From the NCBI RefSeq assembly GCF_025602895.1, contig NW_026516277.1, positions 62,001 through 126,000 of the forward strand: a stretch of DNA of 64,000 nucleotides, given 5' to 3'. Made by a program: the position numbers and the translations under genes. The notes under the pieces are model-generated. The model worked only from the letters and a program-made list of their open reading frames with translations. It was not told the origin of the DNA and searched no databases. The DNA is from Polychytrium aggregatum. Taxonomy: Eukaryota; Chytridiomycota; Chytridiomycetes; Polychytriales. The number at the start of each line of letters is the position of its first letter. Within the stretch, counting starts at the first letter, position 1. This document shows, piece by piece, positions 1 through 64,000 of the stretch.

Positions 1-283
1 TCCCTTTTTTGGACAGCATCTCGCGCACCCCATTGGCCAGTGGATGCTCATGCCCGACCACAACCGCCATTCCATGAATCGCAGCCGCCTCCGTGGCTGA
101 CCTGCGGCTCATCGGCTTGGCTCGCAGCCGAGTCTTGTCACTGTCCAAAGAGACTGTATTGTGTCGCGAGCCACCCAAGACTGCTCTGCTCTTCTGCCGG
201 GTCCTGTCCAGCCGCGGTCGGGTATTTTCCTCAGCACCGCCAACGACAGAGCCCTGGCCGAGCGAAACCCGGAGGTGGAGGAA

Positions 284-577
284 GTTACACTGTATTCAAG
301 GGGAAATGGGACACCTGCCCACAACCCATTTGTCAGCGTAGTATGCGATGGCATGCGTCTGACTATGCCATAAGAAATAGAACAGATCACTTTGGCAGCC
401 TCTGAGTGAAGACCACCCTCCGAGTGAAGACCACCGGTCGCAGTGCAGCGATGCGGAAATCGAGGGTGCTGTGTTTGGCCATGATTGCAATGAGCGGGTG
501 GGTGTATTCAGGTCACAGAAAAAAATTACTGTCATGGCTCAACGGGGTGTCCCATTTCATTTTGGAATCGCTGTAAC
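284..577. repeat. Relic transposon, GTTACAG-terminal family, copy 1
   Basis: The two ends are imperfect inverted repeats. The left end reads GTTACACTGTATTC and then GGGGAAATGGGACACC. The right end, reverse complemented, reads GTTACAGCGATTCC and then ATGAAATGGGACACC. The interior (about 365-400) holds AGATCACTTTGGCAG, shared with the copy near 13.2 kb, and the last 85 bp match the fragment at 19345-19430. No open frame survives. I could not fix a target-site duplication, so the outer limits may be off by a few bases. The 283 bases to the left hold no recognisable gene. Confidence 0.6.
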
Positions 578-610
578 AACAAGGTGTAGGTGTGTGCGGG
601 GAGGGGATTA

Positions 611-3600
611 CTAGGTCTTAACCCGCTCCTTCAGCAGCAGCGACGTTTGTTTGAATCGCTCCTGGATGCGGCGGACGTATTCCTCCGATTCTTTCGCCTT
701 CTGTTGTCAGCCGGTGAACAGAACAGCCCAAGAAGGACACAGGGATTGTGTCGGATGAAGCGGCATGAATGCACAGGATGCGCTGTTAGCGGTACGGAGG
801 GCGATGCGTCGGCGGCCAGCAGCAGTCATACTACAGCCTCGGAGCATGTCCTCGACTCGAATGGCACTTACTGCAGAGCCATCGGGCGATTCAAAGCGCG
901 CCTGCGCCGACCATCCATTGCTCTGTGGATGATAGCTTGGCCCTTGCGATAGGTGGAATGTCGGTGCCGCGGACATCTGCGGCACTATCCGATCGCCAAC
1001 CGAAGCAACGACCACAGGGGCAGATGCACGACGGTCGGTGGCGACTGCGGCAGCATGACCGAAATCGTGCGGTTGCCTTTCTGTCGGTGGGCTGATGTCG
1101 CAGTTGACCAAGGAAAGATCGACCAGCGATGGGCTGCCGCGAACAGGCTGCCGAGGGACGAAGCGGATGACATCAGTTCCGGATGTATACGCCGTCCAGT
1201 GGTCGACTCCAGTGGTCAAATCTGATGGTCGAATCTGATGGTGCATCGGCCAGGCATACCTTTTCCTCCAGATTCTCTTGCGTCTCCACCGAGCTCACAC
1301 CCGCCGTGGTTCGCGGGTGTCTGTTTGGGCTTAGTGTTGTCTTGACATGCCCGCTAGTCTGCCCATCAGGAAGGGACGGCGCCTGTGGAGCATACAGCGC
1401 CTAAGCATTAATATCAGCAAGGGAACGTCGGCGATTGACGCTTCCAGAGGCGAAAATCCGGGGTTATAGCGGCGCGAATGGCTTCGGAAGACCGCGAAAC
1501 ACAATCAACATGCTTACCCCTGTCTGTGTCGTCATCGGGCGAGAGACCATTTGGGGCACCCGGGAATCGGTGCCAAGGGCGCTCTCGACATTCTGTGCGA
1601 TCTTGGAGACCATTTTTTCCATGGCATCGAGACGGTCATGCAAATACCGAATTTCCTGGAAATCCAACAGCCGCGGCGTGGATCAGTACGATGGGACAGC
1701 GCAAAAATTCACACTCTCCCCAAATGAACTCATGACCGCACGTTTGTTCACTACCCGGGCTCTGCCTGTGTGTGGGTGGATGAATTGCTGTCGATGCCTG
1801 CTCGAAACCCACCGATTTGACTTCGGAATTGGACTGAAGCAGCGACGCGACTTGGTCCATTAGGATCTGGACGTCCATCGAGCCGTATGGCTGGTGCTGC
1901 TGTGACTCGAAAGGACCACTGGGTTGTCTATGGTCATACTCAAACGACTGACCGTATCGATAGACCTTGGCGCTTGTAGGGTCTTCCTCAAGCAGCGGAG
2001 AGGATGGTGCTGGACTCGGACTCCGCAGCGGGCGGTGGGTGTGTGTTCCGTTGAACTGGCTGCTACTCTTGGTTGCATACGCAAATGGCGGACCTGAGGA
2101 GGCAGCTCGCTGGGGAAGTGGTTCTGGCGGGGGCATCGGCGATGGCGCTGTTGCGGGCTCGTGGAAGGTCTCGTCCACGTCCTCGGTCGACACCGCCATG
2201 TTGCGAGTGTATCGCTCCAGGAGCTCTCGGGAGACCCGAGGAAACGCCCGGGCGACCTGCGGCTCTGGACTCGGAGGCTTGACTCGATTCCGTGGTCGAT
2301 TATGGGCAAAGAGGGGCGAGAGCTCAGACGTCGATGGGTTTCTTTGGATATCGCTGTCGCCACGAGGTTGCTGGGGAGGGCTTGCGCTTGGATCTCGACG
2401 GAGGATTGTTGGTGCCAAGGCAAACCGCTCTGTCTCAGCAGCCACTCGGTCGCTGTGGACGGAGCCGTGAAACTCTGGTAGAGCGGGGATTCGAAGGAAC
2501 GGTCAGCATCGACGCATGGCCCAGCTGCTCAAATTCTGGAGCGGGTCGTCCAACACACACTATGCGAACCAGTCAAAGTGGCCGCAATCAGTGAAATGGT
2601 CGGTCAAGCTGGAACACTCGAAAAGGGTCGGACCCAAGGAATGAACACTCACCGCCGCCATTCAAGGCATCCTGATTCGAAGTTGCAGAGATCGGAGGAT
2701 GGGCCATGGCGATGCCGCCTTCGTTGGAATAACAGATGTGTCAGCTTGGATCCAAGGCCAGTGCCGTTCGCCCCTCACAAGAATCCAAAAGCGAGTGATA
2801 TGAGCCGATTCCTCGAGAGGAGGGAGCCTCATCATAAGGGCTTGTTTGCGCCGTTTAGCCCCGCAGTCGGCGAGATGCTGAGCAGTTCCGGTTTTCAATA
2901 CCTTTCGACAGACCGTGTTGATTCTGCATGCTCTGCATACTCTGCAGTCGCTTGACTCGGTTCGCCAGCGAGGTCAGATCCGAGCCCACGCTCGTGAGAG
3001 ACTCGACGCTCTGGCGCTCTTTCTTCGGGTCTAGCCTCTCGAGCTCACCGATGCGATGCTTGCACAGCCGTATCAGATCCATCACAAAGATCATTTTGTG
3101 CTCTGCAAAGCCCATCGAAAAGAACTGATCCTTCCGGAGCGCAGGCTTGTAGTTGAACTCGTCTCGGAGGATCCGGTAGACCGACTCGAGGAACCGCATG
3201 TCTTTCTTGCCGTAGAGATCGTATCCCTTTGTGGCCAGATGGCGCGCCAACAGCGGCGAGGCATCCAGCAGGATGAAATGGATGATGGGGAGATACGATG
3301 CCGGATCGCCTTTGACCATGCTGGCGGCGGCGGAGGAGGATGATGATGGACGGAGCAGAAGGAAGCATCAGAGGTGCACACAGGCGAGTTCAGCAAGCGG
3401 TGTAGAGCGGCGATCGGGATATGCCCGATACGAGGTGAGTGAGCCGCAGGATTGACCGCGACATGAACCAAACGCATGATCAAGGAGCAAGACGAGCGAG
3501 AGGGCACAACCGCTGCAGCGAGAGGACAGAGCACAAGCCCAGAGTGCGGGGCTGATCCTGTCGACCCCGGTCGTACCCATTGGAGTCGTGGTGTCCGGGA

Positions 3601-3665
3601 TACTGGCAGTGTCTCAGATCTGTCTGCAGCTTTAGCAGGTTATTTTTGATGTCACCGGTGGCCAT
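611..3665 (-). CDS. CEP44: CEP44-like centriole/centrosome protein
   Basis: Six exons join in consistent phase: 3665-3577, 3320-2902, 2474-1813, 1655-1518, 1382-1260 and 700-611, giving about 506 residues. The N-terminus starts MATGDIKNNLLKLQTDLRH and continues into VKGDPASYLPIIHFIL, then SVYRILRDEFNYKPAL and QFFSMGFAEHKM. This is the signature order of the CEP44 centrosomal domain, which links microtubules to the centriole or basal body. The middle is proline/serine-rich and probably disordered. The exons at 1655-1518 and 700-611 are short predicted coiled coils. Donors are good (GTACGA, GTATTG, GTGGGT, GTAAGC, GTATGC). The last intron (559 bp) is unusually long and might hide a further exon. 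The N-terminal domain is the secure part; the last three exons rest on splice and phase consistency. Presence of this gene fits a fungus with basal bodies. Confidence 0.8.
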
Positions 3666-4046
3666 GACGGCAGCAGTAGCGGTGGGAGCGGTGATGCAGC
3701 AGGGGGGGAGGGTGAAGGCGGCTCGGATTCCCTTGAAGCGGGCCCTTGGGCAATCTGAGCCAAAAGGGCGCGGCGGCCACACACGTGCATGTCACGGCAT
3801 ATCCTGTCTGCGCCACGGCTGCGCATGGACCCGGATCACAGACGTCTGGGTCGATACTCGGGAAAGCTCGGCCAGGGCACCTCTCGTTGATCTCTGCGGG
3901 CGACGGCCAGATGGCGGGGGTGGACATTTGTTCATTCGAGATCCAGAAGAGGGGTCGCAGACGGACTCAAATTATGATGCACTCTTGCGACTGTGACAAT
4001 ATCGATTGGACGTGGAGTAGGGGAGGAGCGAAAGCGATGCTATGGT
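3666..4046. other. Intergenic, CEP44 5' side / transporter 3' side
   Basis: No coding frame with family resemblance or good splice sites is visible. It holds the upstream region of the CEP44-like gene and the 3' flank of the transporter, both on the minus strand. Confidence 0.5.
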
Positions 4047-4340
4047 CTAAAGCAACCATAGTGCCAGGGCGAGATACGCCGTGTACGTGAGAATATCCTG
4101 GAGGGCCGTCTCGAAGGGCCCCGTCGTCAGGGCGGGATCCACATGCAGCGCCTTGAAGAGCAGCGGTCCACAGGAAGCCAGGGCACCGCCGAACGAGGAG
4201 CTAACGAACAGGCTGCGGACAGCCCGAAAGGAGATGCATGAGTACAGTATCGCAGAAATGCGGAGGGCTCAACGGTGCGGAGTATCAAGGTGAGAAGAGA
4301 CTCGGTGATGCAGACGACTCATGTGTGCAAGGTTGCAGAG

Positions 4341-4401
<61 letters not shown>

Positions 4402-6384
4402 CATACTGCCAAGATATAACATGTACGTACGAAACTCCTGTGACGATGCCGAACCGGAGGTTGTCTGTCCATACCCCGCCGATGAGTCCCAGCGAGAGAC
4501 CGACGACCAGAGCCGAGGTTGTGGCTGCAAAAAACTCCTTCAAGACCACCTTGATCACGCCCTCGGCATTGGCATTGCTTGCATGCCCAGTTGCCAGGGC
4601 TCGCAATGTGGCGGCCGAGGCTTGTAATCCGATGGTGCCTGGGCACAGCAACGAATGTCAGCCAAGTGCACCGAAGGTCTCACCAAATGAAATACAGGAT
4701 GCGCCTGGCGTCAAGGCCATCGCGACAGCGATGCAAATGAGACCGCCAAATAATATCAGGGCGCTGGCATGGCTCAACGCGTATGTATCTGCTGACCTGA
4801 TATCGACGACAGGACCGGGGTGAAGTAGGTCATGGCAATGTGCTTTTCCAGGGTGGGAGTAAACCGCGAGACAATGAAGCCAACGATCATCTCGAGCACA
4901 AGAGTCAAGAGCATGGCCGGGAACCGAAGAACAGCCAATTGCCAGGTCGACATCCTATTAATCAGGAGGAGCAAGATGAGACAGCCGATACATCAATCAA
5001 AGCGACAGATGCGAGGCATGTATCCTCGCAGGTATTTGCCTGGCAAGGTAGCTGCCGGGCAGGCGACAACTCGACATCCACGACTAGGTACGGCAGAGGG
5101 CAGCAACAGCCGGTGGACGGCCAGGCCAATGTTCAGCAGCATGCCCATGGCTGTGATTGCTCCAAGCACCATTGACGTTCTCTACATCATCGTCATCATC
5201 GCTGTCATCGTCTCGTCGTCGTCGCTGCTGCGTGTCTTTGAAGCCCCACCCAGACACAGACACCCATCGTGCTTTGATGCTGTGGGATGTGGCACGCTTT
5301 TGCTCCTCTCGTACCTGTTCATCTTGGATGCATCGTCGTTCTCGGTCAGATAGTCTAGCCGACTGCGGGCCATCTCCTGCATCGACTCGAGATTGCTCTG
5401 GTGTAGCAATAGCTTCAGGAAGGCAAGCTCTGGCAGCTTGTCGAGGTTGTGCTGCTCCCGATCGCCCATCAGCGCAACGGTGGCTCCGTCGTTGCTGCCC
5501 TTGATGGTTGAATGTGAAAACGACGTCCAGCGTCTCGCACCAGCCATGCCGCCAGGGAAATGGTCGTGCTCATGATCGTGGTCGTGGTCGTGGTCGTTAT
5601 CGTGGTCGTGGTCGTTGTCGAGACCGAGGTTGCGGTTACGATCTTCATCGTCGTCAGAGACAAACTGGTAGCCGTGAGTACGAATGCTCTGATATGGTGG
5701 ATGCAGAGACCTGGGCAGCGGAGCGGGCGCTGTGCCAGGGGTATCGTCTGCAAACGCAAGCTCGAAATCGTTGGCAGGACCGTGGTTGCGGTCGAAACGG
5801 GCCTGGGCGGTGCGACTGCCGGACTGAGCGGACTGAGCGGACTGGCCGGAGCCGAATCCGAGTGGAAACAACGACAGCGGTCTATTGATGATGGAGAGGT
5901 CGGTCGAGGGGCGAGGTGTGTTCGACAGGGATCGCAGCTCAACAGAGGAGCTCGGCGGGGAACCCAGGTACGATGCACTGTGTGTGGCCGAAGCAGGACG
6001 CTGCATCTTGGTCGAAGCTGGGGGGGGGACGGGGTTGGGCACACCGGGATTCAACGGACTCGATGTCGCCGCAAGAGAGGTGGTGTGGTTGCAGAAGCGG
6101 ATGCCAGTGCCGGTGCTTGATGTGGTCTCGCTTGCAGAGCTCCATATACGGATGGCTTGGGATGGTGTGTGAGGCCGCAATCGCGATGACTGGAGCGTCC
6201 GAGGGAGCCTGCCCGCTTGGATGAGACGAGAGTTGCCGCGACCAGAGGCAAGCAAACAGAGGGAAAGAGAACGCCGGAGGGTGCGGCCGAGAGAAAGAAC
6301 GGCCTGAGGCGAATTGTTTGGAGAGAGCGGGGGACAAGGAACCGAACACAACCTGTCTCTTGGCGCGGTGAGGGCAGTATCCAT
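4047..6384 (-). CDS. MgtE/SLC41-family divalent cation transporter
   Basis: A long N-terminal exon (ATG at 6384, ending 5315) encodes a Ser/Pro-rich cytosolic region with an Asp/His tract (about 5570-5630) and then GDREQHNLDKLPELAFLKLL. After an intron (GTACGA...TAGAG, next exon at 5179) come hydrophobic exons: a first segment around GAITAMGMLLNIGLAV, then LRFPAMLLTLVLEMIVGFIV, then YFTPVLSSISG joined to TIGLQASAATLRALATG, and a last exon ending DPALTTGPFETALQD and LALALWLL (stop 4047-4049). The GLQASAATLRALATG stretch matches the MgtE integral membrane domain, where this region lines the Mg2+ path. One MgtE domain of about five membrane segments is seen, whereas animal SLC41 proteins have two. 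The start and the exon joining around 4975-5100 are uncertain. Mg2+ or a related divalent ion is inferred from family only. Confidence 0.75.
4335..4403. repeat. Hexanucleotide microsatellite (GAGCCA)n inside a transporter intron
   Basis: About eleven tandem GAGCCA units lie just after the GTACGT donor that ends the exon for GLIGGVWTDNLRFGIVTG. On the transcribed strand the repeat reads (TGGCTC)n. It is translatable in several frames as artefactual Ser-Gly, Leu-Ala or Glu-Pro runs, but the splice donor and the downstream exon place it in an intron. Confidence 0.8.
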
Positions 6385-7435
6385 CCATGGATCGATGGGG
6401 AGCTGACGAAGAATTGGACATGCACTCAGAATTGGACATGCACTCGGAGGGCCAGTGCAGTCCAGCCAGGGAAGAGGGCATGGGGAGACGGTCGCAGTTC
6501 GAGGGTCTATCCCAGCACAAACCGGAACAAGTCGGGGGCGTTGCTCACAGATGGATGGGAACGACGAGCTGGGAGACGTCTGTTCTCATCGCCACCGAGC
6601 CCAGCACACCCGAAACGCATCGCTCTTGCTTCCCAACTTGGTCGCGACAACGGACCTGCGATACGATAAATACTGGTAATTGGGGTGTCTCCCCGGTTCG
6701 AAGGGCTATATTGGCTTCGTCTGAGAAGCAATAGAGACGTCGCAAATCCCAGTAAAAAAAAAAAAAAAGAAAAAAAAAGAAAAAAGTAAAGCTGATGATG
6801 AATATTTTTTTGGGTTAGAATAAATTAACAAGAGTGGAAATGGAGGGGAAGCGTGTGCGGCGCGAGTGAGCCTGGAAAAAAAAAAGAGCAACGTAAGGGG
6901 AATCATACTGTACAAACGGCAAGGGCAAAGTGAGGGCGGAATCAAGGGAGTGCAAGGGGAAAAGCAAACTGCAATGCTCGCAAAAACCACGCTAATCAGT
7001 GTTACTACAGTACTCATTCGCCGGCTTGGGCTGAATATGGTGACTGGGGGAGGGGGAGGGAGGAAGTTAAGGGAGTGGGGTAAATACGCAGAAGCGAAAG
7101 AAAGAGTGAGCGAAAGGAAGAACATCAAACAGATATGGCGAAGGAGAGCGGAGGAAAAAATACAATATTCGAGTGTCTTTGTGAGGCGGTGGATCGATCG
7201 AGCGGGAGTAATGCAATGCAGTGAACAGCAAAGAAGCGTGGGCAGACGCCGGGATTAAATATCAAAAGGAGGCGCAACGGAGGCGTGGCGAGAGTCTAGA
7301 GGAGCTTCACTTTCACTTGGAGTCCAACACGGGGAGGAGGAGGAGGAGGAGGAGGAGGAGGAGAAGGAGGAGAAGGAGGAGAAGGAGGAACGGAGATGAC
7401 AAGGGAGTGGCGACGACGACAACGACGACGGCTCG
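6385..7435. other. Intergenic with A-rich and GGA-rich tracts
   Basis: No supported gene. Around 6752-6785 there is an A-rich run (mostly A with single G interruptions), and 7329-7392 is a (GGA)n/(GAA) purine microsatellite just 3' of the proline-rich gene. The left part is the upstream region of the transporter gene. Confidence 0.6.
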
Positions 7436-8404
7436 TTACTCATCGTCCATGACATCGGTGTTCTCTGGCTCCAGCGCAGCGCCGCCGACAAAGACGGCAA
7501 CGAGTCGGCCCGTGTTGGGATCCTTCAGGGTGACCGGAAGACGAGAGGTACGGGGAGCAGGAGGATGCTTGTGCTCCTCATTGACATAGGGGATCGATTC
7601 GTAGAAGCCACCAAAGGGAGTCGGCACGAGCTGGGGGTTGATGGGGAACGGAGCGCTGTCCGGAGCCATAACGGGAGGAAGGATATGGCCGACAAAAGGC
7701 GTGCCTGCAGGCGAGTGGAAGATAGGCTGGGAAGAAACAGGAACCACATAGTCGGGATGAGCCCCCGGGAGAGGGTGAGTGGGATGCGCCAGAGGGAAGG
7801 CAGCAGCAGCAGGCACAAAGTGAGGCCAGGCAGGCATCATCGGATAGGGCGACCAAGCAACAAAGCCGGGGTTGCCGGGCTGAGAGACTGCAACCAGACC
7901 GCCGTCGGTCTCGGAGCCAAGGTGGGTCTGGATGGAGACGTCGCTATCGGCGCCATCGGCAAGGGAAGCAGGTGAGCGCGGAGGCGAAGGCGGCGTGGCA
8001 GCATGATCGGCCTGGGGGCTGCCTATGGGCGACCCGAGGACGGCGACGCGGGGATTGTCGATGGGAATCGAGCTGAAAACCGGGAAGGCGTGGCCGAGCA
8101 TGGAGGGGTCGGCGATGGGCGGGAGGAACTCGCCCGAAAAGTTGTCGCGGGAGAAACCCGGGAAGAAGCCGGGAGGCATCGAGTGTTGCGCATGGAACTG
8201 GGGCATGGGGAAGGGAGAGATCCCAGCACCCAGCGTCACGGTCGACGAGCCCGAGTGGTCGTCGGGGGCCTGGAAGATAGGCTTGGATCGTCCAATCGAG
8301 ACAATCGAGGGGTCCTGAAATGCGGCATTCAGGGAGTGGCTGCTTTGAGGATCCAGCTCGGGAGGCGGGGAAAGCGAAGCGGTGGGAACGGTTTGATCGA
8401 GCAT
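7436..8404 (-). CDS. Hypothetical proline-rich, low-complexity protein
   Basis: A single exon of about 322 residues starting MLDQTVPTASLSPPPELD and ending LEPENTDVMDDE. The frame stays open upstream, but those codons look like 5' UTR with a CGATGCGGTG-type repeat, so I chose the first internal ATG that begins protein-like sequence. Composition is Pro/Ser/Phe-rich throughout (FPMPQFHAQHSMPPGFFPGF; PLAHPTHPLPGAHPDYVVP), with no membrane segment or signal peptide. Only the C-terminal LPVTLKDPNTGRLVAVFVGG looks folded. I do not recognise a family. It may be a disordered regulatory or RNA-binding cofactor, but no function can be assigned. Confidence 0.55.
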   Translation of the reverse strand: MLDQTVPTASLSPPPELDPQSSHSLNAAFQDPSIVSIGRSKPIFQAPDDHSGSSTVTLGAGISPFPMPQFHAQHSMPPGFFPGFSRDNFSGEFLPPIADPSMLGHAFPVFSSIPIDNPRVAVLGSPIGSPQADHAATPPSPPRSPASLADGADSDVSIQTHLGSETDGGLVAVSQPGNPGFVAWSPYPMMPAWPHFVPAAAAFPLAHPTHPLPGAHPDYVVPVSSQPIFHSPAGTPFVGHILPPVMAPDSAPFPINPQLVPTPFGGFYESIPYVNEEHKHPPAPRTSRLPVTLKDPNTGRLVAVFVGGAALEPENTDVMDDE

Positions 8405-10050
8405 GTCGGCACGGCGAGTCTTGAAGCCAATGGTGACGAGAGAGTCAAGAGGAACAGGGGGAGAGGGCGGAGGAAAGGCAATGCGATGCAATCCAATGCG
8501 GTGCGGTGCGGTGCGATGTGATGTAGCAGAGAATACGGATGGAACAGGATTATTCCACTCCCCTTGAAGGACGTTCAGGCGGCGGCAGCACCAGATTGTG
8601 TGAGGAAGAAGCGAGGGAGCAAAGGAGAGAAGCCTGGGCGTTAAAACCAAAACCCCAGGAAAAGGCAGAGCAGCCGATGATTTCTAATCCAGCCGGAAGC
8701 CAACACCGTTCAGAGACAAGCGGATACAAATGACGTGTGAAAGGCAGCGCAGATCACCCGGGTCACAGAGGCGGATACCCTCGCAGCACCGTGGATCAAC
8801 TATCGAACGTGACGCTTGCCGGGCGGCGCAGCGAGAGGAATGAGCTGGAGGTGGGGCTGGGCGCAAACAAGAGCGGGCGAATGGATGCCTTGGAGGGACG
8901 GTAGACGGCAAAAGTGCAGATGCAGTGCTCACACAGGGGGGGGGACCGATCTGGGAACTACCGGCGGGTGGATGGATGGATGGATGGATGGAGGGCGGGA
9001 AGGCACAGCTAGAGATCACAGCCAAGCGGAATGGGTGGATGGCAACAAAGGGGCCAGGGATGCAAGGACGAGACCAGAGGAGACCAAAGGAGAGACCAAA
9101 GGAGACCAGAGGAGACCCAAAGAAGACAACAACGGGCGGGAAGGGCAGCAGACTACTCGGATGTGAGAACGATTCCCCAAAGCGCAGATGACGCAGGCGA
9201 CGGCTATTACCTCAGTCTGATCCCAACTCAGATTCTAATGAGCTGCTTGGATACAGAAGCAAACAGAGATCAAACAGAAGGACAGGCGAGTGGTTGGGGG
9301 GAGGCGGAGAGGGGAGGTGAAAGGGGAAGGGAAGGGGAGAGGCCTGGACAGACCGACGCAAGAGCAGCGACGACGACAGACTCGAGAGGAACAGCAGCAG
9401 ACCGGGCAGAAGAGCGATCGCGGCACCGAAAAAAAGCAGACTCAATCAGCGAGACCCGGGCGAGAGCGAGGCGAGAGCGGGTGATTGGGCCAGCGCCGTC
9501 TCGCTGCGGGCATTGTCGTGGGCCAGGGCGGGCGAGAGCCTACCGAGAGACCGCCGAGAGCCCGCCGAGAGACCGCCCGTCTCGCCAAAGCACGTCGCAC
9601 AGCCGGTGGCAGAGCAAATGACGCACCGGTCACGTGGCAAATGAAGCTGCATTTGGTTGCGACGGAAAATGCCAGAGCGGCCGTTGCCGCAGTGGCCGCG
9701 TTGTCCAGACGCGCAGACGAGGCAGAATGGGTGGCAGAGCAAAAGGACGGGGCAGAGGCAGAGCCAGAGACAGAGGCTGACAGAGACCGAGGCAGAGGCA
9801 GAGTCAGAGCCAGAGACAGAGACAGTCCAGACATATGTCTCATTGTGCTGGCTCAGTGGATTGGCGCCTGCGACATGTCTGTTGCTGCATCTGTCTCTCG
9901 ACGCTGTCTCTCGACGCTGTCTCTCGATGCTGTCTCTCGATGCTGTATTGCTGGGTTCACAAGCATACAGCGTTTCGCATCCAGGAATCCCGAGCACCGA
10001 GACGACGGTCTACTCTTTCTCCCCTGAATAATTGGTAGTGCCGAGGAACG
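8405..10050. other. Long intergenic region with short tandem repeats
   Basis: No gene I can support. It contains a (GGAT)n run (about 8972-8990), a purine-rich GGAGACCAAA-type repeat (about 9070-9120), repeats of GAGACCGCC (about 9546-9580), CAGAGGCAGAGCCAGAGA-type repeats (about 9750-9825), and four tandem copies of CTGTCTCTCGACG or its CGATG variant (about 9889-9945). Open frames here are long because of repeats and high GC, not because of coding signal. Confidence 0.55.
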
Positions 10051-10057
10051 ATTCGCC

Positions 10058-10493
10058 ACTAGCAAACAGATGCCTCCATCCTCAGCGCTCCCGAGAGCTT
10101 CACCGATCATCCGTTCCCACGGCGTGACCGGCGACGACAACAACAGATATCGGTCAGTGAGGCCCAGGAACATGTCTGACATGACAGATTATCAAAGACC
10201 GACGGAATAAATCAAATGAACGTCCCTTGCTCCAGTATATGCAATGTTGGGGGCAGCCCGAGGAGCCCGAGGATCCCAAGGAGGCCTCGCCCATCTTGCA
10301 GGAGCTGTGCGATCGAATGTATCCAGCGCATCTACTTTTGGAATGCGAGCCCTCCCCCTCGAGCCCCGTTTCTCTCAAGTGGCAACTGGCCATGGCACCC
10401 GCAGAGCACCGCTCGGATCCAGAACCCGATGCAACAAACATCTTTGCCAGCACCCGTGCCCCGCTGGTCAATCACGAGGGGCGATTTTGCTAG
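10058..10493 (+). CDS. Possible small spliced gene, unknown
   Basis: Two stretches look coding when joined at good splice sites. The first (from about 10058, ending 10141) gives SILSAPESFTDHPFPRRDR and ends at a GTCAGTGAGG donor. The second, after CATGACAG (about 10187), reads IIKDRRNKSNERPLLQYMQC, then EEPEDPKEASPILQELCDRM and YPAHLLLECEPS, to a stop at 10493. No start codon lies in this frame before an upstream stop, so another exon or a different start would be needed. I recognise no family. It lies about 400 bp upstream of the F-box gene on the same strand and could also be a decayed gene. Confidence 0.3.
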
Positions 10494-10896
10494 AACAGCT
10501 CGCAGCCCACCGATACAAACACTGCGAGCCCTGTGTTGATGAAAGTGTCGTCCGGGTTACTTTCGTTTGCATTCCCCCCCCTCCACACACACCAGTGCTG
10601 GCGGTGTGGTTCAGTCGACACTCTCTGCTCCTTCGTCGTGCGGCTGAGCATCCTCGTCGAGACGCACTGAGATTGTTACCGACTGCTCGCAAACAAATCG
10701 TCAACATCGGCACAACAAATATCGCCTCCCTGTGCTCCTGCCCGCCGCACACCCATACATCTGCGACACCTCGCCCTGCCCCCGACTCGATATCGGTGGT
10801 CTCCACAGACTTTCTCGCCATATAACCGTTCGATATCTTTATCCAGTGCCCTTCCCCACCGCCCTCATCCTTAGACTTTCTCTCCCGCACCCCGCG

Positions 10897-12081
10897 ATGG
10901 TCTTTTCAATCGCCAAAAGACTTGTCGACCTCAAACCCGCACCCACGATGCCTGTAGCTTTTGGAGCGCTCCCGTCCGAGCTCTTGATCCAGATTCTGTC
11001 GCTGCTTCCCACCGCCCAGCTGCTCCGCCTGCGTCGGGCATCGGTTCTGTTTCTGCGCCTGTGCGAGTTTTTGATTCTGCGCAAGCTTCAAATCCTCCCT
11101 GCCCCGTTCTTTCGAGACTTGCGGCCCGGCTGCGACCCCGGTTCCTTGCCCGGCCCCGGCTGCGACAGCACCGCTTTGCCGGCCACAACCAAGAGCCATA
11201 CCAAGGGCTGTCCAGGCCCGGCCTCTCCCGTCACCATCACGCTGCACTTTACCGACTCGGATGGTGCCCGGCAGTTCACCGTCGACCTCGTCCTTTCGCA
11301 CTACGACCCGCGCTACTGGCGTGCGTGTGAGTTCAGGGTCAAGAAGAAAGTTGCCCGATGGGTCCTCGACGAGCCAACGTGCATCCCCGTCCTCTATGGT
11401 ATCACGGCCTCGGAGTGCCCGTTCTTGACCGAGCTCGAGGAGTGGCGAGATATGCAGCTGTACATTGAAAAGTGCCGCTCGAACCCACTGCGGGCCTCCA
11501 ATGGCCAGCGCCGCAAGTGCGGTCTCTTTGAGATCATGAAGTCGCAGTCAGGCTCGACCTTTTCGTCCTGCAGCTCGCTTGGCTCAACCTCATCGACCCT
11601 CGTCAATGTCGACAATCAGGAGCTGCTGTGGCACTACCTCGACATCAAAACGTGCGGACCCAAGTGTCTGGCCCCCACGTCCGACCAGGGATTTACATCG
11701 GGCCCGGCGGCACCAGCTTCGATCGAGACCCTGCGAGTTGCGCCCTGGAAGTTTGAGTACCTCATCCGCCATCCGACCCGAGGCGGGGCCTTTCCCACGG
11801 GCTCCAACGGCGCCGAGAGACTCATGTGGGCCAGCTCCTGGACTTGCACCGTCGGCTTCCTCGTGGGTCTATACCTCCAGGGCGCCGTCCAAACCAAGGT
11901 CAAGCCGCGCACGGCCGAGAAGCACAATCGCATCAAGATCATTGTGTGTCGTGTTTTTGACACTTGTCGCCAGCTCGCCAAGGTCGGCAAGGCCGTGAAT
12001 GTGGCCCGAGAGGCCGAGCGACAGACCGACAAAAGACGATCCGGCCCCTTTGGCTGGGTCTCGCCTCCTCGAGGAGGCTGA
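10897..12081 (+). CDS. F-box protein
   Basis: A single-exon gene of 394 residues. Near the N-terminus, residues about 17-55 (FGALPSELLIQILSLLPTAQ, then LLRLRRASVLFLRL) form a clear F-box, the motif that docks substrate adaptors onto Skp1 in SCF ubiquitin ligases. The rest has no LRR, WD40 or Kelch repeats that I can see. It contains Cys-rich low-complexity (PGCDPGSLPGPGCDS), a folded-looking region around YDPRYWRACEFRVKKKVARW, and a possible hydrophobic stretch at WTCTVGFLVGLYLQGAV. The frame is open upstream of the ATG, but that part resembles pyrimidine-rich 5' UTR, and this ATG starts the first ordered segment. The substrate is unknown. Confidence 0.7.
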   Translation: MVFSIAKRLVDLKPAPTMPVAFGALPSELLIQILSLLPTAQLLRLRRASVLFLRLCEFLILRKLQILPAPFFRDLRPGCDPGSLPGPGCDSTALPATTKSHTKGCPGPASPVTITLHFTDSDGARQFTVDLVLSHYDPRYWRACEFRVKKKVARWVLDEPTCIPVLYGITASECPFLTELEEWRDMQLYIEKCRSNPLRASNGQRRKCGLFEIMKSQSGSTFSSCSSLGSTSSTLVNVDNQELLWHYLDIKTCGPKCLAPTSDQGFTSGPAAPASIETLRVAPWKFEYLIRHPTRGGAFPTGSNGAERLMWASSWTCTVGFLVGLYLQGAVQTKVKPRTAEKHNRIKIIVCRVFDTCRQLAKVGKAVNVAREAERQTDKRRSGPFGWVSPPRGG

Positions 12082-12899
12082 TTGGACATCCATGCTTCCC
12101 AGCCGGGGGAGGGACAGGTGGCACCAGAACCTCAAAGCCAACGCCACTGCAGATTGGTCTCAAGAGACTCTGTTGGAAAACCATATCCCACTCAACCCCA
12201 AAGCCAACGGCAGGTCATCGCAATGGAGAAATAAGCCGACGCCGCCGGTTAGCCCCTCTCTATTATTATTTTTGCTCACCACGGGTATCATCTGTGCTTT
12301 GCCCTTGCAGCCTCACCGAGATTACCACTTTTGTTGTCCAGAGCGTGCCGACCACGCAGCCTTTGGTTTAGGTGCCGACCCTGCGACGGCGGTGGCACTG
12401 TATAGATTGCTTCGCTTTCGCTATTGCCATAAGTTTTCAAATTCCTTTGATATACCCTCCTCCTCTCCTCTTCTGCCTCCTCCTCCTCCTCCTCCTCCTC
12501 CTCCTCCTCCTCTGACCCCCTCTTCTACCCCCTCTTCTTCCTCCGCCGTAGAATTTGTTTTTACTTGAGATCCTATCCAAGAGGGAGGATGTTGCAGTGT
12601 TTCTAGACATGTGCGAACGTAGAAGTGGCTCTGTTGGAGAGCTCGATTGGTTGATCCTGGGATTGGAATTGCTGCGAGGGATAGGGTTGCTACCTCTTCC
12701 CCTGGTGTGATGCCAATGTCCAGTCTTTAGTTTCGGGGTGCTTGTGACCTACTGTTCCGGTACGAAGGGAGTTGTTGGCCCTTGCCGGTGTTGATTTGCA
12801 CGTTTGGATAGACCCGGGCCGGTTCTGATGCCGGTTCTGGATACAAGCACAAGCGAATGCCGACAGAGTGACTGTCGCGTGTATACGAAGCAAAGCTAG
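12082..12899. other. 3' flank of the F-box gene with (CTC)n tract
   Basis: No gene recognised. A (CTC)n/(TCC)n pyrimidine microsatellite spans about 12455-12545. Confidence 0.5.
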
Positions 12900-13090
12900 A
12901 CGATAGACTAACAGGGATGGAGAAAGAAAGCTCTCTCCCTGGTCATAGATAGAGTATAGAGCCGATCGATATCCCTTAGATGTGTTCACAAACCAAAACG
13001 GGATGCCTTTCTTGTACACCTTCTCCGTGATTTCGAGGTCGATAAACAGCTTGTTCCCATCGATCTTGAATACAAATCTTCCCCTCCGCT
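12900..13090 (-). other. Coding-like fragment of unknown origin
   Basis: On the minus strand one frame reads RFVFKIDGNKLFIDLEITEK, then VYKKGIPFWFVNTSKGYR and SALYSIYDQ. Its codon and residue composition looks like real protein, unlike the surrounding sequence. It is preceded by a possible AG acceptor (GGGGAAG) near 13086. I find no start, stop or partner exon that makes a gene, and I do not recognise the family. It abuts a transposon relic and may be a captured or decayed gene piece. Confidence 0.3.
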
Positions 13091-13229
13091 ACTCCCCCTC
13101 CCCGAAACAGCCAAATGCCCGTGCTCAATGAAGGTTTTTGGTGCGTCGCAGCATGGGCCCAGGCTGCATTGATATCGCTGTACACTTTAGACATGAGCAC
13201 CCTCACGATCCCATATGTCAGCGTCAAGC

Positions 13230-13524
13230 CAAGCTATGAGAAATAGACCAGATCACTTTGGCAGTTTCCGAGGGACGAACCGAGCAAACCGCTGCCTCCG
13301 AGGGCTGAATGCATAGCCCTTGTCTTGACGTCGTGATGCAGTGCCAGCGGTGAACGATGCTCTTGGATACACTGAATATCGAGGCAACGTTTCTCGGGCT
13401 GTGGATGGCAGCAGCACCACAACGCAGAATAGTCATGGCCAGCGCGCGATGGTATTGGGCGACAAAATATTCGGTCAACGATCAAAAATCAAAGTGTCCC
13501 GTGTTTTATTGGATTGGCTGTAAC
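13230..13524. mobile_element. Relic transposon, GTTACAG family, copy 2, with HTH remnant
   Basis: The right end, reverse complemented, reads GTTACAGCCAATCCAA and then ACACGGGACAC, matching the termini of the copy at 284-577. The interior shares GAAATAGACCAGATCACTTT with copy 1. On the minus strand a short frame (13478-13224) contains SPRNVASIFSVSKSIVHRWH, a typical helix-turn-helix like those at the N-terminus of fungal DNA transposases. The rest of a transposase is missing. The left limit is not resolved, and homology with copy 1 may run a little further left to about 13200. Confidence 0.5.
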
Positions 13525-13766
13525 AGTAGGGACTGGAACCGGAACCATGTTGCTCAGGCCGAGCTTGTCGCCGATAGCGAAGCTCGCTTGGTTGCGCGCG
13601 ATTCGTCGTTTCGTTTGGCGCAAAAAGCGGTTGGGGTGTGGAGCCAGAGACCCCAGCACGAGCGCGGACACCAGGTTTGGGTCCGATCTCCCCCAGGCAG
13701 GAAACCGCTCCTCCCGATTTTCTTCTGTTGATCTCACACAGCAACCAATCGAGTCTGCGCAAAACC

Positions 13767-15200
13767 ATGGATGCCAAGTCTGTCGACGGCGAAGCTGTCG
13801 ATGACGCTGCCGGTGCCAATGTCAATGCCGATGCCGATCTTATGGATCGGGTCGTGGAGCAGCTTCAGGAGGACGCCGCCGACATTGTGCGGTCGTCGAT
13901 CGATCGTCCGATCGAAGCCACCAACCTTGGATTTAGAATGCTGAGCAAGATGGGATGGAAGGCCGGCACCGGGCTCGGCAAATATGAGCAAGGTTAGACG
14001 TCTGGATGAAGGATGACGGGCGCAAAGTGTCGCGGAGGAAACGACATTTGTGGCTACCTCCGCTGGCCATCGATCTGACCCGATTCTGAAACATGCTGGC
14101 TGACGACTGGACGGTGGCGTTACTGTGAACCCAGGCCGAGTCGATCCTGTTCTGATCAGCTTCAAAGATGACACCTGGGGTGTCGGCAAGCAGGAGGAGT
14201 ACGACTATTATCATGCGGCCAGCACGGCGAGACGGAAGGAGCTCGAGAGCATCGTCATTGGCAACGAAACCGACGAGCAGCGAGTCAAGCGAGAGGTAAG
14301 GCAGCGTTGAGATTCAGCCGGGCTCGTCGAGCGTCGAGCGTCGAGCATCAAGTGTCGGGACTCTGCAGAGATTGTCGAGCGCCGGGGCTCAGCAGATAGC
14401 CGTTGCTGGTTTATTCAGAGGTGTGTCGGTTTGGCTGGCTGGGTCGCCGATCCAAAGATCCGACGCTCACATTCTGGCAACGATAAGTGTGGATCTGGTT
14501 TTTATCGCCTCTGGTGTTTGCTTTTGTTCCCCGCGGCCGGCGAGGACAGGAAGAAGTTGCCCGCAAGGAAGCCATCAAGAGCGACGTCAAGGCGGCGATG
14601 GCGTCGTTTTACTGCAAGCTCTGCGACAAGCAGTATAGCAAGATCTCCGAGTACGAGACGCATCTGTCCTCATACGACCACAACCACAAGAAGCGCTTCA
14701 AGGACATGCTCGAGATGACCAAGAAGAGCGGCCTGGGAGCATCGGGAACGTTGGCCGATCCCGACAATCGCAGACGGGAGCGCGAGCGCAACCGCGAGGA
14801 GCGGGAGCTCCGAAAGCAGATGGCAGCAGCAGGTATCGTCGTGCCGGCTGCTGCCTCTGCTGCCTCTGCTGCCCAAGCCGACCCTGCGGCGGTGCCAAGA
14901 GAAGTGTCCGACATCAGCAGCAACAGAGTGGACGAGGACCGGACACCGGCTGCAGCAGCGACGGGCTCTGGCTCTGGCGGCTGGAAGCAGGCCGTCCCAG
15001 ACACCGACAACAGCACCGCCAGCAAGCGGGGATGGAGCTCGCTGGAGTCGGCACCCGGACAGCCCGAGGAGCCGCCGACGCCGGCCCCGACGGACGGACA
15101 GACGGCACCCGCGGCACCCAAGGTCAGCTTCGGCCTTGGCAGCAGCAGCAGCAGCAGCGGGACCAAGCGAGGCAAGCTCTCATTTGCCTTCAAGAAATAG
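13767..15200 (+). CDS. GPATCH8: G-patch and C2H2 zinc-finger protein, GPATCH8-like
   Basis: Three exons, 13767-13992, 14135-14295 and 14550-15200, join in phase to give 345 residues. Residues about 50-90 form a G-patch: NLGFRMLSKMGWKAGTGLGK, EQG, RVDPVLISFKDDTWGVGK. This motif recruits and activates DEAH-box RNA helicases. It is followed by a Lys/Glu-rich linker (EEVARKEAIKSDVKAAM) and one C2H2 finger, FYCKLCDKQYSKISEYETHL with YDHNHKKRF. G-patch followed by a U1-like C2H2 finger is the arrangement of GPATCH8/ZNF804 proteins, linked to pre-mRNA splicing. The C-terminus is Ala/Ser-rich and low-complexity, ending in a basic KRGKLSFAFKK. It is shorter than animal GPATCH8 because the long RS-rich tail is absent. 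Nuclear localisation is inferred. Confidence 0.85.
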
Positions 15201-15448
15201 GCCGGTCGAGCATTTCATGAACGAGAACGATCCGTGACGCGTAACAGGATGCGATTATACGGCATGCAATATGCGATATGCGATATGTGGCATGCGAGGT
15301 ATCGTGCATAGCGCGAAATACAAATATCCCACGTTAGATTGGGTAATGCGGACGGATCTGGCTGAACGACTTTGATCGACGCTCGAACCACGATTAAATC
15401 CACTCCAGCGATATTGCTCTTTGCCCTGCGTCTTCCTTCCTCATCCGA

Positions 15449-15733
15449 CACTATGAAAAAATATCTTGTTAATAAATTGAGCGAGAACGAAAAAGCGCGC
15501 TCTCGGAGCCACCTCGGTCGGCGAGAAGAGCAGTCTCTGGCGAGAGACCCCCGAGGGAAGGCGAGAAGCCTCTCGCCGTCACACACACACTTTGCACACA
15601 CACACTCTGCACAAGGGAGTCAAACACCTCCCGTCGACCATGGCCGGATTCCAACTTTGCTGCGTCACATACAACGTGACTTTCAGGTGGCCGAGATGAG
15701 CAGCCGCGAGGGGGCCGGAATAAATTGATAGTG
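15449..15733. mobile_element. Non-autonomous CACTAT element (MITE) derived from the Fanzor transposon
   Basis: 285 bp, beginning CACTATGAAAAAATATCTTG and ending AATTGATAGTG, with a 3-bp direct duplication CGA on each side (15446-15448 and 15734-15736). The left about 190 bp match the left end of the Fanzor element (53919-54081), and the right about 95 bp match its right end (57507-57604). The two halves meet at CGACCAT, a 7-mer present at both breakpoints in the full element. It also keeps the hairpin GGCGAGA-AGCC-TCTCGCC (15560-15577). It lies between the GPATCH8-like gene and the Ser/Pro-rich membrane protein and interrupts no gene. Confidence 0.9.
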
Positions 15734-16915
15734 CGAGGCATGTTTCTTGCTCTGACTTGCTCTGACTCGCAGCGACGGCGGGTTCTTGTCCGACTGGGAC
15801 GGTGTCTGTTCAACACGTTGTCCAAATTGCAGCAGCCGGCGTGCTCGGCAGGTGACTGTTGCGGAGGTGTACAGCGCCATCGAACGGACACTGCAAAGGC
15901 AAAGCCACAGCGCGATCGCGCCACTGTCCCTGTGCAGCACAGACCCGCGCGCGTCGATTGGCCCCGATGGCGGCGCGCCCGCACAGACGTGTCCGCGCTT
16001 CCAGCCCGCTCTGGCCGCACCCAAACGACCCAGGCGCTCCAGCGCGCATCTTGCTTCGTTGGTCTGCACTCGCACTCGCACTCGCACTCGCGCTTGGACT
16101 TGGACTCATATGCACTTGGACTCGCACTCACGGCAGCGCAGACAGCCGCAGGGGCGTGCTCGCGAGTGATAGCGACTGCCCCAGCCACCGACGACAGCCA
16201 CAGGAGACAGGCCCTGTGGTCCCGCGCAGCCGCGGTGTGCGAGTGGCCGCAATCCGATCCACAACGCAGCGCCTGTGCGACGCTGCCCTGTCTGTGGCGC
16301 GTCCACGGGTGCCCGGTCCGCTGTCCGAGCAGCTATTTCAGGCCCACAGAGGCTGCGCGGATCCGGCACGGGGCCGCACCGCGCGGCGGCGCTGGCACGC
16401 GCTGTGTCGTACAGGCAGGGCGCCGCTGGAACTGCTTGCGGAGCACATCCGGAAATGGAGGCGACAAGCCCGCTGTCGCTGTCGCTGTGGCCCGCACACT
16501 CATTCGCTGTATCCCAGCACGCCCCCCCCGCGTGCCGGGGCCCCGTTCTCGCTGCACTCCCGCTGTGTTCTCGCCACGGTCTCGCCACGGTCTCGCCGGC
16601 GGCCTGTTCTCGGCCGGCTTTGGCTCTTCGTTTCGCTCGTCTGTCCTGGCACTCCCCCATCCATTCCATTCATTCATCCATCCATCCGCTCATCCGTCCG
16701 TCCACAAATCCTTCGCTCGGCCGCCCTCGTTGCTCTCCGGCAAGCGGCCCCTTCCTCTCCCCAAGCTCTATTCTCTCGCCCGGTCCTGTCCCTCTCGGCC
16801 TCTTGGGTCGGCTCCCTGGCATTCGCTCCCCTCCCGCCCCGAGTCTCCGCAGACCATCGATATCTTTCCGCCCGTCAACGTCGCTCGTTGTCTCGCCTGC
16901 CGTGGTCTTGTCTTG
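15734..16915. other. Upstream region of the membrane protein gene
   Basis: About 1.2 kb of GC- and pyrimidine-rich sequence containing (CTCGCA)n near 16068-16090 and CATCCATCCATTC repeats near 16655-16690. The frame joined to the gene is open throughout but encodes Arg/Pro/Ala-rich nonsense-like sequence, so I treat it as promoter and 5' UTR. Confidence 0.5.
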
Positions 16916-18927
16916 ATGTCGTCCCAGCCTGCCACCCAAGATGCCTTCTCCTCCACTATCTCCAGTGCCTCGCTGTCGCTAGCAGCCTCGACCAGCATCA
17001 CCAGCTCTGGGTCCAGTCCTTCGCCGTGGCTGCAGACCTCGGTCTCGGCCGCAAATCTGATGCCGATGCCAACATCGTCGCTCCAGAACACCGTCACGGC
17101 CGACCCCTCGCAGCTGTCAGCGACCCTGACCAGCCCCTCGGCTTTCGGCATTGCCGCCGCCTCCCGCTCGCCTATCCCGACAGACACCCGCAGCCCCAGC
17201 TGGGCGGCTCCCCTGCCGCCGCCGCCGCCCTTCGACTCCCGAATCATCGTCGCCTCGCTGGTCGTCACGGGTGCCATGACCCTGATCGTTGTCGCGGGTC
17301 TGATATACCGATCTCGGAAAGTGGCTGCCCTATCGTCCAAGCGCTTTGGCTACAAGGTCGATTCGTCGCCGCATCCTTCCATCACCTTTCCCCCAACACC
17401 GCCGCCTGGGGCCTCTGGTCTGACAGCCAAGCGCTTCTTTGGCTTTCCCAGTCCCCGGTCGGCCCCTCCGCTGGCGTCCACCCGTCTGCCCATATCGACG
17501 CCGCTGTTCTTTGACGGCGAGGGCTCCTGGAACCATGTTGTCACCACCAGCTCCTTCTCAGCCTCCACTCCGGCACCATATTGGCCCAGCACCGATCCGT
17601 CGCGCCCCTTCTCGCCAACAAGCCAGAGCGTCACGGGCTTCAACGAGCATATCCAGCTCGGCTCTGTCAAGTCGACCATCTCCTCGGTCCACTCGGGCTC
17701 AGGCTCGGGCTCGCTGTCGCTGCTACAGCCGGTCAAGGACCTTGTCAAGCCTGTCGTCAATCTCGCCAATGCCGCGACCGAGCGATTGACCAAAAAGTCG
17801 TCCCATCGCCGCAAGAACAGCGACGACCCGCCGCAGCAGCAGCTCACCTTTGTCTCGGGCACGATGGCCTCGGGCGCCTCCTCGGACGAACCTGTTCCGG
17901 ACTCGGATATCATTGGGTACGACGTGGTTATCCCAGGCTCCCGGCCATCGTTCGACTCGTCGTCAGGTAAGCGCCAAGGCAACTCGGCCCAGCCCGAGTC
18001 GATGCTTTCGAAGGCCATGGGTGCCACCTCTGCCATGATCACGTCGCACCTGCGTCCTGTCCCTGTGTGTGCTGAACCATTCGCGTTTCCACGCCTGTCT
18101 TGCCCATCCCAGGGAGACCCTCTCTCGATTCCCAGCCAGGCTCTGCATCCGACACCGTAGCGTATCCACCAAAGTCGGCCGTCCGCCCATCGCTCTTGTC
18201 GCCGCAACGGTTCCCTGATGTCCAGCAGCACACCTCGCCCGTCTCGAGACAGTTCCCCGAGCGCTTCCCCTCGCCCGTGACCCGACATTCGTCGTCGGTG
18301 AAGTCAAAGCCGCACTCGCCCTTGGGCACTGTCCCACCAACGGCCGCCTCGGTCTCGCCCTTGTCGCCGTCCCGGTTGGATTACCCATCCACGGTTTCGC
18401 CGGTAGCATCCAGCCCGCTGTATCGCCAGCCACCCGACGCAACAGGCGTCACCGTCAACGTATTCGACAACTTTGACGATCCCATCGATGACGATGACGA
18501 CACCCCTCCCTTCTCGTACAGCCACGAGAGCGTCTTTCGTTTCTCGATGCAGTCCGATCACATCGACGCCCTGGAGTCTGGCCTGGATATGCAGCCGGTC
18601 GCCAAGCCGTCTCCCACTTCAAGCTCCGACGCCACCCTGGCTGACGAGCACGGTCATCCTCAGGATCCCAAGTCATCCATGGAGCTGTCGCCCTTCAGCG
18701 ACAAATATGCCCTGCATTCCGCTACTCCACCCAGCATCAGCCGAGTACCCACGCCATCGGCCCTTGCACACCATCGCTTGGAAGAACTTCGCAAGGAAGC
18801 CACCTTCTACCCGCCGGCCCGTCCCGACCTTGAGCGCGGCGACGATCCAGGCTCTCTGTCTCGCAACTGGGACACCCGGTCTGTCTTTTCAGAGCAGACT
18901 GAGCCGAGTCTGTCGCGATATCTCTAA
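16916..18927 (+). CDS. Single-pass membrane protein with Ser/Thr/Pro-rich outer region
   Basis: Two exons, 16916-17966 and 18113-18927, with a GTAAGC donor and CCCAG acceptor joined in phase, give 621 residues. The first about 115 residues are Ser/Thr/Pro-rich (SSTISSASLSLAASTSITSS), as in O-glycosylated fungal wall proteins. They are followed by one membrane segment, IIVASLVVTGAMTLIVVAGL, and a basic stop-transfer YRSRK. The long C-terminal part is Pro/Ser-rich and probably cytoplasmic, with KRFGYK, an acidic DPIDDDDDTPPF and conserved-looking EELRKEATFYPPARPDLE. No cleavable signal peptide is evident. The layout resembles mucin-type surface sensors, but no WSC or other domain is present, so the function is unknown. 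The start is the first ATG after the CG-rich leader. Confidence 0.65.
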
Positions 18928-19169
18928 TCTCTCGTTGCGTCTGTCATGCTCCGGTCCTTTCGGGTCGGGCCCCGGTCTCTTGCCCCTCCCCCATTCCATC
19001 CCATCCCACTCCACTCCACCCATTCTCCATCCGCGGTCTGCGAGTCAGTCCGGGGCTAGCAATCGATTGACAGAATGCTGTCATCGTCACTGCTCCTCCC
19101 CCATGCATAGCTTGTCGATAATACACATAGATTTTGTTTCCCCATCGCACATCGCTTCGTCGCTCATGG

Positions 19170-19336
19170 TTTGTCGTTGGGCCTTGGGTGTCGTTGGTGA
19201 TGGTGGAAAATGCTCGAAATGCCTGGCAAGTCCGAGTCTCCATGGGCTGGATGCGTCTTCCTTTCCTTGTATCCACGAGACATCCCCAGAGGCAACCGCA
19301 CCGCCAGTCTCCTTGGACACGCTGTTTGGTCATGGT
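19170..19336 (-). pseudogene. Decayed Fanzor nuclease fragment (RuvC-II region)
   Basis: On the minus strand this stretch reads SKETGGAVASGDVSWIQGKE, then DASSPWRLGLARHFEHF. Aligned with RETEVVIAFGNASWKQGKG and YASSPRRLRFAKYFEQF of the intact Fanzor (residues about 692-727), roughly 19 of 35 positions are identical. The upstream codons need a frameshift to continue the match (ACCAAACAG...GGAGACT), and there is no start, RuvC-I or RuvC-III, so it is broken. Downstream similarity fades near 19170. The relic lies next to a GTTACAG-family terminus at 19345-19430, in the 3' flank shared by the membrane protein and the aldo/keto reductase. Confidence 0.75.
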
Positions 19337-19344
19337 GGATAGTG

Positions 19345-19430
19345 GAAGGGGCGTATTCAGGATCCAGAAAGAAAGGACAGCACTGACCCAACGGGATACC
19401 GCATTTCATTTTGGATGCGCTGTAGGCCAC
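19345..19430. repeat. GTTACAG-family terminus, copy 3
   Basis: Reverse complemented, it reads CCTACAGCGCATCCAAAATG, then AAATGCGGTATCCCGTTGGG and later TCCTGAATACGCCCC. It parallels positions 493-577 base by base with scattered changes (for example GGGACACCCCGTTGAG and CCTGAATACACCCA there). Only one terminus is present. It adjoins the decayed Fanzor fragment. Confidence 0.65.
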
Positions 19431-19528
19431 ACCACCCCATATATTCGGCTCCCAAGCACAAGCAGCTTTCACGAAGTGCCGCATGGTCACCTTGCCCGGA
19501 GCACAGCAGGCCAGAGCACTCGCAGCAA

Positions 19529-20920
<1,392 letters not shown>

Positions 20921-21247
20921 GGTGTGGGAGATGTGAGTGCAAGTCAGGCCCTTCGCGGAGGCGCCCTGGCTGTCTGCCCTGACCGTCGGAGCTTCTGTTG
21001 CTGACGTAAGGCGCGGCCAAACGGCGCCGTGTCAGGTGAGCAGCTTTTTTTTTTTTGGCGACTTGGTCGCGAGCCACGCAGCGCTGAGCTGGGTCGACTG
21101 GGACAGCCAGCGCCAACAGAACCCGACCACCGACCACCGACCACCGAGCCAGACAGAGCCAGGATCGCCTGTCGTTGGAGCCAACAGTCGCCAAAAAGCG
21201 TTTGTTTGCCTTATCGCGCCGACGAATTTGTCTGGCAGTTGCACACC
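20921..21247. promoter_or_regulatory. Divergent promoter, aldo/keto reductase and ACL4
   Basis: 327 bp separate two outward-facing ATGs (20920 minus, 21248 plus). It includes a T-run (about 21048-21056) and CCGACCACCGACCACCGA repeats. No specific factor site is assigned. Confidence 0.5.
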
Positions 21248-22818
21248 ATGGGTCTCAAAAAGAAGGTCATCGGCTCGGCCAAGACCGCCGAAGCCAAGAG
21301 CAAGCCCGAATACGATCCCTCGCTGCTGCTGCAGCAGGCCCTCAAGGCCATCGAGGACTGCCAGCCCGATCTGGCGCGCAAGTTCCTGGCTCGGATCCTC
21401 GAGTCCAACCCGAACCACATCGAGGCGCTCGAGACCATGGGCCTCGTCGAGCTCGAGCTCATGAACTCGGTACAGACCCCGCTCTCGTTCGACGACATCC
21501 AGACAGCAGCCACAAACTCGATCAACTACTTTTCGCGAGCCGTTGCCCTGGAGCCCAACAAAGGCCATGCCAAGTTCCTGTATCTCGGCCAGCTCTCTGG
21601 CGGAAAGGAGTCGATCGACTTTTACCAGAAGGGCGTTGCTCTGCTCTTCAAGGAAATCGAGGCGATTGCTGACCAGAGCTCGGAAGAGGTGCGTGGCCCG
21701 AACAAGCACCATCGCCATCGATCTGAAGTCCGAATCGGCCCTGTTGCGCCATGCAGCGGATGATGCGATGATGCGATGATGCATTCCTGTCTTCCGTACG
21801 CATTCTCGGACGTGCCTCACTCACTCTGTTATGTCTCCTGCAGGCCGCCAATCTGAAGCGCAAGCTCGCATCGGCGCTGTGTTCAATGACAGAAATCTAC
21901 ATGACCGACTGCTGGTATGCCCTCCTTGCTCGCTTTCGACTCGGCCTTGGTCCTGTGCCAGGCACATAGTGCGCTGCCGCATTGGTTTTAGGCTTGCCCT
22001 CAACCCTCCCCAATGCCTTGTACTTGTCTCATCTACGACGCTTCGACAGTGACGAGCCCGAGGCCGAATCTTCATGCGAGGCTTTCGTCTCCAAGGCAAT
22101 CGAGTACGACCCGCTGAGCCCCGAAGTCTACTCGACCATGGCGTCGGTGCGACTATCACAGTGCCGGGAGGGCGAAGCAACCCAGGCTCTCCAGCAATCT
22201 CTGTCCCTGTGGTTGGGCGGAGCTGCCAAGCCCGGCGACTCGGTCTGGCCGACATACCCGCAGCGAATATCCCACGCCAAGCTCTGTCTCGAGCTTCATC
22301 TGCTCGAACAGGCCCTGGCTGTTCTGCAGACCTGTCAGCTCGAAAACGACGAGGATCCCGAGTGTTGGTATCTGTTTGGCTGGGCATACTATCGATCTGG
22401 TGGAGGTGGCGACGATGAGGCCGGCACCGCAGCAGGCGTTACCCTCGAAGAGAAGCTGGACCACTGGGCCGATGCCCAAGAATGCTTGCAGAACGTCCTG
22501 AATGTAAGTGGGAGTCATGTTCCGCCCCCGGTATCAGTGCTGGTCAGCTCTACCGGCTGCCCAACAAATGCGCTGTGGCCGTCTTTGGGGATTTTGCTTT
22601 GCTTTGCTTTGTCTGCTCGACTAATGTGCCGCTGTCTCGGCCTCTGCGACCAGCTCGACGAAAAATATGGCACTGCCGATGAAGGCGCCGTTGCCCACTC
22701 TCGGGAGCTGCTGAATTCGATCGTACCGTTCCTGGTGCAGCACAACCGCAACGATATCCCGGACGAGGGCGAAGAATGGGTCGACGCCGACGACGACGAC
22801 GAGGAGATGGACGGATAG
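21248..22818 (+). CDS. ACL4: ACL4-like TPR chaperone for ribosomal protein L4
   Basis: Four exons, 21248-21688, 21844-21914, 22050-22503 and 22654-22818, join in phase to give 376 residues, close to the family length. It starts MGLKKKVIGSAKTAEAKSK, then tetratricopeptide-like helices: LLLQQALKAIEDCQPDLARK, ILESNPNHIEALETMGLVEL, YFSRAVALEPNKGHAKFLYL, SKAIEYDPLSPEVYSTMASV and CYLELHLL-type repeats in exon 3 (KLCLELHLLEQALAVLQTC). It ends with the acidic tail EGEEWVDADDDDEEMDG. TPR array plus acidic C-terminus matches fungal ACL4, which holds newly made Rpl4 until it enters the pre-60S particle. Action would be cytosolic and nuclear. A less specific TPR protein is the alternative. Confidence 0.8.
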
Positions 22819-23103
22819 AACCGCCATCCTGGCCCCGATTGCCCGTGCTGTTTCCCTGCCAAAGACCCACCCCTCGCATCTAATACAGTATTCCACCACG
22901 TCGCTGCAGTCTTTCCGGAGAGGAAAACGATGGGCCTCGAGCAGGGAGGTGTTCGTTCGTTGCTGGCTTGGCTGCGTGTCCCATCACATGAGGCGCCACG
23001 CGAGGTCGTGCTTTGCGTTCGCCACAGATATCAGCCCACGATCGTCGGCTGCCGGCCTCTTTCCCCTCGCACGATTGCTCCAGCCCCGTCCATCCCGTCC
23101 ATC

Positions 23104-26100
23104 ATGTCCTCCCGCCAGGAAGGCGATATCTTGGCCGAATACGCCAAAGTGAGTCTACGGCCCTGTTGCGACCGTGCTGCGACCCTGTTGCGACAGTGCT
23201 GCGACTCTGCTGCGACTCTGCTGCGACCCCTTGTCGGCCGTCTGTTTCGTTGATCAGCATCAACCAGCACACTGATCCCTGCTCACTCCGATGACGCCTG
23301 CATCCTCTGCGCGACTCAGTCCAACAGATCCGGATGCAAGCAATGCTTCGCCACAATTGCAAAGGACGACCTCCGCATGGGCGTCCTCAAGCAAGCCCAG
23401 GGTTGGGATGGTGCGTGTCCAGCGTCGATGTGTTCTCAGACTCGCGGCTCGCGAGCTATCGGGTGCTCAACGCGGGGTGTTTAACCAGCGATCTTGCTGT
23501 TCCCGACCGCTCGTGCAGGTCTGCAACCGGCTTGGTTCCATCTCAAATGTTTCTTCAAGCGCAAGGAGGGCAAGGAGCTCGCTGAGGCGGTAAGGGCAGC
23601 TCCGTATCTGGCAACCGCTGCATCGGCTCGCACGGACGGCTTCGGCGGCTCGCCTCGGCATTCGTCTCGCTGGATATCTCACTCTGTCTCTCCGTTTTGC
23701 TGGCACACAGGAAAGCGTCCATGGTCTCACCAAACTCAGTAAGCGTCGCCCAAGAGCCATCCGATGGTGTGCAGTGAGGCGCCATGAACGGTGTCGCTTG
23801 TTCCAGAACTGTGCCAGTAATCCATGCTTCCCCATACCAACAGAATGGGACGACCAGGAGCGCATCCGAGACTCTATCGGCAGCAAGGCAGCTGTGTCGG
23901 CCAGCCAGGACGCCAACGACGCCAACGACACCAAGGACACCAACGACACCAAGGACGAACCCGCCGCGGACGGCACCGGTAGGATTGGCATGCATCGTGT
24001 CTGGCGTGCAGTCCAACATGTCCCCGGTGTGCGCTTGGCTCGGGCACAATCTAATCAGGACGCTGTTCATTACTTGCTCTTAGCCGAGCCCAAAGAAGGG
24101 TTTGTATCCGAGTACGCAAAGACCGGCCGCAGCAAGTGCCGAGGTACGTCGCAGCATGCCTGATGGGATCGTCATTGCCCAACGTGACCGTTGGATCCCC
24201 GTCTGATCTCTCACCGCTACTCGTTGACCCCTTGCTTCGGGCACGACTGTGCTTCGTCAGGATGTGATGGCAAAATCGAGGCCAAGGAAATGCGCCTGGC
24301 CCTGCCTGTCGAGACCGACAACGGCAAGTTCAAGCAGACGGTTCCAGGATGGCACCACGTACGTTGTGCCCAAACAGCCCGCAGGCGTCTCCCGAGTGGG
24401 CTGGAAGAATGACATTGAAACGCATGCTTGTATCTGAGCCTCCGCCGATTATGCTTACCCTGCGACAAATGCTGCATCGCAATTGTCATGGTGCCTTCGA
24501 TACAGCCCAAGTGCTTCTTTGAAAAGAATCCGGGCACGGTTTCGTCCATTACCGACTTTATGGGATACGCGGCGCTCTCCGAGGCCGACCAAAAACTCCT
24601 CAAGTCAATGATCGGTGGAGCAGGTGAGCATCGAAGGCAGCAACAGCAACATCTGCTCAATCCATCAGTGCATCATGCACCAATCGAAACCACCGCTGAC
24701 TGTCGCACTGATGCTCCTCCTTCTGCGCATCGAATGCCGACACACTGCACTTTTTGCTCCCAACATCAAACACGAAAGACTCCACACCAAGCACCGATGC
24801 CAAGCCTGATGACAAGCCTGATGACAAGTCTGATGCCGCTGCTGCACCCAGCGCTGCTACTGGTGCAGTAAAGCCCAAGCCTGCAGCCAAGAGGGCGCCC
24901 AAGAGAGCAGCCTCTCCAAAGCACCGGTCCGGCTGGTCAAACTCTGACCAATCCGACGCAAGTGGTGATGAGTACGGCAAACGCAAGAAAGCGCCCAAGC
25001 GAAAGCACAAAGTCACCAAGCGCTCTGACGACGAGGGCGAGGCGGCGCCCACTGCAGCGCCTGTCACGACCAAGTCCGAAAGTGACAACGCTACTAATGC
25101 GACCACCGAGACTCCCAGCCAACCCACCGACCAGAAGGCTCAGCTGCGCGAGCAGAGCAAGGCCATGTGGGCCATGCGTGAAAACATCACCCGAGGCGAG
25201 TTTTGTCAATGTGTGCCGAAGCGCGACCACGGCCACGTGTCGACCCCACCTCGATCCGGTTTTGTTTTTCAGTTGTCCCCTCTCTCCACACCATCATCCA
25301 CCTCGTTACTTCTGACCTGCCGTGATCCGTCAGTTATCTAACGCGTGCTGGCTCCTGCAACAGCGGTGGATGGGCTGAAGGCTGCCGACCGCAAGAACTT
25401 GTATTATCGCCTCCTCGTCCACAATGACATCAATGTCGATGCTGGCGCAAAGGAGGATGTCATGCTGGATTTCTTGATCGACGCCATGACATTTGGTGTG
25501 GCTCAAAAGGTAAACTTTTGGCCCGAGCGTGACTTTGATGCAGAGCCAGACCGATATCTGTTCGGCGAGATCGATGACCGATCTGCTCTCTCTCTCTCTC
25601 TCCCTGTGGCCAGTGCCCTGAGTGCCAGGTCACTCGACTGGTGCCTTCCGAGGAGGTCTACCGATGTATCCACCGAACCGAGTAAGTACCGATACTGCCG
25701 ACCGCTGGCCTGGCTATGCTCCGACTCGAAATATGCGTCTAGCCCTGACCCAGTATCTGCACATTTCATGACCAGATGGGGCCGCTGTGCATACACAACC
25801 AATTCGCCCCATTTCCTTGCGGTAAGCTGCGTTGTCTGGGACCACTGCCTCGCGTGTGCGGTCGTGAGACATAGCCTTGACACCATAGAGCCATCGACCG
25901 GCCTTGGCACCGTTGGAGGGCTTCTCGACATTCGATGACTAATCTCCACCGACCAACACGCTCAGTTCAAGAGCCCCAAGGGCATCGAGATCGACTGGTT
26001 CAAAAAGTTTCAGTTCAAAGCCCACCCACGCATTTTGATCACGAGGGTAAGGCGGCCGGCTGGCGCTTCGGGCTTGCTGTTGATATCGAGCGGTGTTGCT

Positions 26101-29100
26101 ATCTGCCGCCTGTGCACACCTTCATGCACTTATTCCTTCCCCTTCTCAAAGGCGGCCCGTCCTGTGGCGTCTGAAGTGTCTGCATCTGCTTCTGCCTCTG
26201 CGTCTCTGGAGAGCAAGTCGTCCGAGCCGACAGAGCAGGAGAAGCCGTTTGTCGTCGTGGATTCTGAGACGCCCTTCAAAGGCAAAACCATCTGCTTTGC
26301 TGGAAAGCTCAGTAAAACCCAGGCAGAATATCAAAAGTAAGGAGCTGCTGCCGAGTCCGTATGATCCATTTGCGAGCGTCCTGCGGGCCTCTGTCCTGCG
26401 CAGCCAACTCGACCGGAGACTGACTGTGCTCCGCTCCGGAGTGCCCCGCTAGATCGATTACCATTGCCGGAGGATCTGCCGCCAAGGCCCTCGACGACAC
26501 CGTGAACTTGGTGGTCGCCAACAAGGCTGAGGTCTCCAAGGCCTCTGGAAAGGTGGTGGAGGCCCTCCGCCTCAACATCGACGTTGTGGACGAGTCCTAT
26601 GTCACAGACTGCATCGAGCAGAAGAAGATCCTTGACTGGCGCGATTCAAAGTATCTGCTACAGGACGGCAGACCCAAGAAGATTGCCAAGCGCGAGCTCG
26701 AGGAGGTCAGTATCAACAGATAAGGGAGGGGCAGCACAAGGCTGCATGTTTAGCCCACGTCGCATGCAGCATCGACTTGAGCCCAAATTGCGTCCCAATG
26801 GCGGGCCGCTCCGTTTGGATCTGACCTCGACTCGCTCCACAGAAACCAAGCGAAGAGCGCGAGGTCAAGCGCGCCAAGTTCACGCTCAAGGGTGGCGCTG
26901 TGGTCGACCCTGATTCTGGCCTGGACAAGTCCCACCATGTGCACCAGCATGCCGGCACGCTGTGGTCGGTGATCCTCGCCAAAACCGATGTCCAGACCAA
27001 CCAGAACTCGTTTTACAAGCTCCAAATATTGGTGTGCGACAAAACTGCCTCGGCGTCGCTGTTCCGCAGCTGGGGTCGAGTCGGAACCAGTATCGGCGGC
27101 AACAAGTGCGAATCCATGAGTCTGCAAAGCGCCTGCACCGAGTTCCGACGGCTCTACTTGGACAAAACCGGGAACGAATTCGGGACCCACAACTTCCAAA
27201 AGGTATGGCCGATTCGGAAGGGGCGGGGCGGCTACGCTGATGACTGCCATTTGAATCTCGCGAGTTGCCAGGGCTCTGAAAATCGGGGCTGCGACTCGCG
27301 CGCTGAAGTCGTCGAGCGTTCCTTGCGGCGAAAGCGGACGGATACCACATACCTGCTCAAACGGATAGTAACGGATGTGTTGTCTCATCTACCGGCACCT
27401 TTAGCTCCCTCGAATGATGTATCCTCTCGAGGTCGACTATGGAGAGACCGAGAAAGCGGCAGAGTCCAAGATCTCCGCCGGAAGTAAGACCAAACTTGCA
27501 CGCCCAGTTGTCGATCTTATGAAGATATTGTTCGATATCAAGCAGATGCGGCAGGTCAGTGACACGATTTGGCTGGATACCGGTCATCGGCCGATCCAAG
27601 GGCACACTGTAGCGAGCCTGTCGACGCCCCCGAGATGCGATGCTGACATCCGCCCGTCCCACACAGACGCTGCTTGAGTTGGAAATCGATCTGAACAAGA
27701 TGCCTCTCGGTAAGGATAGAGTCGGCTTGTGGAAGCGGTCGGAGCGTAGCGCTCGTGCTTTACATGGCCTACGAGCACAGCAACAGTCGAGCAGGTTTGG
27801 GGACACTGTCAGCTGACCGAGCCGCTCCCACCAGGCAAAATGACCAAGAAGCAGATCAAAGAGGCGTATTCGGTGCTTTCGGAGGCGCTCGCCCTCTTTA
27901 ACGAGGAAAAAAGCACAGGTCGTGCTGTAACGCAGACCAAGTGGATCCAGCTTTCAAACAAGTTTTTCACCCTGTAAGCAGCCTGCCAGTGTACTCGCTC
28001 GGTGCCCTGCGCTGGGCTCTTGCTCCACGCTCTTATCGCCGGAAACAGCCTGCTCATGTTGCCGCCTTGCACAGGATTCCACACGACTTTGGCACCAAGT
28101 CGCCGCCGCTGCTCAACACCGACGAAGTAAGTCTCGTTTGATTGGCAGGCTTGAGTGTGTCCGGCGACTTGTTTGTCTGCGCTTTAGGGCGAAAGCAGAT
28201 GCAAGCGCTGTGATGCCCTATCTTGACACCAACTGCTTCAACCATGCAGATCATCCAATCCAAGCTGGAGCTGCTCAACACCCTTCTGGAGATCGAGATT
28301 GCAACCACGATCATTGGCGACCGCCAAGACTCTGATGAGTTCGAAGATCCTGTCGACATCAACTACCGAAAGCTCCACACCGACATGGAAGTCCTGCCGC
28401 ACGACTCGGAAGAGTTCAAGCTCATTGATGAGTACACTTCCTCAACGCATGCTGCGACACACTCGTCGTACGGCTTGACCATCGAGAGCGCCTTCCGCGT
28501 CAAGCGCGAAGGAGAACTGGAGCGCTACGAATCGTTCAAGGATCTGCACAACAAAAAGCTGTTGTGGCACGGCAGTCGTCTGACCAACTTTGTTGGCATT
28601 CTGAGGTACGGGAAGAGCGACTGCATTTGCATCTTCACCTGCACGACAAGGGAACAATGGAACAATGGAGCGAGCGGACTGCTCCTGGAAGCAGCCTTTC
28701 CACATGTGGTTGATTGGCGCCTGTGCCAAGTGACTCACTGTGTCGTTTCGTTTCGTTTCGTTTCGTTTTACAGCCAAGGCCTGCGAATCGCCCCTCCCGA
28801 GGCACCGGCAACGGGCTACATGTTCGGCAAGGGTGTCTACTTTGCAGGTCGGTGTCGGTGCCGAGGACCTGCTGGATGCTGGTCCCCGGGGTTGTTGTGT
28901 GGGTGGTCACCGGTGGCCTATCTGACTCGCATCTGCACTTTCCTCTGGAATGCCGCCCAGATATGGTGTCAAAGTCAGCAAACTACTGCTTCACTTCGCC
29001 CGGCAACAACACGGGCGTGCTGCTCCTTTGCGAGGTGGCTCTTGGCGATATGTACGAGCGAGACTATGCAACATATGTCACGACTCTGCCCAATGGCCTG

Positions 29101-29425
29101 CACAGCACCAAGGGCTGTGGCCGCACGATTCCGTCCAAGGAAGTGCCCCATCCGACCGACCCAGACTTGATGGTTCCGCTGGGCCCAGCCAAGACAACGA
29201 CAAAGTCCGGCGCGCTGCTCTACAACGAGGTGAGCGCCGATGGAGACACGAGAGCGCTTTGATCTGGCCCGGTCTGCGCTGCTGTGGCGTGACAGTGCAA
29301 TCATTCGGGCTCTGACCGCATCCGGCATCACTCTCTCCTCTCCCACAACCCAGTACATCGTCTACGATGTCAGCCAGATCAAGATCAAGTACCTGCTGCG
29401 TGTGCGCTTCAACTACAAACGCTGA
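23104..29425 (+). CDS. PARP1: Poly(ADP-ribose) polymerase, PARP1 type
   Basis: About 20 exons, starting 23104-23148 ([15 protein letters not shown]) and 23320-23410, with stop at 29423-29425. Domains in order: zinc finger 1 ([24 protein letters not shown]), zinc finger 2 ([29 protein letters not shown]), a Lys/Asp-rich linker with a nuclear-localisation-like KRKHKVTKR, the PADR1/third zinc region ([35 protein letters not shown]), a BRCT ([14 protein letters not shown]), WGR ([14 protein letters not shown]), the helical regulatory domain ([30 protein letters not shown]) and the ART catalytic domain. The H-Y-E triad is intact: [26 protein letters not shown] and [17 protein letters not shown]. 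It senses DNA breaks and makes poly(ADP-ribose) in the nucleus. Yeasts lack it; many filamentous and zoosporic fungi keep it. Some linker exon edges are approximate. One intron holds (TTTCG)n near 28745-28768. Confidence 0.92.
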
Positions 29426-30134
29426 TCCCGATGGGTCCTGGTGGCCCTTTGGCTGCGGCGTCACGACCACTGTGCCAACCCGATCCCGCTGCTGCCTGCT
29501 CGCCCACCGCGGCCTCTGCTCTAAATCCATCGCGCTGTCTCGCCCCATAGTCCTGCTCGCTCACTCGCGCAGATCGCCCTTCCTCCTCGCGGCGTTGCTG
29601 CTCCAGCATGTCCGAAACCTGCGCCGAGAGGCGTTTGGGCTGAGGGTGCAGCTGTCCAATCTCCGCCAGCCGACGACAGCCGCGGTCCTCTTGCGCGATC
29701 CCTCCCTCTTGCTTCAGACCAGCGCGGCAGCCTCTCATGATCCCGACACATCCAAAGCGCACGCACCTCGGCAGCCCCCGGCAGGGGCGATGGCAGGATC
29801 GAGTCGCTGCTCCTCAGATCCGCCAGCGACAGCTGCCGCCGAGTGCTCCCATCGGCTTGTCCAGAAGGTCTCTGCAGATGGGGATGGCTGAGCCCGAGAG
29901 GCGGGGGGAATCGTAGGTACTGTTTGCGTCGTTCGCGATCGTCTCTGCCCATCGCCAGCGCAAACGCATATATATGTGGGCTGGGACGCTGCCCTCGCTG
30001 GCCTGCTCGTTTCGTCGCATGCAGATACATCGCACTCGCCGCCTCCTGCCGACTCTCAGCCGCCCGAGCCCATATCCGTGCCGCCCCAGAACCAGTCTCC
30101 CAGGCCCGCATTTCCATAGTTCATCCCAGTCGCC
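29426..30134. other. Intergenic, PARP1 3' / TMEM198-like 5'
   Basis: No gene recognised. The last about 130 bp before 30135 are presumably the promoter and leader of the membrane protein gene. Confidence 0.5.
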
Positions 30135-31635
30135 ATGATCGTGCAGCCGATGCCAAAGTCGCTACCGAGGCTGTGGGCGATTTTGCTGGCCGCCCTGTGC
30201 ATCAGCTGTCTCCCGATCGGAACCTTTGCGTTCCCGCAGCAGTCGCCAGCCCCAACTGTCGCCCACCACAAACGAGACGACTGCTCCTCGGCGACCATCC
30301 CCACACCATTGCCGACCACCACTGTTCCCGCGATCGCATCGGCCAGCACAACGTACCTCACCAGCTACTACTGGACAACGATCGTCGCAACAACTACCGT
30401 CAACGGCGTCACGACGGTGACGCTGGTGCCGTCCGCTGTACCGACAGTCGTTCCGGTCATCTTCAGCGGCGACATCTCCTTCGGTAAGGAATCAAGGAGC
30501 ACACGTGTATGTCGATTGCTCCAGCCCGATGGCGGTTGATTGGCGATGCTCACTGCGGTTGTTCGCTGGGGCTGCCCATCCTCTGCATCACATCCAGGCA
30601 TGGGTCCTGTCAACGCCGCCACAGTGATCTTGGGCGTTTTGCTCATCGTGATTGGGGGCGTCTTGCTCTTCATGGGACACCGCCTCTTCCGGTTCACGCT
30701 ATTCCTGGCCGGATTCGTATCGTGGGGTAGGTGCCGAGCGTGCCTTGCTGCTCCGCTCAAGGATCTACAAGTATGATGCGTCGCTGTCCGTCAAGAAGGC
30801 CAGTGGGGAATGTGTGTGCTTGTATTAACGTGACGTGGGAACTCGTCCCCCCCCCTGTCGATTGCTGCAGGTGTCCTTGCCTACGTTGTCATATCGCATA
30901 TCGAACCCCCAGAGGGCTGGCCGAACCGAGAATGGATCTACCTCGGCGGATGTGTCCTGGCTGGCGCCGTCGGCGGAGGGCTCTACGCCTGGCAGTGGAA
31001 GCTTGGCTTGGTCGGCATCGGTGCCCTGACCGGCCTGTCCTTTGCTCTGTTTCTGCTGTCGTGGAGGACCGGAGGACTGGTCGACTCACTGGCAGCCCGA
31101 TATATCATCATGGTCATTTTCGTAAGTTGGCGTCTTTGACAAGGCTGCAGGCCTTATTATGGAGAGGCAACAGCCGACTGGGTGCCGGAGCCGGGGGGGT
31201 GTCGATCAGGCTCCATTCTTTGCAAAGCCGATGACCCTGCAGCGATATCGGCGGACATTGGCTCGTCATAACAGAAATATTGAGTTTTTGTCTCTCCAAC
31301 ATCGGCTCCTGCCAGGTTATTATCGGAGTTGTTGTGTCGTTCTACTTTGAAAAGCACGTCATCATCCTCGGGACATCGCTGGTTGGCGCATTCGCCATCG
31401 TCGAGGGCTTTGATTTTTTCCTCAACACTGGATTTTACCAAGCCTCGCGGGTGTTTTTCGCCACAAATGCCATGAAGAGCGTCGGGACGTTTGTGTGAGT
31501 ATCCGGGACTCTTCGAGGAAGGAAGGAAGGAAGGAAGGAAGGAAGGGAGAAGGGCACTTTGAGTGTACTGATGACGCCTGCCCACTTTAGCGAAGGAAAT
31601 CAGCCCCGCACAGGAACTAACTCTGGGATGGTTTA

Positions 31636-31696
<61 letters not shown>

Positions 31697-31852
31697 CCTT
31701 CTGCATGTTTTTTTCTTGTAATATCGTTCCCAACCAGGGTCAACAACAACGTCTACGGAATGCTCGTGGCTGTGATTATCTTGTGGATCATTGGCATTTT
31801 GGTGCAGTACCGCATCAATCGCGGCATCAGCTTCGTCTCCAAGAAAAAGTAG
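30135..31852 (+). CDS. TMEM198/TM7S3-like multi-pass membrane protein
   Basis: Five exons, 30135-30483, 30598-30726, 30871-31121, 31316-31494 and 31738-31852, join in phase to give 340 residues. An N-terminal signal peptide (LWAILLAALCISCLPIGTFA) precedes a Ser/Thr-rich lumenal region (SASTTYLTSYYWTTIVATTT). Seven or so membrane segments follow: VNAATVILGVLLIVIGGVLL, FRFTLFLAGFVSWGVLAYVV, IYLGGCVLAGAVGGGLYAWQ, LVGIGALTGLSFALFLLSW, VIIGVVVSFYFE, ILGTSLVGAFAIVEGFDFF and MLVAVIILWIIGILVQY, with a basic tail. This is the DUF4203 (TM7S3/TM198-like) fold. TMEM198 is a Wnt co-factor in animals; the fungal role is unknown. Surface or vacuolar location is inferred. Confidence 0.8.
31514..31693. repeat. 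(GGAA)n and (CT)n microsatellites in the last intron
   Basis: Tandem GGAA units run about 31517-31545, and an uninterrupted (CT)n of about 53 bp runs 31641-31693. Both lie between the GTGAGT donor (31495) and the CCAG acceptor (31737) of the TMEM198-like gene. Confidence 0.85.
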
Positions 31853-32899
31853 CCAATAGCATTCATCCGGCAAGCATACTCACATACCAGCATGACATCC
31901 TGTCATCCAGCCTCCCAACTCACACCAGCGTGCTGTTCTACTCTGAGAACATCGGGGAGAGGGTCACGCACTCCCCCACCCTTAGATTCGTCGACTCGAG
32001 CTTCCTCTCCTTTCATCCATTCTTTCTTGGCTTTGGTTTTGCCAGCCATGTTGCCGTTCGAGCTACAGTGCAGCAGACTTTTCTCGCAAAGGCATTTTGT
32101 CTCGTTTTGGCCTTGCGGTGAATCGCGGGATTGTCAGAGAAACAGCAAGCAATTCATCGTCTGAGTGACTCTGGATCCATTGGCTGTAACTCTTGTGGTG
32201 CTCGGCAGAGACGTCCTGTTTGGGCAAGCGGGTGGGCCAGGCCTTTGGGATCCTGAATACATGTCCGTCTAGTCATCTCGCACGATGTGCATCCAGAAAC
32301 CCTCGGAAGAAACAGGCAGGAGCGGAGTATATTCGACTATGGTACAACATTCATCGCCCAAAGCCGCCCAGGCGGCGGCGGAGAGAGCAGCACGAGCGGG
32401 TATCGGCCGATACGATCCCGGTGCACAGACAAGGGTCCATTCTCGACTCTGTGTGGATTCGGGGCGGGGTGGAAGTGCGCTCGGCTCCGCTCCGGACGGT
32501 CGTGTGCCCACAGCGGCGCTTCGGCTCGGCCGGTTGCTTCCCACACACGATACTTGCGGAGGAAAGAGGAGCGGCAGAGTTCAGCCGAAAGCAAGACACC
32601 CTCCGTAGTGATGCCTGCGGATACCATCGAGCCTGGGGCCAGCAGGTAGCCGAGGTCAAGCGTATTTTGGCATAGGGCCTGGTGCTTGGCTGAGGGCCAA
32701 GCCATAGAGAGGATGGGCAACAGACGATTTGGAGCATCGTTTGGAGAAAGTTGCCGAATGAATAGACTGTTCTTTGTTCGGAGTACTGTGGGCCGCAGCG
32801 GAGATAGGGAGCAGGCTGGCCATATTGGACAGACACATGAGCAAAACAAAGATAGTTCGAGGATAGTCAAGTGATCAAGGTTTCAGCCCGACACCACCC
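31853..32899. other. Intergenic, convergent 3' ends
   Basis: No supported gene. The frames present are short, overlap on both strands, and lack splice partners or family resemblance. Confidence 0.5.
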
Positions 32900-34093
32900 T
32901 TAACTTGACGACAAGTCTCGGCGGGCGGGTGGGGTTCCTCGTCTCCCTGATGAGCCCGAGCGCCGAGCGGGCCGCTCTTGATCCAGATACTGCTGTGTGC
33001 CCGAGTGGATGCGTGGGATGTGGCCGTCTTGGGGTTGGCGGGCGGCGGGCGCAGGCTTGTCGAGGGCAGCCCTATCGCCGTGGTCGGATCCCGTGGAGCG
33101 CTTCCGTTGCGAAGGATGTCGAGTCGATCCCGTTGCATGGCCCGGAGCCGCAGGCGGGACGTTCGGAAGCGGGCTGCGCTGGCCCAGAGCAGGAGGATGC
33201 TCCGGAATAGGCGAGGCATTGCGCGAGGGACCTTGGCTTGCAAAGCCCGAGGACCACGGGATGCTCTTGAGCCCCAAGGCATCGCGGCGGGGCTTGGGCT
33301 CGTGAAGCAGATCGTGGCGGAGCGAGGAGGTCCCGTGGTCTCCCAGGCCAAAGGTGGAGGAAAGGACATGCAGCGCCGAGCCGAGGGGGGATTCGTCCGA
33401 AGGAAAGAGAGTAAAGTTCGAATAGGTCTCTGGGAGCTTGCTTATGCGGTGGATGCTTTCGGCGATGGGATTGACGCCGGTCCTGGTGACGAGGGACTGG
33501 TACTCCAGCCCCAGGCGCTCAGACTCGCGGCGGATGCGCTCGACTTGATGCTGCTTGGCCAGGTCTCGCTCTTCGGTCAGGAATTGCTGTCGCTGCAGCT
33601 CCAGACGAAACTGGGTCCGACTGGAGCGCAGTACGGGGGAGCGTGCGGTGGGAGAGGAAGGCGGAGTCGCCAGCAGCTCCGGGCCGCTGCCGCCAGAGGA
33701 CGAATACAGGCCAACGGGGGTAGTCGGTGCTGAGCCGATGCTGCTTGGATATATCTCTGAGTTGAAGTTGTAGTGTCCGTAGGAGCCCAGATGAGCAGGG
33801 GCAGGCGCAGGGGCAGGCGCTGGTGCTGGCAGAGCCGGATATGGCTCGTGACGGGTATGCAGGGGCTCTGCGGCCCTGGGATGCTGATTCGAATAGGCAT
33901 TTGGAGGCAGAGGCGGAAGGGTATCGGGGGCATCGGGGCCGGGCTTGTGTCGTGGCGGTGTTGGTGGGCGGTAGGCTATCCGCGGCGAAGCCTGCTCTTC
34001 AGAGATCGACTCTTTGGCATCGCTGTTGGACGGAGGGGGGCCATTTGAAGAGTTTGATGACCCGGGAAGGCTATCGGGATGGTCGTGGTCCAT
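32900..34093 (-). CDS. Hypothetical disordered protein with a short coiled coil
   Basis: A single-exon frame of 397 residues from the ATG at 34093 (MDHDHPDSLPGSSNSSNG). The frame is open further upstream, but there it begins with a non-ATG codon and a His run, so I favour this start. The first third is Pro/Ala-rich with an (AP)n run. The centre has the only ordered part, a charged helix TQFRLELQRQQFLTEERDLA, then KQHQVERIRRESERLGLEYQ. It is followed by HRISKLPETYSNFTLFPSDE. The C-terminal third is Arg/Pro/Ser-rich. No known domain. It faces away from the unknown gene at 35385 across a 1.3-kb promoter region. Confidence 0.5.
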   Translation of the reverse strand: MDHDHPDSLPGSSNSSNGPPPSNSDAKESISEEQASPRIAYRPPTPPRHKPGPDAPDTLPPLPPNAYSNQHPRAAEPLHTRHEPYPALPAPAPAPAPAPAHLGSYGHYNFNSEIYPSSIGSAPTTPVGLYSSSGGSGPELLATPPSSPTARSPVLRSSRTQFRLELQRQQFLTEERDLAKQHQVERIRRESERLGLEYQSLVTRTGVNPIAESIHRISKLPETYSNFTLFPSDESPLGSALHVLSSTFGLGDHGTSSLRHDLLHEPKPRRDALGLKSIPWSSGFASQGPSRNASPIPEHPPALGQRSPLPNVPPAAPGHATGSTRHPSQRKRSTGSDHGDRAALDKPAPAARQPQDGHIPRIHSGTQQYLDQERPARRSGSSGRRGTPPARRDLSSS

Positions 34094-35384
34094 GGCTGGC
34101 GAATGGTGGTGGTGGTGGTGGTGGGATGCTGGTGATGGATGCGTCACTGGGACCGCCCGGACAATGCGGGGGGGGGAGTTCAAAGTGCCGATAGAAGATC
34201 AATGCGGGGACACGAAGATGGACCGAAAACCCCAGCAGGAGGACAGAGGGCGATGGTCCTTGGCGGGTGGGAAGGAGGGGCGGCGTTCGACGACAGATGG
34301 GTGGCCGGGGTGGCCAGGGTGGTGGGAAAGAGGCCACGGCGCGAATGACGCAGCGACCGGTGATGATGCAAGCCGCGAGGTGGTGGCGGAATAGACAAGC
34401 AGACCGGACATGACAAGTGGCAGCGATGGGACCGGGGGAGCTCACCTGATGATGGGTTTGTGGGAAGCGTGGACAGCTTGGCAAGGCGGAGGGCAGCGAA
34501 GGGCAGCGAAGGGCAGCGAAGGGCAGTGGCGACGGAGCGGTAGGCCGATGGCCGAGACAAACCTCGGCAAGATCAAGACCAAAGAGCGATGGACGAGTCT
34601 CGAGGGCGATGGACTTGGTCTTGAGGGCGATGCGAGGCAGACAGCACAAGCAATGCGAGGCAATGCGAGGCAGTTCGAGGCAATGCGAGGCAATGCGGCC
34701 GCCATTGCCGCCCAATGTCGTTTGTGCCGCCGTTGCCGCTTGGCCCGGCCGGATGCATCCGGCTGCAGCTGGCTGCAGCCAGCAGCCTCTGTGGCGCCGC
34801 GCAGCTGCCCGCGCGGATCGAGCCGCAGAGTGTGTGTGTATGGCGGCACGCGCGCTGGTTGGCTGGCGCTGTATGGAGCGGCGGAGCCCGACGCGCCGCG
34901 CACGTGCGTGTCCAGGAGCCACGTGAGTTGTAACGTGGCGGGCGGACATTGCTTCGGGGCGAGAAGGCCGGCGAGAGCGGCCTCGGTGTGGCCTCGGTGT
35001 GGCCTCGCCGTCGCCGACAGACCTTGCCAAATCCGGCGTGACCCCGTGCTGGGCTGCGCGGTCGGAGATTGGCTCGCGGGTCTGTCCTGTGAGGCGAGGG
35101 GTGCCATCGCCTGGCTGCTGGTTTGCGTGCTGGTTTGCCTGCTGGTTTGCCCTGCCGGTGTGCCCGTTGGACTCTTTGCCCTGCTGGACTCTTTTCTGGT
35201 CCTGCTGGACTCTCCTCTGATCCTCCCGCCGACCTTTCCGGTTCGTCTCGCCGCCTTGGCTTTGCATTCTGCTGTGCAATCGTCCCATTCGTTGTCTGCC
35301 CATTCATTCGACTTTTGCTCGCCCAGCCCCAATTCATCCCACCTCATCTCCCTCATCCCATCAACCCATCCGCTCTCCTGCTCC
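34094..35384. promoter_or_regulatory. Divergent intergenic region
   Basis: About 1.3 kb between two outward-facing starts. It contains GGCAGCGAAG repeats (34490-34530), GAGGCAATGC repeats (34650-34695) and CTGGTTTGC repeats (35118-35150). Long open frames on both strands here are low-complexity and mutually overlapping, so I do not call them genes. Confidence 0.5.
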
Positions 35385-36989
35385 ATGAGTCTCCCTTCGT
35401 CCTCCAGCATCTCGCTGGGTGTCGCCGCCTTGGGCTGCTCGGCCCTGGCCACATACTATCTCGTAAGTCGCATTGCCGCTGGTACTGCCGTCGCATTTTC
35501 ACCCCTCTCCCAGCTCTGCCACGGCGTTGCTGCAGCATCCGACACTAACTTTGATCCCATCATCTCGTCCTTCCCACATCGACTTGTCCATGCGAATTCG
35601 ATTCTCCCCATGATAACATTACTCCTTGATCCCACACCAACTCTGTGCGTGCTCCGCCTCGAACATCGACACCTCCTGATACAACACCGCACGACCACAT
35701 ACCGCCCCGGCATTGTCATCGCCCTGATCAACCCTCATCCTCGTGGTCGTATTCACCACCAATGTCAAGTTCTTTGGGTCGCCCGTCACCCGCAAGCTGC
35801 ATCTCGGCACCCGTCGCCTGGCAGCGTCGCCCAAAGCCTCAGCCTCCCTGCATTCGTCGCTCTTCCGGGCCCAGTCCGCCGTTCCCTCAGACTCGGACCA
35901 TCCCAACGACCTCATCTCGCTGCCCTCGGAGGTCTCGGGCCCCTCGGCCTCGTCATCGCCCCGTCCCCAGCCGCTGAACTCGCCCGGCAACGTCGCCGAC
36001 CTGTCTGCGTCTATCTACAACATCACCAACTCGGTCCTGCTGACGAGCTCCTGGAACTTTGTCGTCAATCAGTCAATTGTCGTCTCGCCGCCGATGGGGC
36101 CGACCGGCGAGCATCCATTCCAGCTGCCGCCGCAAATCTCGATTGACGCCCCCGAGTCGTCATCCCCCCACGAATTCCAGGTCTCGTCCGGCCAGCTCTC
36201 GCCCGACGAGGACTCGGCCGATCCCTTGATTCCCGCCACCATCCCGAGCTCCTTCGACCCAGCCGCAGGGTCGCCAGCCCACCGAGTCTTTGAGTACCTG
36301 CTCGATCCAGTGACCTTTTATTCACTTAAGCTCAGCCCGGAAGGGGCCGTGATCGAAAAGTCCTATGCCTCATTCCTCACCTCGGTCGTGGACTACGTCG
36401 CTCACGAGGTCGCGGCACCGCCGGATGAGTACCAGGTCGGCTCCGATGTCAAGTTTATGGAGGGTGGCAAGAACGAAATCTACTACACCCTCGTCCACCA
36501 CCGCCCTCTCAAGCCCGACTCCAACGCCCGGCACTCTGCTGTCGGAACCCTGGTTCTTCGAACCTTTTACGAGGAGACTCGCGATGCCAAGGTAAGCCCA
36601 GACAAGCGGTGCGGTCCCTCCCTCGGAAGCTATCGGAAAGAGCGCTGTCGCTATCGGTTGCTATCGGTCGCTATCGGTCGCTGTCGGGAACAGCGTGCTG
36701 GTGGCTGCCGCTCGCTGCCTGCGTCCGCCTGTGATTCCGAGCGCTTGTCCGAGCGGGTCCAGCGAGTCTTGGCGCGAGCGCCCGCTGCGATGGCGAACTA
36801 GGACATGTGTGACTCGGCGGCGCTGCATGGCTGCGGTGACTCAGAGGCCTGGGGCTGATCATGCATGGGTGCGGTCCATGTGGCTTGCGTGCACTTCATG
36901 GGAATGTCTCTCGCACGTGGAAGCGTTTCATGGGCTGAAAGCGAGGAGCGTCCTGCTCCTCACTTGCTGCCGCCACCGATATTACTGCC

Positions 36990-37029
<40 letters not shown>

Positions 37030-37313
37030 CGAGCACAAGCTGACCCCTGTCCGTCAATCTGCAGACGGTCTATGTCATTCAGGACAAGTTCACGATGCTG
37101 CAGTCCACGCTCGTCGCCCAGTACGTCATCTCGGACGAGCTCAGGCTGATCGAGGAGGACAGCGCCGAGGTCGATACCGAGTTTGTCATCGTCGACGCTT
37201 CTCTGCAGATCTACGGGCCGACCGTCCCGGCTTGGTGGATGGCCTCGGTGGCTCCGAAACAGTTCCAGAAACGGCTTGATGCCCTGCAGGTCAAGCTGGA
37301 TGGGCTTGCTTGA
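35385..37313 (+). CDS. Unknown protein with N-terminal membrane anchor
   Basis: Three exons, 35385-35462, 35770-36591 and 37065-37313, join in phase to give 382 residues. Exon 1 encodes MSLPSSSSISLGVAALGCSA and LATYYL, a likely uncleaved signal anchor. Exon 2 carries a Ser/Pro-rich disordered stretch, then an ordered part (FEYLLDPVTFYSLKLSPEGA, YASFLTSVVDYVAHEVAAPP, KNEIYYTLVHHRPLKP, GTLVLRTFYEE). Exon 3 continues it (TVYVIQDKFTMLQSTLVAQY, YGPTVPAWWMASVAPKQFQK). The C-terminal half looks like a compact alpha/beta domain, but I do not recognise the family. The second intron (473 bp) contains a (CTG)n tract at about 36995-37024, immediately before the acceptor region. Confidence 0.65.
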
Positions 37314-38323
37314 TGGAATGGCAAGGGCTTTGACCGGCGCACAGTCGCCCGTCTCGGCATAATCCACACGAGATGGGCAGATTCATCTTTGCTGCGGCCT
37401 CCCACTACTCGGGTTTCGCTGACGAGCGCGTGCCATGGATCCCGCAAACCTCCCAGAGCCCTTCCGGCTGGGGTTTTGTGCGTTCGAAACCGGATTTTCT
37501 AATTGTTTGTGTTGGTGGTACCGCTTCTCCCTCCTCCCTCCTCCCTCCTCCTCCCCCTCATCCTGTCCCCGACCTTCTTTGGCTGCGATTGACCGTGCTT
37601 CTCCCACCTTGCTCGCTCGACTTTGGTTTTGTACATTTGCGTTGGCAATCGGCCGAACAAAATACCACCCCACCTGTCAGCTGGAGTGAGCTTTCTTCTT
37701 GGGCGATCCCTGCCGGTGCGCAAATCCAGTCGTAGCCAGCGCACGATCCATTCGGTCACAAGCCAAGATTTCGAGACCGGTAGGAGCAGCGGCAGTCAAC
37801 AACTGGGAATCGAGGAGGAGGCGGATCCAGAGAACACAGAGAGGCAAGCCCGGAACAGAATGGCTTCCGAGGGAGGGGAACAGATGGGAGTTCGAAGACT
37901 TTGGAGGATTTATTTGTTTGTTCAATCTCGTCTCAGCTCAAGTATCTGACAAAGGCGGTTGTTGGGAGGGCAGGCCGAGAGGCGGGAGGGAAGAAAAGAA
38001 GTTAAGCGAAGTGAAGGGAAGGGAGGAAAAGAGCTCAAGAAAGGCACGAGTTCGATCGGAGAGGAAAAGAGAACCGATAAGCAGTGGAGCGCACGAGGCA
38101 AAAAAAAAAAAAGAAGGGAGCGAATGGTGAGAAGAGAGGGTAGAAGAAAAACAATCAAAGTCGAACGACAGGGTGAGAGCGATTGCAGGCCAGACATGTT
38201 CGTCGGCTGAGCAGTAAAGCGGTGGGAGGTAGGCGTTAGTCTCTTTCTTTCGGAAGGGCGAGGAGGGGGGGGTAGGCAGCCAAAAAGCAGACAGAGAAGG
38301 TATGTGTCAAGGCTCTGTTTGCT
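37314..38323. other. Convergent intergenic region, purine-rich
   Basis: No gene recognised between two convergent 3' ends. The segment 37960-38160 is G/A-rich with an A-run (38101-38112). Confidence 0.55.
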
Positions 38324-41300
38324 CTATTTTGTGGTGCCCTTGGGCCAGATGCCGATGGCCTCGAAATCAGTGACAACGGCGCGCAGACTCTCTTCCGTCA
38401 ATACGGGGTGCTTGTAGGTGAATCCAAAGACCTTCTCGATCTGGATAGACATGGATGGCCAAAGGAAGATCAGTCGCGCGTGAGTATTGATGTAAGGCTT
38501 TGATGCGCCATAGGACATCTGATGCGCCACAGCAGAGACGCAGCAGTCCTCGGTGCAGGCAGACCATGCACGCGAGAGTGGACATTGCCAATGCAGGGCA
38601 GACAACGGATCTTTACCTTGGAGCCGTCGATGCTGGTGGCGTTGTCCTTGAGCAGCTCCTTGTCGAGGTAAGGAGTCAGAGGGGTATTGGCAACACCGCC
38701 GTTTTTGCACAGATCCGACCAGGGCTGGAGATGCTTATCGTTGACGTCCTCAGTGACCGAGTCAAGGTTCAGCTGTAGCAGCACAAGTGTGATGTCAGAA
38801 ACGAGGGTTGGCCCAGACATGTGCCGGTGCTATTATGGCTCGTTGAGCAACGAATCTCTCGCAGATATCGTCGATGGATGCACGCGGCAGGCAGAAACAG
38901 TGTGTTTCGGAGGCTCAAGAACGTTGAAATATCCTCGGACGTTGAAATATCCTCGGACGCCAGCCAGCAAGAGCTCCTGCCGCGGGCCAACCTCGCTGCG
39001 ATCTTGCATACCTTGGCAAACTGGCTGATGACAGTACCCTGATATCCAGTCTGGATACCAAAGATGGCTTGGATGTGCTCGTTGATCGAGCCCTGGTCTG
39101 TTTGGTCAAGCAAGGCCATTAGTGACGGCCGGTCATTCCGCGCACATGGAATCCACGACCAAAGAGGAGCGGGGCAGGCGTCGCTCCGCCATTGCTACCC
39201 CCGCGAGGGCCACGACTAACTCAATTCCCGACCTGTGTCCGACTTGTCAGCCAAGTTGTAAATCTCGGCAGTTCCAGGAGCAAGAGGGGTGGTGCGGCCA
39301 CCCTTCTCGGCAGGAGACGCAGTGACAGCCCAGAGGGCGGTGGCCTGGGAGTAGCAGAAGATTTTGGCACGAGGAGAGGGAAGATTGACGTTAGAGACGT
39401 GCTCGAGGCGGCTGTGGATGACGTACGTGCAGCACACCCACGACAAACACGAACCACATCGTAAACATGGACGGTGTTGATCTTCAGATCCTTGGTCCAC
39501 AGCAGCTTCATCTCTTCTTGCAGCTGGCGATAGACAGCACCGATGATCAGGCGGGGAGCTGATGGGGCAAAAGCGACGAGGGCGGTCAGTTGCAATCCCA
39601 GCCGGCGTACGATTGCGGCATTGCATCGGTGGTGGTGATCCAGAAAACGCTTCCGGAGCAGAATCGCCACTCACTGATGCCGAGGATGTCGTTAGGGCCG
39701 TAGACGACAGCTGGTCTCAGAATGATAAGGTTGAGACTGGTATTGCATACCAAACAGAGAGATGCAAATCGATTTTAGTCGAGTCGCGCAGCGGCAGCAG
39801 CATCGGCGGCATGTCAGCGGAGAATGAACATGGTCGGTACCGGCACGAACGTGGGATGCACGCGGTGCTCCAAAACGCACGACCAAGCGAAGCGAGCTGG
39901 GCATGTGCGGGACCGACACACCGTCCGAGCCGGCTACGGAAACAGAACTGGCAGCCGAGATAGAAGCGGCACTCGAGATCGACCGGCTTACCCGGGAATC
40001 TTTCGCAGGTCCTCCTCAGCCTTCAGCTTCATTTTCGCAAGCTGAGTCCAGGGCTTCAGCTTAGACTCCTCGGTAGAGGGTCTCTGCCAGATTGAATCCA
40101 GTCCAATTGAATGGAGTTGGATTGAGATGCAACCGGCGCACATCCGAGACCAAAGCCGGTGCACCAATAAATAGCATGCAATCAAAGCCACGCGTGGATG
40201 AAATGGAAGATTGCAATGAGCAAGTGGTTCGCAGCAAGCTCAAGATCGAGACGCATCAGTAATCAGATCCACCGCGCCGACCAGTGAGCTTGGGGAGGAG
40301 AGGGTGGCTTGTGAAGAGGCATTTGTCGCTGACCTTATCGGACTCATAAACCTGAGCAGTGCTGACTTCAACAAAGGCCTTGACCTTTCGCTTGGCGGCC
40401 TCGTTGCCAACCACCATGGCGACCTGGTAAACCTTATCGTGATAGACCTGCAGAGATGCACGCATAGTTTGGAGACAGTGCAGCGTCGCATTGTGCAAGC
40501 GTGATCATGTTTGGGAACAACGATAGGTGGCGAGGGGTTGCGATTCAGTTCGATTCAGTTCGATTCGATTCAATTCGAGTTTGCATAGCCGGCAAAGAAA
40601 GTAGAGCCGGGCACGTTGGATCGGATTCAGGCCATTGGGGAGGGAGTCGCGTTCGACGAGGTGGGAATAGGGGAGCCATTTCGATGGACCCATGGGTCGG
40701 CCAGGTTGTACAGAGCGAGAGCGGGATTAGTGTGGACGAAGCCAACACTGCCTGACCACATCACCGTACCTCGAAGCCAACACTGCACGGCGCAGCACTT
40801 GTGCATGTGCGATTGCCATGCGGTGGGTGGCGAAAGGGTAGCGGTGGTCGCAAGAGGGACTCGGTGGTAAACACATAGGGGCACATCCCACCGCAAACCA
40901 GGACGTGCACCGCCCACGCTGATGCCATTACCTCCTCGGTCTGGCCGTATTTGGTCTCGGCAGCCAGGTTGAAGACGTAATCGAATTCGGAGCCGTCATC
41001 CAGGGCAAAGGCTCGCTCAGCAGAAGCTGGGGTGATTGCAGGATATATCGTCAGCGCAACAACAAGACAGAGTCGAGCAACGGAGGGAGGGTCGCGAAAT
41101 AAGGGGGTATGGGTGCAGGTCGGTGGCGACAAAGTGGGTGGGGTCTGCGTAAACGGAACCAAGGGCCGACGTCGGGCGCGGCCTCTTGTCCAGCGAATGA
41201 TGTGCTTGGTGGCTTCCGAACGCCGGATGCTGACGAGTGGAGGCCGACCACGACCGATGCTGGCTCTGGAGCAGTGGTTCTCGGGGCATTTTTGGGAGCG

Positions 41301-41922
41301 ACAGGGTCGCGGCATCGAAGGCAGCGAGCGGCGGATATGGCATGGCCCGGCCGCCCTGGACTCGATGCCAACCAAAAGAGGCAGCCACCGGCATCAGGCC
41401 GTGAGTGCCCAAGAGGCTCAGAGCACAGCAAGCGCCGTTGGCATGAACTCACAGTCCGGCCCGGACGATGAGCATTCTGCCGGATTGAGCCATAGCCCTC
41501 GACCGCATGCCAGAGTCTCAGCGAGTAGGCCGAAAGTCGTTGAGATGCGTCTGTACCGAGACAGCTGAGGATGCCGTCCGGGGATCGACGGACCCCCAGC
41601 CATCCTCGTCGCCAGAGGCCGATAACTGGCTGGTCGGCTGGCTGACTGGCTGGCGGCACTGGTGGAGGAGGAAGCAGGGCAGCGGATGGACAAAAAAAAA
41701 GAGCAATGACGAAGACCCACCGGCGTTGCCAAGGTTGGACTGCTTGAACTCGACCCTGGGATCGGCAAAGACGACCCTATGCTTCTCGGAGAGGTAGGCC
41801 GTCGCCGGGAGAACTTTGTCGGCGACGCGTACTCTGGAGGCCAGGTTGTTTTCGATGAGATAGGCGACAAAGTGGCGGCCGATGAAGCCGACACCGCCCA
41901 GAACCAAGACGGAGGGAGCCAT
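38324..41922 (-). CDS. Atypical NAD(P)-binding extended SDR (epimerase-like)
   Basis: Ten exons join in consistent phase: 41922-41721, 41026-40932, 40447-40334, 40083-39992, 39736-39675, 39558-39455, 39344-39233, 39097-39012, 38772-38617 and 38440-38324. They give 379 residues. The N-terminus APSVLVLGGVGFIGRHFVAY has the GxxGxxG Rossmann motif of NAD-dependent epimerases/dehydratases. DYVFNLAAETKYGQTEE, FVEVSTAQVYES, LNLIILRPAVVYGP and NTVHVYDV follow the extended-SDR order. The usual catalytic YxxxK is not there: the equivalent position reads PWTQLAK, with Thr (or Trp) in place of Tyr. So it may bind NAD(H) without classical epimerase chemistry. Substrate unknown. Similar Tyr-less sequences are, as I recall, a recurring fungal family, so this may not be a recent loss. 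Confidence 0.82.
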
Positions 41923-42621
41923 GAGGGGCGGGGGAGAGCAGCGACGACGAGGGCGAGACGGGGAGGGTGTGCGAGCAGGCTGCCTGGGGGGGAGGTGACG
42001 AAGTGGCGAAAGAGAAAACGCAGGACGATGGCGGGCCGAGGACGCTATGGAAACGGCGTCGAAAACCCTGGCGAAGAGCATCCGTGGCGACAAGGCACAA
42101 AGGGCGAGGGCCGGCGAGAAGCAGAGAGAGGCAGCGAGAGATTCGGGGCCGAGAAGCAACGTGCTGCTGCGCACAGTGCGGACTGCGGCGGCGCATCTGG
42201 CGAGAGCAGCAGCGAGGCGGTCGTCCCGCGCACACACGCACGCCGCGTCTGTTGCTCGTTTGGGCCTCGGTGTCGGCGCACAAGCTCTGGGCGGGGCCAG
42301 TGCGCTCTGGCGACCGGGCACTTGATGTGTGACGGCCACGGCCTGGGACTCGGCTTGGGAGAGGGAGGGGTCGCTGGATGCCACGCCCCAGACGATCGAC
42401 AAAGCCAGCCAGCCAGCCAGCCAGCCGATGCGCTGATGCGCTGATGCAAGGGGCGCGCCTGCTTTCGATCGATCGGGGGGCGTGCGCTCTGTCGACGGCC
42501 CTGGCTCGGTCGGCTGGCATCGCATTGCGCGGTATCGCACCGCATCGCTTTGCGGTTGCGTCCACTCTAACGATGGATTGCAGCTCCTTGCTCATGTATA
42601 CATGTATGCGGGTGTGTGGGT
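41923..42621. other. Upstream region of the SDR gene / 3' flank of bL19m
   Basis: No gene recognised. It contains CCAGCCAG(C) repeats (about 42405-42425) and GCGCTGATGC repeats (about 42430-42450). Confidence 0.5.
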
Positions 42622-43829
42622 TTATTTGTCGCTCAGCTTGCGCTCGTATTCGCGGTGGCGGATCAGCATCTCGTCGATCATCGAGAACGAGAACGGCGCC
42701 TTGGCAGGCTCGTCGCGAATGTACAGCATGTCGTCGCCGTCGACAGCACCCCGGACGCCCTTCAGGACCTTGATGCGCTTGACCATGGGCGAGTACAGCG
42801 GAAAGGTCATCTCGACGCCCGTGCCCAAGACATAGTTTCGGAGCACAAAAGTGGTGCGGATCCCCTTTCGGCGGATGGCAATCAGGATGCCGGCAAAGAC
42901 CTGGGTCTTGGGTCGCGATCGCGAGGTCACTTGCTCGACCAGCAGGACGGAGCCGGGCTCGACCGAGTGCGGCGAGTTGCGGTCGAAAAGCTCGCCGCGT
43001 CCGTCAAGGTCGTATCGGTCTCGGTTTTCGTGCTCGATCGACCGCATCAACCAGACCCGGTCCGTCTCGCCTCGTGGGTTCTTGTGCAGCCCAAGCTCGG
43101 CCAAGGTCTTGCCGCTGTCGCGAAGGTTTGCCAGAGGGGCAGCGGCGGGTTTTGATACAAACGGGCCGAGTGAGGTTCCGACGTCGGGATCGTCTAAAAC
43201 CGCCGCAGCATTTTGCATATATGGCAGAGTCGATTTGTTCGGGTCGCCACGAAATCATCCGCCGACCACAAGGTGCACGATCCATCCGTCACGTTCGACA
43301 GTGCCCCGTGGTGATTGCGTGGACGGTGTAAGATAGTGACGTTGTGACAGCGCAGTGTTTATCCGATGGCCGCATCACAGTTGTGTGATGAACAGAGAGC
43401 GTCCGCATCGTGAGATCGTGATGAACAGAGAGCGTCCGTATTCGACAGCGTCAGTTGTTCGAAGGCAGTCGTTCCAGATCGGATGTCCGTTGTCCGTGTC
43501 GCAGGTATTGGGAATGAGTATTAGCGAGTGAGCGCGGATACCGGAGGTCTGCCTCGGCCACACCAGCCGATGCGACAGCGAAGGGCGGCAGGGACAGTCG
43601 GACAGGGCCGTGCCGATCAGTGCGAGTCTCGGATCCAGCTTCCATGGCTCGATATCGGCAACGTCTATCGACCATGATCCATACCTTCAGCTTGCTTCTT
43701 TTTCTGGCCCGTTTTGGCCTCGGCGTAATGGCGGATCTGGACTCGAGCGACGCATGCTGATGGCAGCAGTGACGAGCAGCTGCCCATGGCCCGGGAGGGA
43801 ATGAAGCGCTTGATCATTGAGGCGTTCAT
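42622..43829 (-). CDS. MRPL19: Mitochondrial ribosomal protein bL19m
   Basis: Two exons, 43829-43685 and 43193-42622, join in phase (GAA G|GTATGG ... TTTTAG|AC) to give 238 residues. Exon 1 is a mitochondrial presequence: MNASMIKRFIPSRAMGSCSS, then RVQIRHYAEAKTGQKKK, rich in Arg/Ser with no acidic residues. Exon 2 carries the L19 domain: PGSVLLVEQVTSRSRPKTQV, FAGILIAIRRKGIRTTFVLR, VGTGVEMTFPLYSP-like (LGTGVEMTFPLYSPMVKRIK) and VLKG, with a C-terminal extension to IRHREYERKLSDK. It is a protein of the large mitoribosomal subunit near the intersubunit bridge. The exon-1 join rests on phase and on the need for a presequence. A start inside exon 2 (ATG 43218) is the alternative but would lack targeting. 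Confidence 0.88.
43385..43438. repeat. 21-bp direct duplication in the bL19m intron
   Basis: GTGATGAACAGAGAGCGTCC(G) occurs at 43385-43405 and again at 43418-43438, 33 bp apart, inside the 491-bp intron of the bL19m gene. Confidence 0.85.
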
Positions 43830-45040
43830 GGCTGTGTCGCTTGTATCGATTGTGAAGGGCGTGTGTGTTGGCGAGGAGGGTGAGGAGTCAAGTGAAGCGG
43901 GGATTCCGACGGTCTCGAAGGATACGCTTTGGGGAGCTTGAGTGGAGGGGACAGGTGCTGTTCTGAGTGCCGGAAAGGCTGGTGTGGTTGGGATGCTGGT
44001 AAGCCTCGACAAGTCCAGATCGAGCGAGAGACAGGCGCACAGACACGGCAAACGTCGATTGTCAATCGATGGAACGGTAGGCAGAGCAGGGCTGCTTGAG
44101 CGAAGCAAAGGCCAGGAGGAAGAGGAGGAGAAGGCCAACGGGCGGCTGCCTTGATTGCTTTCGCAGGACCAGCCGGATCGGATCGGATCGGTTTCGTGAC
44201 AGTGCGAAAATGAAAAACGCAAGGCCGACTTTTTCTTCAGGACCACGCCGACCAACCACACGCGCGCAGGCCGTTAGGTAAGCGAGGCACGTGATACACC
44301 AAAGACGCACGGAAATGCACGGAAATGCACAGAAATGCGCTGTGTATCAGGGCCCCCCATGACACAGGCCCCTCCCCAGGATGCAGCGCAGGCTCAGTTC
44401 ATTTTGCGGTCCCTTTGATGTTATTTTTTCCTCCTTCGGATGAGCAGAACACGAGCGAGGATTCGACAGGTTCGAGCCGGATACGAGAGAACACAACTGC
44501 GGGATGGAAATGACGCAAAGTGACATGAAGTCTAGACCATGGAAGGGGCGTGGGATGAAGATAGAAATGCTATGGATACACATGCTCTATATGAATTGGG
44601 GAGGGGAGAGAGGAGGGGGGTGTGGCGATGATGCCTCGGCGATCGGAATCCTACGAACACAAGAGGAAAGAAACATCGGAGGGGCGGGCGCATGGCCATG
44701 AGAGCGGTGAAACCAACATAGAACAGGGTGCAAGCGCGAACTTGTTCAGGGTAAAGCTTGCAAGAAATGGGTGCGGTGAGAATAGTGACGATAGCTAGCT
44801 GTAGCGCGAGATTAAGGGAGGGAGGAAGTAAAAAGGGAAATGGAAATGAAAGTGGAAACGGGCAGTGACGAGGATGGTCGCAATTAAAGTAAGACCATCC
44901 CTCGGGCAGCACAACGACGGCAAAGTGTCTGCACGAATTGAAGCCCATGTGCCTTGTGGCCGGACCAGGAGGCGCTCTCCGGGGCCCGACCAGGCATTAC
45001 GGCCCAGATATGCAATGACAGAGCCGTCCGGTGTCGCGGC
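43830..45040. other. Intergenic between bL19m 5' and HMG-box gene 3'
   Basis: No gene recognised. Both neighbours are on the minus strand, so this holds the bL19m promoter and the HMG-box 3' region. Confidence 0.5.
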
Positions 45041-45620
45041 TTACTGCTGCGAGTTGAAACTCCAGCACTGCAAGAGGGCGCGATAGAGGAAAAGTTAGCG
45101 ACATACTGCGTGAGCAACAAGGTGAGAGCAAAGGCAGGATGCAGCCGGTGCAGACAGACACCCGTGAGGTCGGCGGCCCATGGAGGGAAACGCGGTACCA
45201 ATCACAACCGCGCAGGAGCAGACGGGATGGCACACGAGAGAACGCTAATGTGGGGCGCACTGTCTGGGGAGTGCGGAAGACATGCTTACCGGGTTTGTCG
45301 AGTTGGGGACAGAGAATCCGTCCGCGACGGCAGGGACGAGCGACGATGGCACCGAAGTACTGGACACCATCGAGATGCCGGGCTGGCCATACAGGGCGCT
45401 GCCAGAGGAAGACTGGGCGTTGTACACCTGGCTGGTGTAGCCCGACGTCTTGGCGGAGTAGCCGTTGGAGACTTCGGCGCGGTAGGAGCCCTGGGTCGAG
45501 GCTTGGGTAGCGCTGCCCTTGTAGGTGCCGTAGGCGTCGTCGTATTGGCTTGCGGGATATGGATACAGAGTTTGGGAGAGAGATGAGGCATGTTGCTGCT
45601 GCTGTGATTGCTGCTGCGAT

Positions 45621-45652
<32 letters not shown>

Positions 45653-46795
45653 CTGATCGGACGAGTAGATGCTCGAGGGCTGGACCAGGCCGCTCTGGGG
45701 CTGGGCGACCGAGGGACGGTAGCCCGGGTACGAGGAGTAGGTGCCGAGTGCGGAGGCATACGAATCCTGCTGGCCAGGATAGGGAGCCATGTACTGAGGC
45801 GGATACTGCGAGGCGATCTGGCCGGAAAGATTGCCGGTCTCAGCGGCCTGGGGCGGATAGGCCATGGCGCCGTCGTAGGGGCCGCTGGGGGTGGCATAGG
45901 GTACAGAATAGGGGCTGGACCGGGTGCGCTGCTGCTGGAAGCGCTGGGCGGCAGGGTGGTGATCGGATCGGTAGTAGCCGGCACCAGAGGCCTGAGCCTG
46001 GCCGACAAAGCCTGGATCGGCAGGCTTGCGATGGGCGGTGCTGATGGGCGAGCCGCGCTGGATGTCGCCCTGGGCAGCAGAGGGGTAGACGTGCTGGGGC
46101 TGAGGGGAGAAGTGCGGCTCAATGTTGCTCATGAGCGGCGAGGGATAGTGGGCATACGGGTGCATCATGGGCATGCCGGCCATCTGCGACTGATTCGAAT
46201 CCAGGGGCCGTGATGGGCCGCCGTTGATGGGGTGCTTGCCGGGGGTGGAAGGCGTGCGCACGGCCGTGTTGGGGGCAGGCTCGGGAGCCTTCTTCTTGGT
46301 GGGGGTGTATCGATAGCCAGGGTACTTTTTCTGGTGCTCGAGCCGACCCTGGTTGGCCTTGTTCTTGTAGAATTCCTTGATCTCGGGGGGCTCGGAATGC
46401 CACTGCTTGGCAATGATCTTGCAGGCATCCTTGCTGCTGGCGCCGGGGTTGTCGGCGAGGGTGCTCTGCAGCTTGTCGGCACGGTAGGTCATGAAGCTGT
46501 TGGCCGGGCGAGGAATGCGCTTGGGCTTCTGGGCGGCAGCAGCGGCAGACTTGTCGGCAGGCTTTGCCGGGGGCTTGCCAGCCGAGGATGCGCCGGCCGA
46601 GGAGACGGAATGAGGTCCTTTGGAGCCATCGAGAGCCGGGGCGGCCGTTGTGGTGGGAGCGGAACTGCCGGCGGGTGACTGGGCAAAGTAGTGCGAGGGA
46701 GTGGACGAGGAGGGCGACGAGGCGAGCATATGGGGATTGACAGCGCCAAGATCAGACGATCGCCAGTCCTGCGAGGAGGCTGTGGCCGAGTACAT
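45041..46795 (-). CDS. MATA-type HMG-box transcription factor with polyglutamine tract
   Basis: Two exons, 46795-45290 and 45067-45041, with a GTAAGC donor and CTCTTGCAG acceptor, give 510 residues. The last exon adds only CWSFNSQQ. Residues about 80-160 form an HMG box of the MATA_HMG class: PKRIPRPANSFMTYRADKLQ, SKDACKIIAKQWHSEPPEIK, FYKNKANQGRLEHQKKYPGY, RYTPTKKK. IPRPANSFMxYR and the W-H-x-E-P core are typical of sequence-specific fungal regulators such as Ste11, Rox1 and MAT HMG proteins. N- and C-terminal parts are Ser/Pro/Tyr/Gln-rich, with a Gln run encoded at about 45598-45660 (CTG/TTG on the plus strand). Nuclear activator or repressor role inferred; targets unknown. Flanking genes are not those of known fungal sex loci. 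Confidence 0.85.
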
Positions 46796-48740
46796 GACAG
46801 ATGATGAACGGAAAAGTTGAAGGGATAGAGACGGGGGTGGATGCGATCGGAATGAAGGAGGAGGACACAGAGACTGGATGGATACAGCGCCTGGGGCTCG
46901 AATGAAGGCAGAGGAAGAGACGAGGGAGACAGCGACAAAGCACAGGCGGGTGGTGATCGGGAGGAGACTGTGGGCACGCTCAGGACCAGGGCACAACGGC
47001 AGAACTTGAGGCAACCAGAGAGTAGGCAGAGACGAAGGCTCCTTGTAAGGCGAAAAGAAGGCGATGAGATTCCGAGGGAAGGCGGCCGAGGGCACCGGCT
47101 GGAGGGGACGGATAGGAGGACAGGGATGCTCTGGAGATGGGGGTTGGTGACGACCTTGAGGGCGACGAGGAACTGCAGCGATTAGTGATGGGATGAGGAT
47201 GGGTGGCAAAGGGAGGAGGTCCTTTAGTTCTTGTCGAGAGAAATGAAAGAAAAGGGGGATGGGAGGGAGCAATGGGCAGCGAAACGACGAGCTGAGCAAG
47301 GATGAAAGAGAGAAAGGCCGGCGACGGTACGGGAGGGCCGAGAAAAGGGCGGGGAGGGGGCCAGGAACAGAGGCGGGTGAGCAGCAGAGAGCAGGACGAG
47401 AAGAGGACAGCGCTTGCTGGGCGGGGAAGGCAACAAAGAAGGGGGGGGCCTTGAGACGAACCTGGGAGGAGGACGGTGACAATGCATTCAAGGGCAAGAA
47501 GGAGCAATCCGGCCAAGGCCGGCCCAGGTGGCTTATAAACGGGCGAGGCCACAGCGAAAAAAAGCGCAGGAGGAGGCGGGCGAGAGGCGAGACGAGGTGG
47601 GTGGTCCAGCCACAGCGGAACTGAGCCGTGTTTGGAGCGGGGCGGGTGCGCGGACCGCGGGCGTGTGCGACGGTGCGGGGGAGTGGGGCTTGGCGTTGGC
47701 TGTGTGGGCTGTGAGTGTGAGTGTGAGTGTGAGCTGTGAGCTGTGCGAGTGCGAGTGCGAGTGCGAGTGTGAGTGTGAGCTCTACAAATGTGAGCTGTGC
47801 GAGCCCTCAGCGCTGCTTCCAAAGCAACAACCACTGCCGCTGCCACTGCGGCAACGGCAACGGCAACGGCAGCCGCCGTGTTTGACCCCAACAGAGGCCA
47901 CCAGGCGCCATGGGGCTGCGGTCACGCTCCCACACAAACAGCGCGATGCCCCAAATGGACCCAGCCCGATGCGTGTGTGCTGCCTGCGTGGCTTCGCGCT
48001 CGGTGCGACACTGTCCTCTGTGTTGCCCTGCTGAGCCGTGTGTGCGACGCTGTCCTGACACCGGCACATGTTCACACAAATAGTCGGACAGCCACAAGCA
48101 CAAACACCGACACAGACACACAGGCACTGCGGATGCTGCTGCCACAGTCCCACTGCTGCCACGGCACGACATTCGTGTGACCGAGACGCTGCGCCGCATC
48201 ATGTGCGCGTTGTTGCTGCCCCACGTGTCGTCGCTTGACCCGTCATCTGCCGAGCATCCGTACCGGGGCTTGCTGCGACAAGGGCCCCGTGCAACCGACC
48301 GGACAACATTGGCCTTACATTGCCGGCCCACACACCCCAGCCACGCCTGCACACAGTCGCTGGTGTGTTGCAGGCAAGGGGCGCTGGTGCGCGGGCGCCA
48401 CGCCTCGCACAAGGCTGTACCCGCGGAGCAAGGGCGTCCTGCCTGTGCGACGCCGCTGCTCTCGGCGCTTCTCGCCCGCGCTCTCGCTCCTCGCCCCACT
48501 CGCGGGTGCGTGTCGGTCACGCGCACCTGTGGCCACCACGTGCGCGCAGCATTCCGGCTTCCCTCCGGCTGCCCGGAAAATCTGGGGCTGCTCTGTGTCA
48601 TCCCAGATCGCCGAGCGGTGGCGCGGTGCCGCTTCCGAGCCCCGTTGCGCATCCCAGCCGCCAGCCCCAGCGCATCCCAAAACCCATCGCCTCGATATTC
48701 TCCCTCGGCCCGCATCTGCTCATCGCCCATCCGCCGCAGC
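46796..48740. promoter_or_regulatory. Divergent intergenic region, HMG-box gene and TTC36
   Basis: Nearly 2 kb between outward-facing starts. GTGAGT/GCGAGT hexamer repeats run 47707-47782, and CGGCAA/CTGCCG repeats run about 47837-47872. No exon with family resemblance was found. Overlapping open frames on both strands reflect repeats and GC bias. Confidence 0.5.
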
Positions 48741-48820
48741 ACACATCAACACACATCAACACACATCAACACACATCAACACACATCAACACACATCAAC
48801 ACACATCAACACACATCAGC
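48741..48820. repeat. 10-bp minisatellite (ACACATCAAC)8 ending 11 bp before the TTC36 ATG
   Basis: Seven perfect units of ACACATCAAC and an eighth ending AGC occupy 48741-48820, followed by ATTCATCGACC and the ATG at 48832. It lies in the presumed 5' UTR or core promoter. Confidence 0.95.
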
Positions 48821-48831
48821 ATTCATCGACC

Positions 48832-50093
48832 ATGGATCCGACCACGTCCCAGCGAGACCAGGTAGCATCCTGTCGCCATGGCCACCATTTGTCTCCGCTG
48901 TGGCCGCTCTTGTCCAAGACACTCACGCCCTTCCTGTCGCAGAACATCCTCGATGTCATCTTCAGCAAGAACATGGAGTTTGCGCCCTTGGACGGCATCA
49001 ACCTCGACCCCTCCACAATTACCGGTCCGTATCTGCTCTGCTCGTGTCGATGGCCCCAGCCACAAACCCGCCAGCAAACCCGCCAGCCGGCCAACTAACT
49101 AGCTAGTCGACGCTGGTGATCCGAGTCAGCGGTCCATGGATCGTGGCATCGCATCCAAACTCACTGCAGCCAATCTCTCAACGCGCAGCCCCAGTCATTC
49201 AACCTGATCTGATGGTTCGTCTCAAGGAGCTCGAGAGAGCCGCCGTCGGGCTCGCCGAGAAGAACAATATCGACGGTGCAATCGGAAAGTTCTCTGAGGC
49301 CATCGAGCTGTGTCCGCACTACGCCTCAGCCTACAACAACCGGTGCGTAGCTTTTGGTTTCTCGTTCGCAGATGGTGATCCCTCAGCTCAAGGCTCCTGA
49401 CCCAGCTCGCTGACCCCGCTCGACCCAACATGGCAATCCAAACAGTGCTCAGGCCCTGCGGATCAAGGGCGACAGCGAGCGAGCCCTCGAAGATCTGGAC
49501 AAGGCCATCGAGCATGGTCAGGGTCAGGTTGCCATCCTGAAACAGGCAAGTGCGCCGACACTGTTGGATGTCGCAGCGTCGGCAAATGTCGTCGCAGTGC
49601 TAGACAACCAAGGCCATCGGCCGCCCTGGATGCCTCGTCTGTCGTAGCGTCTTCCTCTCTCGCAAACATCTTCTGATCCTGGCCCTTGGATCAATTGCCT
49701 CCCCGCCGACAGGCCTACACTCAGCGAGCCATCATCAAGAAGCAGCGCGGCGACGAGGCCGGCGCGGAGGCCGACTTTGCCGAGGTTAGTTAGCCTGGTC
49801 CGCCGACGGATCCAAGGACAGTCCCAGCCTGTCGATGGTCAATCTTAACATTCACTGTCCGCAGGGCGCCCGGCATGGCAACGAGGTCGCCAAGCAAGCG
49901 GTCCAATCCAACCCCTATGCCAAGATGTAAGTGCGGCCTTGTTCGAACAGAGGCTCATCCAGCGTGGTGTACCAGTCGCCTAGCCTGGGCTGGGACTAAC
50001 GGCGCCTGCCGATACATGCACCGTCTTTACTCCACAATCGCTGCCAGGTGCAACGCCATCGTGTCGGAAGCCATGGCCAAACTTCGCCAGTGA
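48832..50093 (+). CDS. TTC36: TTC36-like tetratricopeptide protein
   Basis: Seven exons, 48832-48861, 48943-49024, 49189-49342, 49446-49545, 49713-49784, 49865-49926 and 50048-50093, join in phase to give 181 residues (animal TTC36 is about 189). The protein starts MDPTTSQRDQ, then NILDVIFSKNMEF, PLDGINLDPSTIT, and TPRs: RLKELERAAVGLAEKNNIDG, FSEAIELCPHYASAYNNRAQ, ALRIKGDSERALEDLDKAIE and AYTQRAIIKKQRGDEAGAEA. It ends QAVQSNPYAKMCNAIVSEAM. The NPYAxxCN ending is a TTC36 hallmark. The fourth intron uses a GC donor (CAG|GCAAGT). Biochemical role unclear; in animals it binds metabolic and chaperone partners. Confidence 0.88.
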
Positions 50094-50155
50094 ATCCCAC
50101 ATCTCGCCAGTGAATCCCACATCTCGCCAGCGGATCCCACATCTCGCCGGTGATA
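50084..50155. repeat. 20-bp tandem repeat overlapping the TTC36 stop codon
   Basis: Units of CGCCAGTGAATCCCACATCT repeat about three and a half times, the later ones with CGG or CCGGTGA variants. The first unit contains the last two codons and the TGA stop of TTC36, so the array has grown from the coding end into the 3' UTR. Confidence 0.85.
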
Positions 50156-50560
50156 CCATCCATGTGCCTGAGCCCCAACGCAGTTTCCGCCGCGCCGCTC
50201 TCGAGCATCGCCATCGCTGCCGGCCATTGTCGGCCATGGCCGCGCCCCGCTCAGTGAGACAGGCAACTTGAGTCTATGCTGGATGAGCCTCTGTCTGGAT
50301 CGATCGTGAATACATTCAGTTTCTGCCATCGTTCGCAGCGGCCAGTCCCCAGAGTCGCAGTGCTCGTCCACAAAGCCCGCCATTTCCATCAGTGCACATC
50401 GCACCCAAGGCTACACGGCCCCGATCTCATCCCTCAAACGCCCTATCTACACCCCCGTGGCAAATGTGCTGCCGATCATGGGTTCTGTAAAACCGCGTCC
50501 CGACAATCATATTCAAATTCCAGTCAGAGCCGCCATAGTCTACACTCAAGTGCAGCATCA
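50156..50560. other. Convergent 3' region, TTC36 and GlnRS
   Basis: No gene seen between two convergent 3' ends. Confidence 0.55.
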
Positions 50561-53500
50561 CTAGTTCTTCTTGGCATCTTCCTTCAGGCCAACCGTTCGG
50601 TTGACAACATATCGCCCCTTCTTCACGTCCGAATCGGGGTCGACGCTAAAGTAGCCCACACGCACAAACTGGAACGAGTCCTCAATGCGGGCGCCGCGGA
50701 TGCCGATCTCGGCGTATGCCTCGGGGATGACGCTGAGCGAGTCTGGGTTGATGTCGGCCAGCCAGCCGTCGGGGTTGTCGGCGGGGTTCGAGTGCTTGAA
50801 CAGGTTGCTGTACAGGTTCACCTGGACCTTGACGGGACTGTTGTGCTTCTTGGACTCGCCCACCCAGTGGATGTAGGTCTTGGGCTTCTTGAAGTCGGCC
50901 TTGCTGTTCTCGTATGTTGCGAGAATCTCCACGATCCGGCCACTCGAGTCCTTGACCACCTTGTTGGCCGTGATCGGGAAGGGCACGTTCAGCAGGCCCA
51001 CGGACTTGCCCGGCGCCAGGCGGTAAAAGTTGGGATCGTCTTGCTCGCGGAAATCCGAGGCGTCAATGTAAACTGTCTTGGAGAATGGGACGGTGTGCGA
51101 GCCCATGGACTCGTCGCGGGGCTTGTTGGCCACGGTCACTTCCTCAAGGTAGTCGTCGCTCAGGTTGGTCAGCGTGATCTTGAGGGGCTCCAGCAACACC
51201 ATGAGACGCGGGGCCACATCGTTGAGGTGATCGCGCACATAGTTCTCGAGGCGCTCGACAGGGATGACTGTGTTTGAAGTCGTCACGCCCAGCTCGCGCA
51301 CAAAGGCGTTGATGGCTGTGGCCGGGAAGCCTCGGCGGCGCAGACCAGGGAGTGTGTACAGGCGCGGGTCGTCCCAGCCGCCGACGATGCCTTCGTCCAC
51401 AAGCTTGGTGATCTTGCGCTTGGACAGCACCGTGTTGGTGATGTTGAGTCGACCGTACTCCCACTGCACGGGCTTGTACAGCTCCAGGGCGTCAACGAGC
51501 CAGTAGTATGACTCGCGCGACAGCTGGAACTCGACCGTGCAGAGCGAATGGGTGATATCCTCAAACGAGTCGCACAGACAGTGTGTGTAGTCGTAGGTCG
51601 GATAGACGCACCACGCGTTGCCGGTGCGGTGGTGCGGGGTGAACATCACACGGTAAGCGACCAGGTCCCAGAACTGGGGGTTAGGGTTCTGCATGTCCAT
51701 CTTCATGCGCAAGATCGCCTCGCCCTCGCCATAGCGGCCCTCCTTCATCTTGACAAACTCGCGGACCGACTCGTCAACGGGGCGGCTGCGATGCGCGCAT
51801 TCGATGCGGGGATTGGCCTCGCGCATCGCGTGGATCTCTTCGCCAGTGCAGTGGCAGACGTAAGCCTTGTCGCGCTTAATCAGCTCGACAGCCAGATCGT
51901 ACAGCCGCTGGAAGTGGTCGGACGAATATGTGATCGCACTGGGCTCAAAGCCAAGCCACTTGATGGTCTCCAGGATCGACACAAAGTATTTCTCCTCCTC
52001 GGCCTCGGGATTGGTGTCGTCGTAGCGAAGGTTGGTGATGCCTTCGTGGGCAAGGGCATACCCAAAGTTGATGTTGATGGCCTTGGCGTGACCAATGTGC
52101 AGGAATCCGTTGGGCTCGGGAGGGAATCGGGTCACAACCTTGCCGCCCGTGCGCTTGAGATGCTCCTCCATCAGCTTGGGATGGATCTGGGGATTGCCTC
52201 CGGGCTTGTGCAGGCGCGCAAGCTCGCCCTCGAAGACGTACTTGAGGCTCTTGGCCGCCTCGGCAACCCGGCCTTCCTTGGACGCGGCGGCGGCGGTCTC
52301 GGTCTTGGCCTGCTTCTCTTTGGTTGCCGCAGCAGGGGCTTTGACGTCTTTCTTCTCGGCCTTTTTCTGTTGTCCGGACAACCCCCACATGCAGAATCGT
52401 TTGCCGTTATTGTTCGGTTCCGGAGGAGGACGCAGCCGCGTGTTGGAAAGATATGGTGGATGGCCATGGGTTGGAAAGGATGTCAATGGATTATTGATCT
52501 ACGCAGAACACATCAACACAAACATGCGTCCGGAGCCTCCCCATCAAGCCAGCGGAAGGTCGCTGATCGTGCCAGGGGCGAGCGTGTCTGCTCGCCATAC
52601 CCCATTCGCTGATCATCGTCCTGACTCGCATAAAGTGCTCTGTGCTGCCCCTCTCGGCACTCGAGAGTACACTAACCTTGGCCTTGGGGTCGTCGCGCTC
52701 GTCCTTCGGACCCAGAATCTGGAGCACTTGCTTGTCAATCTCCTCCTTCACGGCAACCGAGCTGGCCCATCGGAGTTCGGGCGTCTGACGCAGACCGCTG
52801 ATCAGAGAGCCGAGCATCTGGTACCGCTTCTGCTCGAGCTCTTCTCGTCGCTCTTCAATAAACTTGGTGACGGTCTCAACAATCTCCTGCTGGGTAACGA
52901 CGATACCTGGCCGACAAGGAGCACATGAAGGCGTCAGCATGCCGAGTCCGAACAACCTATGCACTGGTCGCGACGCCCCAGGAGTGGCTCGGAACGCAGG
53001 CACATACCCACGCCACAGGCGGCATCGAACTCGCCGTCGTCGATATCTCCCTTGGCGGCTTCGGCAAACTTGATGGCCGCTGGAGGGACAAGATCAGCAG
53101 AGGTTAGAACGAGAGAACATAGATTGAATACGTTCTTGAGGACCCTCCATTGGACAGGACCGATCAGGATGGGATCTAACTGGACCCATCGTCGAACATC
53201 AATCCCATCGACACCAGCACAGTTGACCATGGCTTCCATCGATGGAGGACACGCGGATCGGTGGTGGCGAGTGGCAAGAGCCGAGATCGACATGCACCGC
53301 GGAGATCTGCCTGTACAGATCTGGGCCAGGAGCAGCAACTTGCCTGAGACCTGATCGTTGGTGGTCAGACGAGCGTCCCGCACGGCTCGGGCAAGGTACG
53401 GGAGATGGGCAACGGCATTTTTGGTGACCGTCGATGCGAGGTTGTAGTAGAGAGCTCCAACCGACTTTTCGACTCCAGTCTCTGCGCCGCCCTGGAGTTG

Positions 53501-53736
53501 GGGCAACAGGACATGCGTCAGCAGACCGAGACGGAAGGTGCCTCGAAGTGGAAATTGACAAAGGGCACCCTTGCAGTCCGCCGGCGTGTCCACCCGCCTC
53601 GATCGCTCTTGCGACGGCTCACCTCCTTGATGACCAGAACCAGGTTCGGAGAGAGCTTCTTGTTGGCAGCCGTCTCCTTTGCCTTCTGCTCAGAGAGACC
53701 GATGGCCTGAAAAAGCGCAACAGCGTCGTCGGACAT
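50561..53736 (-). CDS. Glutaminyl-tRNA synthetase (cytosolic)
   Basis: Five exons, 53736-53623, 53491-53344, 53079-53008, 52906-52677 and 52366-50561, join in phase to give 789 residues. The first four exons encode the eukaryotic N-terminal helical domain (MSDDAVALFQAIGLSEQKAK, GALYYNLASTVTKNAVAHLP, VVTQQEIVETVTKFIEERRE), then a Lys/Ala-rich linker. The class I catalytic core has FPPEPNGFLHIGHAKAININ (HIGH motif), YDDTNPEAEEEKYF, AYVCHCTGEEI, YPTYDYTHCLCDSFEDITHS and VLSKRKI (KMSKS-loop variant). It ends with the beta-barrel anticodon-binding domains (RVGYFSVDPDSDVKKGRYVV). It charges tRNA-Gln for cytosolic translation. Intron 2 uses a GC donor (TCAG|GCAAGT). A Fanzor transposon lies 183 bp upstream of the ATG. 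Confidence 0.95.
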
Positions 53737-53918
53737 GGCTTCAGATGAATTGCAGGATATTGTGCAGGGGCTCGGGGGCGAGGCGGGACGGTGCGATACG
53801 GTGCGATGCGATGCGATGCGGTGCGATGCAATGCGATCGGATGGGTATGTTCGATCTGCTGGGGGGCTGCCGCTCTTTTTGAGGGTCGGCTGTCTCGTCA
53901 CAAGCCCGGTTCGAGTGA

Positions 53919-54194
53919 CACTATGAAAAAATTTCTTGTTAAAAAAATGAGCGAGAACGAAACAACGCGCTCTCGGAGCCACCTCGGTCGGCGAGAAGAG
54001 CAGTCTCTGGCGAGAAGCCTCTCGCCGTCACACGCACACACACTTTGCACAAGGGAGTCAAACACCTCCCATCGACCATCCCGAGGGATGGCAACCCCGA
54101 AGTGGACTGCCCAGAATATGGGCGACCCGGCATCCACTGTCGAAATGCACAAGGAACAAGATGCTTACAGTCTATCCAGAAAGAAACGGGACAG
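53919..54194 (-). ncRNA. Candidate Fanzor guide-RNA (omega/fRNA) scaffold region
   Basis: 276 bp lie between the Fanzor stop and the transposon end, the position where TnpB and Fanzor elements make their guide RNA. The scaffold is read in the gene's direction and the guide runs out past the element's end. The first about 163 bp from the end are kept in the 285-bp element despite loss of all coding sequence. They contain a perfect 7-bp hairpin, GGCGAGA-AGCC-TCTCGCC (54009-54026), also perfect in the small copy. If the model holds, the guide here would start TCACTCGAACCGGGCTTGTG (reverse complement of 53899-53918). This is inference from position and conservation only. Confidence 0.4.
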
Positions 54195-56759
54195 TCACTT
54201 TCTGGCTTCTGAAGCCCGCTGACTGACTTGTAGGCCCAGCGGGCAGGCCGTGAGATTGTTTCCCGTCCTGGTTGGCAATCTCTTTGTTTTGGTTGGTTTC
54301 GGGAGCACAGTCTTGAATAGACCCGGCCGATCTCCTGTGGCGATGATCGACTGGCATACCGAGATCATGTTCCTGGCTGCATTGATGTCTCGATCCCACA
54401 GCGTATGGCAGCTTGCACAGCTCCGGACAAAGTGTGGTTTCTCGATATCAAGATGCTCGGGTGACTCGAGTCGCTTGGCTTCCCGGCAATGTGAGCACAC
54501 CTGGGATGTGTTGAACTCGTTCACCGAGCACACATGGATCTTGGAGACGGATTGGTCTGGTGGTCGTCTCTGGTGGTGGTGGAACTGCTCGAAATACTTG
54601 GCAAACCTGAGTCTCCGTGGGCTGGAAGCATATCCCTTCCCCTGTTTCCAGGATGCATTCCCAAAGGCAATCACCACTTCGGTCTCCCTTGGTGCCTGGT
54701 CAATGACTTGCTTGCACATCTCGTGGACGGTGCGCTGTCGCTTGCCGTGGAGATCGAGTCGCTTGAATCGCCGTCGCCGGGTCAGGCTGAAGTACAGCTG
54801 TTTGTCCAGCATGTCTCCATCGAACACATGGCGAATGTATCGCAGGAAGGAAGCCAACCCAGGGATCTTGGGACTTGGTGTGGTGCTCATCCATTGCTGC
54901 AGATCAAGGTTCTTGTGGGTGCTCTGTATCCACTTGGTCGCCTGGGTGGTGCCACATCGATGCTGGTACTCCTTGTTGGAGAACGACACAATCTTCTCGT
55001 TGGCGCGCTGTGCCTTGGTCACCTTGACACCGTCTTGCTCCTGGATGGATGGTTGACTGGGTGCTCGAATGACAGCGGCGAAGATCGATCCCACTCCAGG
55101 GTCGATCCCAATCCATGTGGTCCGAGAGTCGTCAATGGGACCGACCCTGGTCTGGATCCTCTGCTCGGGGGTGAGCTTGGGTGTCTTGTCCTCGGTTTTT
55201 GGCTTGGCATCAGGATCCTTCTTCAGGATCTTGTACCTGAGTGTGGTGATCGAGCACCCGACCCCATCGGTGGTGATCTCGCAACCAAAGAGCTGCTTCC
55301 CTTCCTCCCTGGCACCAAAGAGTCTCGGATCCAGCTTGAAGTTGGTCTGCCAGAAGGTCTCTTGCTTTGTGGTGCCATTGACCTTGGTCTTCAGGTCGTC
55401 CCACTTGAGACCAGTGCCAGTCTGGTATCCAAGGATTTCCCACAGTGCTTTGGTGTCGAGCTTGACATACTTTGCTCTGGCATCGCAGAGCGGGACCAAG
55501 GTGCACTGTGCTCGAGGGACATTGTGTCGCTTCTTGGTCTGGGCAAGCCGGTCGGTGAGGCGCTTGATCCGTTTCATGTTGATGGTGATCTGCTTGTCCA
55601 CCTCCTCGTGCTGGGTCTGGAGATCTTTGAGTCTGTCAGCCCCGATGTGGTGGATGGGTTGACACATTTCCTCGTTCAGTCGTCCACGCTCTCCTTTCAG
55701 AACATCGGTATCCCTCACGAGCCTGGGAATGATCATCTTCTGAAAGACCACCATGAAGAGGGCCTCCTTCAGGTGGGTCAGGCGAGAGACCTCACTGGCC
55801 AGAATTGGTACGACTTTGTACAGGTCCTGGTGGCTTTCGTACCGAAACTCATACAACTGGTCGGCATGGTGGGCGAAGGATTTTCTCAGATCACCGAGGA
55901 GTGTCTTGGAGAGGGGATTCTCCATCAGCTTCATACACTCATCGACGTGTGTATGACGTTTCACATCCTTGGGAGCAACCAGGACCAAATTGCAGTATCG
56001 GCGTAGAAGGGACCAATACCGATCGAGAATATGGGTCTCGCAGTTGACAGCATAGGTCTTGACAGCCAAACCAAGGACCTGTGAACCAGTACCCTTTGGG
56101 AGGGCCACTGGAGGCAGGATACACGTCTCACTCCATGCACGTCGATACAGCTCATATGTGTCGAGGAGGTGCCTGTCATCTTCTGGGGTGTTTGTCCTGG
56201 CACCCACTGTTCCTGTCTGCACCATACTGAAGCACTTTCGAACAAACGCGGGTTCACTCGACGACACAGTGGGGAGGGTGATGCCCTCGTCCAAGCACCG
56301 CCTGAAATGCAGCTCCAGGAGTCGAGATGCTTCGTACTGCACTTGAGTCATGGCTCGGACAGTCTCCTCGATCTTGTCGTGCAAGGTGTCGTTCTTGATG
56401 ATGGCATCGAGAGTGCACTTGACGGTGGAGTAGTCGGCCTTGACTTGCTCGTTTGGGCCACAGTCAGGCAAGGTAGAGCTCCAGAGTGGGTTCTTCTTGG
56501 TACACAATGAACTGTTGCTTCTGGCATGACCCTCTTGCTTGCACGTGGCACATACAGGGACCTTGGGTGCTTGGCTGACCATTTCAGCGACCGAGGCAGG
56601 GCTGCTGTCGATTCTGGCTGTGCACTTCTTGGTGAAGGGTTTGACATGGTTGGTCAGGCCACAGGCACGACACGATTTGATGACGGGTTTCTTGGCCACA
56701 GGAGAATCATTGGGTGATCCCGGGTCGGGATCGGGGGGTGTCTTTCTCTTGGGAGCCAT
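54195..56759 (-). CDS. Fanzor RNA-guided nuclease (TnpB-like), intact
   Basis: A single uninterrupted exon of 854 residues, starting MAPKRKTPPDPDPGSPNDSP. The frame is open 60 bp further, but only from a GTG. After a basic, Pro-rich leader come two CX2CX4HX7C zinc knuckles (residues 30-46 and 70-86). A long helical region follows, with IKRLTDRLAQTKKRH typical of the recognition lobe. The RuvC nuclease has TWIGIDPGVGSIFAAVI (Asp553), VVIAFGNASW (the canonical Glu position is Gly700), SVNEFNTSQVCSHC (Glu748) and LWDRDINAARNM (Asp791), with a CX2C...CX2C finger at 755-784. Fanzors are eukaryotic homologues of IS200/IS605 TnpB, and tested members are RNA-guided DNA nucleases. Introns are absent although neighbours have many, as expected for transposon cargo. 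Activity of this protein is inferred. Confidence 0.93.
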   Translation of the reverse strand: MAPKRKTPPDPDPGSPNDSPVAKKPVIKSCRACGLTNHVKPFTKKCTARIDSSPASVAEMVSQAPKVPVCATCKQEGHARSNSSLCTKKNPLWSSTLPDCGPNEQVKADYSTVKCTLDAIIKNDTLHDKIEETVRAMTQVQYEASRLLELHFRRCLDEGITLPTVSSSEPAFVRKCFSMVQTGTVGARTNTPEDDRHLLDTYELYRRAWSETCILPPVALPKGTGSQVLGLAVKTYAVNCETHILDRYWSLLRRYCNLVLVAPKDVKRHTHVDECMKLMENPLSKTLLGDLRKSFAHHADQLYEFRYESHQDLYKVVPILASEVSRLTHLKEALFMVVFQKMIIPRLVRDTDVLKGERGRLNEEMCQPIHHIGADRLKDLQTQHEEVDKQITINMKRIKRLTDRLAQTKKRHNVPRAQCTLVPLCDARAKYVKLDTKALWEILGYQTGTGLKWDDLKTKVNGTTKQETFWQTNFKLDPRLFGAREEGKQLFGCEITTDGVGCSITTLRYKILKKDPDAKPKTEDKTPKLTPEQRIQTRVGPIDDSRTTWIGIDPGVGSIFAAVIRAPSQPSIQEQDGVKVTKAQRANEKIVSFSNKEYQHRCGTTQATKWIQSTHKNLDLQQWMSTTPSPKIPGLASFLRYIRHVFDGDMLDKQLYFSLTRRRRFKRLDLHGKRQRTVHEMCKQVIDQAPRETEVVIAFGNASWKQGKGYASSPRRLRFAKYFEQFHHHQRRPPDQSVSKIHVCSVNEFNTSQVCSHCREAKRLESPEHLDIEKPHFVRSCASCHTLWDRDINAARNMISVCQSIIATGDRPGLFKTVLPKPTKTKRLPTRTGNNLTACPLGLQVSQRASEARK

Positions 56760-57117
56760 CTGGCGAGAAAATAGCAGCGATGGCTGGTTCTTGTCAGGAA
56801 CGGAGCTGGACTTTGGCACCAGACAGCTGATGGTAGTCGAACGGACGGTCGTAGGACGAAGGGGAGTGTATTCAATAGGCTAAGGGCAGGATACAAGAGG
56901 CAAGGTGAGGTGCTGGTTCTGAGGCCACAGCACCTCGTTTATATCTCTAAACGCCGTCCTTGTTCGCCGCAGATTTTTCTTCCACTACAAAGGAGATTGG
57001 TTATCTGCGACGGGGGGATATTAGATCCGAACGTTTCCCTCGCCCGCCGGGAGGTTTCATGTCAGTGCCTTACCCAACATTGCACATCAAGGAAACAGGA
57101 CACGGGTTGGGGCGCCC

Positions 57118-57299
57118 ATGAAACCATCCACCGGGCGTGGGAACGCGGTTCATGACAGTTCTGCCCTTGGGGAAGAAAAATTCTCCTCAAAACCAGCGCA
57201 TTTTGGGCTGGCAGAGATACTGCGCAGTGGCGTCCTTGATTCAGATCCAGAAACGCATCGCTCGCTCAATCAGTCGTGGGAAGACATCTTGTCAAGGTG
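57118..57299 (+). other. Possible exon on the opposite strand inside the Fanzor element
   Basis: A frame from an ATG at 57118 reads DSSALGEEKFSSKPAHFGLA and EILRSGVLDSDPETHRSLNQ, and ends SWEDILS at an excellent donor AG|GTGAGTCT. Residue composition looks protein-like. No matching downstream exon is certain (a TTGACTAG acceptor lies at about 57360), and an overlapping frame reaching 57571 is equally open. It could be a remnant of a lost partner gene or chance. Confidence 0.25.
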
Positions 57300-57607
57300 A
57301 GTCTTGCCTGATAGCCAAACGATCATGTCATCTCGCTGACACACAGCCACGCTTGACTAGGTTTCCAACCAGAGAGATTCAGATGGTGGTGGTTCTTGTC
57401 CGCAATCGGAGTGGAGCTTCCAACAATGATACAATTGGTCATTCCTCCACACCAATCGCCCACCACCACCGTCAATCGGCTCAAGGTGATACCAAATGCC
57501 GTCAACCGACCATGGCCGGATTCCAACTTTTGCTGCGCCACATACAACGTGACTTTCAGGTGCCGAGATGAGCAGCCACGAGGGGGCCGGAAAAATTGAT
57601 AGTGTGA

Positions 57608-57975
57608 GTCAGGCGGATGTGCGCAGCAGGCTGGCCGGCGTGACTGAGACAGCAACGAACCGACAACCACAACGCAGCGGAGCAGCCGTATCGCAGTGTA
57701 TTTGCAGATCAACGCAATGCATGTGTGTGCTGGCATGATCCTGTCTGCTTGTGCAGCGACATTTGGCAAGCAATCAATCACATGTCCCTGTCGGCTATCG
57801 AGGGAGCGACAGCCCGGAAGCCGCCGACGGCATGGCAAAAGCGCGGAGATTGCCCGACATCATCTCCGAAGCTTGCTGGCGAGGCGCCAAAGTGGATGAG
57901 CGAGCTGCTTGAATCGGATAGCCCGTGGCCGTGCAGTCACCACCCGACGCTGCGCGATCATGAAAGCAGTAGCCA
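57608..57975. other. Short intergenic stretch right of the transposon
   Basis: No gene recognised between the element's duplication and the 3' end of the coiled-coil gene. Confidence 0.5.
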
Positions 57976-59095
57976 TCAAACACATCCAGAAGGACAGTAC
58001 CTTTTGAGAGACGGCACGGCGTAGTTGACTCTTGCAGCAGAGGAGCGTCGAGAGCGTTGGTGGCGAGACGACCACGGAGTGACCGGGCCAGAGGGCATGC
58101 GTCGCTGGGGACTGGAGGTTCTGATATCCGGGCTGGGCGGGGGCGAGAGGGAAGGCTCGCATGCTGGCTTGGCCGGATCTAGCGCAGCCACAGAGAAGTG
58201 CCGGAGTAAATGGTCCGCCACAGATATGCCGCTGGCGAGGATCAGCTACTGTTTAGTGTCCACTGCTGCGTCTCACCTGAAGCAACACCCTCCTCCTCCA
58301 TGCTTGGAAATGAAAGCCCCAATCCGAGAGAGAACTGATCGAGCTGGTCTGTGACCGACGCAGCGAACGCCCGGCTCATCTCGACGACGCGTGCTCTTGA
58401 TGACTGGGCCAGCTCGCATGCGTGAGTTTGCTGTGGTGGGGGATTCTCAAAGGCGAGTCAACGATATCGTACCGCATAGGTCTTTCTCAGATGAGTCATA
58501 GATGCCTTGAGCTCCATGATCTCGAGCTGCAGCTCGCTGTTCTCTGACTCGGTGGCGATCAGTCGGCCCTGGCAGCCCAGCAGCTGGGTCTGAGGAGCAG
58601 CGATGAGTCTAGCCGGTCCAGGAGTATACAAAGCCCAGAGGGCCGACAGAGCCCAAAGGTACTCCAACCTGAATTTCCAGTCGATCATCCTGTGTCTTTC
58701 GGAGTTGCATAGCGATCGAAGCATTCATGCTGCTGGACCGACGGCTGCTGTCAGGAGGAGACACAGCAGAGATGGCCGAGATGGGCCACGGCCGAGCCAA
58801 CCATGCCAGAGATCATACCGGGCAATGTCCATATTCTGTTTCTGCAGTCTCTTCCACGTTGCTCGCGGCTGTTGCAGAGGCTGTCAGCCCAAGTCCAGGC
58901 TGCATATGCAGATCAAGCGGAATGGAGCATCTTGCCTTCTCTGGGGACATGGCAGTGATCGAGGTCGCTCAGGTACGGGAAGAGCACAGGCACAGGGGTC
59001 GACGGGATAGTCCGGCCCAAGACAAGCTGGACGGGTAGAGGCCGGGCTCCTGCCGAAGATCGAGTGCGCGAGCTGAGGATCTGTGCGATCCCTGG
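57976..59095 (-). CDS. Coiled-coil protein of unknown function
   Basis: Several minus-strand exons join in phase. Upstream exon about 59080-58990 reads PASTRPACLGPDYPVD. The next exon, after CTGACAG, reads PLQQPRATWKRLQKQNMDIA. Then SRRSSSMNASIAMQLRKTQD and DRLEIQ end at GTTGGAGT. The next, after CTCCTCAG, reads TQLLGCQGRLIATESENSEL, QLEIMELKASMTHLRKTYA (heptad-like). Then QTHACELAQSSRARVVEMSR, TDQLDQFSLGLGLSFPSMEE, and a last Ser/Arg/Pro-rich exon ending NYAVPSLKR and YCPSGCV (stop 57976-57978). The start codon was not found, so the 5' end is approximate. The heptads predict a dimerising helix. I recognise no family. Confidence 0.5.
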
Positions 59096-59265
59096 CCCTG
59101 CGGAATCAACCGAGAACCGGTAAGCACCAGCCAAGCCGTGGGAAAGGGGCGGGAGGTGCTGCACTGCCACCGGAATGCAGAACGGCGCTTGCTGGTCCTG
59201 GTCCGCGCCTGTCGTCCTGCATCTGCATCTGCATCTGCATCCGCATACCGCCGAGCTCGACGTCC

Positions 59266-60518
59266 ATGGCCGCCCCATCACCCCGCAAAGACCAGACCCA
59301 AGACGAGGCCGACTCGCCCTTCCATCCGCATCTCACTCCCGGCCGTCCCAGAGAGGTGCCGCTGCCGTCCGTGCGAGCTGCATCCGGCCACCATCCTGCT
59401 ACTTGCATCCCATTGCTTGCATTTCTGCTCACCAGCACCGTCTTGCATTGGCCAGGATCTTGTTCTGGAAGCACGGCAACTCAAGGAAGAGGGAAACGTC
59501 TTATTTCGTGCATCTGAATTCGATGAAGCTGTCTTGAGGTGACCAGCGCCGTCTCGGCTGACTCCTGTCTCTGTCGTCGGTTATGCTCACCCGAACGATC
59601 TACCCGGTAGATACGAAGCCGCCCTCCAGGCTCTTCCGGATGACTGCTCCAACGATCGCTCTGTACTCTATGGCAACATCGCTGCCTGTCGTGTTCGACA
59701 GGTGGGTATCTCCGATGAGCTTTTGGAGCATGCCGTTGCTGGTTGTCCATACCTGGGCCTGTGCCGACGACCGTGACGCCGCTTCCATGCATCCGATTGC
59801 GACTCATGCTTCGCTCCGACCCACCCGCCAAACCAGGACGACCATAAGGCTGCGGTTGAGTGTTGCAATCAAGGTTTGAAGAAATGTCTCTGGGTGACAG
59901 GGCGACTCCACGACATCCGTCATGCACGCCGATCTGATCGAAACTCCCATTCGGTCCTCCTGTGTATCATCAGCACTCCGGCTCAACCCCGAGTATCTCA
60001 AAGCCTTGAGCCGCAGAGCCTCTTCGAACGTCGCCATTGGCAAATGGTCATCACTGGAGTCTGCCTTGGAAGGTCAGTTCGGATGCCGCTCAACTGCGGC
60101 TTGATTGCAGCCCGAGTGAGCCGCCCCGTTCGCCGTCTGATCAGAATGGCTCTCCACTCCCGGCCCTCAGATTACCAAAAAGTACTTGAAATGGATCCTG
60201 GACACAAAGAGGCAGCAGCAGCACTGAAATCTTTGCCAGAGAAGATCAAGCAGCAGGCTCAGGTTGAGCGAGACGAAATGCTAGGTGCCTGTCTCGGTCG
60301 ATGATGCCACCCGCCTCAAGCCCATACTGCTGTCCCCTGCCTCCGATGCGCCTGCACACCAGCTAACGTCGACCCATGGGTGTCCCGCCGGATTCAAAAC
60401 AGGGAAGCTCAAGGATATCGGCAATCAGTTCCTGGGCCGGTTCGGCCTGTCGACGGACAGCTTCAAAGTCACGCAAGCAGATCAGACCGGGGGCTACTCG
60501 CTCAACCTCAACAAGTAG
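59266..60518 (+). CDS. TTC1: TTC1-like TPR co-chaperone
   Basis: Seven exons: 59266-59355, 59456-59538, 59611-59701, 59836-59872, 59974-60072, about 60171-60286 and 60403-60518. The short N-terminus (MAAPSPRKDQTQDEADSPFH) leads into TPRs: LVLEARQLKEEGNVLFRASE, FDEAVLRYEAALQALPDDCS, VLYGNIAACRVRQ, DDHKAAVECCNQALRLNPEY and LKALSRRASSNVAIGKWSSL. Then comes DYQKVLEMDPGHKEAAAALK and the family-specific tail KLKDIGNQFLGRFGLSTDSF, KVTQADQTGGYSLNLNK. The KLKDxGN...FGLSTDxF...GGYS ending is diagnostic of TTC1, an adaptor between Hsp90/Hsp70 and client or G-protein partners. The N-terminal acidic region of animal TTC1 is much reduced here. Confidence 0.88.
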
Positions 60519-60875
60519 TGCGCACTCGCTGTCATAGCTTGCTGGTGTATTCGCAGAGGATAGATGATTGGTATTCAAGGGTGTGAGTATACAGCCCGAC
60601 GCTGCGGGTGCAGAGGATATCGTCACGCAGCAGTGACCGCTGGGCAGAGATTTCGTTCAGCCGGCCAATTGCTGCAAAACCTGTGTGTGATGAGAAACGG
60701 GCATCTCGGTGTTGGTAAACGGGAGAGCGTCTGGCTTGCACTGTGATGAATCAGACCATCTCTCCCCTCCATTTGGTCCTCGGTCGTATACATGGGAGAG
60801 ATATCACATCCGCTGGCGCTCACCTGTATCCGTATCTGCATCCGCGTCTGTAACTGCATCTGGGTTGAACATACG

Positions 60876-62615
60876 CTAGTATTCGGGCGAAACCGACTGC
60901 ATGCGGGTCACCTCGGGTTCTGAGAACTTGACTCCTCGCCTGGAGGCCTCGTCGGATGCACTCGACGCCGGCTCGGCAGCCAAGGCGACGCCTTTCGGGC
61001 TAGCTCCTCGTTGCTGTATGAAGGCGTTCTTGGGAGTGACCGATTTCTTCACCTCTGCCCCGGTGGTGGAGGAGGTGACGATTTTGGAGCTACCCTGGTT
61101 CTCGCCCAGCCCAAGGGTGACCAGCTTTCCTGCCAGAACATCGGCATCGCTTGTTGGGCCAGAACCAGCCCCGGCTTTGCGTCCGTCTTGGGCCGGCCCA
61201 GGCTTGAGCACTGCAGGTCGATTGCGCTCCTCGGAAGCACCACTACCGGCCTCGGTCTGGACCGGGGATTTGGAGACGCCCTTTGGCTGTGGATAGTAGT
61301 CCATGTGTGGATCATCGGTCTCTCGCCAGCAAGTGATCTTAGCCCCAGCCTTCTGGAACTTTGACATCTTGAACAAGGTAGACACATCGCGCTCGAACGG
61401 GGACAGCTTCTTCTTGGGTACCACTTTGCGCGGCTCAATATTCTTGGTGTGCTTTCGCTTGGACTTTTCCTGGAAGTGTCAATATCGCACACGGCCGTCA
61501 GCACGGACCACCCCTGATATCTACCGATCTCTGAATCTAGCATGGTCAGAACCACGAGCCTCCAGCTGCAGTCACGGAATATAGCATAATTGTGATGCAG
61601 GCGATGCAGGCGATGCGGTGATGCAGGTGATGCAGGTGATGCAGGTGATGCAGGTGATGCAGGTGATGTAGGAAACATGGTGCTCTATTTGGCGGGGTAT
61701 TTCGCTGCTCAGGCCTCACTTTGTCCGCCTTGGTCTTCTCGCCCTGTCGCTTTTCTTGCTCCATGACCCACTCCCGTTGGTAAATGTCCGTCATGAGACA
61801 GGCCACAGGCGTTGACGGTCTGAAGGGAAGGACAATCGAGGGTGAGCTTTAGGAGCATACATCCGGAGGTGAGCGTTCGCCGCTACGTTGACAATCGAAA
61901 CGCCTTCACAGGTATCCAGGACTGGCAAGTGGTGGGAGGATAACGAAAGCCAGACTGATTCTGTCTCAAGCCAGGCAAGTTTCGTTCGTCAACGAGTACC
62001 CGCAGCCAGCATACCTTGTGGGCTTGCCGTATATAAAGTTGGGATTGGCATCGCTGGGAAGCGGCCCGCTTCCACGCTTCTTTCTCAGTGCTGCCGCGTA
62101 GCCGTAATTGTTCGCTACACCCACACCCAGCAGGGTGTTGCCGCTCTTGCCGTCGGCCACCAGCGAGTGGTCACCAATCTTGACACGAACGGGATGGAGT
62201 TTTCTGTATTCACGGATGGCTGAGGGAGAAATGATGCCACGTTTGGCGGTGTTGCGGTTCATGGTGATGTAGTCCAATGACGGAATCTGGTGCTTGGATG
62301 TGGCTTTGACATGCCAGTGCTGTAGAACTATTGGGACGGGGCATCGACGTGAGACAGTGGGTCAGAGGCCCGAACCAGCCAGAGTCAGCTCACTGAACAG
62401 AGAGCCAGTATGTAAACTCGAGCTACCCGGATCGATTGAACGGCAGTACCCAGCGGGCTATGGGAAACATGCAACGAGACCGCACCTGTGGCCGCTGTTT
62501 CATCAGGGTTCCTGTCTATGAGCTTGCCGTATACATGATCACTACCAGGAAGGTCATAGACGGTTGGCCTGGTTTTGCCAACGACACCTTTGACGAGGAG
62601 TGGGTTGTTCGACAT
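60876..62615 (-). CDS. CFAP77: CFAP77, ciliary doublet-microtubule protein
   Basis: A multi-exon minus-strand gene. The first exon (ATG 62615, frame open further upstream) reads MSNNPLLVKGVVGKTRPTVY, DLPGSDHVYGKLIDRNPDET. The next (from about 62277) reads DYITMNRNTAKRGIISPSAI and REYRKLHPVR. Then come GSGPLPSDANPNFIYGKPTR, PSTPVACLMTDIYQREWVME, QEKRQGEKTKADK, and a last exon with PFERDVSTLFKMSKFQKAGA and a Ser/Ala-rich tail ending RMQSVSPEY (stop 60876-60878). NPLLVKxxxGKTRPTxYxLP...VYG, DxIxMNRxAxKxG, NxxxFxYGxxTRPSTP and KFQKxG match CFAP77 in order. CFAP77 lies inside or on axonemal doublet microtubules. Exact exon edges in the middle are approximate. It is strong evidence for a motile cilium. 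Confidence 0.85.
61608..61675. repeat. 9-bp minisatellite (GATGCAGGT)n in a CFAP77 intron
   Basis: About seven units of GATGCAGGT/GATGCAGGC run 61608-61675, between the exon ending KADK and the exon ending near 61470. Confidence 0.85.
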
Positions 62616-63141
62616 CCTCAGCAGTACTTGGCAGAGGGAGGCGCCTGATTTCCGGGGGGGGGTACAGCTGTTGCGAGAGTTGTTGGGCGTTCTGTCCCAG
62701 CCGCTTTGCAAGACAGTTTGTGGAGAGGTGTTCTATTCGTTGATGAAGCAAGAAGGCAGTCTTCGAGGGCAACTGGATGGAAGGGCCCTGAACAAGTCTC
62801 GGTATTGGACCTCGAGAGCTCAGCAAGCGATGGAGGTAGCGGTCGTTTATAGGACTCGGAGAAAAAAAAAAGTCAAGAGAGAGGGCAGCGCTGTGGCTGC
62901 CGCAGGGACAGGCCGGGCAGCGGCTGACGTCGTTGAGCCCAATCACGGCCGGGCTGTTTGAGCACTTGGACGACATTGTTCGGCATGAAACGCTGGCTGG
63001 GCGATTTCCCAGCCCCAGCGAGCAGGCCGGAGTGTGGGCGCAAGCGCGACGACAGGCCAAGACCCGCCCCCTGGCCATCCAGCCCATCTTGGTTCTCCCC
63101 AGCATCGCTCCGCCCCTGCATCTGCACCCAGCCTGCCCACA
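62616..63141. promoter_or_regulatory. Divergent promoter, CFAP77 and DGAT2
   Basis: 526 bp separate the CFAP77 start (62615, minus) from the DGAT2 start (63142, plus). If CFAP77 begins further upstream in its open frame, the promoter is shorter. No specific site assigned. Confidence 0.5.
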
Positions 63142-64000
63142 ATGTCCGATGCCGCCGATAAAGTCCCAGGCTCGGCCAACCCTGAGAAGGCCCAGCCCGT
63201 CTCCGGATGGGACAATCTGTACCAGCATCTCGCTGTGCTGCTGTGGTGCACCACCATGGAAATCGACCTCATCATCCACATTGTGTTCTTCTACTTTATC
63301 CGCTGGTGAGGACCAAGACAGCCCCGATGCAGTTGCCGACTTCCACGGAAGGCTTGTATAATGCTTACAGAGCGTCCTGCTCGCAACTCTTGACGCACGC
63401 CTGCAGGCTGTGGCCCTTTGCCGTCATCTACTGGACATGGGCATTCCTGATCGACAGTGAGACACCCTACCGAGGCGGTACTGATGCCCTGCGGTTCATC
63501 CGTGACTGGTCTTTCTGGCGACATTTCAAGGCGTACTTTGACGCCGAGCTGATCAAGACCTGCGACCTCGACCCCTCCCAGAACTATATTTTTGGGTAGG
63601 CGCGGACGAGCTGTGTGCGGGCCAGTGTTGCATATTGGGATGGCGCTGCCGGACGACCTGCAAATGCCAGCCAGCAGGAAGCGGGGCAATGAGGGCAGCA
63701 GTTGCAGCGGACAGCTGCGGCCCCCGGGCATGCCGTGCTGCCGCCAGTCCAACGCTCTAATTTCCTTGCCGTGGTCGCTGCGAATAGGTACCATCCTCAT
63801 GGTGAGCCGGCCCTCGTTTTGCAGCGCTGAGAGCATGAGGGTTGTTGTGGCCGTGGCAAGTTGCTGACCCGATATCTGTTCGACAGGAATTTACTGCTTC
63901 GGCATCTGGTATGTCAGGAGCATGTCAGCACCAGCGCTGGTGTCTGAATTGTCTGGCTGTTCAGGATATGTGCGATCTGAACAAGCAGGGCCTGACAAGA
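63142..64000 (+). CDS. DGAT2: Diacylglycerol O-acyltransferase 2 (5' part, runs off the window)
   Basis: Exons 63142-63305, 63407-63595, 63788-63801 and 63887-63908 join in phase; the rest lies beyond the window. After MSDAADKVPGSANPEKAQPV, two membrane segments follow: LAVLLWCTTMEIDLIIHIVF and LWPFAVIYWTWAFLID. Then come TPYRGGTDALRFIRDWSFWR and HFKAYFDAELIKTCDLDPSQ, and NYIFG joined to YHPHG and IYCFGIW. The HPHG tetrapeptide is the active-site signature of the DGAT2/MGAT family, which makes triacylglycerol at the ER and lipid droplets. It is encoded by a 14-nt micro-exon. The sequence after 63908 contains a possible acceptor at 63964, but the phase-correct continuation there hits a stop, so the next true exon is probably outside. 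Confidence 0.88.

Follow-up and report, generated by a model that had tools for sequence, protein, structure and literature searches.

Fanzor genes are known from elements of the Mariner, Sola, IS4-type, Helitron and MuDr kinds (PMC3627910), and also together with hAT and Crypton transposases (PMC10711439); their natural role is given as unknown in Saito 2023 (PMC10432273). Spu-1 of Spizellomyces punctatus is a Fanzor1-only element with inverted repeats of 30–33 bp, putative TA duplications and no transposase found; besides many full copies it has many "ghosts" whose ends are similar but which lack the gene (PMC3627910; PMC10432273). The conserved bases adjoining its insertions match the TAM of its nuclease (CATA for SpuFz1, with CA conserved beside the element; PMC10432273). 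Fanzor1 elements of the SfAV type, which occur in ascoviruses and further viruses of insects, are also non-autonomous and carry Fanzor1 only, with short inverted ends (13 bp) and TTAN 4-bp duplications (PMC3627910); their target-site duplication has been proposed to enter the RNA scaffold (PMC10711439). For the TnpB of IS200/IS605 and IS607, the proposed logic is a flank-derived guide, a TAM on the opposite side and a nuclease acting on the emptied site. Our literature search, which had partial coverage and does not show absence from print, found no source naming both Fanzor and CACTA, and Fanzor and EnSpm were named in the same source only separately.

The stretch analysed here (the window) comprises 64,000 nucleotides of a diploid Polychytrium aggregatum genome for which two haplotypes are assembled. 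It holds an element of 3,686 bp (53919..57604) with CACTAT...ATAGTG ends, bordered by the target-site duplication TGA on the left (53916..53918) and on the right (57605..57607). On the plus strand its left end reads CACTATGAAAAAATTT (53919..53934; read on the minus strand, it would close the proposed guide-RNA scaffold at its 3' side) and its right end AAAAATTGATAGTG (57591..57604), also read as TTGATAGTG up to 57604. An unbroken minus-strand frame (54195..56759; ATG at 56759, stop codon 54195–54197) encodes a predicted Fanzor1-like RNA-guided nuclease of 854 aa. Upstream of this gene lie 845 bp that include the right end (56760..57604), and a form of the family of about 3.4 kb lacks 366 bp of them. 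For seven other frames of 113–490 aa that lie within the element or cross its borders, Pfam gave no match, no transposase is recognisable within it (PF02992 had no match on the window's contig), and an Rfam search of the window gave no match. Sequence, reading frame and Pfam thus bear out the core of the sequence-only reading, namely CACTAT ends, TGA on both sides, and an intact Fanzor as the only clear cargo without a transposase.

The element resembles Spu-1 in its Fanzor1-only content, inverted ends, missing transposase, full and reduced copies, and conserved bases beside the insertion, the TAM being only predicted here. It differs in its 6-bp CACTAT ends and 3-bp duplications, its candidate RNA region (276 nt versus a 75-nt scaffold), its protein (854 versus 633 aa) and the mosaic exchange among its copies. 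The 3-bp duplications and 6-bp ends also set it apart from the virus-borne SfAV type, and unlike IS200/IS605 and IS607 it has inverted ends and duplications, resides in a eukaryote and lacks a tnpA partner.

The protein matches the Pfam family Cas12f1-like_TNB (E 1.1e-9, over the cut-off). The Fanzor1 motif, D-X(125-275)-[TS][TS]-XX-C4 zinc finger-X(5-50)-RD (PMC3627910), is present as D553, T751 S752, C755 C758 C781 C784 and R790 D791, with 197 residues separating D553 and T751. D553, T751, S752, C758 and C781 are invariant among 14 aligned copies, whereas C755 is S in L034, and the RD end is gone in L012 and L040 and is QD in L011. Two more Fanzor1 marks (PMC10711439) are present: the WED-domain motif TDG at 497–499, and DPG as part of IDPG (552, D553). 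E724, a candidate alternative RuvC-II glutamate, is invariant in the 14 copies and lies 67 residues before D791, compared with 65 from E541 to D606 in SpuFz1. Among the 14 copies with long open frames (91 pairs, with L009 and L010 being alleles and L012 and L040 C-terminally truncated), median dN/dS is 0.35 (range 0.23–0.47). Many intact Fanzor genes are under purifying selection, and Fanzor therefore has some function.

The recurrence of the ends, on which the sequence-only reading had let its transposon depend, is clear genome-wide: the left-end pattern has 135 matches with at most one mismatch and the right-end pattern 90, against none for the reversed left-end control and none for the right-end control. 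Pairing ends no more than 12 kb apart, with 100 of the 135 left ends and the full set of 90 right ends as input, gives 55 pairs, the largest spanning 3,876 bp. An exact 3-bp duplication borders 31 of the 44 two-ended insertion sites, where chance predicts 0.75; one other site has an exact 4-bp duplication, two have exact 2-bp duplications only, and six have one mismatch in 3 bp. Thirty of 37 fetched copies are complete. Those missing one or both ends (L041, L042/L045, L043/L044, L036/L039) enter none of the divergence or linkage counts; L043/L044 are outside every site count, and the rest fall within the 47 sites and outside the 44 two-ended ones. Sites known from 18-base stretches alone were paired by 16-bp flanks with up to three mismatches. 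Of the 29 further complete copies, 25 keep both termini; L023 and L025 start with CACAAT, and L026 and L027 finish with ATAGTT.

Both haplotypes are filled at 27 of the 47 sites, and at four of these 27 a long and a short form stand opposite each other on separate contigs with matching flanks. Short forms of 1.5–1.6 kb have one common deletion junction (element positions 1033 and 2815) in all three copies read. This rejects independent in-situ deletions as their origin, and one shared short form therefore replaces the long form at some sites.

Recent movement, which the sequence-only reading had suggested, is not upheld. The intact frame taken as its sign is nothing unusual: of the 53 Fanzor places scored genome-wide, 17 are unbroken over almost the entire protein. 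The window copy is on both haplotypes (L009 and L010; two substitutions in 2,450 flank bases), its closest copy at a different site is 5.1% divergent, and on these two grounds we reject a recent insertion of this copy. The empty site that the reading had named as a check did not appear: there was no empty allele at eight singly found sites tested with 80-bp flanks. For six of the eight the assembly has just one haplotype, so the lack of empty sites depends chiefly on the 27 doubly filled sites, 25 of which were identified through their two filled copies, with 14 sites left out. A 29-mer search for empty alleles at 44 sites recovered only one of its four controls.

CACTA/EnSpm elements make 2- to 3-bp duplications and have terminal repeats of at least 10 bp with subterminal repeat arrays. 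The family shares their CACT termini and 3-bp duplications, and to this extent the assignment in the sequence-only reading stands. Calling these features diagnostic was an overstatement, given a perfect inverted repeat of CACTAT only (6 bp), no repeat family of at least 12 bp at the element ends, and no EnSpm transposase found either inside the element or in a partner sharing its ends. The autonomous EnSpm transposase that the reading proposed to look for with such ends was not found: Transposase_21 (PF02992) matches 29 other places in the genome, 28 above cut-off, and by coordinate comparison none of the 29 lies inside any of the 55 end pairs. DUF4218 gave no match, and its control gave none either. 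With no transposase found that has these ends, the CACTA/EnSpm label is therefore based on ends and duplications alone. The short repeat, the missing subterminal repeats and the lack of a transposase between family ends would also suit a carrier from some other group with short inverted ends, whether Chapaev, PIF/Harbinger, Transib/RAG-like or undescribed. PIF/Harbinger elements make 3-bp duplications; Transib/ProtoRAG elements have a CACWATG-type heptamer and 5-bp duplications. The left CACTATG resembles that heptamer, but the right CACTATC does not fit it, and none of the 44 two-ended sites has a duplication of at least 5 bp, which speaks against Transib. Three Mucor Fanzor elements do contain a Harbinger transposase (PMC3627910). 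CACT ends with 3-bp duplications nonetheless match CACTA best, PF02992 transposases are present in the genome, and we regard a carrier outside CACTA/EnSpm as rather unlikely.

The proposed fRNA (omega RNA) region extends on the minus strand from the Fanzor stop codon to the element end (53919..54194). It folds at –104.6 kcal/mol (z –3.70, a value that none of 200 shuffles reached) and is less diverse than the Fanzor gene. A shorter 135-nt piece folds like shuffles (z –0.56, 47/200), and two 150-nt pieces of L029 have z –1.98 and –1.07. In an alignment of 27 of the 29 regions prepared (L019 and L041 left out), there was no covariation, none of 78 pairs having changes in both partners, and the element end stays unpaired in the consensus fold. 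The putative guide, CTCGAACCGGGC..., would be the 15–20 nt of host flank reached outward past the duplication (53896..53915, minus strand), by extension from PMC10432273 and PMC10711439, its length being borrowed by analogy from SpuFz1 and SfAV. A TAM-like motif, GACTCA (57605..57610, minus strand; family consensus RRMTMN), adjoins the element on its 5' side when read along the Fanzor strand. Across the family this target motif is one-sided and stands where a Fanzor TAM would be expected, with G or T at +4 in 42 of 44 two-ended sites and A or G at +3 in 41 of 45; in the left flank past the duplication no position falls under p 0.067, and an orientation-flip test gives 0.0011. Short-form-only sites carry the motif at 18 of 19, versus 24 of 26 in the remainder, so a transposase could be its cause.

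In 10 allelic pairs the flanks differ by 0.13% and the elements by 1.74%, or 13.7 times more, a comparison made within the Fanzor element family alone, as was the linkage analysis. Both variants occur in at least two other copies at 490 of the 615 sites that differ within pairs, and two of the 10 pairs show little or no element difference (0 and 0.14%). Among 20 dispersed copies, r2 is 0.46 for sites no more than 20 bp apart but 0.058 at 51–100 bp, with linkage near background by 100–200 bp. These patterns in the assembled sequences indicate that dispersed copies have swapped pieces. Consensus building or polishing that blended reads of copies 90–97% identical might also leave a patchy pattern limited to a repeat. 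We consider such an artefact improbable: the decay remains where the two separately assembled haplotypes agree (r2 from 0.72 to 0.24, then 0.15–0.19), in 8 of 10 pairs an allelic copy has its nearest counterpart in the other allele and not at a different locus, unlike random mixing, the opposed long and short forms are on separate contigs with matching flanks, and none of the 37 loci checked contains an N.

We read the family as non-autonomous DNA transposons that have short inverted CACTAT ends, make 3-bp duplications and carry Fanzor1 as their sole recognisable gene, and link Fanzor to restoration of the element; this combined reading falls a little short of an even chance. The ends would be recognised by a transposase provided in trans, probably one from the CACTA/Mirage/Chapaev group. 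An RNA transcribed from the minus strand across the left end (53919–54194 plus host flank) would serve as guide RNA and so direct each copy to its own insertion site once empty. RRMTMN on the gene's 5' side would be the TAM and would adjoin the guide match in the empty site only; in a filled site the element end GTG replaces RRM and breaks the TAM, so that filled sites would be spared. A cut at an emptied or empty site would force repair from the element-bearing chromosome, restoring the element, and a repair polymerase switching among many copies, 90–97% identical, would produce patchwork and long-for-short swaps within unchanged flanks. Double-strand-break repair with template switching that copies the element back is the best reading of the exchange, and Fanzor is a plausible maker of those breaks. 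More tentative is the full proposition that Fanzor causes a cut-and-paste transposon to be self-restoring, through TAM-adjacent cuts at emptied sites and template-switching repair, with the family a freely recombining population exchanging tracts of ~50–200 bp.

Fanzor might instead be carried along with no part in repair or targeting, a possibility that we take seriously while holding it to be less than even. A transposase acting in trans on two dissimilar ends (left CACTATGAAA, right CACTATCAAT) would then read the target one-sidedly, and the mosaics would reflect excision-gap repair from dispersed copies or ordinary gene conversion. Excision gaps of P elements are repaired from dispersed copies, and interrupted gap repair typically yields deletion derivatives such as those seen here. 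The differing end sequences and the same motif at short-form-only sites fit this account; the purifying selection on Fanzor and the position of the motif on the side predicted for a TAM argue against it. The family offers a test ground, within one genome, for the role of Fanzor in a transposon: its TAM is predicted, the targets of its many candidate guides are known, both haplotypes can be compared, a single site can hold a long and a short form, and exchange can be measured.

Neither the whole Fanzor protein (phmmer) nor its alignment (profile search) matched the PDB; its C-terminal part weakly matches Cas12m, TnpB-like L79, LaTranC and a transposase (E 0.02 to 0.65). Viral contigs gave 23 pattern matches to the search, none confirmed, and a phage search gave 29 records, with 29.4% identity over residues 674–798 among the best 10 of the 29. 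The N-terminal part (56400..56759, minus strand) has two weak CCHC-like zinc-knuckle patterns, with C..C patterns at residues 30 and 70 and a zf-CCHC match at residues 69–78 (E 0.009, under the family cut-off). The element lies 182 bp from the start codon of a host glutaminyl-tRNA synthetase gene (5' end 52937..53736, minus strand, body reaching 50561), called from PF04558 and tRNA-synt_1c matches.

The 3,686-bp element at window positions 53919–57604 has a TGA duplication on each side, exactly as the sequence-only reading had placed it, and belongs to a family of transposon copies with CACTAT...ATAGTG ends and 3-bp target site duplications (TSDs). Its only recognisable gene runs on the minus strand from an ATG at 56759 to a stop codon at 54195–54197 and encodes an 854-aa Fanzor protein with the full Fanzor motif, a Fanzor1-type TDG and a zinc domain of the TnpB/Fanzor kind, for which Pfam Cas12f1-like_TNB scores above its cut-off (E 1.1e-9); the C-terminus also gives weak NCBIfam TnpB and Cas12f matches, far under their cut-offs. 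Seven other frames of the element matched no Pfam family, and a PDB sequence search with the whole Fanzor protein returned 0 matches. Two CCHC-like zinc-knuckle patterns lie at the Fanzor N-terminus (56400–56759, minus strand), where a Pfam match falls below cut-off. The element lies upstream of a glutaminyl-tRNA synthetase gene that shares the Fanzor gene's strand, with 182 bp between it and the synthetase start codon. Nearest to this synthetase in PDB are enzymes of 817–818 residues, followed by ones of 776–799 residues (the yeast and human enzymes), which makes a fungal host probable. Elsewhere in the window are a 750-aa frame with an HMG box (45248–47497, minus strand; E 1.9e-14) and an F-box-like protein of borderline score (10732–12078, plus strand).

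The same ends recur in the genome: the left end, 3' of the Fanzor stop, 135 times with at most one mismatch (control 0), and the right end, 5' of the gene, 90 times (control 0). When 100 of the 135 left ends were matched to the complete set of 90 right ends over distances up to 12 kb, at least 55 elements emerged, comprising 18 known Fanzor copies, seven new elements of 3.35–3.77 kb (five containing a Fanzor place found by protein search), 26 of 1.5–2.2 kb and four of 270–295 bp, with 45 left and 35 right ends unpaired. One 1.6-kb copy (L046) is an internal deletion retaining the C-terminal part of Fanzor, and a 270-bp copy (L047) consists of the two element ends and nothing else. A DNA search gave 70 matches; 37 of 1,354 candidates were scored and 37 places retrieved, of which 30 are complete copies, 26 with both canonical ends. 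These fall into forms of 3.69–3.88 kb and 3.33–3.43 kb, with a 366-bp difference located upstream of the gene. A protein search had 1,626 candidates, of which 53 were scored as Fanzor places; in 17 of these the frame stays unbroken from no later than residue 5 through at least residue 830. A second subfamily comprises about ten of the 53; its members match the window protein at 77%–87% identity and are interrupted near residue 58 (e.g., C72:72624-75005, C63:32153-34537, C326:1062-3446, C5:144806-147190 and C96:14038-16425). These five contigs hold none of the 100 left and 90 right family ends compared, so the second subfamily may use different ends. Transposase_21 (PF02992) exons occur at 29 genome places as a repeated family (e.g., C46:163745, C113:318046 and C201:122238); since several copies are identical in score and open frame length, an EnSpm-type element has probably multiplied in this genome.

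Merging alleles leaves 47 independent insertion sites, 44 with both ends present. An exact 3-bp TSD is found at 31 of these 44 (0.75 expected), and six more have one mismatch; the types are TGA (9), CAA (4), CGA, GGA, ATG and ATA (3 each), GTA (2) and four others (1 each). Contigs pair up with near-identical flanks, and three sites (copies L023/L025, L026/L027 and L030/L031) stand in the same order on contigs C373 and C135; the assembly therefore contains two haplotypes. Twenty-five of the 47 sites were seen twice. Joined 80-bp flanks, searched for eight of the 22 singly seen sites, revealed two more doubly filled sites (L029 with C402, L034 with C413) and no empty site, the second haplotype of the other six not being found. 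Thus 27 of the 47 sites are filled on both haplotypes, six have no partner in the assembly and the remaining 14 were seen singly; no empty allele was seen in the site pairing or in the flank search of eight sites. At four of the 27, a long form faces a 1.5–1.6-kb form (L019/C378, L024/C166, C268:326351/C413:142832 and L034/C413:153206), and the three short forms read (L046 and those opposite L019 and L024) share one deletion junction.

In the ten allelic pairs for which both copies are complete, 31 of 24,462 flanking sites differ (0.127%), against 615 of 35,355 element sites (1.74%, 13.7-fold more), with element divergence of 0%–4.55% per pair. For 490 of the 615 differing sites, each of the two variants is also present in two or more other copies; 73 involve a private variant. 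One copy, L025, differs by 0.12% from L030, which stands at a different site, and by 3.29% from L023, its allelic partner. Non-allelic copies share 90%–97% identity (median 93.3%, 190 pairs). Among 20 dispersed copies (one per site, 367 sites), r2 falls from 0.46 at up to 20 bp to 0.14 at 21–50 bp and 0.058 at 51–100 bp, where 82% of polymorphism pairs show four gametes. As a guard against assembly noise, the analysis restricted to positions identical on the two haplotypes (93 polymorphisms at 10 sites) gave 0.72, 0.36 and 0.24, then 0.15–0.19, slightly above the floor of 0.11. Because of these allele mosaics and the decay of r2, we conclude that, in this family, the one measured, short tracts are swapped among dispersed copies almost as in a sexual population.

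Base preference around the sites is one-sided. In the right flank, A/G occupies position +3 in 41 of 45 cases and G/T position +4 in 42 of 45, with C/T favoured at +5 and +6 (p 0.004 and 0.0008), whereas none of the left-flank positions −4 to −10, past the TSD, falls under p 0.067; when site orientations were flipped at random, a difference as large as the real one arose in 0.0011 of 20,000 trials. Read on the Fanzor strand, this motif is RRMTMN and lies directly 5' of the element. TnpB/Fanzor systems have their target-adjacent motif (TAM) on the gene's 5' side of the element and take the guide from the opposite flank, and here the flank on the proposed guide side is the one lacking base preference. 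On that side of a filled site, GTG precedes the TSD in place of RRM, so the TAM-like motif would be broken there. In Spu-1, whose TAM is CATA, a conserved CA adjoins the element (PMC10432273). The one-sided motif fits a putative TAM without proving it; it might instead be the target preference of the transposase, and sites holding short forms alone carry it equally often (18 of 19 versus 24 of 26 others).

The mode of working that we consider most likely is one in which a transposase acting in trans would move the element, Fanzor with a guide copied from the element's own flank would cut the empty site, and repair would copy the element back, templates being switched between copies. The ends, TSDs, selection, one-sided motif, filled alleles and mosaics are observed in the sequence, and the transposase, the guide, the TAM and what makes the breaks are inferred parts of this model. 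Its chief rival holds that gaps left by excision produce such scars on their own, with Fanzor playing no part. Fanzor carriers given by Bao and Jurka (2013, PMC3627910) include Mariner, Sola, IS4-type, Helitron and MuDr, plus unassigned ones, and the words CACTA and EnSpm are absent from its main text; those in a 2023 NAR paper (PMC10711439), which proposes a TSD within the RNA scaffold, include hAT, Mariner, Crypton and Helitron. An EnSpm-Plavaka family is named in an Auxenochlorella paper, where an uncharacterised Fanzor element is mentioned independently of it. Saito (2023, PMC10432273) treats ghost copies and TAMs and leaves Fanzor's natural role open; further TAMs appear in a 2024 Cell paper.

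The gene is under selection: 14 copies with long open frames have median dN 0.065, dS 0.186 and dN/dS 0.35 (91 pairs). Diversity is 2.5%–2.6% across the 200 bp at the element end proposed to encode the guide RNA, 3%–14% within the gene, and 0.4%–4.3% in seven of eight 100-bp windows upstream of it (8.0% in the last). The 276 nt past the Fanzor stop have a predicted fold of −104.6 kcal/mol (z −3.70), in which the element's last bases pair near the region's start; in the consensus fold of 27 copies the element end is unpaired. None of the 78 pairs in this consensus covaries, which carries little weight because the copies are so similar, and smaller pieces of the candidate guide-RNA region fold like shuffles or slightly better. 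Within the same region lies a GT/GTGCAAA microsatellite (window ~54028–54053, alignment columns 155–225) whose length is very variable among copies.
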